A DNA stretch of 37,175 nt from a virus. Below the pieces are notes generated by a model, which was not told the DNA's origin, made no database searches, and saw only the letters and a program-made list of their open reading frames with translations. Shown here piece by piece: positions 1-37,175 of the stretch; the first letter of the stretch is position 1, and each line of letters opens with the position of its first letter. A program made the translations under genes and the position numbers. The stretch is from positions 1 through 37,175 of IMG/VR virus record IMGVR_UViG_3300020171_000077. The stretch is one strand, 5' to 3'.

Positions 1-876
1 ATTTTGACCTCGCCCTGGGCGATTGTTCCATCCAAGTTAGTGGAGATCGTTGAGATCTATAATACCCATCTAAAGGGTGAAAAAATAGACGTAAAAATCA
101 TTGAGGCTCAGATTGGGAAACCCCTGAACCGGGAAGAGCAGGGTTATGAGGTCAATGACGGGGTGGCGGTGATTCCCATTGATGGCGTGATTTCAAAAAG
201 AATGAATATGTTTACAAAGATATCCGGCGGGGCCTCTACTCAATTAATCGAAAGGGATTTCAAGCAGGCCCTCGACGATCCGATGGTGCGGGCAATCGTT
301 CTCAATATTGATTCGCCCGGGGGCACGGTGGACGGGACTTTTGAGCTTGCAAATCTAATTTATGAATCGAGGGGACGGAAGCCGATCATTGCCTATACCG
401 ATGGGATGATGGCCTCCGCTGCTTATGCGATCGGTTCAGCTGCCGATAAGATTTTTATCTCAGGCAATACGGTTCAAGTTGGGTCTATTGGTGTGTTGGT
501 TACCCATTATGATTATTCGGTTCAGGATGAAAAGCGGGGTATCAAGATAACTCATATCACAGCCGGGAAATATAAGGCCGTGGGGGTTGACTCCAAGCCT
601 TTATCTTCAGAGGATCGAGAGATCATCCAGGCTGAGGTTGACTATCTTTATTCAGGATTCGTTCAGGATGTGGCCCGTAACCGTGGGGTATCTCCTGAAC
701 TTGTCCTATCAGATATGGCGGAAGGAAGGGTTTTTATCGGTAAAACAGCGATATCGGCAGGACTGGTTGACGGTGTTTCAACCTTTGATAAGCTGATTTA
801 CCAGTATAGCAATGCAAATTTACCCTTCAATACCAGGGCGGTAATGGAGGCCAGATGTTCGCAATTTCAAAGCTGA
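1..876 (+). CDS. S49-family (SppA-like) capsid maturation protease, 5' partial
   Basis: Serine/lysine protease of the S49 signal-peptide-peptidase family, used by many phages to process the prohead. The frame is open to the left edge. A TTG at position 4 could start it, but the residues PWAIVPSKL near the N-terminus are typical of a position a little inside these proteases, so the true start probably lies upstream. Counting from the TTG: the NIDSPGG oxyanion region is at residues 101-107, the nucleophile is Ser138 in MMASAAYAIG, and the general base is probably Lys191 in AGKYKAVG (53 residues downstream, as expected for SppA enzymes). At about 290 residues it lacks the C-terminal scaffold extension seen in longer members; the next gene seems to supply it. 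It acts in the prohead before DNA packaging. Confidence 0.9.
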   Translation: MLTSPWAIVPSKLVEIVEIYNTHLKGEKIDVKIIEAQIGKPLNREEQGYEVNDGVAVIPIDGVISKRMNMFTKISGGASTQLIERDFKQALDDPMVRAIVLNIDSPGGTVDGTFELANLIYESRGRKPIIAYTDGMMASAAYAIGSAADKIFISGNTVQVGSIGVLVTHYDYSVQDEKRGIKITHITAGKYKAVGVDSKPLSSEDREIIQAEVDYLYSGFVQDVARNRGVSPELVLSDMAEGRVFIGKTAISAGLVDGVSTFDKLIYQYSNANLPFNTRAVMEARCSQFQS

Positions 877-891
877 AAGGAGGCTTTAATC

Positions 892-1431
892 ATGGACGGT
901 ATTGTAACCAAAGACACATTTTCAAAGGCATATCCTGACCTCTATGCGGAACTCCAGAAGGAGTTTAAGGCTATCGGATTTACCGAAGGGGTCGAAGCAG
1001 GCAAGAAAGAAGGGTTTGTTTCCGGTGCAGGGATAGAGCGGGAGAGAATCAAATCGGTTCAGTCTCAATGTCTCCCGGGACACGAAGCATTGATTGAAAC
1101 CCTCAAGTTTGACGGAAAAACCATGGGACCAGAGGCAGCGATCCAGGTTCTCGGTGCAGAGCGGGCGCTTCTGGATGGGAAGAAAAAGGAGTTGATGGAC
1201 ACGGCCCAGGTGGCGATCTCTCAGACCAATCTTGGAACGGGTGAAAAAGATAAGATCGATCCAAACCTTCCGATTGAAGAGCAGGCAAAGTTGGCCTGGA
1301 ACAAAGACCCGGCACTGAGGAAAGAGTTTGGAGAAGATAATTTCGGAGCATATCTTGCCTTCTCGAAGGCTTCAGCAGAAGGAAGAGTTAAGATCTGGAA
1401 CAAAGAGAAGCCGAAGGGAGGGACCGAATAA
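892..1431 (+). CDS. Scaffold-like head assembly protein
   Basis: 179 residues, charged and helix-rich. A segment with GVEAGKKEGF followed by GIERERIKSV resembles the C-terminal tail found fused to many phage S49 proteases (GxxxGAxxERxRI pattern). I infer a separately encoded scaffold or protease-regulatory domain. It has a strong Shine-Dalgarno (AAAGGAGG) upstream of ATG 892, and its stop codon overlaps the next start (TAATG at 1429-1433), so it is translationally coupled to the decoration protein. Scaffold function is inferred from position and composition, not from a catalytic motif. Confidence 0.6.
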   Translation: MDGIVTKDTFSKAYPDLYAELQKEFKAIGFTEGVEAGKKEGFVSGAGIERERIKSVQSQCLPGHEALIETLKFDGKTMGPEAAIQVLGAERALLDGKKKELMDTAQVAISQTNLGTGEKDKIDPNLPIEEQAKLAWNKDPALRKEFGEDNFGAYLAFSKASAEGRVKIWNKEKPKGGTE

Positions 1432-2192
1432 TGACAACTTTATCGGCAGACAAAAGAAGAGATATCATTTTGGGGGATATCAATGAGATCCCCATGATAG
1501 CCGCCGAGATTATCTATGAAGGTGCGGCGGTTGGAATCATCAAAGCAAGCGGTCACGCTTGGCCCCTTGCGTTTCCTAACAAATTTGCCGGATTTGCCGA
1601 GCAGAAGGTCGATAATTCTTTGGGGGCAGCGGCAGCCAAGAATATCCGGGTTATTTCAAGCGGCGTGGCGAAACTCTCAATCTCCGGTGCTGTTATTACC
1701 GACGTGGGTCTCCCTGTTTACGCTACGGATGACGACACATTTGTCTTTCTTCCCACGGGTGGGATTTTTATCGGGATGACGAGGCGATTCGTTTCCTCTG
1801 GTATTATGGAGGTGGAGTTTGATGCGATCGGGATGGAAAACCCCTGGGAAGGCAGACTGGCTGAGACTTTAGCAGGGGCAACAAAGACCCTCGCCATTAC
1901 AGACAGCGGGAAGGTGATTTGCTGCACGATTACGACCGTGATCACCATTCCAGCGACGGCCACAAAATTGGATGTGGTTCTCCTTAATTGCGGGCCTTAT
2001 GGGACGGTGCAGATCAGTGCAGATCCCAATGCCGCCGATAAGATCCAGGGGCCGGATATCGCGGGAAGCGATAATACCGATTACTACAATACGTTAGCGA
2101 CGGCTCAGAGAGGCGATTTCATTCATTTGATCAATGGTGATGCAAATGGCGGGATCGTTGCCGAGCAACGTGGAGTCTGGAGAACGGCATAA
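1431..2192 (+). CDS. Head decoration / capsid cement protein, copy 1
   Basis: 253 residues. The N-terminal ~135 residues look like the DUF2190-type capsid cement family: Gly/Ala/Val-rich beta protein with GAAVGIIKASGHA and PVYATDDDTFVFLPTGG. Such proteins bind the outside of the shell and stabilise it. The C-terminal ~110 residues form a second beta-rich segment containing DSGKVICCT and LNCGPYG. It is a close paralogue of the next gene (2230), with the same length and long shared blocks across the whole protein. The start overlaps the previous stop. Confidence 0.72.
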   Translation: MTTLSADKRRDIILGDINEIPMIAAEIIYEGAAVGIIKASGHAWPLAFPNKFAGFAEQKVDNSLGAAAAKNIRVISSGVAKLSISGAVITDVGLPVYATDDDTFVFLPTGGIFIGMTRRFVSSGIMEVEFDAIGMENPWEGRLAETLAGATKTLAITDSGKVICCTITTVITIPATATKLDVVLLNCGPYGTVQISADPNAADKIQGPDIAGSDNTDYYNTLATAQRGDFIHLINGDANGGIVAEQRGVWRTA

Positions 2193-2229
2193 ACCTAAAA
2201 AAAATTAGGTAGAATCGAGGTGAAAAAGA

Positions 2230-2994
2230 ATGGCAACTTTAAGTGCAGATAAAAGACGGGATATCGTTCTTGGACAAGTGAACGAGTTCCCCATAATCAT
2301 AACTGAAATTATCTATGAGGGAGCCGCCGTGGGTACGGTGAAGGCTTCCGGGCATGCTCAACCCCTGACCTCCTCTGACAAATTTGTAGGATTTGCAGAG
2401 CAGAAGTGCGACAACAGCACAGGGGCGGCGGCGGCAAAAAATGTGAGGGTTGTAACAAAAGGGACGGCTAAACTATCCGTATCGGGAGCGGTGATCACCG
2501 ATGTCGGACAGCCTGTCTATGCGACTGACGATGATACATTCGTATTTTTGCCAACGGGCGGGGTGTTCATTGGCTTCGTCAAGAGATTTGTATCATCGGG
2601 CATTGTCGAGGTTCAGTTCGATTCGATCAACTACAAAAACCCCTGGGCGGGGAGATTAGCGGAAACCCTTTCGGCGGGAACATTGACCCTGGATATTCAG
2701 GACTCCGGGAAGGTGATTTGCTGCACAGCAGATGCGGTTGTAACTACGGCGGTCTATACGGTTATCTCCGACGTGGTGGTTCTTAATTGCGGGGCTTACG
2801 GAATCGTAGGAATTAACATCGATCCATTTTCTGGCGAGTTAGTTCAGGGGCCGGATCTCGCAGGAACAACGGATAAAGACTTAATCAACACAAAAACTAC
2901 GGCTAATCGGGGTGATTATGTTCGGTTAAAAGGCGGATCTGCGGAAGGAGCAGTAGCCGTGGAATTAAAAGGGATTTGGGCTACTGAGGCTTAA
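2230..2994 (+). CDS. Head decoration / capsid cement protein, copy 2
   Basis: 254 residues, a tandem paralogue of the preceding gene. It shares LSADKRRDI, EIIYEGAAVG, SGAVITDVG, YATDDDTFVFLPTGG, RFVSSGI and DSGKVICCT. Divergence is greatest in the last 90 residues, which suggests the C-terminal half is the variable exposed part. ATG 2230 follows GAGGTGAAAAAGA. The two copies may form a hetero-oligomeric decoration, or one may have a specialised site. It is followed by a perfect stem-loop (2996-3013). Confidence 0.72.
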   Translation: MATLSADKRRDIVLGQVNEFPIIITEIIYEGAAVGTVKASGHAQPLTSSDKFVGFAEQKCDNSTGAAAAKNVRVVTKGTAKLSVSGAVITDVGQPVYATDDDTFVFLPTGGVFIGFVKRFVSSGIVEVQFDSINYKNPWAGRLAETLSAGTLTLDIQDSGKVICCTADAVVTTAVYTVISDVVVLNCGAYGIVGINIDPFSGELVQGPDLAGTTDKDLINTKTTANRGDYVRLKGGSAEGAVAVELKGIWATEA

Positions 2995-2995
2995 A

Positions 2996-3013
2996 TTAAC
3001 GGCAAACCGTTAA
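2996..3013 (+). other. Perfect stem-loop after the decoration genes
   Basis: A 7-bp perfect stem (TTAACGG / CCGTTAA) closes a CAAA tetraloop two bases after the stop of the second decoration gene. There is no T tract, so it is more likely an mRNA 3'-end stabiliser or processing site than a terminator. Confidence 0.5.
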
Positions 3014-3039
3014 CCTGATCAGTTGACGGCAAATATAAT
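3010..3039 (+). promoter_or_regulatory. Possible promoter ahead of the major capsid gene
   Basis: A perfect -10 hexamer TATAAT (3034-3039) is preceded, 18 bp upstream, by a weak -35 (TTAACC, 3010-3015). A dedicated promoter would help over-produce the capsid protein, but the -35 is poor and the local sequence is AT-rich. Confidence 0.3.
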
Positions 3040-3041
3040 TT

Positions 3042-3094
3042 GAGAAGAGGGGCAAGTATGGTTGCCATACCAATCATATTGAGCCCCTTTTCTT
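3042..3094 (+). terminator. Hairpin with T-rich tail upstream of the major capsid gene
   Basis: Left arm 3042-3053 (core AGGGGC at 3048-3053) pairs with right arm 3083-3094 (GCCCCT, then a T-rich run) through Watson-Crick and G-U pairs. A small internal hairpin TATGG/CCATA lies in the loop. It could be an intrinsic terminator for the decoration transcript or a protective 5' structure on the capsid mRNA. Confidence 0.5.
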
Positions 3095-3125
3095 TTGCCC
3101 TGAAATCAAAAGGAGGAAAGAAAAA

Positions 3126-4085
3126 ATGTCTGGAATTGGATTAACTACCTCAAGATCGATTATAGGCGAATTTTACAATCGCCTATCTATGAATATTGGG
3201 GCCGAATGGGTAGGAGCAATTTCAATGCTGATGCCCTCGGTTCAGGAAACGGAAAACTATAAATGGCTCGGGATGTCTCCCCAGATGAGACAGTGGATCG
3301 GCGGGCGCCATGCCAAAGGATTCAAGGGCCAGGGATTAAGCATCACCAACCTGGAGTATGAAGCTACCCTCGAGGTTCTGACCAGAGAATTAAGAAGAGA
3401 CAAGACGGGTCAGATCATGACAAGGGTTCGGGAGCTGGCAGATCGGGCAAATAGCCATTGGGCGAGTCTTTTGACGACCCTGATAGTGGCGGGTGTGTCA
3501 GCTACCTGCTATGACACTCAGTATTTCTTCGACACAGATCATGCCGATCCGGGGGCAACCTATACAACCAGCCAGGACAATGACCTCTCTATTGATATTT
3601 CTGCGGAGGCAGCTTCTGTCCACGGGGTTATCGCCGCACCGTCAACGGAAGAAATGAGACAGTGTATTCTCAAGGCGATCGCAGCGATTGTCGGATTTTT
3701 GGATGACGAAGGGGAACCGATGAACGAGAACGCCAATTCATTTATCATTATGACCCCCCTTAACCTTTACCCTGCTGCTCTTGCAGCTTGTGCTCTGCCT
3801 ATTGTGGCGGGTGGGGAGCAGAATGTCCTTGCAAAAGCCGGATATTCTCTAATACCGGTCGCTAATGCCAGATTGACCAACGGAACGGCGGTTTTTTATG
3901 TATTCAGAACAGACGGACAGACCAAACCCCTGATTCGCCAGGAAGAAGTACCGATTACCGTCGAAGCCATTGCGGAGGGCTCGGAATTGGAGTTCAACGC
4001 CCACAAGCATCACTATGGTGTTTGGGCATCCAGGAATGTAGGCTATGGGTACTGGCAACATGCTTGTGTAGTTACAATGACCTGA
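3126..4085 (+). CDS. Major capsid protein, Mu gpT-like
   Basis: 319 residues. This is the head shell subunit, resembling the Mu-like major head subunit (gpT) family with an HK97-type fold. Supporting features are the N-terminal ARR-like start (GLTTSRSIIGEFYNRL), the helix with YEATLEVLTRELRRDKTGQI, and the family block YDTQYFFDTDH at residues 129-139. It lies directly after protease, scaffold and decoration genes, has AAAGGAGG before ATG 3126, and is flanked by strong hairpins on both sides, consistent with independent high-level expression. Confidence 0.88.
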   Translation: MSGIGLTTSRSIIGEFYNRLSMNIGAEWVGAISMLMPSVQETENYKWLGMSPQMRQWIGGRHAKGFKGQGLSITNLEYEATLEVLTRELRRDKTGQIMTRVRELADRANSHWASLLTTLIVAGVSATCYDTQYFFDTDHADPGATYTTSQDNDLSIDISAEAASVHGVIAAPSTEEMRQCILKAIAAIVGFLDDEGEPMNENANSFIIMTPLNLYPAALAACALPIVAGGEQNVLAKAGYSLIPVANARLTNGTAVFYVFRTDGQTKPLIRQEEVPITVEAIAEGSELEFNAHKHHYGVWASRNVGYGYWQHACVVTMT

Positions 4086-4096
4086 ACAATCTGAAT

Positions 4097-4125
4097 GGAT
4101 GGGGCTATATAGCCCCATCCCATTT
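4097..4125 (+). terminator. Perfect palindromic terminator after the major capsid gene
   Basis: A 24-bp perfect palindrome at 4097-4120 (10-bp GC-rich arms GGATGGGGCT / AGCCCCATCC around ATAT) is followed by CATTTT. It lies 11 bp after the capsid stop, as expected for a partial intrinsic terminator lowering expression of downstream genes. Confidence 0.75.
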
Positions 4126-4140
4126 TAAAAAGGAGGGTTT

Positions 4141-4401
4141 ATGCAGTTTTTTAGAACAACGGGGACATTGATTATCCCGGCAGGATTCAGATTATCACTC
4201 AATGAGATCCAGATCAGAGACAGAGGAACAAGCCTTGTTCTTAAACAGAAGGGAAAGATTCAGGAAGTCAAAAAACCCATTCAATTTAAACGGGGCGAGA
4301 TTCTTGGAATAGAGGAGCCCAATAAAATCATGCTGGAGGTCTTAGAGAAGACCGAGGAGGCAAGGGTTGACGCTGCGGGCCGACATTCTAACGGATCTTG
4401 A
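4141..4401 (+). CDS. Small head-region protein, unknown function
   Basis: 86 residues, starting at ATG 4141 after AAGGAGG. It has alternating hydrophobic/charged beta strands (FRTTGTLIIPAGFRL, EIQIRDRGTSLVLKQKG) and a charged C-terminus. I do not recognise a family. Its position between the major capsid and an FII-like joining gene suggests a head completion or head-tail connector role. The last 35 bp overlap the next gene. Confidence 0.6.
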   Translation: MQFFRTTGTLIIPAGFRLSLNEIQIRDRGTSLVLKQKGKIQEVKKPIQFKRGEILGIEEPNKIMLEVLEKTEEARVDAAGRHSNGS

Positions 4402-4660
4402 TACGATTTTATCAACCGATGATTTTGCGGTAGTGGCGACCCTCTCTGGTGGTTCGACCATTAATGTCATTTTCGACAATCCCTATTTTGACGTTCTGGC
4501 CGTGGAATCAAGAGACCCCTCAGCGGTTTGTAAAACATCGGATGTGACTGCATTGGTGCATGGCAACACGCTTGTCATAGATTCAGTGACTTATTATATC
4601 ACTGAAAAAGAGCCAACAGGGTACGGAACGACCCTTTTACGACTATCTAAAGAGGCTTAG
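4367..4660 (+). CDS. Head-tail joining protein, lambda FII-like
   Basis: 97 residues. It resembles the lambda gpFII / phage head-tail attachment family: beta-rich, with VIFDNPYFDVLAVESRDPS, an internal strand pair around GNTLVIDSVTYYI, and the terminal EPTGYGTTLLRLS. The start is TTG at 4367, supported by GAGGAGG at 4354-4360; it overlaps the preceding gene by 35 bp. It would connect the filled head to the tail. Length is close to that of FII (about 117 residues). Confidence 0.7.
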   Translation: MTLRADILTDLDTILSTDDFAVVATLSGGSTINVIFDNPYFDVLAVESRDPSAVCKTSDVTALVHGNTLVIDSVTYYITEKEPTGYGTTLLRLSKEA

Positions 4661-4671
4661 CGGAGGAAGAG

Positions 4672-5013
4672 ATGAGACTAAAAAAACGGGAATATGGAAT
4701 CATAGGGTTAGTTTTATTACTGTTCATCGGGATAGCCTGGGCTGTTGATGAATCGGTTACGGTATCATCTACGGCGGTGGGGTTGACGGCAGCCAAATAT
4801 GGATCGAATAGGCACGCTATGGTTTGTGTCGAGGGAAATGCTATCCGGTTCACACTGGATGGGATTACAACTCCAACATCAGGATCGACAGGGGTAGGGA
4901 TAAAACTTGAGATCAATCAATGTCTTATCGTCGATCTAAATGACCATGTCAAGAATTTCAAAGCTATTCGTAACTCGGCAACCGATGCAACGATAAGGGC
5001 AACTTACTGGTAA
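4672..5013 (+). CDS. Secreted small beta protein with signal peptide
   Basis: 113 residues. Basic N-terminus MRLKKREYG, hydrophobic core IIGLVLLLFIGIAWA, then a probable signal peptidase I site after AWA (residue ~24). The mature ~89 residues are beta-rich (ESVTVSSTAVGLTAAKYG, CVEGNAIRFTLDG) and resemble small phage structural beta domains. It has GGAGGAAGAG before ATG. It is the first of six consecutive exported or membrane proteins. Whether it is a virion protein or alters the host envelope cannot be told from sequence. Confidence 0.65.
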   Translation: MRLKKREYGIIGLVLLLFIGIAWAVDESVTVSSTAVGLTAAKYGSNRHAMVCVEGNAIRFTLDGITTPTSGSTGVGIKLEINQCLIVDLNDHVKNFKAIRNSATDATIRATYW

Positions 5014-5026
5014 CAAGGAGGCTTTA

Positions 5027-7696
5027 ATGAAAAAGCTATTGATTTTCATATTCATATTATTCATTTCTTCGTCTGTTTTTGCCGGTCAGATCACGATGGC
5101 CCCGACGATTATTCAATCGAGCGACTGCACTTTTCTAACCTGGTATGGGACACTTTGCCATGATACGGATGATGGGCGAATCTATAAGTGGAATGGGACG
5201 GCATTAGAGGAAATCCAATCAGGAATAGCTCTCGACACCATCTGGGATGCTGCAGGAGACCTTGTTCAAGGAACGGGGGCAGATACGGCAGCTAAACTCT
5301 CCGCAGGTGCAGCGGGAACAGTCCTGCGGGCTGCGGGGGTAGGGGTAGCAGTAGGGTGGTCGGGTTATACCATAGCCACTCCAACCACAGGGGGTTTGCT
5401 CTACGGTTCTTCGGCTTCGGCATGGGCGAATCTTGCGGCAGGCACAGAGGGTCAAGTCTTGAGGGCTGGTGCTTCTCCATATTTACCAGCTTGGACTACA
5501 TCTACCTTTGCAGATACATATGCCATAGGGACGTTGCTTCATGCGGGTTCGGCCAACGTGATAACGGGATTGGCAGCTGGCACGAATGGACAATTACTTC
5601 TTGGTGTAACGGGTGCCGCTCCAGCATGGGGAACCGATCTTGCGACAGCAACCACGATTGGAGGGGCTTACGTTTATAGGGCGGGAGGCACGGATGTCCC
5701 TGCTACCGATGGTGGAACGGGACAATCCTCTTGGGCAATAGGGGATATTCTTATTGCACCCACCACCTCAACGGTAGGTGGATTGGCTGGAGTTGCTACA
5801 GGTTCTGTTTTGCAGTCAAAGGGTGTAAGTACTGCTCCTGCTTATTCTGCTTGGACAATCGCCGACCCTGGTGCTTCCGGTGGACTGCTTCAGTCTGATG
5901 GGACAAATTGGGCAAGGATAACTTCATTAACAGGTGTATCTATTGACCTTGGTGATTCAGTAGCCTCTGGTCATGCCGTTACGATGGATGCTAACGGAGT
6001 ATTACAGACAGGTTTTACAGCCCTACTTCCAGATGCAGATGATGGAGCTTCCCTTGGAAACGCTGCATCTCAAAGATGGTCAGACCTTTATCTTGCTAAT
6101 GGCGGTACAATCAACTGGAATAACGGGGATGTAATATTGACCCATTCTACGGGAGGTTTAGCGGTTACAGGTCAACTATCAGCCACAACCTATGCCTCAG
6201 ATGGTTCGGTAACGGATGCAGAGTTGAAGTTTATTAATACCCTTTCGAGTAATGCACAGGATCAGATTGGTGCAAAAGCGAATACCGCAAGTCCAACCTT
6301 TACGGGAACGGCAACCTCACCAACCGTTGCGGTTTCGGGGGCAACGGGCGTATCTCCATTCTCTACGACTGGTTCTCAATTTAGAACCGTGGCTTCAACC
6401 ATCACAGATAGTTCTCCGCCTGGAACAAAGGCTGTTGGGGTGGCAAACTCGATTGGACTTCCAACCTTTGCCTCAGACGGAAACTCAATAACTGTTACCG
6501 ATGCTGTCAATCTTTACATTGCTGGTGTCCCCATTGATGGCGGTGCCAATATGGAGTTGACCCGCACCTGGGGGTTTTATCAAGCAGCAGGCAATCAGTA
6601 TCTTGCTGGTAGTCTATTAATAGCGGACGCTCCGGCAGTACCAGGGGCAAGATTGCAACTTCCCGCAGGTACGACTGCTGCCCTAACTGCTCCATTAAAG
6701 CTAACTTCTGGAACAAGCATGACTACTCCAGAGGCAGGAGCCTTTGAGTTCACGACTGACACACTCTCTTTTACGATAACTACTGGACCAGCGAGAAAGA
6801 CAATAGCATTTCTTGAAAGTCCTTCCTTTACGACTCCGGTTCTTGGTGTAGCCACGGCAACCTCTCTTACAATCGCAAATGTTACAAATGATAACTATCT
6901 GCAAATTACCGATAACGCAGGAGGAAGAGGACCTACTGGTTCAGCATGGGAACTCTATCCAGATGCCGGTATTTGGAAAATGAATACGAATGGAACTGAG
7001 AGCACGATTGCTAAACTTGAAGCCCCTACCTTTGTGACCTCTGTAGGTCTACCCGCTACCCTAACATCTGCTGCCGCATTAACCTGGACGCTCATGGATA
7101 ATCAGGCTTCTGGACTTTCATTCGGTGCTACGGGTGCTGCCGATATTTTGAAGATAGGTACTCTCGATACGGGAGCGATTGTTACAGTAACGGGTAATCT
7201 TGCAATAACTGGTGATGGAACGTTCACTGGTGGAGATATTATCCTGGGTGCGAATACGACAACGGCTGGATCTGCTTTATTCTATGGAGGAACTTCTGGT
7301 TCGATTACCCTTAGTCCTGTAGCGGTAGCGGGAACCACTACCCTTACGATACCTGCTATAACTGGTCGTGTTCAGATTGCTTCGGCTGGTAGTATTATCA
7401 CACCTTCGGCTACGGCTGCTCTTACCGTTGGTTTATCAAATTGCTACACCTGGACAGTTACCGATGATGAAGATTCAACCCTAACTTTCTCAGGTGCGGG
7501 GTCTGCCGGAGAGGAAGTGACAATCATCTTTACGACGGCAGGGACAGCAGATGAGATAATTACCTTCCATGCGACATTGGTATCCTCTACCGGAACCTTA
7601 ACTCTCGGAACCACAGCAGGTAAGTTTTATACGATTCGCTTTATTAGTGACGGTTCTCATTGGTATGAGGTTTCAAGAACCGCTGTACAGACATAA
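5027..7696 (+). CDS. Large secreted fibre-like protein
   Basis: 889 residues. The N-terminal signal peptide (MKKLLIFIFILFISSSVFAG, cleavage near residue 20) is unusual for a phage fibre. The mature chain is Gly/Ala/Thr-rich. Residues ~70-300 contain at least four degenerate ~35-40-residue repeats of the form GDLVQGT..LSAGAAGTVL, GGLLYGS..LAAGTEGQVL, GTLLHAG..LAAGTNGQLL, GDILIAP..VATGSVL. The middle has fibre-type ASPTFTGTATSPT segments. The C-terminal ~100 residues form a beta domain ending TIRFISDGSHWYEVSRT. It looks like a trimeric fibre or adhesin. It could be a virion fibre exported to the periplasm or a lysogenic-conversion adhesin. SD AAGGAGG, ATG 5027. Confidence 0.65.
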   Translation: MKKLLIFIFILFISSSVFAGQITMAPTIIQSSDCTFLTWYGTLCHDTDDGRIYKWNGTALEEIQSGIALDTIWDAAGDLVQGTGADTAAKLSAGAAGTVLRAAGVGVAVGWSGYTIATPTTGGLLYGSSASAWANLAAGTEGQVLRAGASPYLPAWTTSTFADTYAIGTLLHAGSANVITGLAAGTNGQLLLGVTGAAPAWGTDLATATTIGGAYVYRAGGTDVPATDGGTGQSSWAIGDILIAPTTSTVGGLAGVATGSVLQSKGVSTAPAYSAWTIADPGASGGLLQSDGTNWARITSLTGVSIDLGDSVASGHAVTMDANGVLQTGFTALLPDADDGASLGNAASQRWSDLYLANGGTINWNNGDVILTHSTGGLAVTGQLSATTYASDGSVTDAELKFINTLSSNAQDQIGAKANTASPTFTGTATSPTVAVSGATGVSPFSTTGSQFRTVASTITDSSPPGTKAVGVANSIGLPTFASDGNSITVTDAVNLYIAGVPIDGGANMELTRTWGFYQAAGNQYLAGSLLIADAPAVPGARLQLPAGTTAALTAPLKLTSGTSMTTPEAGAFEFTTDTLSFTITTGPARKTIAFLESPSFTTPVLGVATATSLTIANVTNDNYLQITDNAGGRGPTGSAWELYPDAGIWKMNTNGTESTIAKLEAPTFVTSVGLPATLTSAAALTWTLMDNQASGLSFGATGAADILKIGTLDTGAIVTVTGNLAITGDGTFTGGDIILGANTTTAGSALFYGGTSGSITLSPVAVAGTTTLTIPAITGRVQIASAGSIITPSATAALTVGLSNCYTWTVTDDEDSTLTFSGAGSAGEEVTIIFTTAGTADEIITFHATLVSSTGTLTLGTTAGKFYTIRFISDGSHWYEVSRTAVQT

Positions 7697-7705
7697 GGAG
7701 TAAAC

Positions 7706-8560
7706 ATGAAACAATTCCTTTTAAGTATTTTACTTGTTCTCCTCTGGATATTGCCAATACAGGGAGAGAATAAATTTATAGGCAGTTCTGGAAAGGGTTA
7801 TAGGATAGGATCGGTTGCCTCTGGTTCTGTGACTCAGGCCAACATGAGGATCAGTGCGGTTGATGGGACTGCCTTTACAGACTTCACTTCAGCAGGTAAA
7901 CTTACACCCTACCTCAACCATCTTCTTGTGGTCAGAGATTCCGCTAAGAGGGTGATTCAGGGTTACATCAAGGCTGCGGGAGATCCTGCGGGGGAGACGC
8001 TGGGAACTGAACATACTCCAACAAATAATAGTTTTGAGACTAATACTGCTACTCCTCCGGCAAATTGGAATAATCAGACAAATATGGTTGGGACTGCTGT
8101 TGCAGATGTTACGGCACCCGCAGGGTCGAATGTTTGCGAAGTAGTATTTAATGGAACTGAATTAGCTAATACCTTTTTTAGTAGTTCTACAACACTCCCC
8201 ACTACAAGACTACTTTTGAAAGCAACTTATTACGCCAAATCAATTAGTGGTAATACGTCGTTAAAAATTCAAACTATTGATGCACCATTTCAGGCAATAA
8301 CTGGAAGTTGGGTACAATATACTAATTATTTTACATCGTACAGTTCAGCACGAAATGGAAGGGTAACATTTTCTGGTGCAGTTGCAGGAACTGCAAGGAT
8401 TGATTTAATAACATTTAATGAGGTCCTCACCCCCTCCGCAACAGGCGTAACCATCACCTCCACAAAAGGCGGGGCAACGTTTAATTGGGAAGCGAAAGAT
8501 GCAAGTTTTAATTATAACGATTCATCCAATTATACCTATACGATTTATTTAGTTCAATAG
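7706..8560 (+). CDS. Secreted protein with carbohydrate-binding-like domain
   Basis: 284 residues. Signal peptide MKQFLLSILLVLLWILPIQG. Residues ~105-245 have the look of a jelly-roll carbohydrate-binding module: NSFETNTATPPANW opening, LLLKATYYAKSISGNTSLKI middle strand, TGSWVQYTNYFTS and a closing ARIDLITFNEV. The N-terminal part (GSSGKGYRIGSVASG) and C-terminal strands are beta-rich and unassigned. It lies 9 bp after the fibre gene with its own SD (AAGGAG). Likely role is glycan binding at the cell surface or on the particle; inferred from pattern only. Confidence 0.55.
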   Translation: MKQFLLSILLVLLWILPIQGENKFIGSSGKGYRIGSVASGSVTQANMRISAVDGTAFTDFTSAGKLTPYLNHLLVVRDSAKRVIQGYIKAAGDPAGETLGTEHTPTNNSFETNTATPPANWNNQTNMVGTAVADVTAPAGSNVCEVVFNGTELANTFFSSSTTLPTTRLLLKATYYAKSISGNTSLKIQTIDAPFQAITGSWVQYTNYFTSYSSARNGRVTFSGAVAGTARIDLITFNEVLTPSATGVTITSTKGGATFNWEAKDASFNYNDSSNYTYTIYLVQ

Positions 8561-8567
8561 GTGGAAT

Positions 8568-8918
8568 ATGAAAAACCTTATCTTAGCCCTAATCTGCTTA
8601 ACCTTCGTCTCATGCTCATCCTCTCGACCGCATACTAAAGCTGAGAAATATTGGTTGACTGCTATGATTGCCGGACAGGTTGCAGATGCAGCAACAACTC
8701 AATATGGTTTGCATCGAGGATTAAAAGAAGCCAATCCTCTTTACGGTAAAGACCCAAACATGAGTGTCGTGATTGGAGTAAAGGTTGTTTACGTAGGTCT
8801 GGCTTACGGATTGGGTCAGCTAATCCCAGAGGGTCGAAAAACCTTCTATATCATTGGTTGCATTCCTGGTTGGGGAGCAGCGGGATGGAATCTGTATCAG
8901 ATAGAGAAAAGGAAATAA
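8568..8918 (+). CDS. Membrane lipoprotein, DUF5658-like
   Basis: 116 residues. A lipoprotein signal MKNLILALICLTFVSC has its lipobox Cys at residue 16, followed by Ser-rich SSS. The body carries DAATTQYGLHRGLKEANPLYG, which matches the D-xx-T-T-xx-L-xx-G-xx-E-x-N-P pattern I associate with DUF5658-type small membrane proteins, and two further hydrophobic segments (~64-83 and ~91-109). It is part of the exported-protein block. Function unknown. Confidence 0.6.
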   Translation: MKNLILALICLTFVSCSSSRPHTKAEKYWLTAMIAGQVADAATTQYGLHRGLKEANPLYGKDPNMSVVIGVKVVYVGLAYGLGQLIPEGRKTFYIIGCIPGWGAAGWNLYQIEKRK

Positions 8919-8959
8919 AGAGGAACTAGTACGATAACGGTATCACCATAAGGAGCTTT

Positions 8960-9199
8960 ATGAGCGAAAGATATCCAATTATAATCCAGGTTGCAGCATT
9001 CTTTTTAATTATCAGCTTACTGGTGATGAACGTCTATGTGATTTATCGCCTGACGCTGACGGATAGGTTAGCAAGGTATGATGAATGGATTAAGAAGGTA
9101 GATACAAACGTGGGTCAGATAAACGCTATCATCAACAAGAACGTTGCTAACGGTAAACTTGAGAACCCTTTCGCTCAGCCGCAAGGAGGCAAGAAATGA
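8960..9199 (+). CDS. Single-pass membrane protein with coiled-coil tail
   Basis: 79 residues. One transmembrane helix at ~8-30 (IIIQVAAFFLIISLLVMNVYV) is followed by a polar, heptad-like segment (DEWIKKVDTNVGQINAIINK). SD AAGGAG before ATG 8960. The stop overlaps the following ATG (ATGA at 9196-9199), so the two are coupled. The layout resembles inner-membrane spanin or envelope-anchor microproteins, but it lies far from the lysis genes. Confidence 0.5.
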   Translation: MSERYPIIIQVAAFFLIISLLVMNVYVIYRLTLTDRLARYDEWIKKVDTNVGQINAIINKNVANGKLENPFAQPQGGKK

Positions 9200-9288
9200 A
9201 AAAGCTATTTTTAATCCTACTTCTTTTAGTTTTACTTCCAACCTTTGCCTGTGCTCTTGGACCTAAGATCGTCAAGCACAATCTATAA
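9196..9288 (+). CDS. 30-residue signal-peptide-like microprotein
   Basis: It starts at ATG 9196 in a 4-bp overlap with the preceding stop and is preceded by GGAGGCAAGAA. The sequence is MKKLFLILLLLVLLPTF then ACALGPKIVKHNL. It is nearly all signal peptide, with either signal peptidase I cleavage after ACA or lipidation at Cys19, leaving a mature peptide of about ten residues. It could be a tiny lipopeptide (Rz1-like in size) or a decayed exported protein. Confidence 0.45.
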   Translation: MKKLFLILLLLVLLPTFACALGPKIVKHNL

Positions 9289-9308
9289 TATGCAAAGGAT
9301 GAGAATAG

Positions 9309-9761
9309 ATGGCTGATTCGGTTTACCAGGATATCATTGATGCTGTTAATGTTAAATTGATAGCGATCCTTACAACGGGTGGATATGTGACCAACCTAGG
9401 AACAAATGTCAACTGGTGGAGGGATTTGGAAAACAAACCCTTTCAGGCTTCCGAACTCCCGGCGGCGAATTGCAAGGATTCAATCAGCGATGTTTCTTCG
9501 ATGGCAATGAATGTGGATGGATATCAAATCACCATATTAATAGAGATTGTTTGTGCGACTATCGCCGTGGTGCGGTCTGCTATTGCGGATGTGATCATCG
9601 CTTTAAAGGCAGGCGGGACATGGGGAGGGTTGGCTTACAATACGGAAATCATGTCCAGTGAATGTGAAGTCGAACAGAAGGAAAATAAGTATTTTTCAAC
9701 CACATTATCGGTTGAAATTTATTTTAACACGGTACAAGGAGACCCCTATACGAGCGCATAA
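9309..9761 (+). CDS. Tail terminator / tail completion candidate
   Basis: 150 residues, alpha/beta. The N-terminal helix MADSVYQDIIDAVNVKLIAI is followed by WWRDLENKPFQASELPAANCKD and ends with FSTTLSVEIYFNT. Such ~130-150-residue proteins directly upstream of tail tube genes are usually tail terminator proteins (lambda gpU-like), which cap the tube and receive the head. Assignment rests mainly on position and length. SD is weak (GGATGAGAATAG). Confidence 0.5.
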   Translation: MADSVYQDIIDAVNVKLIAILTTGGYVTNLGTNVNWWRDLENKPFQASELPAANCKDSISDVSSMAMNVDGYQITILIEIVCATIAVVRSAIADVIIALKAGGTWGGLAYNTEIMSSECEVEQKENKYFSTTLSVEIYFNTVQGDPYTSA

Positions 9762-9803
9762 AACAATAAACACATTTATTTGGAGCAAAGGAGGTAACAA
9801 AAA

Positions 9804-10196
9804 ATGGGAATCAAACACGGGAAGGACGGAACGGTCAAATTAACAGATAATGTAGTGGCCTCGGTAATTAGCTGGACGGCCAACATTAATCTCGGGACTG
9901 CTGACGGTGCATCAATGGGAGACCAGTGGGATAACCCCATTGCAGGGAGAGGAAATTGGAATGGTTCGATCAATCTCCATCTCAATTTAGAGAATACCTA
10001 CCAGAAAGCGATCCATGATGTTCTGGTCACGGCCTCTCCGACCGGAGCCCTGGCAACACTGAGGCTCTATGAGGATGCAACCCATTATTACTCTGGTTCG
10101 GTCCTGATTACGGGCGTCAATCCATCAGTCAGCAAGGATGATACCAATAAATTGAGCGTAAATTTCACAGGAGTAGGCGCACCATCCTACACCTAA
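9804..10196 (+). CDS. Major tail tube protein, copy 1
   Basis: 130 residues, beta-rich. It contains NLGTADGASMGDQWDNPIAG followed by a Trp-Asn-Gly-Ser motif and VNPSVSKDDTNKLSVNFTGVG, typical of tail tube proteins that polymerise around the tape measure. Strong SD AAAGGAGG before ATG 9804. The gene lies between terminator and chaperone genes, as lambda gpV does. A second, longer paralogue follows immediately. Confidence 0.68.
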   Translation: MGIKHGKDGTVKLTDNVVASVISWTANINLGTADGASMGDQWDNPIAGRGNWNGSINLHLNLENTYQKAIHDVLVTASPTGALATLRLYEDATHYYSGSVLITGVNPSVSKDDTNKLSVNFTGVGAPSYT

Positions 10197-10212
10197 CAGG
10201 AGGTAATTAAAA

Positions 10213-10836
10213 ATGGCAGTCTTACACGGGAAATTAGCCCGGTTGTATTGGTGGAATAAGACCGCAGGAACCTTATCGAGCGAGGCGACCACGGAAGTAA
10301 CAACAACGGCGCAGGTCACCGACACGGCAAAACGGAGGCTCAATCCAAATGCTCCGCCTGTCTTTACCGATAGCGGCGGGAAGAACTGCATCGGGATCGA
10401 CTACGTTAACGGGATCGGATATTTCAATGGAACGGTGGGTATCGTGACTGTCTCCGGAGAGTATGTCCTTCAGGCCAACCTTGCCGATGCCGGTTATATC
10501 ATCGACTGGACGCTCAATACCAGTCTTGGAACGGCAGACGGGGCGAGCATGGGAGACCAGTGGGACAATCCCATCGCCGGGCGGGCATCTTGGAACGGAT
10601 CGGCAAACCAACACTTTCAGGATTCTACCTTCACCGACATGATCAGCTACGAGACCTCTCCGGTCGAAGGGAGACTTTATCTCATCGAGTTTTATGTCTC
10701 TGCTCCGGCGGGTCTTGATCGATATGTCGGATGGGGTTATGTCACTGGAGCTAATCCGACGGCCTCTAAGGATGATACGGTAAAGCAATCGATTGCCATT
10801 ACCGGATTTAGAAATATCGCCTATTTCACATCATAA
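10213..10836 (+). CDS. Major tail tube protein, copy 2 (longer paralogue)
   Basis: 207 residues. The C-terminal ~115 residues repeat the tube signature of the preceding gene (SLGTADGASMGDQWDNPIAG, WNGS, ANPTASKDDTVKQSIAITG). It has an extra N-terminal ~90-residue beta segment including GIDYVNGIGYFNGTVGIVTVSG. SD AGGAGG before ATG 10213. The pair may form a mixed tube, or one copy may make a specialised ring near the terminator or baseplate. Confidence 0.65.
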   Translation: MAVLHGKLARLYWWNKTAGTLSSEATTEVTTTAQVTDTAKRRLNPNAPPVFTDSGGKNCIGIDYVNGIGYFNGTVGIVTVSGEYVLQANLADAGYIIDWTLNTSLGTADGASMGDQWDNPIAGRASWNGSANQHFQDSTFTDMISYETSPVEGRLYLIEFYVSAPAGLDRYVGWGYVTGANPTASKDDTVKQSIAITGFRNIAYFTS

Positions 10837-10842
10837 GGCTTT

Positions 10843-11151
10843 ATGAACGGGGAAAAGATTAAAAAATATGATACGGGGGAATTTGGCGATGAATGGGTCT
10901 ATCGAAATGATGAACCACCGATAGAGAAGGTGTTTAATGTGGATTTTAAAGAAGGGATAGTAACCTGTGATGATTTTAGAGTTGAACTTGCTCCACAATC
11001 CCATAAGACAAAAATCTATATGAATGGGCAATTACTGGAGGGGTGCTTTAGATTAGAGATTGATTGTAATGTCAAATCTAATCAGGCGACCGAAGTCAGA
11101 ATATCCGGGTATCCCAATAGACTAAAATTATCAGACAAGGAGGTTTTATGA
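10843..11151 (+). CDS. Tail-region protein, unknown
   Basis: 102 residues, charged, beta strands late (TKIYMNGQLLEGCFRLEIDC, ATEVRISGYPNRLKL). No family recognised. It overlaps the next gene by 4 bp (ATGA). Position between tube and chaperone genes suggests tail assembly. Confidence 0.55.
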   Translation: MNGEKIKKYDTGEFGDEWVYRNDEPPIEKVFNVDFKEGIVTCDDFRVELAPQSHKTKIYMNGQLLEGCFRLEIDCNVKSNQATEVRISGYPNRLKLSDKEVL

Positions 11152-11582
11152 AGGTTAATATGGAAGCCATTGGTCAGCCGTCATGGGTTGATTGGAGAGA
11201 TGGGGCCCGGTTTTTGATCTCTCCAGCGCCGATCACGAAGATGAACGATATCCGCAAAAAGTCCTTTAAACGGAATCCCATCTTTGAGAATCGGGAGAAG
11301 TTTATGGACACCGAGTTTGACGCCAAGACTTATATCGTGGAAATAGCGACCCTGATCCTCGATTGGGAAAATTTGGTTGACCAACACGACAAGCCTATTC
11401 CCTGTTCGGCCCAGATGAAATTTACTCTCCTCAATTATGGCGTTTCATTCGATGAGGATGGGCAGCCGGACAAAAATTCAATGGCGGGGTTTGTCGTTGA
11501 CGAGGCCCAAAAGCTCGCAACTTTTTATAACGAGCGGCTCAAAGAGGAGAAGGAGAATTTTTTATCTTCGGGCGGTGGATGA
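11148..11582 (+). CDS. Tail assembly chaperone, lambda gpG-like
   Basis: 144 residues. It resembles phage tail assembly chaperones: WVDWRDGARFLISPAPITKMNDI at the start, then LDWENLVDQHDKPIPCSAQMK and a terminal helical NERLKEEKENFLSSGGG. These proteins bind the tape measure before tube polymerisation. Near its 3' end the heptamer T TTT TTA (11558-11564) lies in the zero frame, and a -1 shift there enters the next frame without a stop. The product is therefore probably made both alone (G) and as a fusion (GT). Confidence 0.72.
   Translation: MKVNMEAIGQPSWVDWRDGARFLISPAPITKMNDIRKKSFKRNPIFENREKFMDTEFDAKTYIVEIATLILDWENLVDQHDKPIPCSAQMKFTLLNYGVSFDEDGQPDKNSMAGFVVDEAQKLATFYNERLKEEKENFLSSGGG
11558..11564 (+). 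promoter_or_regulatory. -1 programmed ribosomal frameshift site (TTTTTTA)
   Basis: The codons AAT TTT TTA place the canonical X XXY YYZ heptamer T TTT TTA exactly in frame, 15 nt before the zero-frame stop. After a -1 slip, reading continues ATC TTC GGG CGG TGG into the ATG of the next gene with no stop. A 6-bp stem CGGTGG (11573-11578) / CCACCG (11625-11630) could be the downstream stimulator. The fusion would be about 241 residues. Confidence 0.75.
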
Positions 11583-11872
11583 TAGATGACGGGTGGAATT
11601 GCGAGACCTGCAAGGGGATCGAAACCACCGGAGGAACACCGCCTAACTGTCAGATCGCATGTCCCATGCCTCTTCTAATGGACGAGAATTTTGAAGCATG
11701 GGATATTTTTCAAAAGGTGGCTTCAGGGTTATTCGACGGATTCGGAGGGATCAATTTAATGAATCTAAAAATCATCCTTGACGAATATGGAATCAAGAGA
11801 TTCTCCGAGCGACAGACCATCATGGACAAAATCATGGCATTGGCCGCAGAGATGAGAAAGAAAAAGGAATAA
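11579..11872 (+). CDS. Tail assembly chaperone T domain, lambda gpT-like
   Basis: 97 residues if started at ATG 11579, but more probably expressed as the C-terminal half of a G-T fusion from the frameshift site at 11558. It is Cys-rich at its start (NCETCKGIETTGG, then NCQIACP), suggesting a small metal-binding knot, followed by helices (FEAWDIFQKVASGLFDGFG, QTIMDKIMALAAEM). The T part normally bridges tube subunits to the tape measure. Its stop overlaps the tape-measure start (TAATG). Confidence 0.68.
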   Translation: MIDDGWNCETCKGIETTGGTPPNCQIACPMPLLMDENFEAWDIFQKVASGLFDGFGGINLMNLKIILDEYGIKRFSERQTIMDKIMALAAEMRKKKE

Positions 11873-14484
11873 TGGCTAAGCGAGTTGTCATAGAGCTTGA
11901 AGTTGATCCCGGAACCGGATTGGCGACGATCAAGAATTTTGGGAACACCTTTGATACCGAGATGAAGAAGGTCGAGCGATCAACGAAGTCTGCAGCTTCT
12001 TCATTGCAACTCCTGAAATTCGATGCCATTATCCGATTCGCTGAGAGAGCCTTTGGCTATACTCAGCAGATCTGGAATTTTGGTAAAGCGGTCACTTCAA
12101 TGGCCTCCGATATTGAGAGGACAAGTAAAGTTCTCGGAATATCAACCGATGAATACCAAAAATGGACTTACGCTGCCAAGCAGGCAGATGCGCCCATCGA
12201 GGCTCTTCATGGTGGGATGAGGATACTTGCGAAGAACCTCGAGGATGCAGCAAGGGGGACAGGAGAGGCAAGAGAGTATCTTCAAGCCCTTGGAATTACA
12301 ACAAGGAATCTACCCCAGGCCATTTTACAGATAGCCGACGCCTTTTCCAAGACCGAGGATGGAGCCGAGAAGATGGCATGGGCGGGCAAGTTGCTTGGTG
12401 AGCGGTATGGGATACAGCTTGTCCCGTTGCTCAACCAGGGTAAGGCAGGGATACAGGGATTGGGTGAGGAGGCGAAAAAGTTAGGCATTGTAGTCAGCGA
12501 AGATGTTATCAAAAAAGGGGCAGATGCAGAAAAGACATTTAAAGATATGGATGAAAAAATCAAGGCCCTCAAATTAACCCTTGCTCCCTTGGCTGGTGAA
12601 TTTGCCAAGATGATTGATTCAATGGTAACGAATATCCAGAGACTAAACAGCTATATTTATGAGTTAGGAGAGAATTTTGAGGCTTGGCTTAAAAGAAGTA
12701 TGGTGTCGAATTTTGGGATGAAACCGTCAACTGTTCCATTTATCGAACCTCCATCTGGATTTTACCCGCCGTTAACCAAAGGGAAAGGTGGTTTACCATC
12801 CATAGCGGGTAAAGGAGTAATCGCAAAGGCTGAAGATTGGGAGTCAATGGGTGCAGTTCATCTCGGTAAAGCCATAGTCGCCCACCGGATGAAGCCCGAA
12901 TCCTGGTTAGATGCCCTTGAAGAATACCAGACCAATCTCAAAGGGGTGATTACCCTTGAAGAACAAAGAGACAGGCTCATTGAGGATCAGATCAAGCAGT
13001 TTAATGAAATTAATGCTTTAAATGAACAATGGATCGCCGATGAATGGGAGAAAGAGCAGGGGATTGATGCCGTCCTAAAGCGGATCAATGAGGTCACATT
13101 TGCAGAAGAAAGATTGGGAGAAGCCGCAGTCCTTCGCCACGAGTTTATTACCGAGGCATGGAAGAAGCAAAGGGATGCGTTAAAAGAACAGGTAACACTG
13201 GCCCAAACCCTTGAAACAGCCTTCACCGATGTCTTTGACGCTTTGGTATCCGGCACTTTAAAAGGCAAGGACGCCCTAAAGAGTTTTGCCCTGGCAATTA
13301 TCAGGGATGCAATGAAGCCGATGATAAAGGACTTAGCGGGTGCATTTCAAGGTGTGTTAAAGGAGGTGAAAGATGGAATCTCTGCTTTTTTCCAATGGAG
13401 TTACCAACAAGTCTCATCTATGAGTAAAGGGTATTATGGGAATACAAGGGCTCCTTCTGCGATGGTAAATACTGGAGGGGTTGGGGGGACTGGAACAGGT
13501 GGAATGGTTGGATCTCTCCTCGGAAATATAGGGATTGCATATTCCGCTACACAGCTTTTCAATTCAATAACTGGTCAAAAGGAAAAAAAGGCAACAGATA
13601 TTTCAAATTGGATAGGTAGAAAAAGTGTATATGGTTGGTCAACTGCCATTAATACTATTATCGGTTATGTGTATGATACCTTTTTTAATAAAGATGATGA
13701 AAAGAAAGAGAAAGAAAGGGCACTGCGACTTATACAGAGAATAAAAACTTATTATTCTATGCAGGCCCTTGGTTTTGAAATACCAATGACTGACAAAGGG
13801 AAATTCGATTATCCTGGCATTAAAGAACAAGGGGGATTGCTCGGAATACCAGCCAGTCACCTCGGAGGAAAGAAAAGAAAAGAACTTTGGGCAATAGCTG
13901 AAGAGCTTTATAAAACAGTCAGTGAGACTTTCGCCGATGCTATGAAGGCGGGGCTTGAGGTTGGTTCTTTCAAGACATTTGAAAGAAGTCTCAGGAATAG
14001 CATTTATGAAAATATTCTTGAGGGGATGGTGCAGGCATTCACCCGGACGGCAGAACTCCGTTATGTATTGACTCCTCTCTACCAATACATCTATGAATCT
14101 GTGGCAAACGCATTAACCAAGGGGTTTGATATCGGATTATTTAAGACTGGCATTGAAGAGAGGCTTGCTAAACTTACCCCTGTTCTGGCAGCAATGGAGC
14201 CTATATTTGGGGTCTTATCTGCGGCGACCAAGGATCTACGGGGGACGACAACCGGCGGCGGACGGGTTACCATTCCATCCTTTCAGCAAGGCGGCACAAT
14301 GCCATGGACGGGGTTAGCTTGGGTCCATAAGGATGAAGAAATTAAAAAACCAGGAGAGGGATCAGGGGTTACGGTCAATATCAACAATCCGGTGATTTCA
14401 AACGAACAGAACATTAATGATTTGGTTCGGAAAATAGGACGTCTTATCGATTGGGAGAGACGGCGGTCCGTGGCCTATGGATAA
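11872..14484 (+). CDS. Tape measure protein
   Basis: 870 residues, the longest tail gene here. It sets tail length and is probably delivered into the envelope at infection. Long amphipathic helices occupy residues 1-250 (VERSTKSAASSLQLLKF; a tape-measure-like KVLGISTDEYQKWTYAAKQ block) and ~330-470. A Gly-rich hydrophobic stretch GGVGGTGTGGMVGSLLGNIG follows at ~535. The C-terminus carries VTVNINNPVIS, common at the end of phage tape measures. Its last 34 bp can be read in another frame by the upstream extension of the next gene. Confidence 0.87.
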   Translation: MAKRVVIELEVDPGTGLATIKNFGNTFDTEMKKVERSTKSAASSLQLLKFDAIIRFAERAFGYTQQIWNFGKAVTSMASDIERTSKVLGISTDEYQKWTYAAKQADAPIEALHGGMRILAKNLEDAARGTGEAREYLQALGITTRNLPQAILQIADAFSKTEDGAEKMAWAGKLLGERYGIQLVPLLNQGKAGIQGLGEEAKKLGIVVSEDVIKKGADAEKTFKDMDEKIKALKLTLAPLAGEFAKMIDSMVTNIQRLNSYIYELGENFEAWLKRSMVSNFGMKPSTVPFIEPPSGFYPPLTKGKGGLPSIAGKGVIAKAEDWESMGAVHLGKAIVAHRMKPESWLDALEEYQTNLKGVITLEEQRDRLIEDQIKQFNEINALNEQWIADEWEKEQGIDAVLKRINEVTFAEERLGEAAVLRHEFITEAWKKQRDALKEQVTLAQTLETAFTDVFDALVSGTLKGKDALKSFALAIIRDAMKPMIKDLAGAFQGVLKEVKDGISAFFQWSYQQVSSMSKGYYGNTRAPSAMVNTGGVGGTGTGGMVGSLLGNIGIAYSATQLFNSITGQKEKKATDISNWIGRKSVYGWSTAINTIIGYVYDTFFNKDDEKKEKERALRLIQRIKTYYSMQALGFEIPMTDKGKFDYPGIKEQGGLLGIPASHLGGKKRKELWAIAEELYKTVSETFADAMKAGLEVGSFKTFERSLRNSIYENILEGMVQAFTRTAELRYVLTPLYQYIYESVANALTKGFDIGLFKTGIEERLAKLTPVLAAMEPIFGVLSAATKDLRGTTTGGGRVTIPSFQQGGTMPWTGLAWVHKDEEIKKPGEGSGVTVNINNPVISNEQNINDLVRKIGRLIDWERRRSVAYG

Positions 14485-14489
14485 AGGAT

Positions 14490-15242
14490 ATGACAGCGAC
14501 ATTTGGATATAAACTTTATAATACCGCTGAATTTGCACTCTCTACCGCGAATGGGATCAGGGTACAGGAGTATAGCGAGGATTTATCCTCAAAGGCTTAT
14601 CCTATCCCAATCCCGAGACGACACGGATCAAGGATTGACGATACTCAAAAACTCAATCAACGGACTATCTCTTTGGGCGGAAAGATAGTTGGGGCAACCG
14701 AAGAGGGATATCGCACCAATGTAAACACCTTTCTAAAGAATATCAAATATGGCAAGCAGAAATTCTACAAATTTGACGACCGATATATTTGGACGAACAA
14801 TGGGACTCTTTATACCCGGGATGGCCCGACCATGCTATGGGGGGATTTCACAGCCGAACTAATCTGTGTCGATCCATTCTGGTATGCTCTCTCTGAATCT
14901 AATAATATTTTTTCAACCGCAGCCACGACCTATAATTTCAGCGTGACCACCTATGGAAATACCACAACACCGGCCAGGATAAAGATTGCATCGGCATCTA
15001 ATTTTACCAATCCGGTTATAACCAATTCAACCCTGGTACAAACGGCGACCTATACCGGGGCATCAACCGATTTGATTGAGAATACAACCAATTTTACCGT
15101 GACATCCGGCGGGTCAAATGCGCTATCCAATTTTACCGGAACATTCATCGAGCTCGCCCCGGGCCTCAACAATCTGGTCTTTACTCAGAATGCGGCTGTG
15201 AGCGTAACGATTACTGTTTACTGGACTGACCGATTCTATTAG
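14490..15242 (+). CDS. Distal tail protein (Dit-like)
   Basis: About 250 residues from ATG 14490; a TTG at 14451 would add 13 residues inside the tape-measure gene, so I prefer the ATG, which has AAAGG just upstream. The N-terminal half resembles the SPP1 gp19.1/Dit family: YPIPIPRRHGSRIDDTQKLN followed by RTISLGGKIVGATEEGYRTN and a DRYIW strand, then WGDFTAELICVDPFWYA. The C-terminal half is a galectin-like beta sandwich (SATTPARIKIAS pattern). It makes the hexameric ring joining tube to hub. Confidence 0.62.
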   Translation: MTATFGYKLYNTAEFALSTANGIRVQEYSEDLSSKAYPIPIPRRHGSRIDDTQKLNQRTISLGGKIVGATEEGYRTNVNTFLKNIKYGKQKFYKFDDRYIWTNNGTLYTRDGPTMLWGDFTAELICVDPFWYALSESNNIFSTAATTYNFSVTTYGNTTTPARIKIASASNFTNPVITNSTLVQTATYTGASTDLIENTTNFTVTSGGSNALSNFTGTFIELAPGLNNLVFTQNAAVSVTITVYWTDRFY

Positions 15243-15250
15243 GAGGTAAG

Positions 15251-15463
15251 ATGAAAAGAGGAGATATCGTGAGATCCAAGCGGGTTCTTTCCATGCGGGA
15301 GACATTCGGTTTCCAATCGGCGGGAAGGATTGAGGGTTACATAGTGCAGACCAAGCCTTATCTTGTGATCGAGTATGATACCGGAACAGAACGAGGTCAG
15401 GTGGGGATCAGCCATGAGGCTATGGATCAGATTGAAATATTAAAAGAGGCAGAAAATGAATAA
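15251..15463 (+). CDS. Small SH3-like tail-region protein
   Basis: 70 residues; SD AGGAGG before ATG 15251. MKRGDIVRSKRVLSM, GRIEGYIVQTKPYLVIEYDTG and GQVGISHEAMDQIEIL suggest a small all-beta barrel. No family assigned. The last 8 bp overlap the following gene. Confidence 0.55.
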   Translation: MKRGDIVRSKRVLSMRETFGFQSAGRIEGYIVQTKPYLVIEYDTGTERGQVGISHEAMDQIEILKEAENE

Positions 15464-16055
15464 GAACTGGAATGAAATCTTTTGGAAAACCTTTGAATCC
15501 ACCCTGGGAATCATAGGGAAAAGAATTAAGGGGGCCTCCGAACGTTCGGAGTTTATAGACCGGATCGCCGTCGCCATCGCAAAGGCAATATCGGATTCCT
15601 ATCATTTTAAAACTTTATGGGTGATTGAGCGATTTGATGAGCAAGGGCGAGATCTCGGAAGGAGTTTGATCCATGGCAATCTGGCTCTTAATGAAGGACT
15701 AAATGCCATCAATACTTTAATCTGTGGAGGATCGGCAACGGCCTATACAAATGCCAACGCTCAAATAGGGGTGGGGGATTCAGATGCTGCAGAGGATGCT
15801 ACTCAAACCGATCTACAGGCGGCAGTCAATAAAACATGGCTTGGAATGGATAGCGGTTATCCGATTTATGGAGTGGATCAAAAGATCATATTTAAAACGA
15901 CCTTTGGACCAGATAACGCCAACTATGATTGGGAGGAATATAGCATTAGAAATGGGGCAGGGGCAGATAAGAATTTAAATAGAAAAATATCCTCAGAGGG
16001 AACAAAAACTGTTGGAAAAACATGGATTGTTACACCAACACTTACCGGAGCATAA
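15456..16055 (+). CDS. Tail/virion-associated protein, conserved phage type
   Basis: 199 residues. A helical N-terminus (NEIFWKTFESTLGIIGKRI) leads into a beta domain with NAQIGVGDSDAAEDATQTDLQA and YPIYGVDQKIIFKTTFG, a pattern I recognise from conserved tail or fibre-associated proteins of environmental phages. Function unproven. Overlaps the previous gene by 8 bp. Confidence 0.55.
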   Translation: MNKNWNEIFWKTFESTLGIIGKRIKGASERSEFIDRIAVAIAKAISDSYHFKTLWVIERFDEQGRDLGRSLIHGNLALNEGLNAINTLICGGSATAYTNANAQIGVGDSDAAEDATQTDLQAAVNKTWLGMDSGYPIYGVDQKIIFKTTFGPDNANYDWEEYSIRNGAGADKNLNRKISSEGTKTVGKTWIVTPTLTGA

Positions 16056-16067
16056 GGAGATAAAGAG

Positions 16068-16487
16068 ATGGCAAGTTATGTTAAATTTCAAGATTTCGTG
16101 GAACAACTTGGCAAGGGTGAACATCTTCTCCATGCGGCAGGGGATACCCTTATGGTTTATCTTACCAATAATACTCCCAATGTCGCTACCCATACTCTCA
16201 AAGCTAATTTGGCCGGTATTACCGAGCAGAATGGCTATGCCGCTGCCGATATCCAGAATGATTATACCGAAACGGCAGGGACAGGGACGTTGACAGGAGT
16301 GGATGTTGTTTGGACTGGCACTGGCGCAGGCTTCGGCCCGTTTCGGTATGTGGTTCTTTACAATAGCACGGCCACAAGCTTGACCAATCCACTGATAGCC
16401 TATTGGGATTATGGATCGTCAATCACGGTATTGTCTGGGGAGGCATTCACAGTGGATTTTGGAGCCTCCATTCTTACTATCGCATGA
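16068..16487 (+). CDS. Conserved phage virion protein
   Basis: 139 residues. It belongs by pattern to a family with an N-terminus MASYVKFQDFVEQLGKGEH, a following DTLMVYLTNNTP, and late beta strands (GPFRYVVLYNSTATS, AYWDYGSSITVLSGEAF). Members occur next to tail tip genes. SD AAGGAGA before ATG 16068. Exact role unknown. Confidence 0.55.
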   Translation: MASYVKFQDFVEQLGKGEHLLHAAGDTLMVYLTNNTPNVATHTLKANLAGITEQNGYAAADIQNDYTETAGTGTLTGVDVVWTGTGAGFGPFRYVVLYNSTATSLTNPLIAYWDYGSSITVLSGEAFTVDFGASILTIA

Positions 16488-16499
16488 AAGGGCTGGGTA

Positions 16500-17900
16500 A
16501 TGGGTTACGAGATATTATTAAATAATAAATTCAGGGAAGTCATAAAAGATGATCCATGTGATTACCTTGAAATTGAAATCGGGGATATAAAGCAGATTGA
16601 TTTTTATCCCCAATGCAAATTAATGCGATGGGATAATGAGGTCAACCTATCCGTTCGCCTTGTGGATGACTCTGGGAAAGAAGCTAAGATTTCTGAGAAG
16701 GATGCCGTAGTCAAATGGGAAACATCAAAAGTAGACTCAAAATTTTATGAGCATTCAATCTCTGAGGAATATCCGGAAGGCGGATTGGAGTTTGAGGTTA
16801 TCTTAAAAGAAAAACCTTCTTCAAATAAACTTCAGTTTTCCATCCAGACGAAGGGATTGGATTTTTTCTACCAGCCTCCCCTGACTCAAAAAGAGATAGA
16901 TGAGGGACATGTAAGGCCGGAAAACGTGGTTGGTTCTTATGCTGTCTATCATTCAACAAAAAATGGAAATTATTCCCAGATAGGGGGCAAGAATTATCGA
17001 GCAGGTAAAGCCTTTCATATCTTTCGACCCAAAGTAACTGATGCAAATGGAAAATTTATTTGGGCTGAACTTTTTATAGATGTTAATAAGGAAATTCTTG
17101 AAATTTCTATTGATCAGAATTTCCTTGATTCTTCAATTTATCCATTAATAATCGATCCAACTTTTGGATATGGGGGAGAGGGCGGAACTGCTTGGGAAGC
17201 TGGTGCAGATATAGTGGTTGGCTCTCTTTTTACATCTCCTTCAAATATCTTAAAGGCCATTAATTTAATTATTTACTGCAAAGTAAGCAGCGGAACTGGA
17301 AGCATGAAAGGATTGTTGGTTTTACACAATACCTTAAATATATTAACAAATGGAATTGGTGATGCAATTGCAATGGATGCCGCAGCCGCTTGGAAGACCA
17401 CTTCTTTTTCAACTTACCCAACATTATCCATTAATACGGGATATCTTTTAATGGGTATCAATAATAGTCCTTGGGGGACTTTTTATTATGATGCTGGAGA
17501 TGTATATCAAGGGCATTATGATATCTCAAATAGTTATACTTCCCCTGTCGATTTAGGATCTATAAGCCATGAAGATAAAAAATTTTCAATTTATTGCACT
17601 TATTTAGCAGCTTATAGTTTTTCAATTGGTGCAGGTTCTTATACCATCGCAGGCCAGGATGTAGGGCTTTTAAAAGGAAGCAAAATAACTCTTGGAGCCG
17701 GTTCTTATTCCATTACTGGATTTGACGCTAATCTTTTTCTTGTCACATATGTTTCTTTCGATGAATTAATCACCTTTACCGATACCTTTTATTTTAGAAA
17801 ATCGCTTTTAATTTATTCTTTACAATCCACCATTGTAACAACATATGATATTCATGGCCCTGTCACCAAAATCATTACCCTGGATTCAAAGATCAGTTAG
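16500..17900 (+). CDS. Fibre/baseplate-like protein with C-terminal beta repeats
   Basis: 466 residues. Residues 1-225 form a beta-rich domain ending in SSIYPLIIDPTFGYGG, a block common in large phage surface proteins. A second domain (to ~365) follows. Near the C-terminus two short repeats, FSIGAGSYTIAGQDVGLLKG and ITLGAGSYSITGFDANLFL, match the beta-repeat type found in phage structural proteins. Weak SD AAAGGG. Codon use is more AT-rich than neighbours, suggesting a recently exchanged adhesin-type gene. Confidence 0.55.
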   Translation: MGYEILLNNKFREVIKDDPCDYLEIEIGDIKQIDFYPQCKLMRWDNEVNLSVRLVDDSGKEAKISEKDAVVKWETSKVDSKFYEHSISEEYPEGGLEFEVILKEKPSSNKLQFSIQTKGLDFFYQPPLTQKEIDEGHVRPENVVGSYAVYHSTKNGNYSQIGGKNYRAGKAFHIFRPKVTDANGKFIWAELFIDVNKEILEISIDQNFLDSSIYPLIIDPTFGYGGEGGTAWEAGADIVVGSLFTSPSNILKAINLIIYCKVSSGTGSMKGLLVLHNTLNILTNGIGDAIAMDAAAAWKTTSFSTYPTLSINTGYLLMGINNSPWGTFYYDAGDVYQGHYDISNSYTSPVDLGSISHEDKKFSIYCTYLAAYSFSIGAGSYTIAGQDVGLLKGSKITLGAGSYSITGFDANLFLVTYVSFDELITFTDTFYFRKSLLIYSLQSTIVTTYDIHGPVTKIITLDSKIS

Positions 17901-17909
17901 GAGAAAAAG

Positions 17910-18056
17910 ATGAAGGATGAAATCATTGAAATCAATAGCAAACCTGATCAAATCATTAATCTGGATAGCCGGATTGATAAAGCCCATCCGGTTAAACCTC
18001 TTTTTGAGGATGATGAAGGAGAGAGAAAATGCCATACACCGAAGATAGAGGAATAG
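17910..18056 (+). CDS. 48-residue charged microprotein
   Basis: ATG 17910 follows AGGAGAAAAAG. The product is MKDEIIEINSKPDQIINLDS then an Asp/Glu/Lys-rich tail ending KIEE. It overlaps the next gene by 28 bp in another frame. Sequence elements echo the end of the preceding protein (ITLDSKI), so it may be a split C-terminal piece or a linker protein. Confidence 0.42.
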   Translation: MKDEIIEINSKPDQIINLDSRIDKAHPVKPLFEDDEGERKCHTPKIEE

Positions 18057-18337
18057 ATTTTAGAATCAATACGACAATAAATTTGGCGGGAGCCTCGGCT
18101 GTTATAGCAAAGATTAAACTCCCCAGTGCAGAGTCCACTACCTGGACTTGCGAAGTCTATGACGAGACAAACGGGATACTCCGCTATATCACATCGACTT
18201 CGGTGGACGAACTTGACCAGGCGGGAACGTGGCAAGTGCAAGCCAAGGTCACCTTCGCAAGCGGCGAAGTCTATCATGGAGCGGTTGCATCGTTTACCGT
18301 GACGGAGGTTCTTGTCCCGACAGAACCGCCCCCCTAA
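18029..18337 (+). CDS. BppU-like baseplate/fibre domain protein
   Basis: 102 residues, all-beta: DFRINTTINLAGASAVIAKI, WTCEVYDETNGILRYITST, DQAGTWQVQAKVTFASGEV. This fits the BppU/immunoglobulin-like N-terminal domain used by phage baseplate upper proteins. SD GGAGAG lies before ATG 18029. It probably attaches a receptor-binding component. Confidence 0.5.
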   Translation: MPYTEDRGIDFRINTTINLAGASAVIAKIKLPSAESTTWTCEVYDETNGILRYITSTSVDELDQAGTWQVQAKVTFASGEVYHGAVASFTVTEVLVPTEPPP

Positions 18338-18350
18338 AGGAGAATAAAAC

Positions 18351-18992
18351 ATGCCAGCATCTTATCCTTCATCAGTAAAATCGTTTATCACCAAGGTCAA
18401 TGGAGTTGATTGGCCAGATATGTCCCATATCAACGATCCACAGCTTGAGATCGTAGCCATTGAGACCGAACTCGGGACACTCCCGAAAGGATCAAATACC
18501 GATGTCAAAACCCGACTCAATGCTATCGAAGCCGGAACCAATGTCACCATCGGCGCCATATCTCAGATGTCCATGGCGATCGGAACCTCCGATATCAATA
18601 CTCCCAATCCCGGTACAACCTATAGTGATATGGCCGATATGAGTGTGACGCTGACAACCATCGCCAACAGCAAGGTGTTGGTCCTTTTCAACGGCATCTT
18701 TGTCCCGTCGGCTCAAACGGCAGATTTGATGATTGAACTGCGGATTGATGATGTGACCCAGGTATGGCAGAGGAAAGAGCCGATCTCCGCCTTTGATTCA
18801 ACAGCGGCGGTATGGTATTTCGATATCGGGGCTGTCCCTCTCCAATATTACAAGGCCAACCTTTCAGCCGCCGAGCATGTCTTTAAAATCCGTTGGAAGG
18901 TGGACGCCGGGACAGTCTACCAGTATGGGACAACGGCAAACCTCAAGGGGGGAGGCCCCCGTACTCTGACGGTTATTGAACTAAAGAGATGA
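18351..18992 (+). CDS. Tail fibre protein
   Basis: 213 residues. The N-terminal PSSVKSFITKVNGVDWPDM followed by INDPQLEIVAIETELGT and PKGSNTDVKTRLNAIE is a recurring attachment segment of short phage tail fibres, here ending in a trimeric coiled-coil-like stretch. The remaining ~130 residues form a beta head (GTSDINTPNPGTTYSDMADM, TADLMIELRIDDVTQVW), probably the receptor-binding tip. SD AAAGGAG before ATG 18351. Confidence 0.6.
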   Translation: MPASYPSSVKSFITKVNGVDWPDMSHINDPQLEIVAIETELGTLPKGSNTDVKTRLNAIEAGTNVTIGAISQMSMAIGTSDINTPNPGTTYSDMADMSVTLTTIANSKVLVLFNGIFVPSAQTADLMIELRIDDVTQVWQRKEPISAFDSTAAVWYFDIGAVPLQYYKANLSAAEHVFKIRWKVDAGTVYQYGTTANLKGGGPRTLTVIELKR

Positions 18993-18993
18993 G

Positions 18994-21030
18994 ATGGACA
19001 AAACTAAATTTGCCTTTTATGGTGACTCATCCAAGAAATACGGAGACCCGAACAGGCTCTATGGTGGTCCCTTCGACTTCGACCACCGCATTGAACTCTG
19101 GAACGGTACAACTCTCTCTGAAATCCTAAATCCAATCCTTGAATCTTGCTCCTGGTCTTATGATCGCCTCGGCGGGTGCAGTGATGGTTCTGTGGTAATT
19201 AAGGCCGCCTGGACGGACTACGCCACCGTAACGACCTCATGGGTAATCAAGATCAGGGTGCGTTTTGAGGCAAGCGTAGCCTATGAAATAGTTTATTCCG
19301 GAGAGATCATCGTTAAGAGACGGATCATCGACGAAATCGAGCGAATTGAGTTTGCCCTGGCCGGCTATCAGGATCAGCTTGCAAAAACCGTGATCTATCG
19401 CCACCCGGTCACCGATGAACCTGCCGCCTATTCGTCCATGACCCCAAAAGAGATCCTTTTAGACCTCCTTGACTCTTACATCACGGTCTATACCGATGTC
19501 ACCTACCGGGACGGAGATATTCAGAACCCTCCGATCAACATCGAAAATATTGTCTTTGACAGCTCGGCCCTCTCTGCCGTTCAACTCCTGGCGACCATCT
19601 CTGGAAATTACGAATGGGGGATTGATGGCAATGGTTATCTCCATTTCAAAGCCAAGTCTACGACCCGGGACTGGAATTTCTACCCTGGGGACTACCTGGA
19701 ATATTCGGAGTTGGAGGAGGATCGAACTGATCTGGTCAACCGGCTTTATCTTACCGGAAATTATGGGCTTGACGAGATTTTAGAAGATGAGAATGATGCC
19801 ACCACAACCGCTCAGGCTACGGCAGATTATAATTTCATCCTTGGAAAGATAACGACCTACAACGAACTGATGCAGACCTTCACCGGTATTTCAAGGATCA
19901 AAGACCTAACGCTTCAAATGAGTAAGGTGGGGTTCTCAAATCTTATATCCGATGGGAATATGGAAAAATCCGACACCGGGGATTGGCCCTATTATGGAAG
20001 CTGGGGGGTTAAGGAAAAGCTGACCGACACACCCTATGAGGGGTTGCAATACCTTCATGTCAATCCTCCGGGAACCAATTCCGGGGTTCATCAGATGCTG
20101 ATCCTGACCGGAGGGAACACTTATAAATTCTCCTGTGCATTTAGGACAAAAAGTTCACTTTATAATGTCAAATTCCAAATTTACAATATCTCGGATGACA
20201 TTGAAATATTGTATTATGCCGACAATCCGAAGAGCTGGAAGAATTATTCAACAACGTTTACCGTTGGTGGAAGCGGAAGCAAGATCATTTATTTCCGGGT
20301 ATACGGCGCCAATTTTGACTTGGACGATGCCAGGTTAACCTCAGATACCGCCGACGATATCGATGTCTGGCTGGTCAATGCCGCTGCTCCCGCCGTTGCT
20401 TTAAAATCATTCACCATCCCCCACGGATTAATCCCGTCATATCCGCTTACGACTCCTATCAAAATCGGTGTAACCTATGATTTTCTGAACCCTGCAACGC
20501 TCTACGGGATCAGATTAAAACGCCAGGGATCACTGAATGATTTGGAATACTATTATCTCCTGGGGACTATCAATGAAAATTATCCGGACGGCAACCTAAA
20601 GTATTCATCCGATGCAGGCGTAACCTGGGTGAATTATGGGTCAACTTCGGACGCTTATTTTGTGATTGAATCCTCACAGAGCCAGGCCACCTATGGAGTC
20701 AGAAGCGAGCGGGGCAAAAATAACTCCCTTGGATCAATCGAGGACGCCAGGCTTTGGGCCAACTCCTATCTGGGCGGGAGGAACTACCCACGCAAAAGGG
20801 GAGTCCTTCGAATGACCTCCCGGATGCACTGGTTTGATCGGTATAAACCCCTGGGGTTGATCTCGGTTCGATCTTCATCTGGGACACAGATAGAATATTT
20901 GATAGACAAGATCCAGTATGGGCTCGGAGAGAATGGGCTGGATATTACCCTGGAGCTTGGCAGTAAAATACCAAAAATATCGGATTACCTGGCGTGGATC
21001 GAACATCAGTTGGAAGGACTTAGAGGATAA
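18994..21030 (+). CDS. Tail hub / tail tip protein with carbohydrate-binding-like insertion
   Basis: 678 residues. Residues 1-310 resemble the gp27/gpD-like hub of tailed phages (IELWNGTTLSEILNPILESC, EIIVKRRIIDEIERIEFALA, PKEILLDLLDSYI). Residues ~315-445 look like an inserted jelly-roll module: FSNLISDGNMEKSDTGDWPY opening, YKFSCAFRTKSS, ending DLDDARLT. Hub-type sequence resumes and ends with RGVLRMTSRMHWFDRYKPLG and IDKIQYGLGENGLDITLELG. The domain may help cell-wall or glycan contact at the tail tip. It follows the fibre gene by one base. Confidence 0.65.
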   Translation: MDKTKFAFYGDSSKKYGDPNRLYGGPFDFDHRIELWNGTTLSEILNPILESCSWSYDRLGGCSDGSVVIKAAWTDYATVTTSWVIKIRVRFEASVAYEIVYSGEIIVKRRIIDEIERIEFALAGYQDQLAKTVIYRHPVTDEPAAYSSMTPKEILLDLLDSYITVYTDVTYRDGDIQNPPINIENIVFDSSALSAVQLLATISGNYEWGIDGNGYLHFKAKSTTRDWNFYPGDYLEYSELEEDRTDLVNRLYLTGNYGLDEILEDENDATTTAQATADYNFILGKITTYNELMQTFTGISRIKDLTLQMSKVGFSNLISDGNMEKSDTGDWPYYGSWGVKEKLTDTPYEGLQYLHVNPPGTNSGVHQMLILTGGNTYKFSCAFRTKSSLYNVKFQIYNISDDIEILYYADNPKSWKNYSTTFTVGGSGSKIIYFRVYGANFDLDDARLTSDTADDIDVWLVNAAAPAVALKSFTIPHGLIPSYPLTTPIKIGVTYDFLNPATLYGIRLKRQGSLNDLEYYYLLGTINENYPDGNLKYSSDAGVTWVNYGSTSDAYFVIESSQSQATYGVRSERGKNNSLGSIEDARLWANSYLGGRNYPRKRGVLRMTSRMHWFDRYKPLGLISVRSSSGTQIEYLIDKIQYGLGENGLDITLELGSKIPKISDYLAWIEHQLEGLRG

Positions 21031-21045
21031 GGGAAGGAGAGGAAA

Positions 21046-21261
21046 ATGGATCTTGAATCTTTAGGCAGTGGGGCTGGTGCAGGATTTTTTACCAGCATTC
21101 TTATTGCACTAGGATGGAACAGGAGAATCAACCGTCTTGAGGACAATAAACAAGACATAAAGGTTTGTGAGGAAAGATGGAAAACTATTACAGACATGAA
21201 AGACAATATTGAATATATACGTAAAAGAATTGATAGGATATGTAATAATAGGGATGGATGA
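21046..21261 (+). CDS. Holin-associated / XhlA-like membrane microprotein
   Basis: 71 residues. A short Gly-rich hydrophobic N-terminus (GSGAGAGFFTSILIALGW) is followed by a charged coiled coil (RRINRLEDNKQDIKVCEERW, DNIEYIRKRIDRI). This arrangement resembles small lysis accessory proteins. SD GGAGAGG before ATG 21046. Lies two genes upstream of the lysozyme. Confidence 0.45.
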   Translation: MDLESLGSGAGAGFFTSILIALGWNRRINRLEDNKQDIKVCEERWKTITDMKDNIEYIRKRIDRICNNRDG

Positions 21262-21273
21262 CGGGAAATAAAG

Positions 21274-21456
21274 ATGGCCACAGCAGACACCAAAAACAAC
21301 ACCATAAACAAATTCATCCAGATCGAGAGTTGGGCCTACCGAGGGAGGCATATGGTTGATCGAAGCACCCCCGATTATGATAGAGCAGTGATGGCGGTTA
21401 AGAGAATAAGAAATGATCTGGTCGAACTCGAAGCCTTATTAAAGATGGAGGATTAA
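21274..21456 (+). CDS. Small helical protein, unknown
   Basis: 60 residues, mostly helical and charged: INKFIQIESWAYRGRHMVDR and AVMAVKRIRNDLVELEALLK. The start ATG 21274 has a weak upstream GGGAAATAAAG. No family recognised. Sits between a holin-like gene and the lysozyme. Confidence 0.5.
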   Translation: MATADTKNNTINKFIQIESWAYRGRHMVDRSTPDYDRAVMAVKRIRNDLVELEALLKMED

Positions 21457-21457
21457 A

Positions 21458-21889
21458 ATGATGACAGGAATAAGAATCAACGTCATTATTAAAATGCTTC
21501 GAGAATATGAAGGACACCGTAACTATCCCTATAAATGTACAGGGGGATATCTCTCTATCGGGGTAGGACGAAACCTTGATACCAAAGGACTATCGGATAA
21601 GGAAATCCTTTATTTATTAGAAAATGACATTGACGACTGCATTCATTCGGTAGCCACGAAATTCCCCTGGGCGAAGGAAGCCAAAGGGGAGATCCAGGAA
21701 GTCCTGGTTATGATGTGCTTCCAGATGGGGATAGGGGGTCTCTTGGAGTTTAAGAAGTTTTTAAAAGCATTAGAAGCAAAGGACTATGAAAAGGCAGCGA
21801 AGGAGGGGTTGGATAGTAAGTGGGCAACGAGCGACTCCCCCAAACGAGCACGGGAAATGATGGAGATTATAAGGAGTGGACAAGTTTAA
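21458..21889 (+). CDS. Endolysin, T4-type lysozyme (GH24)
   Basis: 143 residues. Cleaves the glycan backbone of peptidoglycan to release progeny. The T4 lysozyme catalytic trio E11/D20/T26 maps by spacing to E18 (LREYEGH), C27 (YKCTGGY) and S33 (LSIGVG). Later landmarks also match: VLVMMCFQMGIGGLLEF and the SKWATSDSPKRAREMME end. No signal peptide or SAR helix is visible, so export needs a holin. The Asp-to-Cys and Thr-to-Ser changes are a natural variant of the active site. Confidence 0.9.
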   Translation: MMTGIRINVIIKMLREYEGHRNYPYKCTGGYLSIGVGRNLDTKGLSDKEILYLLENDIDDCIHSVATKFPWAKEAKGEIQEVLVMMCFQMGIGGLLEFKKFLKALEAKDYEKAAKEGLDSKWATSDSPKRAREMMEIIRSGQV

Positions 21890-22064
21890 ATTTACCTCTC
21901 AGCCTAACCGCTGCAAGGGGTGTCCATTAGACCGCAAGGAGAATACTTACCGGGCCCTGAATCGCTGCGATCTGGTGGATGACCGGTATCTTATAAAATA
22001 TACGCTAAACGACCTCGGGAAGCAGATCTGCCATGTGCAGTTGTGGGATGATTTTAGAGCATGA
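21876..22064 (+). CDS. Small Cys-containing protein overlapping the endolysin
   Basis: 62 residues from GTG 21876 (AAGGA directly upstream, short spacing). Contains CKGCPLDR near residue 13 and two later Cys, so possibly metal-binding. Overlaps the lysozyme 3' end by 14 bp and ends in ATGA at the next gene. Function unknown. Confidence 0.45.
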   Translation: MDKFKFTSQPNRCKGCPLDRKENTYRALNRCDLVDDRYLIKYTLNDLGKQICHVQLWDDFRA

Positions 22065-22075
22065 AAGGAGGAATG

Positions 22076-22342
22076 ATGAAAAACTTTATACTTACTAGGC
22101 TGTTGAGATACATCGGGAAGAGGCTGGATGGCCATAAGACTAAGTTTGCCGGGGTTGGGTCAATCCTCTACGGAATACTTGGGATATTTGGCATTATGTT
22201 CCCTGATTTAAAGGTTGTGGATTTGAGTCTTGAGCAAGCCATTGGTATCCTGCTTGGTGGATTGGCTGTATTAGGTCTTGGTGGCAAGGTGGAGAAGATA
22301 AAGGATGTCCTTAAAGAAAACGGTAACGGATCAGGTCAATAA
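22076..22342 (+). CDS. Holin candidate
   Basis: About 88 residues from ATG 22076, chosen because AAAGGAGG (22064-22071) is correctly spaced for it. ATG 22061 and 22073 are also in frame. Two hydrophobic segments rich in Gly (VGSILYGILGIFGIMF and AIGILLGGLAVLGLGG) are separated by a short polar loop, with a basic N-terminus and a charged C-terminus, as in class II holins. It is next to the lysozyme. Confidence 0.55.
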   Translation: MKNFILTRLLRYIGKRLDGHKTKFAGVGSILYGILGIFGIMFPDLKVVDLSLEQAIGILLGGLAVLGLGGKVEKIKDVLKENGNGSGQ

Positions 22343-22439
22343 GAAATTGGAGAAGGGGATCTACTTCGAGAAGCGGTTTGTGGTGGACTGGTCTTCGTGG
22401 CTGGAGAAGTTGTTCAGGAAGATATTTAAAAAGGAGTAA
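22305..22439 (+). CDS. 44-residue basic amphipathic microprotein
   Basis: ATG 22305 has GGAGAAG 7 bp upstream. Product: MSLKKTVTDQVNKKLEKGIY, then FEKRFVVDWSSWLEKLFRKI and a Lys-rich end. The C-terminal half is a Trp-containing amphipathic helix that could bind membrane, fitting a lysis regulator. Overlaps the holin candidate by 38 bp and abuts the next gene. Confidence 0.42.
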   Translation: MSLKKTVTDQVNKKLEKGIYFEKRFVVDWSSWLEKLFRKIFKKE

Positions 22440-22709
22440 ATGATGTGTTGTCTTATCTTCCACAAATATGTCTCTGTTGTAGATATTGACCATACTGTCT
22501 GTGGGAAATGTTTTCGAACGCCTGATCGAATGAGTGCAGAACTGGCATTAAGGTATCCAAAAGGGTATTGTCCTCATTCCTTTAAGGTCTGTAAAAGATG
22601 TGGCAAGGCGGTAGGGTATGGTAGTCACGGAAAACTAACCCTTATCCCTACTAATTGTAAAGACCAAATTGAGAGCATGACGAAAGAACCATTCAAAAAG
22701 GAGGATTGA
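22440..22709 (+). CDS. Zinc-ribbon-like small protein
   Basis: 89 residues. Cys pairs CGKC (~21-24) and CKRC (~51-54), together with other Cys/His, suggest a zinc-binding knuckle. AAGGAG lies before the tandem ATGATG (22440/22443). Its 3' end carries the SD of the lipoprotein gene. Function unknown. Confidence 0.5.
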   Translation: MMCCLIFHKYVSVVDIDHTVCGKCFRTPDRMSAELALRYPKGYCPHSFKVCKRCGKAVGYGSHGKLTLIPTNCKDQIESMTKEPFKKED

Positions 22710-22711
22710 CA

Positions 22712-23095
22712 ATGAAAAGAAAGGCTCAATTTATCGTTCCAGTTTTACTCATTCTATTGCTGGCTGCCGGATGCGCAACAGGGACAAAAGGCAAGCTCGT
22801 TTCATCTTACGAGCTGGCGGGAATCAGTCTTAAAGCCGCTTACAATGTAGCCAAGCCTGCCTGCGAGGGAGGGGCCCTATTGCCGGACAGGTGCGCCCAG
22901 ATCAAGGAGATTTACAACTATTCCCGGGCGGCCTATCTACTCGCCGGAGATGTCCTGATCATGGCCATAGAGACGGACGACGTGGTCAAAAGACAGGCAT
23001 TCCTGGTCGAATATCAAATCTTGGTCAATTCATTTACAGCCAATACATCAACCCTAATTGACCTCCTGGTGCAATTAGGCATGATAAAAAAGTAA
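22712..23095 (+). CDS. Outer-membrane lipoprotein, possible spanin
   Basis: 127 residues from ATG 22712, seven bases after AAGGAGG; a TTG at 22706 would break the SD spacing. MKRKAQFIVPVLLILLLAAG then Cys forms a textbook lipobox (LAAGC). The mature part is helical (SSYELAGISLKAAYNVAKPA, LIDLLVQLGMI). Position in the lysis cluster suggests an outer-membrane spanin-like partner that disrupts the outer membrane; it is longer than Rz1. Confidence 0.55.
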   Translation: MKRKAQFIVPVLLILLLAAGCATGTKGKLVSSYELAGISLKAAYNVAKPACEGGALLPDRCAQIKEIYNYSRAAYLLAGDVLIMAIETDDVVKRQAFLVEYQILVNSFTANTSTLIDLLVQLGMIKK

Positions 23096-23107
23096 GGAGG
23101 AGACCAC

Positions 23108-23275
23108 ATGAACATTGCAACCGTAACATTGATCGTAAACGGAATCTTATCGCTCATGGCTGTCCTGCCTCAGATCATCGAATCCATTCAGGCTATGGAC
23201 GCCCCAGACGAGGATAAAGAGGTTCTTATCGCAAGGATTAAGGCGGCCCAAGCATCGCTACCGGCCTGGGAATAG
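23108..23275 (+). CDS. 55-residue membrane microprotein
   Basis: ATG 23108 follows AAGGAGGAGACCAC. One hydrophobic helix (MNIATVTLIVNGILSLMAVL) precedes a charged helical tail (DAPDEDKEVLIARIKAAQAS). It lies right after the lipoprotein, so could be an inner-membrane partner or antiholin. Evidence is positional. Confidence 0.5.
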   Translation: MNIATVTLIVNGILSLMAVLPQIIESIQAMDAPDEDKEVLIARIKAAQASLPAWE

Positions 23276-23278
23276 GGA

Positions 23279-23776
23279 ATGGATATCAAAATAACCTGTG
23301 AAGGGGCAGGGCTGATTGATTTTTCAGCCCTCGAACCCTTTCAAAATAACTTGAAAAACCTCCACAAGACTGAGTTTGAAAAACTCAAACAGTCAATCAT
23401 CAAACACGGGATCTCTGCTCCGTTCTTTCTCTGGGGCAACAAATGCCTTGACGGACACCAGCGGATTAGGGTAATCTCGGAAATGCTCAAGAACGGGTTC
23501 ACTCTTAAGGATGGCCTGGTTCCATATGTCAAAATCGAAGCAGACACCAAAAAGGAAGCAAAGGAAAAGATTTTATTGTTCGCCTCATATTACGGGAAAA
23601 TAACCAATGAATCACTTTACGAGTTTCTCAACATCGAGGATTTAAACTTTGGCGAGCTAAAGGACGAGCTGGACCTGCCGGAGATTGACCTTAAGGAGTT
23701 TGAATCCGGTTATGTCGGCAGAGAAGCTCCACAAAAGAAAGAATCTGAATGTCCTCAATGTCATTATAGGTGGTGA
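23279..23776 (+). CDS. ParB/Srx-fold domain protein
   Basis: 165 residues. LHKTEFEKLKQSIIKHGISA followed by LWGNKCLDGHQRIRVISEML matches the ParB N-terminal domain, with the box DGHQR at residues 58-62. In ParB this fold binds CTP; phage ParB-like proteins may instead be nucleases or adaptors. The C-terminal CPQC (158-161) is an orphan zinc half-site. There is no ParA or HTH half here, so it is not a classical partition protein. It is the last gene before the AT-rich boundary. Confidence 0.7.
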   Translation: MDIKITCEGAGLIDFSALEPFQNNLKNLHKTEFEKLKQSIIKHGISAPFFLWGNKCLDGHQRIRVISEMLKNGFTLKDGLVPYVKIEADTKKEAKEKILLFASYYGKITNESLYEFLNIEDLNFGELKDELDLPEIDLKEFESGYVGREAPQKKESECPQCHYRW

Positions 23777-23849
23777 AAAAAATCATTCATTTTACCCCTA
23801 TAATTTCAACCACCTACAAAAAAACAACCATTCCTTGTTTTACATACCA

Positions 23850-23869
23850 AAAATAATTTAAATTATTTT
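23850..23869. repeat. 20-bp perfect AT palindrome
   Basis: A perfect palindrome of A and T only, centred at 23859/23860, lies in a 240-bp AT-rich gap (23777-24018) without a credible gene. It could be a weak hairpin, an operator, or a melting element. It is 78 bp upstream of the -35 box described next. Confidence 0.5.
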
Positions 23870-23946
23870 AATTATTTTTTATCTCATAATTACTAATAAT
23901 ATCAGAGAGTTGTCGAGATTATGGTTTATGGATAGAAAAATATCTC

Positions 23947-23975
23947 TTGACAATAGTAAAAAGATTATTTAAGAT
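23947..23975 (+). promoter_or_regulatory. Sigma70 promoter for the early/accessory operon
   Basis: TTGACA (23947-23952) is a perfect -35; 17 bp later TAAGAT (23970-23975) matches four of six -10 positions. It is the first clear promoter after the lysis genes and faces the 24-32 kb small-gene region. Confidence 0.65.
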
Positions 23976-24018
23976 GTAGTCATGATGAACAAAATAAAAA
24001 ATGGAGGGGGTAGGAGAG

Positions 24019-24207
24019 ATGAGAGGTCAACGATGGGAGCCATGTTCCTGCGGACAAGAGCCAATTTGTAATTATTGCGAAAAATGTAAAAAACATTGCA
24101 CATGCGGGAAACAACCAATACCACAAAAAATTGATACATCATGTCCAGAACCATATCGAAGGGGGATCGGTATGGGGTTCGGGACGACTGAGGACGGGGA
24201 TGGATAA
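24019..24207 (+). CDS. Cys-rich zinc-binding microprotein
   Basis: 62 residues from ATG 24019, preceded by TAGGAGAG; ATG 24001 is in frame but lacks an SD. Cys-rich CSCGQEPICNYCEKC then HCTCG could bind one or two zinc ions. First gene after the promoter at 23947. Function unknown; a transcriptional or anti-host role is possible. Confidence 0.52.
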   Translation: MRGQRWEPCSCGQEPICNYCEKCKKHCTCGKQPIPQKIDTSCPEPYRRGIGMGFGTTEDGDG

Positions 24208-24384
24208 ATGAACCAAAAATCTAAACTTGAACTCCGGGGACAGGTGAAAAAATACCTCTCTGTAGGTCTAACTGGTCAAGAGATTGCTCGCCTACTCGGA
24301 ATGAGCAAGCAGGCGGTGCATTACTGGATTAAAGAGATAAGGAGGGAGGGGAAGAATGACAACCAGGGGAGCGAAGGAATATAA
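24208..24384 (+). CDS. Small helix-turn-helix DNA-binding protein
   Basis: 58 residues (ATG 24208). Residues ~18-44 form a helix-turn-helix: VGLTGQEIARLLGMSKQAVH followed by YWIKEI. The fold resembles Trp-repressor/sigma-region-4 type HTHs. The coding end overlaps the next gene by 29 bp. Position right after the promoter fits an early regulator. Confidence 0.62.
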   Translation: MNQKSKLELRGQVKKYLSVGLTGQEIARLLGMSKQAVHYWIKEIRREGKNDNQGSEGI

Positions 24385-24628
24385 GCTTTTTAAAGAGAAT
24401 AAGCCATTAACCAGAAAACAGGCGATACTCGCTCAATGTTATGAATGCAACGGTTATGAGGCAGAAGATTGCCTCGGAGCAGGTTGCCCCCTATACCAAT
24501 ACCACCCATGGCGGAAAATCTCGTTTATTCCGCCTTTAAATCGACGAAAAGCTAATCCTAAAAACATAGAAAAGATGCAACAGGGGTTGAAAAAGCATCT
24601 TTTGATGAAAAAACAGCAAACAACATAA
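24356..24628 (+). CDS. Conserved phage Cys-rich protein
   Basis: 90 residues. RKQAILAQCYECNGYEAEDC followed by GAGCPLYQYHPW is a conserved block in many phage small proteins (C-x2-C then C-x4-C-P-L-Y), probably a zinc site. Basic C-terminal tail (KKHLLMKKQQ). AGGAGGGAGGGGAAG upstream. Its 3' end leads straight into a long hairpin (24628-24715). Confidence 0.6.
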   Translation: MTTRGAKEYKLFKENKPLTRKQAILAQCYECNGYEAEDCLGAGCPLYQYHPWRKISFIPPLNRRKANPKNIEKMQQGLKKHLLMKKQQTT

Positions 24629-24715
24629 ATTTTCCCGGGGGTCTCATCCAACACCTTGTCTCTTGGAATACCCCTCCAAGCCATAATCCCGGCAAGGAGA
24701 GACCCTCGGGGAATT
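24628..24715 (+). ncRNA. Branched structured leader upstream of 24731
   Basis: Arm 24628-24645 pairs with 24699-24715 over 17 bp, including some G-U pairs and one bulged C. Inside, CCTTG (24653-24657) pairs with CAAGG (24693-24697) and CTTGG (24663-24667) with CCAAG (24676-24680). The nested structure sits 5 bp before the next SD, so could be a 5'-UTR regulator or processing site. No known riboswitch recognised. Confidence 0.5.
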
Positions 24716-24730
24716 ATAAAAGGAGACCAT

Positions 24731-25024
24731 ATGATCGAGAGAGCCTTCGTTTTAAGATCAGCGATTCCCGAGCTGGCCACCAACGGAAGGGTGGCCTCCT
24801 ACCTAACCCTGGATTCCCGAGTCAACATGATTCTCCTCATAAAGGACTTTGACTGGGTTGACCGCAAAAAGTCCGAGTGCTGGCGCTGTCCTAAGTGTAA
24901 GCGTTTCATCCTACCAAGCGATAAATCCAAGATCAAGAATGATATTCGGTATCACGATCTCTGTAAATCCACCTTAAAAAAGGAGACCTCAAATGATGGA
25001 GCAGGCATTACAGCAGCCACTTGA
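24731..25024 (+). CDS. Small zinc-finger protein
   Basis: 97 residues from ATG 24731, with AAAAGGAGACC upstream. A longer reading from 24656 would run through the structured leader and is unlikely. A zinc-knuckle CWRCPKCKRF (~54) and later His/Cys (RYHDLC) probably bind one zinc. N-terminal beta segment MIERAFVLRSAIPELATNGR. Overlaps the next microgene. Confidence 0.55.
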   Translation: MIERAFVLRSAIPELATNGRVASYLTLDSRVNMILLIKDFDWVDRKKSECWRCPKCKRFILPSDKSKIKNDIRYHDLCKSTLKKETSNDGAGITAAT

Positions 25025-25130
25025 ATGGCAACAATGGTGCTGGGCTGCCTTTATGGTTTTTATAATTATCGGAGCCATGTTGGTGTTTTTAAAATGTTTT
25101 ATCCCGCCCAAAAGGACAAAAGGAGGTTGA
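24993..25130 (+). CDS. Membrane microprotein (45 aa)
   Basis: ATG 24993 follows AAAGGAGACCTCAA. MMEQALQQPLEWQQW then one transmembrane helix (AAFMVFIIIGAMLVFLKCF) and a basic end. Overlaps the preceding gene by 32 bp. First of a run of short genes encoding membrane or basic peptides. Confidence 0.55.
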   Translation: MMEQALQQPLEWQQWCWAAFMVFIIIGAMLVFLKCFIPPKRTKGG

Positions 25131-25131
25131 A

Positions 25132-25245
25132 ATGAACCTATTCCAATGGCTATGGCTGGCGTTCCTTGTTCTGATCTTTATCATCTGCCTCTGGGTGATC
25201 TTCCGGTTCGCCTGCACCGCCTGGAGAGAGACAAAGGGGGATTGA
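25132..25245 (+). CDS. Membrane microprotein (37 aa)
   Basis: ATG 25132 follows AGGAGGTTGA. Nearly the whole peptide is a transmembrane helix (MNLFQWLWLAFLVLIFIICL) ending with a basic/polar tail (ACTAWRETKGD). Confidence 0.55.
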   Translation: MNLFQWLWLAFLVLIFIICLWVIFRFACTAWRETKGD

Positions 25246-25246
25246 C

Positions 25247-25369
25247 ATGAGGATATGGCTTATCAAATGGCTGATCAAGGTTTTATTGCAGGGGTATCAC
25301 CTTAGAAAAAATCCCGTAAGGAGGAGGGTTATTAAAAATGAACCGATATACAGTATTGATAAAATGTAA
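25247..25369 (+). CDS. Basic amphipathic microprotein (40 aa)
   Basis: ATG 25247 after GGGGGATTGAC. MRIWLIKWLIKVLLQGYHLR is a cationic amphipathic helix; the rest is basic. Its 3' part overlaps the next gene and supplies its SD. Could bind membrane or nucleic acid. Confidence 0.42.
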   Translation: MRIWLIKWLIKVLLQGYHLRKNPVRRRVIKNEPIYSIDKM

Positions 25370-25475
25370 CGCCTGCGGCGGAAATATAGAGTTGGAATAT
25401 GAGGGCGCATCCGAAAAAAAATTAAATATTTCAAAACCTTTACAATGCCCTAATTGTTTAGTAATAATTTTTTAG
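25338..25475 (+). CDS. Zinc-ribbon microprotein (45 aa)
   Basis: ATG 25338 follows AGGAGGAGGGTTATTAAAA. Two CxxC knuckles, CNAC (10-13) and CPNC (37-40), in a small beta protein: a classic zinc ribbon. Overlaps the previous gene by 32 bp. Confidence 0.58.
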   Translation: MNRYTVLIKCNACGGNIELEYEGASEKKLNISKPLQCPNCLVIIF

Positions 25476-25493
25476 GACGAAGGAGAAAAGAAC

Positions 25494-25655
25494 ATGATGA
25501 TCTTGATAAGGTTGATATTTAAAGTGCTTTACATCTTTCATTACTGGCGTCTGCGGTTGATCCTCTTTTTCTTAAAGAGATCTCTCAAAAAGAGAGGGAC
25601 ACCGGTATCAATGTCTAAAAATATCTATCCGTCAAATCAGATTGGATTGGCATAG
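25494..25655 (+). CDS. Membrane/basic microprotein (53 aa)
   Basis: ATG 25494 follows AAGGAGAAAAGAAC. A hydrophobic, basic N-terminal half (MMILIRLIFKVLYIFHYWRL, RLILFFLKRSLKKR) and a polar tail. No family recognised. Followed by a strong hairpin. Confidence 0.5.
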   Translation: MMILIRLIFKVLYIFHYWRLRLILFFLKRSLKKRGTPVSMSKNIYPSNQIGLA

Positions 25656-25660
25656 GCCCC

Positions 25661-25719
25661 GATCCCCGGGCCTCGGAGGTCTCCTAAGAGGGGATTGGTA
25701 AAGTGGAGACCAGGGGATC
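25661..25719 (+). ncRNA. Two-helix structured leader upstream of 25738
   Basis: Outer helix GATCCCC (25661-25667) / GGGGATC (25713-25719) and inner helix GGTCTCC (25678-25684) / GGAGACC (25705-25711) are perfect 7-bp stems joined by an asymmetric internal loop (10 nt versus 1 nt). The SD of the next gene begins three bases later. Candidate regulatory RNA; no known class recognised. Confidence 0.5.
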
Positions 25720-25737
25720 AGAAAGGAGGCATTAAAA

Positions 25738-25923
25738 TTGAGAGAGAAAAAGAAATTAATTGGAGATGGGTTAATTACAAACCTTATAATCAGTAATGAA
25801 TCTGATTCATTAAAATCAGCAGAAGTTAGGATTGTTTCAAATGGCCCCTGGAATTTGGAGCATATTCGTTCTTTTTTTGAAAAGCCCGTAAAGGTAAGGT
25901 TATATTGCATATTAGAGGAATGA
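25738..25923 (+). CDS. Small alpha/beta protein, unknown
   Basis: 61 residues. The TTG start at 25738 is supported by AAGGAGG at 25722-25728. Contains KKLIGDGLITNLIISNESDS and PVKVRLYCILEE. Overlaps the next gene by 4 bp (ATGA). Preceded by a strong hairpin leader. No family recognised. Confidence 0.5.
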   Translation: MREKKKLIGDGLITNLIISNESDSLKSAEVRIVSNGPWNLEHIRSFFEKPVKVRLYCILEE

Positions 25924-26033
25924 CTATCCCATCAGAAAGGAGGCTCGCCGAGAAATATTTCAATAAAAAAGGGGATTTAACGGATACCCAAGAAGAAATT
26001 TTAGAAAGGATTTATGAGAAAAAATCCAGATAA
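25920..26033 (+). CDS. 37-residue charged microprotein
   Basis: ATG 25920 in an ATGA overlap with the preceding gene. The sequence is a helical charged peptide (MTIPSERRLAEKYFNKKGDL, DTQEEILERIYEKK). Translation would rely on coupling. Confidence 0.45.
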   Translation: MTIPSERRLAEKYFNKKGDLTDTQEEILERIYEKKSR

Positions 26034-26042
26034 AGGAGGGGA

Positions 26043-26924
26043 ATGATGGAAAAAGACTTGCAGGTTCAAAACGAAATGGCGATGGCGGATGATTTTTTGA
26101 TCCAGGTGGCGGAACAAGCCGAAAGACGAATTGATGCTGTTATTAAAATCAGAAAGGTGGCTCTTAAAGTAACCAACCCCCGGGACTGGACTGACCAGAA
26201 TGGCAACCCATATTTACAAGCCTCCGGATCTGAGAAGGTAGCAAACCTCTTTAATATCTCCTGGAGAATTGATGAACCGACATACGAAGAAGATCCAGAC
26301 GGACATTATACATATTCTTATAAGGGTCATTTTTCTCTGGGTTCCAGAACAACAGAGGCGGAGGGATCACGTTCATCGAGGGACAAGTTTTTTATTCAAT
26401 ATTCTTATGAAGAAAAGGAACGTACTGAAATCTCTATTTCCGATCGAAGTAACAAACGGGACGTGAAAATGGCAGCCTATACCAACCTTCTCGGCAACGG
26501 GATTACCCGTATCCTCGGCATAAGAAACCTAACCTGGGATGATCTCAAGGAGTTTGCCAATATCACCAAAGAGCAGGTCACAACCATTCAATATAGGAAA
26601 GGGGGAGATAAGCCTTCCGTCCGGATGCCTACAGAGAAGCCTCCTAACGGCGAACCCTCCAATGTTCCCATCCTCTCTGGTATGAAAATCGACAGCGTGA
26701 GCCAGGCAGCCGGAAAGAAGGATGGCCGGGATTATGTGAAATATACCGTCAATATCGGCGAGGTGAAATACACAACCTTCTCAAAGACAGTTGCCGAGAC
26801 CGCCAAAAGAGCAACCTCATTTGAGGGAGTTACCGCCAATATTGAATATAAAGATACCAAGTTTGGTCCGGAGATCGTCTCCATAGCCCTCAATGAGCCT
26901 CCGGAGCCGGGGAGTGAAGGATGA
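26043..26924 (+). CDS. Putative recombination-module protein (annealing/DNA-binding)
   Basis: 293 residues. A helical start (NEMAMADDFLIQVAEQAERR) leads into a domain with NGNPYLQASGSEKVANLF, YTYSYKGHFSLGSRTTEAEG and DVKMAAYTNLLGNGITRILG. This block recurs in phage proteins lying next to recombination nucleases. The C-terminal ~85 residues (IDSVSQAAGKKDGRDYVKYT) look like an OB-type beta domain. I infer a single-strand-annealing or DNA-binding role from its place beside a PD-(D/E)XK nuclease and a coiled-coil partner. SD AAAGGAGGGG. Confidence 0.5.
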   Translation: MMEKDLQVQNEMAMADDFLIQVAEQAERRIDAVIKIRKVALKVTNPRDWTDQNGNPYLQASGSEKVANLFNISWRIDEPTYEEDPDGHYTYSYKGHFSLGSRTTEAEGSRSSRDKFFIQYSYEEKERTEISISDRSNKRDVKMAAYTNLLGNGITRILGIRNLTWDDLKEFANITKEQVTTIQYRKGGDKPSVRMPTEKPPNGEPSNVPILSGMKIDSVSQAAGKKDGRDYVKYTVNIGEVKYTTFSKTVAETAKRATSFEGVTANIEYKDTKFGPEIVSIALNEPPEPGSEG

Positions 26925-27277
26925 CCTGTCCCAATCCTCAATCGATAGTAGAGAATGGCTGTATGCAAGCTAACTGTCGGCATAATGTTTTTTGGGTAAA
27001 GCTCGGCCTGAATAAAAGGGCGGGCTCCAACAGGGTTAGCCGACAGTTCCACAACTGTATGTGTTTGTTCGATAAGGATCTGACCTTGGATAAGATCGGC
27101 GCCATGTGGGGACTAAGCCGGGAGAGAGTCAGGCAGATCGAACGGAACGCAACGATAAAACTGCTATCACACGGGATTGACAAAGACATTTTAGAGGCAA
27201 TGGATATCGACCACCAGGGGGTAAAGAGAAAATTAATCGAACTGAAGGGGAAGAGGATGAAGGGGGAGAGAAAGTGA
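26921..27277 (+). CDS. Sigma-region-4-like HTH protein with N-terminal Cys cluster
   Basis: 118 residues. Residues 54-82 (LTLDKIGAMWGLSRERVRQI, then ERNATIKL) copy the sigma70 region 4.2 signature that recognises -35 elements. The N-terminal half has Cys at 3, 14, 19, 46 and 48 and may bind metal. No region 2 is present, so it is not a complete sigma factor; it could be a repressor, an anti-sigma or a promoter-specificity adaptor. ATGA overlap with the previous gene. Confidence 0.68.
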   Translation: MTCPNPQSIVENGCMQANCRHNVFWVKLGLNKRAGSNRVSRQFHNCMCLFDKDLTLDKIGAMWGLSRERVRQIERNATIKLLSHGIDKDILEAMDIDHQGVKRKLIELKGKRMKGERK

Positions 27278-27285
27278 TAAAAAAT

Positions 27286-27363
27286 TGGGCGGGTGATAAC
27301 GATTGAAAAAGTAAGGGGTTTGGCAACTCTTGAAAAAGTAGATCATGCCATATCACCCGCCCA
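27286..27363 (+). ncRNA. Perfect 13-bp inverted repeat with internal direct repeats
   Basis: TGGGCGGGTGATA (27286-27298) and TATCACCCGCCCA (27351-27363) are exact complements enclosing 52 nt. Inside, TTGAAAAAGTA occurs twice (27303-27313 and 27330-27340). It lies between the sigma-like gene and 27417. A stable stem of this size may be a regulatory RNA, an operator pair or an attachment-type site. Confidence 0.5.
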
Positions 27364-27416
27364 TTACATCCTAATGGGCTGTATTTACCGGAAAGGAGAA
27401 GGAAGGGGGAGAGAAG

Positions 27417-27638
27417 ATGAGCCGAAAGAAGAATAAATTGTTAGCCCGCTCTTTAGTAATCCTAAAAGACATGTATAGTGAGGGTACATGTCGATATGAT
27501 TTTTACGGGAATTGTCTGACCCATAATTGGATGAATAAAGAAAATCATTGTCCTCATGTGCGAGCAAGGTCATTGTTTGAAGAAATTAAACTAGGGGCCG
27601 ACAGCTCCAAGGATATATTATATGACCCTAATTCTTGA
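27417..27638 (+). CDS. Small protein, unknown
   Basis: 73 residues from ATG 27417 (GGGGGAGAGAAG upstream). Basic N-terminus MSRKKNKLLARSLVILKDMY, a Cys/His-containing middle (CRYDFYGNCLTHNW, CPHVRARSLF) that may bind zinc. Overlaps the nuclease gene by 17 bp. Confidence 0.5.
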   Translation: MSRKKNKLLARSLVILKDMYSEGTCRYDFYGNCLTHNWMNKENHCPHVRARSLFEEIKLGADSSKDILYDPNS

Positions 27639-28185
27639 CGAGAATCATCAGTATCATTTAGACGATAGGCCCATTGACGGTTTGACCTCTACCCTCACCG
27701 AGGCGGGGTTGATTAGAAATTCCGATCCGAAATATATGGAAAGAGGAAGCGCAATCCATAAGATAACCGAACTTTGGGATTTAGGCATTATGGAAAAATA
27801 TGAAATTGATCCCACAGGATTACCCTATTTAGAATCCTGGAAGCAGTTTAGGGCGGACCAGAATTATAGACCAACCCATATCGAATACCAGATCCACCAT
27901 CCTCAGCTCATGGTTGGGACAACGATCGACCGTATACCTCTCTTAGATATCAAGTCGGGCAGTCCAGTACCTTGGCATATACTCCAAATAGCTTTTCAAA
28001 ATGAATGTCTGAAACCACACTTCATACATGATCCATTTTGGAACCCCATGGATGTCTATCTGGACCCCGATGGCGGGTCTCCCAAGGTTAAAGTCTATAC
28101 ACAGGCGGAGTTGAGAGAGGCGTTTAAAGCATATTGTTCGATGCTACATTTTATTAGATGGAAAAGAGAGAAGGGGATTAAATGA
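27622..28185 (+). CDS. PD-(D/E)XK nuclease (RecB/Cas4-like exonuclease)
   Basis: 187 residues. Motif order fits the RecB-type PD-(D/E)XK fold: RGSAIHKITE (His46, Glu50), MVGTTID (Asp103), LLDIKSG (Asp109, Lys111) and HILQIAFQ (Gln122). Such phage enzymes resect DNA ends to make single strands for annealing. It sits between the putative annealing protein and a coiled-coil partner, consistent with a recombination module. No iron-sulfur Cys cluster is seen, unlike Cas4. Confidence 0.75.
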   Translation: MTLILDENHQYHLDDRPIDGLTSTLTEAGLIRNSDPKYMERGSAIHKITELWDLGIMEKYEIDPTGLPYLESWKQFRADQNYRPTHIEYQIHHPQLMVGTTIDRIPLLDIKSGSPVPWHILQIAFQNECLKPHFIHDPFWNPMDVYLDPDGGSPKVKVYTQAELREAFKAYCSMLHFIRWKREKGIK

Positions 28186-28377
28186 AACCATCTGGCTTAC
28201 GGTGTCTGGGGCCGTTGAGCCGCAGTTGGAGTCGCACTTCCAGTGATGATTCCAATGTTGAGCGGCAGGCTGAGAAGGGAACACCTGTATATTACCCTGT
28301 AGCGGGTATTTTACAGGAAGGGCCAGACAGTAACAAGGTGGAGACCGTCTGCCAGATAATTAGAGAAAGGAGGAGAA
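28186..28377 (+). other. Structured intergenic region upstream of 28378
   Basis: 192 bp without a convincing gene. It contains a hairpin CTGTATATTACCC (28285-28297) / GGGTATTTTACAG (28304-28316) with 11 of 13 pairs, and a second stem CAGAC (28324-28328) / GTCTG (28347-28351). A 12-nt near-direct repeat GTTGAGC-S-GCAG occurs twice further upstream. An ORF across it (28182-28442) has unlikely Ser/Arg-rich composition. Confidence 0.4.
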
Positions 28378-29055
28378 ATGGAAGCTCAAATAGTCAGTCC
28401 AGAAGTCATTCAATCAACCGAGAAAGCTCTTACAGTCATTGATATGGCTCAGAAGGTCAATATCGCAACGGTCAGTGATTATCAGTTTGCACAGACCCTT
28501 ATGAAAGATATCAAAGACCGGATCAAGACCCTGGAGGAGACCAGGATGAACCAAACAAGGCCCTTGGATGAATCAAAATCAAGGATCATGGATTTCTTTA
28601 GGGGTCCTCTCCAAAAGCTGACCGATGCCAAAGCCCACCTAAACACCATTATGGTCAAATGGACCGAGGATCAGGAGACCAAGCGCCGGGAAGAGGAGAA
28701 GCGGTTACAGGCGGAAGCTCGAAAAAGAGCCGAGGAAGAAGCACTCCGTCAGGCCCTTGAAGCCGAGGCTCTTGGAGAAAAGGAGGAAGCGGAAGCCATA
28801 CTCTCCGAGCCGGTCTATGTCCCGCCGATCAAGGTGGTGTCGGAGATACCGAAGTCAAAGGAATCCCATATTAGAGAGACATGGTCTGCTGAGGTAATGG
28901 ACCTAAAAGCCTTAGTTGCAGCCATAGCTGCGGGCAAAGCGCCGCTTCAGGCAGTTATGGCTGATATGACATTCTTGAATGGTCAAGCAAGGTCCTATAA
29001 GGAGGCGTTGAATATGCCGGGTGTGAGAAGTGTGTCTAAGAAAACACAGATCTAA
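28378..29055 (+). CDS. Coiled-coil recombination-module partner
   Basis: 225 residues. Residues 1-90 are helical (VIDMAQKVNIATVSDYQFAQ). Residues ~95-145 form a long charged coiled coil (EEEKRLQAEARKRAEEEALR). The C-terminal domain has HIRETWSAEVMDLKALVAAI and NGQARSYKEALNMPGVRSVS. This type is common in phages next to annealing proteins and exonucleases; biochemical role unknown to me. AAAGGAGGAGAA before ATG. Confidence 0.6.
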   Translation: MEAQIVSPEVIQSTEKALTVIDMAQKVNIATVSDYQFAQTLMKDIKDRIKTLEETRMNQTRPLDESKSRIMDFFRGPLQKLTDAKAHLNTIMVKWTEDQETKRREEEKRLQAEARKRAEEEALRQALEAEALGEKEEAEAILSEPVYVPPIKVVSEIPKSKESHIRETWSAEVMDLKALVAAIAAGKAPLQAVMADMTFLNGQARSYKEALNMPGVRSVSKKTQI

Positions 29056-29067
29056 GGAGGTCTAAAG

Positions 29068-29229
29068 ATGGAAAAAGAAGTCACCTATACGTCATTGCGG
29101 GATGATATAAAAATCTTTTTAAGCCATGTGGGGGTTCAACGGGGCCTTGAGAGTTTGCTAAGCATGCTCTATTGCGCAGCAGTTGATGCCCGGGTTGAAG
29201 AGGTAAGCCGGAATGAAAAAACCATATAG
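29068..29229 (+). CDS. Small helical protein (53 aa)
   Basis: ATG 29068, SD TAAGGAGGTC. MEKEVTYTSLRDDIKIFLSH followed by RGLESLLSMLYCAAVDARVE; helical. A pattern seen in small phage helical proteins; function unknown. Followed by 189 bp of structured non-coding sequence. Confidence 0.55.
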   Translation: MEKEVTYTSLRDDIKIFLSHVGVQRGLESLLSMLYCAAVDARVEEVSRNEKTI

Positions 29230-29232
29230 GAG

Positions 29233-29294
29233 CCTCCCTCATCCAACAAAAGCGGCCAGTCAACCGCATGGGTCAAGGTAGAAGGTGAGGGGGG
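29233..29294 (+). other. Stem-loop preceding the 29308 element
   Basis: CCTCCCTCA (29233-29241) pairs with TGAGGGGGG (29286-29294) over 9 bp with one G-U; within its loop GCGG (29252-29255) pairs with CCGC (29264-29267). It begins four bases after the 29229 stop and lies upstream of the second structured element. Confidence 0.42.
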
Positions 29295-29307
29295 GTCCCA
29301 GTAAAGT

Positions 29308-29405
29308 AACAGGGTCGGTGGCGAAAGCCAGGTTGGGGGAACAGTGGTAGGATGTGAGGGAACGCATATCAAGGAGCAGCGTGGGGAATCCTGCCCGACC
29401 CTGTT
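29308..29405 (+). ncRNA. Structured repeated element S, copy 1
   Basis: An 11-bp closing helix AACAGGGTCGG (29308-29318) / CCGACCCTGTT (29395-29405). Next to it is a short GNRA hairpin TGGC-GAAA-GCCA (29319-29330) and a helix TAGGAT / ATCCTG (29348-29353 / 29388-29393). ACGC/GCGT lies further inside. The same closing helix, GAAA hairpin and 3' end occur at 30336-30443 with different internal loops. It leads into the SD of the following gene. Confidence 0.6.
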
Positions 29406-29418
29406 TGAAGGAGGGATA

Positions 29419-29604
29419 ATGTCAGCTAACCATCTTATTTTGTTTGGGAGTTTGTGTATGATAGCAAGCATCATGGGGATTCCTACCGGGATAACCTACA
29501 TTTGGCCTGATTATACAATATCAATGCCGTGGAGAATAGGCATATCCGTGGTGACGGTTGCTCTGTATAACCTTTTTTGGGCATTAAAGTATAAGATAAT
29601 ATAA
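29419..29604 (+). CDS. Small membrane protein (61 aa), first cassette
   Basis: ATG 29419 with GAAGGAGGG upstream; a longer reading from 29344 would run through the structured element. Two hydrophobic helices (LILFGSLCMIASIMGIPTGI; ISVVTVALYNLFWAL). The stop codon lies in ATATAAC, the first part of an attC-like half-site. Function unknown. Confidence 0.58.
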   Translation: MSANHLILFGSLCMIASIMGIPTGITYIWPDYTISMPWRIGISVVTVALYNLFWALKYKII

Positions 29605-29623
29605 CATAGAGTTGAGCGGCGGA
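29599..29623 (+). other. attC-like half-site a
   Basis: ATATAAC (29599-29605, contains the stop of the previous gene), then ATAGAG and TTGAGCGGCG. These match the R''-spacer-L'' order of the complete sites nearby, but no L'/R' half follows; an SD and ATG come directly after. Confidence 0.45.
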
Positions 29624-29629
29624 GGACTT

Positions 29630-29833
29630 ATGACCGAGAAAATCAGCGGACTATCAAACGTCCGCATAATCACAGGTTGGGTAATATCCTGTCACAACGA
29701 GTGGTGTTCTGGCATAGAAAACTACAAATATATTGATGGGTCAAAACCACCGGATGAACCCATAAACTGTCCAACTTGCGGGTGGCCCGCTATTAGGGGA
29801 TCGGGGATACGAGCTTTAAAGGAAGCCATCTAA
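29630..29833 (+). CDS. Cassette protein with zinc knuckle (67 aa)
   Basis: ATG 29630 after GGCGGAGGACTT. Contains VISCHNEWCSGIENYKYIDG and INCPTCGWPAI, a probable zinc ribbon. The stop codon TAA lies within ATCTAAC, the core of the complete attC-like site b. Confidence 0.58.
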   Translation: MTEKISGLSNVRIITGWVISCHNEWCSGIENYKYIDGSKPPDEPINCPTCGWPAIRGSGIRALKEAI

Positions 29834-29884
29834 CGTAGAGATAAGCCGTGGCTGTAAGCCATCGGCTTGATTGCCTTGTTAGGC
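29828..29884 (+). other. attC-like recombination site b (complete)
   Basis: 57 bp. R'' ATCTAAC (29828-29834, fits RYYYAAC), spacer GTAGAG, L'' ATAAGCCG (29841-29848), hairpin TGGCT-GTA-AGCCA, L' CGGCTTGAT (29863-29871) with extrahelical G at 29869, spacer TGCCTT and R' GTTAGGC (29878-29884, fits GTTRRRY). The order, spacing and size are those of integron attC sites, in the orientation expected after a cassette gene. Judged by eye. Confidence 0.72.
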
Positions 29885-29898
29885 GAAAAGAGAAGATC

Positions 29899-30030
29899 AT
29901 GAAACATTGGAGAGCAATAATTAAAGGTGTTTGCATAGGAATATTTATAAGTACAGTAATGGGATTACAAATAGACGATTATCGTTGCTGGATTACTGTA
30001 GTTACATTCAATATAATGGTTAACATTTAA
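29899..30030 (+). CDS. Membrane microprotein (43 aa) in cassette
   Basis: ATG 29899, weak SD (AGAGAAG). MKHWRAIIKGVCIGIFISTV then a second hydrophobic segment CWITVVTFNIMVNI. The gene occupies almost the whole ~205-bp unit between sites b and c. Stop 3 bp before the R'' core of site c. Confidence 0.5.
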   Translation: MKHWRAIIKGVCIGIFISTVMGLQIDDYRCWITVVTFNIMVNI

Positions 30031-30033
30031 TCC

Positions 30034-30089
30034 GCCTAACGCCAAGGTCAGCGGCGCTCCTGGGCGTCCGCTGGAGTGAATTGTTATCT
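30034..30089 (+). other. attC-like recombination site c (complete)
   Basis: 56 bp. R'' GCCTAAC (30034-30040), spacer, L'' GTCAGCGG (30047-30054), stem extended by CGC/GCG, extrahelical T (30067) and G (30074), L' core CCGCTG (30068-30073), R' GTTATCT (30083-30089). Only GTTA of R' fits the GTTRRRY consensus. Nearly identical to site d except in the loop and left spacer. Confidence 0.66.
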
Positions 30090-30105
30090 TGTTATTGGAG
30101 GGGAT

Positions 30106-30312
30106 ATGTCGAAATCTGAAGAACTTGCAAGAGAATTTGAGGCCCTTATTTGTGAAGTGCAAACACTTGCTATCGAAATTGATGCTATGAAAGTGGCAAA
30201 TAGGGAAAGGGAAATCCAGTACGAAGCCCCCATGTATCATGAGGCGGACTTCCGAGGGGCGGCGGATACCATGAGACAATTCGCCGTGAAGTTTAGATCT
30301 CTCGGAAGATAA
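30106..30312 (+). CDS. Coiled-coil cassette protein (68 aa)
   Basis: ATG 30106 after TTGGAGGGGAT; an upstream GTG reading at 30076 lies inside site c and is unlikely. Helical and acidic: EELAREFEALICEVQTLAIE and a second helix around AADTMRQFAVKFRSL. Stop codon in AGATAAC. Unknown function. Confidence 0.55.
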   Translation: MSKSEELAREFEALICEVQTLAIEIDAMKVANREREIQYEAPMYHEADFRGAADTMRQFAVKFRSLGR

Positions 30313-30316
30313 CAGT

Positions 30317-30335
30317 GCAATAAGCGGGAATATCT
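30317..30335 (+). repeat. Junction repeat GCAATAAGCGG, copy 1
   Basis: GCAATAAGCGG (30317-30327) followed by GAATATCTAACAGGG. A second copy at 31168-31178 also follows a gene end and is followed by AAATATAATAGGG. Confidence 0.45.
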
Positions 30336-30443
30336 AACAGGGTCGGTGGCGAAAGCTGTGAATGTAAGTCGGGGCTTAATTCACCTCGTTAGATTGAGCT
30401 TGCACAGGTGGCTAACTTATAGGACTACCTGCCCGACCCTGTT
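30336..30443 (+). ncRNA. Structured repeated element S, copy 2
   Basis: Closing helix AACAGGGTCGG (30336-30346) / CCGACCCTGTT (30433-30443), extendable through TCTAA/TTAGA with two bulged Ts. The GAAA-capped GGCGAAAGC hairpin is retained. Internal parts differ from copy 1: a hairpin GTGAAT (30358-30363) / ATTCAC (30379-30384) and CAGGT / ACCTG (30405-30409 / 30427-30431). Conserved ends with variable middle suggest a folded element under structural constraint. Confidence 0.6.
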
Positions 30444-30460
30444 TTAGAGAGGAGGGTTTT

Positions 30461-30631
30461 ATGTCTTATACAGACAAACATACATCAAACAATTTTTATG
30501 ACCCTACTTGGGTTTATATATTAACCATTAGAGAACAGCATCAAATGCTTGAAAAACAATCTGAGACTTTAGCTAAATTTTATCCGCATAACGTAGAGTT
30601 AAGGGGTGACAACGAAGAAAGGATAACATGA
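30461..30631 (+). CDS. Small protein (56 aa) reading through an attC-like half-site
   Basis: ATG 30461 after GAGAGGAGGGTTTT. MSYTDKHTSNNFYDPTWVYI then a helix REQHQMLEKQSETLAKF. The C-terminal HNVELRGDNEERIT is encoded by the half-site CATAACGTAGAG (30589 onward), so the frame passes through it. Overlaps the next gene by 4 bp (ATGA). Confidence 0.5.
   Translation: MSYTDKHTSNNFYDPTWVYILTIREQHQMLEKQSETLAKFYPHNVELRGDNEERIT
30588..30607 (+). other. attC-like half-site f (read in frame)
   Basis: GCATAAC followed by GTAGAG, then TTAAGGGG: same R''-spacer as sites b and d, but the rest is replaced by coding sequence. Confidence 0.4.
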
Positions 30632-30870
30632 AAATTGAAACTGGCGTAATGGTGATGAAGAATGGTAAAGCATGGGGAATTGAGTATGAAGATGGACAAA
30701 GCACTTCTTACGGGTGGATTGAGCCAGAAGACGCTCCAATACACGATCCCAAACACTGTAAAAGGCCAACCGATGTTACTTATGAAGATAGTTATCTTAC
30801 TGACGAACTGAAAAAGGGTAAGTTGGTTGCCGTAGAAAGAATAACTACAGTTAAAATTATTGACGCCTAA
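30628..30870 (+). CDS. Cassette protein (80 aa), unknown
   Basis: ATG 30628 in an ATGA overlap. MKIETGVMVMKNGKAWGIEY begins a small beta-rich protein with IHDPKHCKRPTDVTYEDSYL and a terminal strand KLVAVERITTVKIIDA. Stop codon is the TAA of GCCTAAC, the R'' of site d. No family recognised. Confidence 0.58.
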   Translation: MKIETGVMVMKNGKAWGIEYEDGQSTSYGWIEPEDAPIHDPKHCKRPTDVTYEDSYLTDELKKGKLVAVERITTVKIIDA

Positions 30871-30920
30871 CGTAGAGGTCAGCGGCGTGTTGAACGTCCG
30901 CTGGAGTGAACTTGTTATCT
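30865..30920 (+). other. attC-like recombination site d (complete)
   Basis: 56 bp. R'' GCCTAAC (30865-30871, overlapping the preceding stop), spacer GTAGAG, L'' GTCAGCGG (30878-30885), hairpin CGT/ACG, extrahelical T (30897) and G (30904), L' core CCGCTG (30898-30903), R' GTTATCT (30914-30920). Nearly the same as site c. Confidence 0.66.
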
Positions 30921-30937
30921 TCGCAATGGAGGGATGA

Positions 30938-31174
30938 ATGGCAAACCCTAAATATCAACACATCGGAAGCATAGATCACCGCCTGACCGAAGAATGTGCC
31001 GAATTAATAAAAGCGATATGTAAGGCAGAGCGATTTGGATATGATAATTTTCATCCTGAACGTCCCGAGGGATCAAATAGCGATGCTATTTTAAGAGAGA
31101 TCAACGATGTACGAAGGCTTCTCGATGAGATGGAGATTTTCTTGGAAAGAGCAGTTAAAATTACTGGGCAATAA
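30938..31174 (+). CDS. MazG-like nucleotide pyrophosphohydrolase
   Basis: 78 residues. The helical EExxE motif (Glu18, Glu19, Glu22 in LTEECAELIKAI) and ExxD (Glu54, Asp57 in LREINDVRRLL) are the magnesium-binding residues of all-alpha NTP-PPases. Probably hydrolyses a non-canonical nucleotide or alarmone. It is about the length of a single catalytic core. TGGAGGG before ATG; follows site d. Ends in the junction repeat at 31168. Confidence 0.7.
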   Translation: MANPKYQHIGSIDHRLTEECAELIKAICKAERFGYDNFHPERPEGSNSDAILREINDVRRLLDEMEIFLERAVKITGQ

Positions 31175-31191
31175 GCGGAAATATAATAGGG
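31168..31191 (+). repeat. Junction repeat GCAATAAGCGG, copy 2
   Basis: GCAATAAGCGG (31168-31178) overlaps the stop of the MazG-like gene and is followed by AAATATAATAGGG, then an SD. Compared with copy 1, it leads directly to the next gene instead of element S. Confidence 0.42.
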
Positions 31192-31206
31192 AAGGAGGAT
31201 GGAAAC

Positions 31207-31359
31207 ATGGATGAAGATGAAGAAACCACATTAAAGTGGGAAAAGTTCTTTAAGCAGTATAAGGATTGTATTATATATGGTCACGAAGACATGGTGCATT
31301 TCACCGTGGAAGAATTCTATCAAGCCATAAAAGATCGCATGTATGATGACGCTCGATAG
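31207..31359 (+). CDS. Small acidic protein (50 aa)
   Basis: ATG 31207 with AAGGAGG. MDEDEETTLKWEKFFKQYKD and a helix VEEFYQAIKDRMYDDAR; acidic, possibly a DNA mimic or helical adaptor. Ends in AGCAGG, which pairs with CCTGCT (31381-31386). Confidence 0.5.
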   Translation: MDEDEETTLKWEKFFKQYKDCIIYGHEDMVHFTVEEFYQAIKDRMYDDAR

Positions 31360-31373
31360 CAGGTAATAATCAT

Positions 31374-31396
31374 GCCCGATCCTGCTTGAGAGGAGG
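31374..31396 (+). repeat. Element S 3' end, copy 3
   Basis: GCCCGATCCTGCTTGAGAGG and AGG repeat the 3' end of element S. AGCAGG (31358-31363) could pair with CCTGCT (31381-31386). Confidence 0.5.
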
Positions 31397-31595
31397 AACT
31401 ACGGAAAACCTATTCGATGTACCACCCAAAACGGAACATGCTGCCTGGTTTGCTGGATATGATTGTGGGGAGAAAGGGGCCAATAAAGAGAATTGTCATT
31501 TTTCCTTTTTCACCACCCCCAACTTAACCAAGGCATGGGAGAGGGGTAAAAAAGCTGCAACCAGGGATATTGTGTGGTATATCAAGGACATCTGA
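31386..31595 (+). CDS. Cassette protein with displaced start (64-69 aa)
   Basis: In-frame TTG at 31386 gives 69 residues but has no SD. AGGAGG (31391-31396) is spaced for codon ACG at 31401, where the other copies of this leader have ATG. Product contains EHAAWFAGYDCGEKGANKEN and TTPNLTKAWERGKKAATRD. It is either started at TTG, at ACG, or is inactivated by a start-codon mutation. Confidence 0.5.
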   Translation: MRGGTTENLFDVPPKTEHAAWFAGYDCGEKGANKENCHFSFFTTPNLTKAWERGKKAATRDIVWYIKDI

Positions 31596-31605
31596 TTGAG
31601 TAAAA

Positions 31606-31626
31606 TCCGATCCTGTTTGAAAGGAG
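31606..31626 (+). repeat. Element S 3' end, copy 4
   Basis: TCCGATCCTGTTTGAAAGGA and G matches the 3' end of element S and supplies the SD of the next gene. No matching 5' half is visible. Confidence 0.45.
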
Positions 31627-31630
31627 ATGA

Positions 31631-32014
31631 ATGAGTATGGATGGACTATTAATGGTGGCCAGATGGTTACATAAATGGAACATTGTCGTTGTTCCTATGG
31701 CACAATGGAAAGCAATGAACAAAGAGATGGAAATATATAAAGCAACCATTTCCTCTAATTTTATCCCTATCACATCTACCTCCACCCAGAAATTTCAAGA
31801 GGATACTCCACCGGGAAAGGATGACAAATTACCATCCTGCCCACATTGCGGAGAGGATGAATTTGAGGACTATCTATGGCCTCCCCCTGGGGATTACTCG
31901 GTTAGGTGCAAATATTGTGGAGCCCTCGGCCCTCCATGCTCCACCTGGAAGCAGGCAAGGGAAGCGTGGTGTGAGAGAAAGGTTTGCGGGAGCCTAAAAC
32001 CATTTGGCGGGTAA
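31631..32014 (+). CDS. Lar-like restriction alleviation zinc protein
   Basis: 127 residues. C-terminal half has two CxxC pairs (70/73 and 93/96) in CPHCGEDEF and VRCKYCGALGPPCSTWKQAR, the order of Lar-type zinc domains. Lar-family proteins counter type I restriction, so this may protect phage DNA, but family membership alone does not prove that. The N-terminal 60 residues are a helical extension. Confidence 0.6.
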   Translation: MSMDGLLMVARWLHKWNIVVVPMAQWKAMNKEMEIYKATISSNFIPITSTSTQKFQEDTPPGKDDKLPSCPHCGEDEFEDYLWPPPGDYSVRCKYCGALGPPCSTWKQAREAWCERKVCGSLKPFGG

Positions 32015-32021
32015 ACCGGAT

Positions 32022-32270
32022 ATGAATTGTTTACATTGCGGTGATTGTTGTTTAAGGATGTCTCCACTTTCCAACGGTCCATGCCCGTGGATAATAGAAA
32101 AGCAGGGATTTTACTTTTGTTCCAAATACACGAGCAGGCCAGATCAATGTAGAAACCATCAGTTTCCATTTCGACATTGCCCGATTGGTATTGAAATATT
32201 AGGTTTGAACGATCCCATGGCCATATCACTAAGAATTGATGAAGGTTGGACATTTTCTAAATCCTTATAA
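32022..32270 (+). CDS. YkgJ-like Cys-cluster protein
   Basis: 82 residues from ATG 32022; an upstream in-frame TTG (32004) overlaps the previous gene. The cluster CLHCGDCC (3-10) with later Cys in YFCSKYTSRPDQCRNH and HCPIG matches the YkgJ/UPF0153 pattern of a metal-binding cluster. The stop lies in TTATAAC, an attC-like half-site. Confidence 0.58.
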   Translation: MNCLHCGDCCLRMSPLSNGPCPWIIEKQGFYFCSKYTSRPDQCRNHQFPFRHCPIGIEILGLNDPMAISLRIDEGWTFSKSL

Positions 32271-32288
32271 CCGAATGAATTGAGCGGG
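32266..32288 (+). other. attC-like half-site g
   Basis: TTATAAC (stop of the previous gene), a 7-9-nt spacer, then TTGAGCGG as in half-site a. A stem CCTGG/CCAGG follows; no R' is seen. Confidence 0.35.
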
Positions 32289-32342
32289 AGTCCTGGGAAA
32301 TCTACTCATAGGCAACCAGGAACCCCTACAAGGGAGGCAACC

Positions 32343-32507
32343 ATGACTGATGACAAACAACCCTTCACCTGTCCTGTTTGTTGTGGCCACGGAACAGTTC
32401 AGAAACCAGCAGGGGATCAACAAACCTGGTCATCTGGACATACTGGTTGGTACGCCTGCCCTGCTTGCACGGGGGAGGGGATAATTTGGAGTGAGGAGGA
32501 GAGATGA
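32343..32507 (+). CDS. DnaJ-type zinc-finger microprotein (54 aa)
   Basis: ATG 32343 with AAGGGAGGCAACC; an upstream in-frame start at 32280 lies in a hairpin region. CPVCCGHGTV and CPACTGEGII repeat the CxxCxGxG motif of DnaJ central domains. One zinc site likely. Overlaps the next gene by 4 bp. Confidence 0.6.
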   Translation: MTDDKQPFTCPVCCGHGTVQKPAGDQQTWSSGHTGWYACPACTGEGIIWSEEER

Positions 32508-32902
32508 TGCACCTATTCACCGAGACCTATATCACCATGATGAAGGACTCCCCGATTCAGGATGAGTGGATACCAACAAGAGGCCATTATTATTACAGTC
32601 CCTTCGAAGCTGAAACCCTGTTTTGTATTGAATATAATTACCCTTACCGTGGAGAAGGGGATTTCTGGCTCCCCCTCGACCATGACTGGTGGGAGAGGAT
32701 TGAGGGAGAATGGAAGCCTGGGATTGAATTTTTATTTTATAGACCAATCTTGGCAGATAAGGTTGTATATGGATTGCAGGTTGAAACTTTTGAACGCCAG
32801 CAGGTTCTTTATTTAGCCCCATCCATCCTTGACCTACTCGCCCTCTATGTCCATAAAAAGAAATGGGGATTAATATGGGATGAAGAGAAAGGCTGGGAAT
32901 GA
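32504..32902 (+). CDS. Hypothetical protein, Trp/Tyr-rich
   Basis: 132 residues, ATGATG start at 32504/32507 overlapping the previous stop. Rich in aromatic residues (HYYYSPFEAETLFCIEYNYP; DFWLPLDHDWWERIEGEW). No family recognised. Last gene before the promoter and leader at 32911. Confidence 0.5.
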   Translation: MMHLFTETYITMMKDSPIQDEWIPTRGHYYYSPFEAETLFCIEYNYPYRGEGDFWLPLDHDWWERIEGEWKPGIEFLFYRPILADKVVYGLQVETFERQQVLYLAPSILDLLALYVHKKKWGLIWDEEKGWE

Positions 32903-32910
32903 AAAATCAC

Positions 32911-32940
32911 TTGACAAAATATGGGCAGTTAGTATATGAT
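32911..32940 (+). promoter_or_regulatory. Sigma70 promoter upstream of the replication genes
   Basis: TTGACA (32911-32916), 18-bp spacer, TATGAT (32935-32940), five of six matches at -10. Predicted start ~32947, at the first base of the structured leader. Confidence 0.72.
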
Positions 32941-32946
32941 GAATGT

Positions 32947-33049
32947 GGGCGGTGTTAGATGGACAGTAATAAAACTAAAATTAGCCGATTGAAGACCTCC
33001 TCACGGAAGCACCGCCAATGCTGTCCAAACCGTGCAGGGGGTTTTTTTT
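32947..33049 (+). ncRNA. Pseudoknot-capable structured leader or small RNA
   Basis: Pairings overlap in an interleaved order: GGCGGTG (32948-32954) / CACCGCC (33010-33016), TGGACAG (32960-32966) / CTGTCCA (33021-33027), and the terminator stem at 32996-33041. TAGCCGA (32982-32988) / TCGGCTA (33049-33055) is a further option. About 103 nt lie between the promoter and the T tract. It could be an attenuator of the replication operon or a free small RNA. Confidence 0.6.
32996..33049 (+). terminator. Intrinsic terminator/attenuator
   Basis: CCTCCTCACGG (32996-33006) pairs with CCGTG-C-AGGGGG (33030-33041) over 11 bp with one bulged C, followed by eight Ts (33042-33049). It lies upstream of the replication gene and in the same transcript as the promoter at 32911. 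Confidence 0.7.
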
Positions 33050-33073
33050 CGGCTATTATTTTTTAGGGGGATT

Positions 33074-33886
33074 ATGAGCCGATATCGTAAAATTGATTCT
33101 CGGATCTGGGGAGACGAAAAATTTAGAACATTATCTAAGCCAAAACCTAATGCTCAAAGTTTATGGCTTTATCTTTTAACGGGGCCCCATACAAATGGTT
33201 GTCCGGGTTTATTTAATGTCGGTCCAATGTCGGTATCTGAATCCCTCGGATGGTCTTTGAAAGCCTTTCATAAAGCCTTTCAGGAAGTCTTTGATAAAGG
33301 TATGGTGAAAGCCGATTTTGAAGCCAGGGTAATCCTTATCCCAAATGCCATAAAATATGATCCTCCAGAAAACCCAAATGTTCTAAAAAAATGGGCAAAA
33401 GATTATGATGAGATACCAGAGTGCGAGTTAAAAACCGAATATTATGAGATACTTAAAGCCTTTATCAAAGGCTTTAATGAAGCCTTTATGGAAGTCTTTG
33501 ATAAAGACTTTGCCAAATCCATTACCATTACCAGAACCATTACCAATACCATTACCAATACCATTACCAAACCTTTACCTAAGTCTTTCAGTGATGGGTT
33601 CGATGATTTTTGGATTTCATATCCCAAGAAAATAGGAAAACAAAAAACATTGGAAATCTGGATAAAAATAAAACCTGACCAATCTCTCCTTAAAAAGATG
33701 CTTGAAAAAATAGAATTATTCAAACAGACCGATCAATGGAAAAAAGATAGAGGTCAATTTATACCTCACCCGGCGACTTGGTTGAATCAAGAGAGATGGG
33801 AGGATGAGATTGACGTAAAGCAGTCCGACAAAGACGAATATGAAAACGTAACTGGAATAGGAGGTAAATATGGACACACAAATTGA
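33074..33886 (+). CDS. Phage replication initiation / replisome organiser protein
   Basis: 270 residues from ATG 33074 (AGGGGG upstream; an earlier in-frame GTG lies inside the terminator). Residues 1-115 (YRKIDSRIWGDEKFRTLSKP; PNAQSLWLYLLTGPHTNG) resemble winged-helix N-terminal domains of phage replication proteins. A repetitive linker (AFHKAFQEVFDKG, AFMEVFDKDF, and an ITNT repeat) is followed by a C-terminal FDDFWISYPKKIGKQKTLEI ... HPATWLNQERW module typical of helicase-loading proteins. Probably recruits the helicase encoded next. Overlaps it by 17 bp. Confidence 0.7.
   Translation: MSRYRKIDSRIWGDEKFRTLSKPKPNAQSLWLYLLTGPHTNGCPGLFNVGPMSVSESLGWSLKAFHKAFQEVFDKGMVKADFEARVILIPNAIKYDPPENPNVLKKWAKDYDEIPECELKTEYYEILKAFIKGFNEAFMEVFDKDFAKSITITRTITNTITNTITKPLPKSFSDGFDDFWISYPKKIGKQKTLEIWIKIKPDQSLLKKMLEKIELFKQTDQWKKDRGQFIPHPATWLNQERWEDEIDVKQSDKDEYENVTGIGGKYGHTN
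33519..33568 (+). repeat. 12-bp iterons inside the replication gene
   Basis: CCATTACC recurs at 33525, 33537, 33549 and 33561 (12-bp period), with an extra copy at 33519. They encode the TITN-type linker. In lambda, origin iterons lie within the O gene, so this is a candidate phage origin; a simple codon repeat is the alternative. Confidence 0.5.
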
Positions 33887-35003
33887 ACAAGATCTTATTG
33901 GCTCTCTTATGATGAAACCTGAATCATTTCAAGAGATATCTGAACTATTGACTGAGAAAGACTTTAGGGATGATCTCTACCGTCATGCGTTTGCCTCCAT
34001 TAAGAGACTACTTGCAAGTAACTCCGAAATTGATCTAAACGCCGTATATTTAGAAATGGGGCGTCCATCCGGAATAGGATTTAATAAACTAATCGAGGCA
34101 ACAAAGGATTCATTTCTTTCACCGCTATATTATGCTAATATCCTTAAAAAACGCAATCTTGAAGATGACATAAAAAAGGCAGCCAATGAGAGGGAGTTTG
34201 ACAAACTAAAGGAGAGGATAAAAGAGATTGAGGTATTAGGTAAGCCATCAAGCCTCTTTGATATTCAGAATATGATTGATTCTCAGGAGAATTATAGCGA
34301 ATATTACCAGGTTGGGTTTCCGGATTTAGATTATTATCTACGGTTTAGGCCGTCGGACCTGATGGTGATAGCTGGGAAACCAAGTTCTGGGAAGTCGGCA
34401 TTTGGTTTGACTATTCTCGGGAACATGGCCCGCCAGTTTCCGGTAGGTCTTATTAGTTTTGAGATGAGTTTGCCTTCCATTGGTAAGAGGTTGGCTCAGA
34501 TGTATTCGATGGATTATCTCAGCTCGATCAATAAGAATTTTATAGCGACCAGTCCGGCGGCATTTACCATCCAGGAAGTCAGAAAAACGATGAGAAAGAT
34601 CGTTGGAGAGATGGGAGCCAAAGTGATCCTGATCGATTACCTCCAGATTATGCAGGACAACCGGCGCCATGAGTCAAGGAGATTGGAGATCACGTCTATT
34701 ATCAGGGGTTTAAAAGAACTCGGGAAAGAATTTAATGTGGCAATGGCTGTGATATCATCACTTACCAGGCAGGCCGATAAGTCGGAGACGGCTAGGCCCA
34801 ATATGGGGATGCTCCGTGAATCTGGTGATATCGAATATTGTGCTGATATTATTCTATTTATTCATCCACTTAAAGATAACGATACGGAGCTTATACTGGA
34901 TAAAAACAGGAATGGAAAGGCCAAAAAAACTATAGACCTTGTTTGGTTAGAAAACAAGGTAAAATTCGGATCACCAGAAAAAAGACGATTTGATGAGAGA
35001 TAG
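33870..35003 (+). CDS. DnaB-like replicative helicase
   Basis: 377 residues. Unwinds the fork with ATP. Residues 1-115 resemble the DnaB N-terminal domain (EQDLIGSLMMKPESFQEISE). The RecA-like core has Walker A GKPSSGKS (169-176), Glu198 in ISFEMS, Walker B VILID (252-256), SSLTR (296-300) and the arginine-finger region LRESGDIE (315-322). Shorter than host DnaB (~470), as in many phages. ATG 33870 with AGGAGG. Confidence 0.9.
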   Translation: MDTQIEQDLIGSLMMKPESFQEISELLTEKDFRDDLYRHAFASIKRLLASNSEIDLNAVYLEMGRPSGIGFNKLIEATKDSFLSPLYYANILKKRNLEDDIKKAANEREFDKLKERIKEIEVLGKPSSLFDIQNMIDSQENYSEYYQVGFPDLDYYLRFRPSDLMVIAGKPSSGKSAFGLTILGNMARQFPVGLISFEMSLPSIGKRLAQMYSMDYLSSINKNFIATSPAAFTIQEVRKTMRKIVGEMGAKVILIDYLQIMQDNRRHESRRLEITSIIRGLKELGKEFNVAMAVISSLTRQADKSETARPNMGMLRESGDIEYCADIILFIHPLKDNDTELILDKNRNGKAKKTIDLVWLENKVKFGSPEKRRFDER

Positions 35004-35006
35004 CCG

Positions 35007-35420
35007 ATGCCTATAATAATACCTGGGAAACCGATCGCAAAGAAAAGACCCAGGTTTGCTCGAAGGGGTAAGTTTGTTGTGACCTATAACTCCCAGGAGA
35101 CAGAGGAGGGCCGCTTCTTCTTGGAGGCCAGAGCCCAATGGCAGGAGCCTATTTTTGATGGGGGGGTAGAGATTGAGGTTGTTTATGAGATGCCAATACC
35201 AAAGGGAACCTCGCGGAAAAAGGTTGAAAAAATGTTAAGTGGCGAGATCAGGCATCTTAAAAAACCAGATACAGATAACCTGATAAAGTTTACAAAGGAT
35301 TGTTTGACAAATATCGTCTGGAAAAGCGATGCTCAGGTTTGGAAGGAGACCGTCGAGAAAAGGTTTTCGTTGGAGCCTAAAACTATAATTTTTATAAAGA
35401 AAGACGAGGAGAAAGAATGA
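35007..35420 (+). CDS. rusA: RusA-like Holliday junction resolvase
   Basis: 137 residues. Cleaves branched DNA during recombination and before packaging. The RusA motif KPDTDNLIKFTKDCL gives Asp88, Asp90 and Lys94, with a further acidic residue at Asp108 (KSDAQV), matching the spacing of E. coli RusA D70/D72/K76/D91. N-terminal GKPIAKKRPRFARRGKFVVT also fits. Four bp overlap with the next gene. Confidence 0.9.
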   Translation: MPIIIPGKPIAKKRPRFARRGKFVVTYNSQETEEGRFFLEARAQWQEPIFDGGVEIEVVYEMPIPKGTSRKKVEKMLSGEIRHLKKPDTDNLIKFTKDCLTNIVWKSDAQVWKETVEKRFSLEPKTIIFIKKDEEKE

Positions 35421-36136
35421 AAAATATCGGATTAAAAATTAAGGGATTGCCGGAAGTTAAACACTTATTTGATGCCAAGACCTATAAGCGCATGATCAAC
35501 GATGCTTTGGAGGAGACGGCAAAGAAGGCAAAGGTTGAATTGCAAGAGGAGATGACAAGGGTCTTTGATAGGCCAACTCGATGGACCCTTACCAGGCCTT
35601 ATTTTATCCGGCATTTTAACAACCTGAGTATTGAATGGAAGCTGCGAGATTTGAAGGCAGATGAATATCTATGGCCTCATATCGAAGGAGGAAGCAGAGA
35701 ACAGAAGGGATCGGAGAAATATTTGCAGAAAATAGCTGGCGTAGGTCATAAAGTTTATTGGGTTCCAGGCGCAGGGGTAAAGCTCAATAAATACGGGAAT
35801 GTCTCTGGGGGTCAGATCACTCAAATCCTCTCGGTATTAAAGGCACTCCCAGAGGTAGGATACCTGGGGAATATCACAGAGAGATCAAAAAGAAGGGCAG
35901 AGCATAGGGTAAAAAAGCCAAAGCCTCCAAGGGAGTTCTTTATCGCAAAGGGTCATTCACGCCTACATCCGGGGGTATGGGAGAAGGTAAAACATGGGAG
36001 GATCAGGCCCATATTGCTTTTTATCAAAGATCCACAATATTCGGAAAGACTGGATTTCTACGGGACTATAGCCAATTCGTTTAAAAAACACCTACAAGGC
36101 AGGCTTAATATACAGGTAGAGGAGCTAAATAGATAA
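35417..36136 (+). CDS. Virion assembly protein, gpZ/tail-completion-like (tentative)
   Basis: 239 residues. A helical start (NDALEETAKKAKVELQEEMT) then RVFDRPTRWTLTRPYF, SIEWKLRDLKADEYLWPHIE with a Gly-Gly, and KPPREFFIAKG. This is a conserved phage protein type that I associate with minor tail Z/neck proteins. Its place behind RusA is unusual; if the genome is circular it lies shortly before the packaging and head genes. Confidence 0.45.
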   Translation: MKNIGLKIKGLPEVKHLFDAKTYKRMINDALEETAKKAKVELQEEMTRVFDRPTRWTLTRPYFIRHFNNLSIEWKLRDLKADEYLWPHIEGGSREQKGSEKYLQKIAGVGHKVYWVPGAGVKLNKYGNVSGGQITQILSVLKALPEVGYLGNITERSKRRAEHRVKKPKPPREFFIAKGHSRLHPGVWEKVKHGRIRPILLFIKDPQYSERLDFYGTIANSFKKHLQGRLNIQVEELNR

Positions 36137-36155
36137 TAATATTGGGAGAACATGA

Positions 36156-37055
36156 ATGAAATCATGTAGTAAATGTGGAATAGAAAAATCTCTTGAGGAA
36201 TTTCCATTTGATACGAATTTCTCTGTAAAAAAATATCCAAACAAAGACAAGAAGAAGTCTGAATGTTTGGAATGCTGTAAAATTAGACATTTGGGCTATA
36301 GGATTAAAAAAGGCCAAAAATACAATAGCCATAAAAAATATCTTAATGATAAGAGTAAAAAGAGACTTAAAGAAGCGATTCAAAGAACCGAGAAAGAATG
36401 TAATAAATGTCATCAAGTTAAATTATTAAGTAGTTTTCCGGAACTCCCAACTTTCAATAAAACCGGAAAAAGGAATGCCAGTTATTCATTTGATGGTAGA
36501 GGAGGAACATGCAAGGAATGTATCGGTTTATATAATAAATCAAGGAGGCCACCACCAAAGATTAGGCTTACCCAAGAAGAAATAAAGCAGAAAAATAGAG
36601 AAAGGGCAAGATTGAGATATGCTAATGATCTTGAACATAGAGAGAAACGTAAACAAGAAGCTCGCCTATCCCATCAATTAGATAGAAGTAAAATGTTAGC
36701 AAGAAAACATAAAAGAGAAGCAATTATAATTAACCAACATGATGGAACCGTTGATTCAAAAACAATAAACACCCTCTTAAGAGAACGGAAATCATGTATT
36801 TATTGTGGACAAAATTATAATGGGAATAAACCAGAAATTGATCATATTGATCCGCTCTCCAAAGGGGGATTACATAGTAAAAACAACCTTACTTCTTGTT
36901 GTTATAATTGTAATAGAACTAAGGCTAATAAGTCATTTGTTGAGTGGTTAGAATTTATAAAAAATGAGAGAAAAGAAATAGTCAAGAAATTCTATTTTAG
37001 GAGATTACATAGATATCCAGAACAGTCTTTTCTAAAATTAAAATATAATTCATAG
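36156..37055 (+). CDS. HNH endonuclease with two N-terminal zinc ribbons
   Basis: 299 residues. HNH core: CIYC (214-217), DHIDPLSKGG (His230), Asn244 and CYNCNRTKANKSF (Cys249, Cys252, Asn253). Two upstream Cys4 clusters (4/7/37/40 and 82/85/119/122) probably bind zinc and DNA, joined by a basic coiled coil. The gene is AT-richer than its neighbours and sits alone, as expected for a free-standing homing-type or packaging-associated HNH nuclease. Confidence 0.82.
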   Translation: MKSCSKCGIEKSLEEFPFDTNFSVKKYPNKDKKKSECLECCKIRHLGYRIKKGQKYNSHKKYLNDKSKKRLKEAIQRTEKECNKCHQVKLLSSFPELPTFNKTGKRNASYSFDGRGGTCKECIGLYNKSRRPPPKIRLTQEEIKQKNRERARLRYANDLEHREKRKQEARLSHQLDRSKMLARKHKREAIIINQHDGTVDSKTINTLLRERKSCIYCGQNYNGNKPEIDHIDPLSKGGLHSKNNLTSCCYNCNRTKANKSFVEWLEFIKNERKEIVKKFYFRRLHRYPEQSFLKLKYNS

Positions 37056-37078
37056 TGGAAAATAAAAGGGATGGGGGA

Positions 37079-37165
37079 ATGAGATCTTCTTTTGAGGACG
37101 AAAACAAGAAAACAACAATGATTTTAATTGGTTGCGGGTCCTCCGACGAAGGGTTGAAATTATAG
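37079..37165 (+). CDS. Possible 28-residue microprotein at the right edge
   Basis: ATG 37079 with GGATGGGGGA upstream. MRSSFEDENKKTTMILIGCG then SSDEGLKL. Very short, so it may be chance; the region could instead be a packaging or leader site next to the unseen terminase genes. Confidence 0.25.
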   Translation: MRSSFEDENKKTTMILIGCGSSDEGLKL

Positions 37166-37175
37166 TAATTAAAAC

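Follow-up and report, generated by a model that had tools for sequence, protein, structure and literature searches.

Clusters of attC sites lacking an integron integrase (CALINs) have already been described on phages (Qi et al. 2023; PMC9892861), and some of the sites carried by these virulent phages recombine with the integrase IntI1. For example, three attC sites were published for the phage TJE1, and both of the two that were tested recombined with IntI1 (PMC9892861). With respect to the expression of cassettes, a 2022 review presented the reading frames of attI1 as translation starters (PMC8876359), and a paper of 2015 reported that attC hairpins hinder the progression of ribosomes (PMC4670013).

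The locus considered here lies on a virus record 37,175 bases long, referred to as a whole as the window, which is a tailed-phage contig with genes for a head protease, a major capsid protein, a tape measure protein, a lysozyme, a DnaD-like loader, a DnaB helicase and RusA. A profile search of the window returned no match to the integron integrase (TIGR02249), in agreement with the preliminary description of this DNA, to which no tyrosine recombinase had been visible, and no phage record that was searched yielded an intI. Having no intI, the window does not hold a complete integron, in which intI and attI adjoin the array; it holds three attC sites inside 1.1 kb without an integrase, which is the arrangement of a CALIN (at least two clustered sites). 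The region is therefore read here, with a probability of about 0.8, as an integrase-less gene-cassette cluster on a tailed phage, whose cassettes would originate from a host IntI acting in trans and would be exchanged, and which includes a putative subclass of attC sites with a start codon in the loop. This reading is built on the attC anatomy, the matched cassette ends, the equivalent arrays in related phages and the cassette differences at attC, all of them established at the level of sequence. The array region had no blastn match among GenBank phages, and the window had none in Rfam. Elsewhere on the contig, a tandem pair of homologous genes (1431-2994, ~253 aa each) lies between the head protease and major capsid genes and produces cross-matches in the blastn comparison with the relative G001, and a small protein encoded at 26921-27277 contains a sigma-70 region 4 domain (PF04545, E 1.2e-8).

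The sites were sought on both strands with a strict grammar (AAC, a spacer, two paired arms of which the 3' one has two extrahelical bases, a second spacer and GTT), which was used in place of an ungapped-arm scan given that the latter missed the sites because of their extrahelical bases. Exactly three matches were found in the window, the sites a, b and d, against a mean of 0.21 per dinucleotide-shuffled window (300 shuffles). A covariance model (R1), trained on no phage site but on 12 attC sites from bacterial contigs, most of which are integrase-bearing integron contigs of Smithella/Syntrophales, retrieved the same three (46.6-52.6 bits, E 1e-10 to 3e-9), with the next-best match at E 4.4. 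Both methods recognise the imperfect L''/L' hairpin, the extrahelical bases and the unpaired spacer. The proposal of the preliminary description that integron-type attC sites are present in a phage genome is thus upheld by an independent model, on a contig that carries head, tail and lysis genes, and the three sites it had named lie on the + strand at exactly the coordinates it gave. In Tetrasphaera phage TJE1, which served as the positive control, the model finds three sites, the published number, and searching the array-less related phage contigs L012-L024 with it gave no match; its lack of any match in Polaribacter P12002L means that R1 is not universal across attC types.

Site a (29828-29884; R'' ATCTAAC, R' GTTAGGC; 48.9 bits, E 9.1e-10), site b (30034-30089; R'' GCCTAAC, R' GTTATCT; 52.6 bits, E 1.1e-10) and site d (30865-30920; R'' GCCTAAC, R' GTTATCT; 46.6 bits, E 3.3e-9) all have AAC and GTT at the ends of their R'' and R' cores, with the R' of b and d falling outside the strict GTTRRRY. 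The cassette between a and b (29879-30083) has complementary ends, GTTAGGC and GCCTAAC, and contains a 43-aa open reading frame (29899-30030, +), with boundaries taken from the sequence. Following site b, a 68-aa gene of unknown family (30106-30312, +) stops at the TAA of an AGATAAC that is complementary to the R' of site b and that belongs to a half-site with R'' and L'' only (30307-30333, +; repeat family D8). Complementarity in the window is found in one of three site-to-site pairs, plus that of site b with this half-site. A second half-site, GCATAACGTAGAGTTAAGGGGTG (30586-30608, +; repeat families D1 and D2; 9.2 bits, E 4.4), precedes an 80-aa gene of unknown family (30628-30870, +), and 3' of site d lies a 78-aa fragment or relative of a MazG-like nucleotide pyrophosphohydrolase (30938-31174, +; phrog_4856, E 1.2e-10), along with a decayed half-site (31157-31184, +) with 82% identity to that at 30306. 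The stop codon that the preliminary description placed in the TAA of R'' is indeed found there at the first and third sites, where genes end at 29833 and 30870, and not at the second, where the gene stops at 30030.

A fourth, degenerate site absent from that description is located at 29599-29682 (+; R'' ATATAAC, R' GTTGGGT). It falls below the threshold of the covariance model and aligns with a module, M2, of other phage contigs, from which it differs by the loss of outer L' pairs and of a single base in a spacer. The loop of this site contains GGAGG and an ATG, the start of a 67-aa gene (29630-29833, +) that runs through the R' of the site and stops at the TAA in the R'' of site a. Intact sites stand beside decayed ones in the window, and recombination in trans and capture followed by decay, the two mechanisms put forward earlier, are both retained. 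The degeneracy of the fourth site and the several half-sites around it count against the reading of an exchanging cluster, in that the array of the window may be largely frozen.

The same region contains another structured element of ~100 nt (AACAGGGTCGGTGGCGAAAGC ... CCGACCCTGTT), two copies of which (29308-29407 and 30336-30444) lie directly upstream of ribosome sites and have RNA folding z-scores of -3.1 and -3.9, with no Rfam match. Its 3' tails are found at 31371-31395 and 31607-31626, and a similar element is present in the contig L114 at 4779.

Relatives of the window capsid were found on 16 viral contigs, and since all relatives are metagenome contigs, their repeats may be mis-assembled. 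Among the long contigs the nearest is G001 (48 kb; DNA of the head region 74% identical), which has two attC sites downstream of the homologue of the window gene 28378-29055, that is, in the equivalent place and with other genes; searches of the viral contigs via gene 28378 and via DnaB confirmed no relatives. In G014, G025 and G028, attC sites are adjoined by the homologue of the window gene 26043-26924 or by its neighbour. The protein encoded at 26043-26924 is conserved beside the arrays of several phages at 50-60% identity, and it may be a recombination protein, for which it is a candidate. It had no match in Pfam, PHROGs, NCBIfam or a fold search, and a label of annealing recombinase was dropped given the poor structure prediction (pLDDT 59) and the lack of a significant fold match.

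In total, 60 attC sites were collected from 34 phage stretches in uncultivated phage contigs, and the ends of their cassettes were compared by scoring the four outer bases of each R' against the next R'' in successive pairs. Complementarity is perfect in 34 of the 48 phage cassettes, and the total score of 164 compares with 101 expected and with a maximum of 124 in 20,000 permutations. Matched ends of this type are the signature to be expected of units that had each existed as a circle sealed by an integron integrase. They speak of origin only, since the downstream cassette retains the R' tail whichever mechanism of exchange operates, and their use as proof of IntI-driven exchange within phages was accordingly dropped.

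Turnover of cassettes can be followed between near-identical phages. G009, G011 and G015 share 99.8-99.9% identity across 12-14 kb and differ at 0-1 positions in the 2,000 nt upstream of the first attC, downstream of which their cassettes are unrelated. A segment of 0.46 kb in G011 is replaced in G015 by several cassettes, including reading frames named by eye as DNA methyltransferase-like and PAPS-reductase-like, after which the two rejoin for 12.9 kb of common sequence. Similarly, G025 and G028 show no difference in the 900 nt upstream of an attC and then carry different cassettes. In the comparison that the preliminary description had proposed, the cassette interval varies among related phages, with other genes in the same place and with near-identical phages differing at or inside attC; a breakpoint at the G/TT of R', as looked for in that proposal, is seen between G009 and G011, which keep the whole attC and first differ at the G of R', whereas in G011/G015 and in G025/G028 the first difference lies inside the hairpin loop.

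The position of these switches bears directly on how the exchange proceeds. Cleavage by the integrase fits the pattern of G009/G011 and does not explain a switch in the loop, as seen in two of the three close comparisons, which fits homologous recombination within the repeat. It is accordingly a serious possibility, although rated somewhat below even, that current exchange in phages is ordinary homologous recombination, with the ~50-bp attC and other intergenic repeats serving as homology and the attC anatomy persisting as a fossil. The loop switches would agree with this, as would the exonuclease-family genes directly upstream of the window array and the other border of the G011/G015 segment, which is a different repeat without an attC match; the switch of G009/G011 at the G of R', with the whole attC kept, argues against it, as does the failure to identify an annealing recombinase, given that 26043-26924 has no family or fold match. 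The repeat at that right-hand border, TAAC..ATTAACAAgCCATTTTGCCCTGATAA, is found after stop codons in phages that are not related to one another, with copies recorded on the minus strand in L074 (15861 and 16107), L078 (12876) and L070 (12317), and on the plus strand in L114 (4013). Under the preferred reading of an exchanging cassette cluster, cassettes would have made their way into phage genomes, where they would be swapped as small accessory genes, whether through host IntI acting at R', through homologous recombination inside the attC repeats or through a combination of the two.

A single capture with a piece of a host integron, followed by decay and by no exchange at all in phages, would account for the half-sites and the degenerate fourth site of the window. 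Such a dead relic is nevertheless improbable in view of the three intact sites and of the different cassettes that the sister phage G001 and the near-identical pairs carry at the same place.

Some of the phage sites, in this phage and in others unrelated to it, have, in addition, the elements of a translation start. A Shine-Dalgarno sequence and an ATG between L'' and R', counted only where an open frame of at least 25 codons continues beyond R', are present in 6 of 13 long phage sites and in 0 of 44 bacterial sites, and in additional cases the site is degenerate or its Shine-Dalgarno sequence is weaker. Two modules recur: M1 (MKSKRAIPAQVQPVV) in G008, G012 and G176, and in G013 with a decayed 5' half, and M2 (MTKENSGLSNVRSNDL), with three copies in G008 and one in L139. 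Each module is joined in frame to four unrelated bodies, and identity between copies is ~90-95% just 5' of R' and falls to chance beyond R' and upstream of R''. In the 13 fusions listed, a Met close to the junction is missing from most bodies, and the majority terminate in an R''-like TAAC; the frames run 45 to 180 residues into the cassette, and in one fusion a complete MT-A70 methyltransferase domain begins six residues past the leader. The ATG of M1 is predicted to be unpaired in the RNA hairpin (0.78-0.90), with a less clear result for M2. Few or no strong matches to phage families were obtained for the proteins tested from G008 and G012, which have several such sites, and this weighs against the preferred reading. 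M2 was absent from 149 genomes of the Smithella order, in which the single near match is not an attC, and the pattern GAGCGGCGGAGG..ATGACC gave mostly chance matches.

Translation is predicted to begin inside these sites and to read on in frame, across L', the spacer and R', into the cassette that follows, so that cassettes lacking a start of their own would obtain from the site both a start and a leader (~15-25 residues). Given that the window gene 29630-29833 is still open, the fourth site looks like a frozen fusion, and the 67-aa gene looks like one that starts in a decayed member of this subclass. It is an even call whether attC sites in phages have evolved into combined modules of recombination and translation start, through which cassettes arriving in frame would be made as attC-leader fusions, a start would not be needed in each cassette and the starting ribosome would open the hairpin, a structure that otherwise impedes translation. 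Within the literature covered, which mostly lay outside subscription papers, no report was found of an attC encoding the start of the next cassette.

These fusions also weigh on the idea that the cassette differences and the fusions themselves are chimaeric assemblies at repeated attC sites, as could be suspected where the switch points of metagenome contigs coincide with repeats. Long flanks are common to G011 and G015 on both sides of the variable segment, the attC loops of the two differ in themselves, 4/4 M1 bodies and 4/4 M2 bodies are in the frame of the module, and a single contig carries three M2 fusions, all of which leaves mis-assembly a poor prospect as an explanation.

Matches in bacterial genomes bear on the probable host. 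When 84,980 genomes were scanned for the pattern, the same attC type appeared on six contigs, two of which belong to Smithella, and on the contig of Smithella UBA2180 (L064) an intI above the curated cut-off adjoins an attC that is almost the same as site b of the phage, so that the search for intI and a matching attC in the probable host lineage returned both on one contig. intI is present in 56 of the 149 genomes of the Smithella order, and relatives of the window capsid (58-61%) occur in two genomes of this order, while none was found at E 1e-60 in 247 genomes across the phylum. The host is probably a Syntrophales-type bacterium, judging by these matches, and the cassettes would have been made by an integron integrase of such a host acting in trans. 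The short contigs L043 (binned Micrarchaeota), of which a 234-bp stretch is 84% identical to the array of the viral contig L139, and L044 (binned Planctomycetota) also carry this attC type and may be misbinned phage fragments. That the sites are ordinary intergenic phage hairpins, such as terminators or regulatory elements, with a chance likeness to attC is very improbable, as their intergenic position and hairpin formation would allow it but a model built from bacterial sites only gives E values of 1e-9 to 1e-10, 0.21 matches are expected by chance and a near-identical site adjoins intI in Smithella.

The locus is thus of a known kind, and what would be new is the natural turnover of cassettes and the start-in-loop attC, the latter at the level of sequence only. 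Phage-borne clusters, known so far from scattered examples, are extended to a series of environmental phages, some related and others not, with evidence of natural turnover. These phages also indicate an unreported solution for expression, in which an attC would encode the start of the gene behind it together with the N-terminus, and link phages to uncultivated Syntrophales-type integrons as a route for small genes, such as those of methyltransferases and MazG-like enzymes.

Like the CALINs of the virulent phages Tetrasphaera TJE1, Polaribacter P12002L and Pseudoalteromonas PH101 (PMC9892861), the present locus combines clustered attC sites and small cassette genes without an integrase, and it differs from them in belonging to an uncultivated phage family whose arrays are closely related, in the different cassettes that near-identical genomes carry and in the starts in the loop. 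The sedentary chromosomal integrons of Syntrophales type, represented by Smithella UBA2180, share an attC near-identical to phage site b, whereas that integron is complete, with intI on the contig, and lies in a bacterial genome, and the 44 bacterial sites have no start in the loop. Finally, in the attI1 of class 1 integrons, ORF-11 and ORF-18 (PMC8876359) likewise exemplify a recombination site that provides a Shine-Dalgarno sequence and a start, with a frame that crosses the crossover point. There a fixed attI provides a short peptide that terminates close to or right at the junction and works through coupling, an arrangement from which the start-in-loop sites depart, given that in phages the supplier would be a mobile attC and the frame would continue as the N-terminus of the cassette protein.
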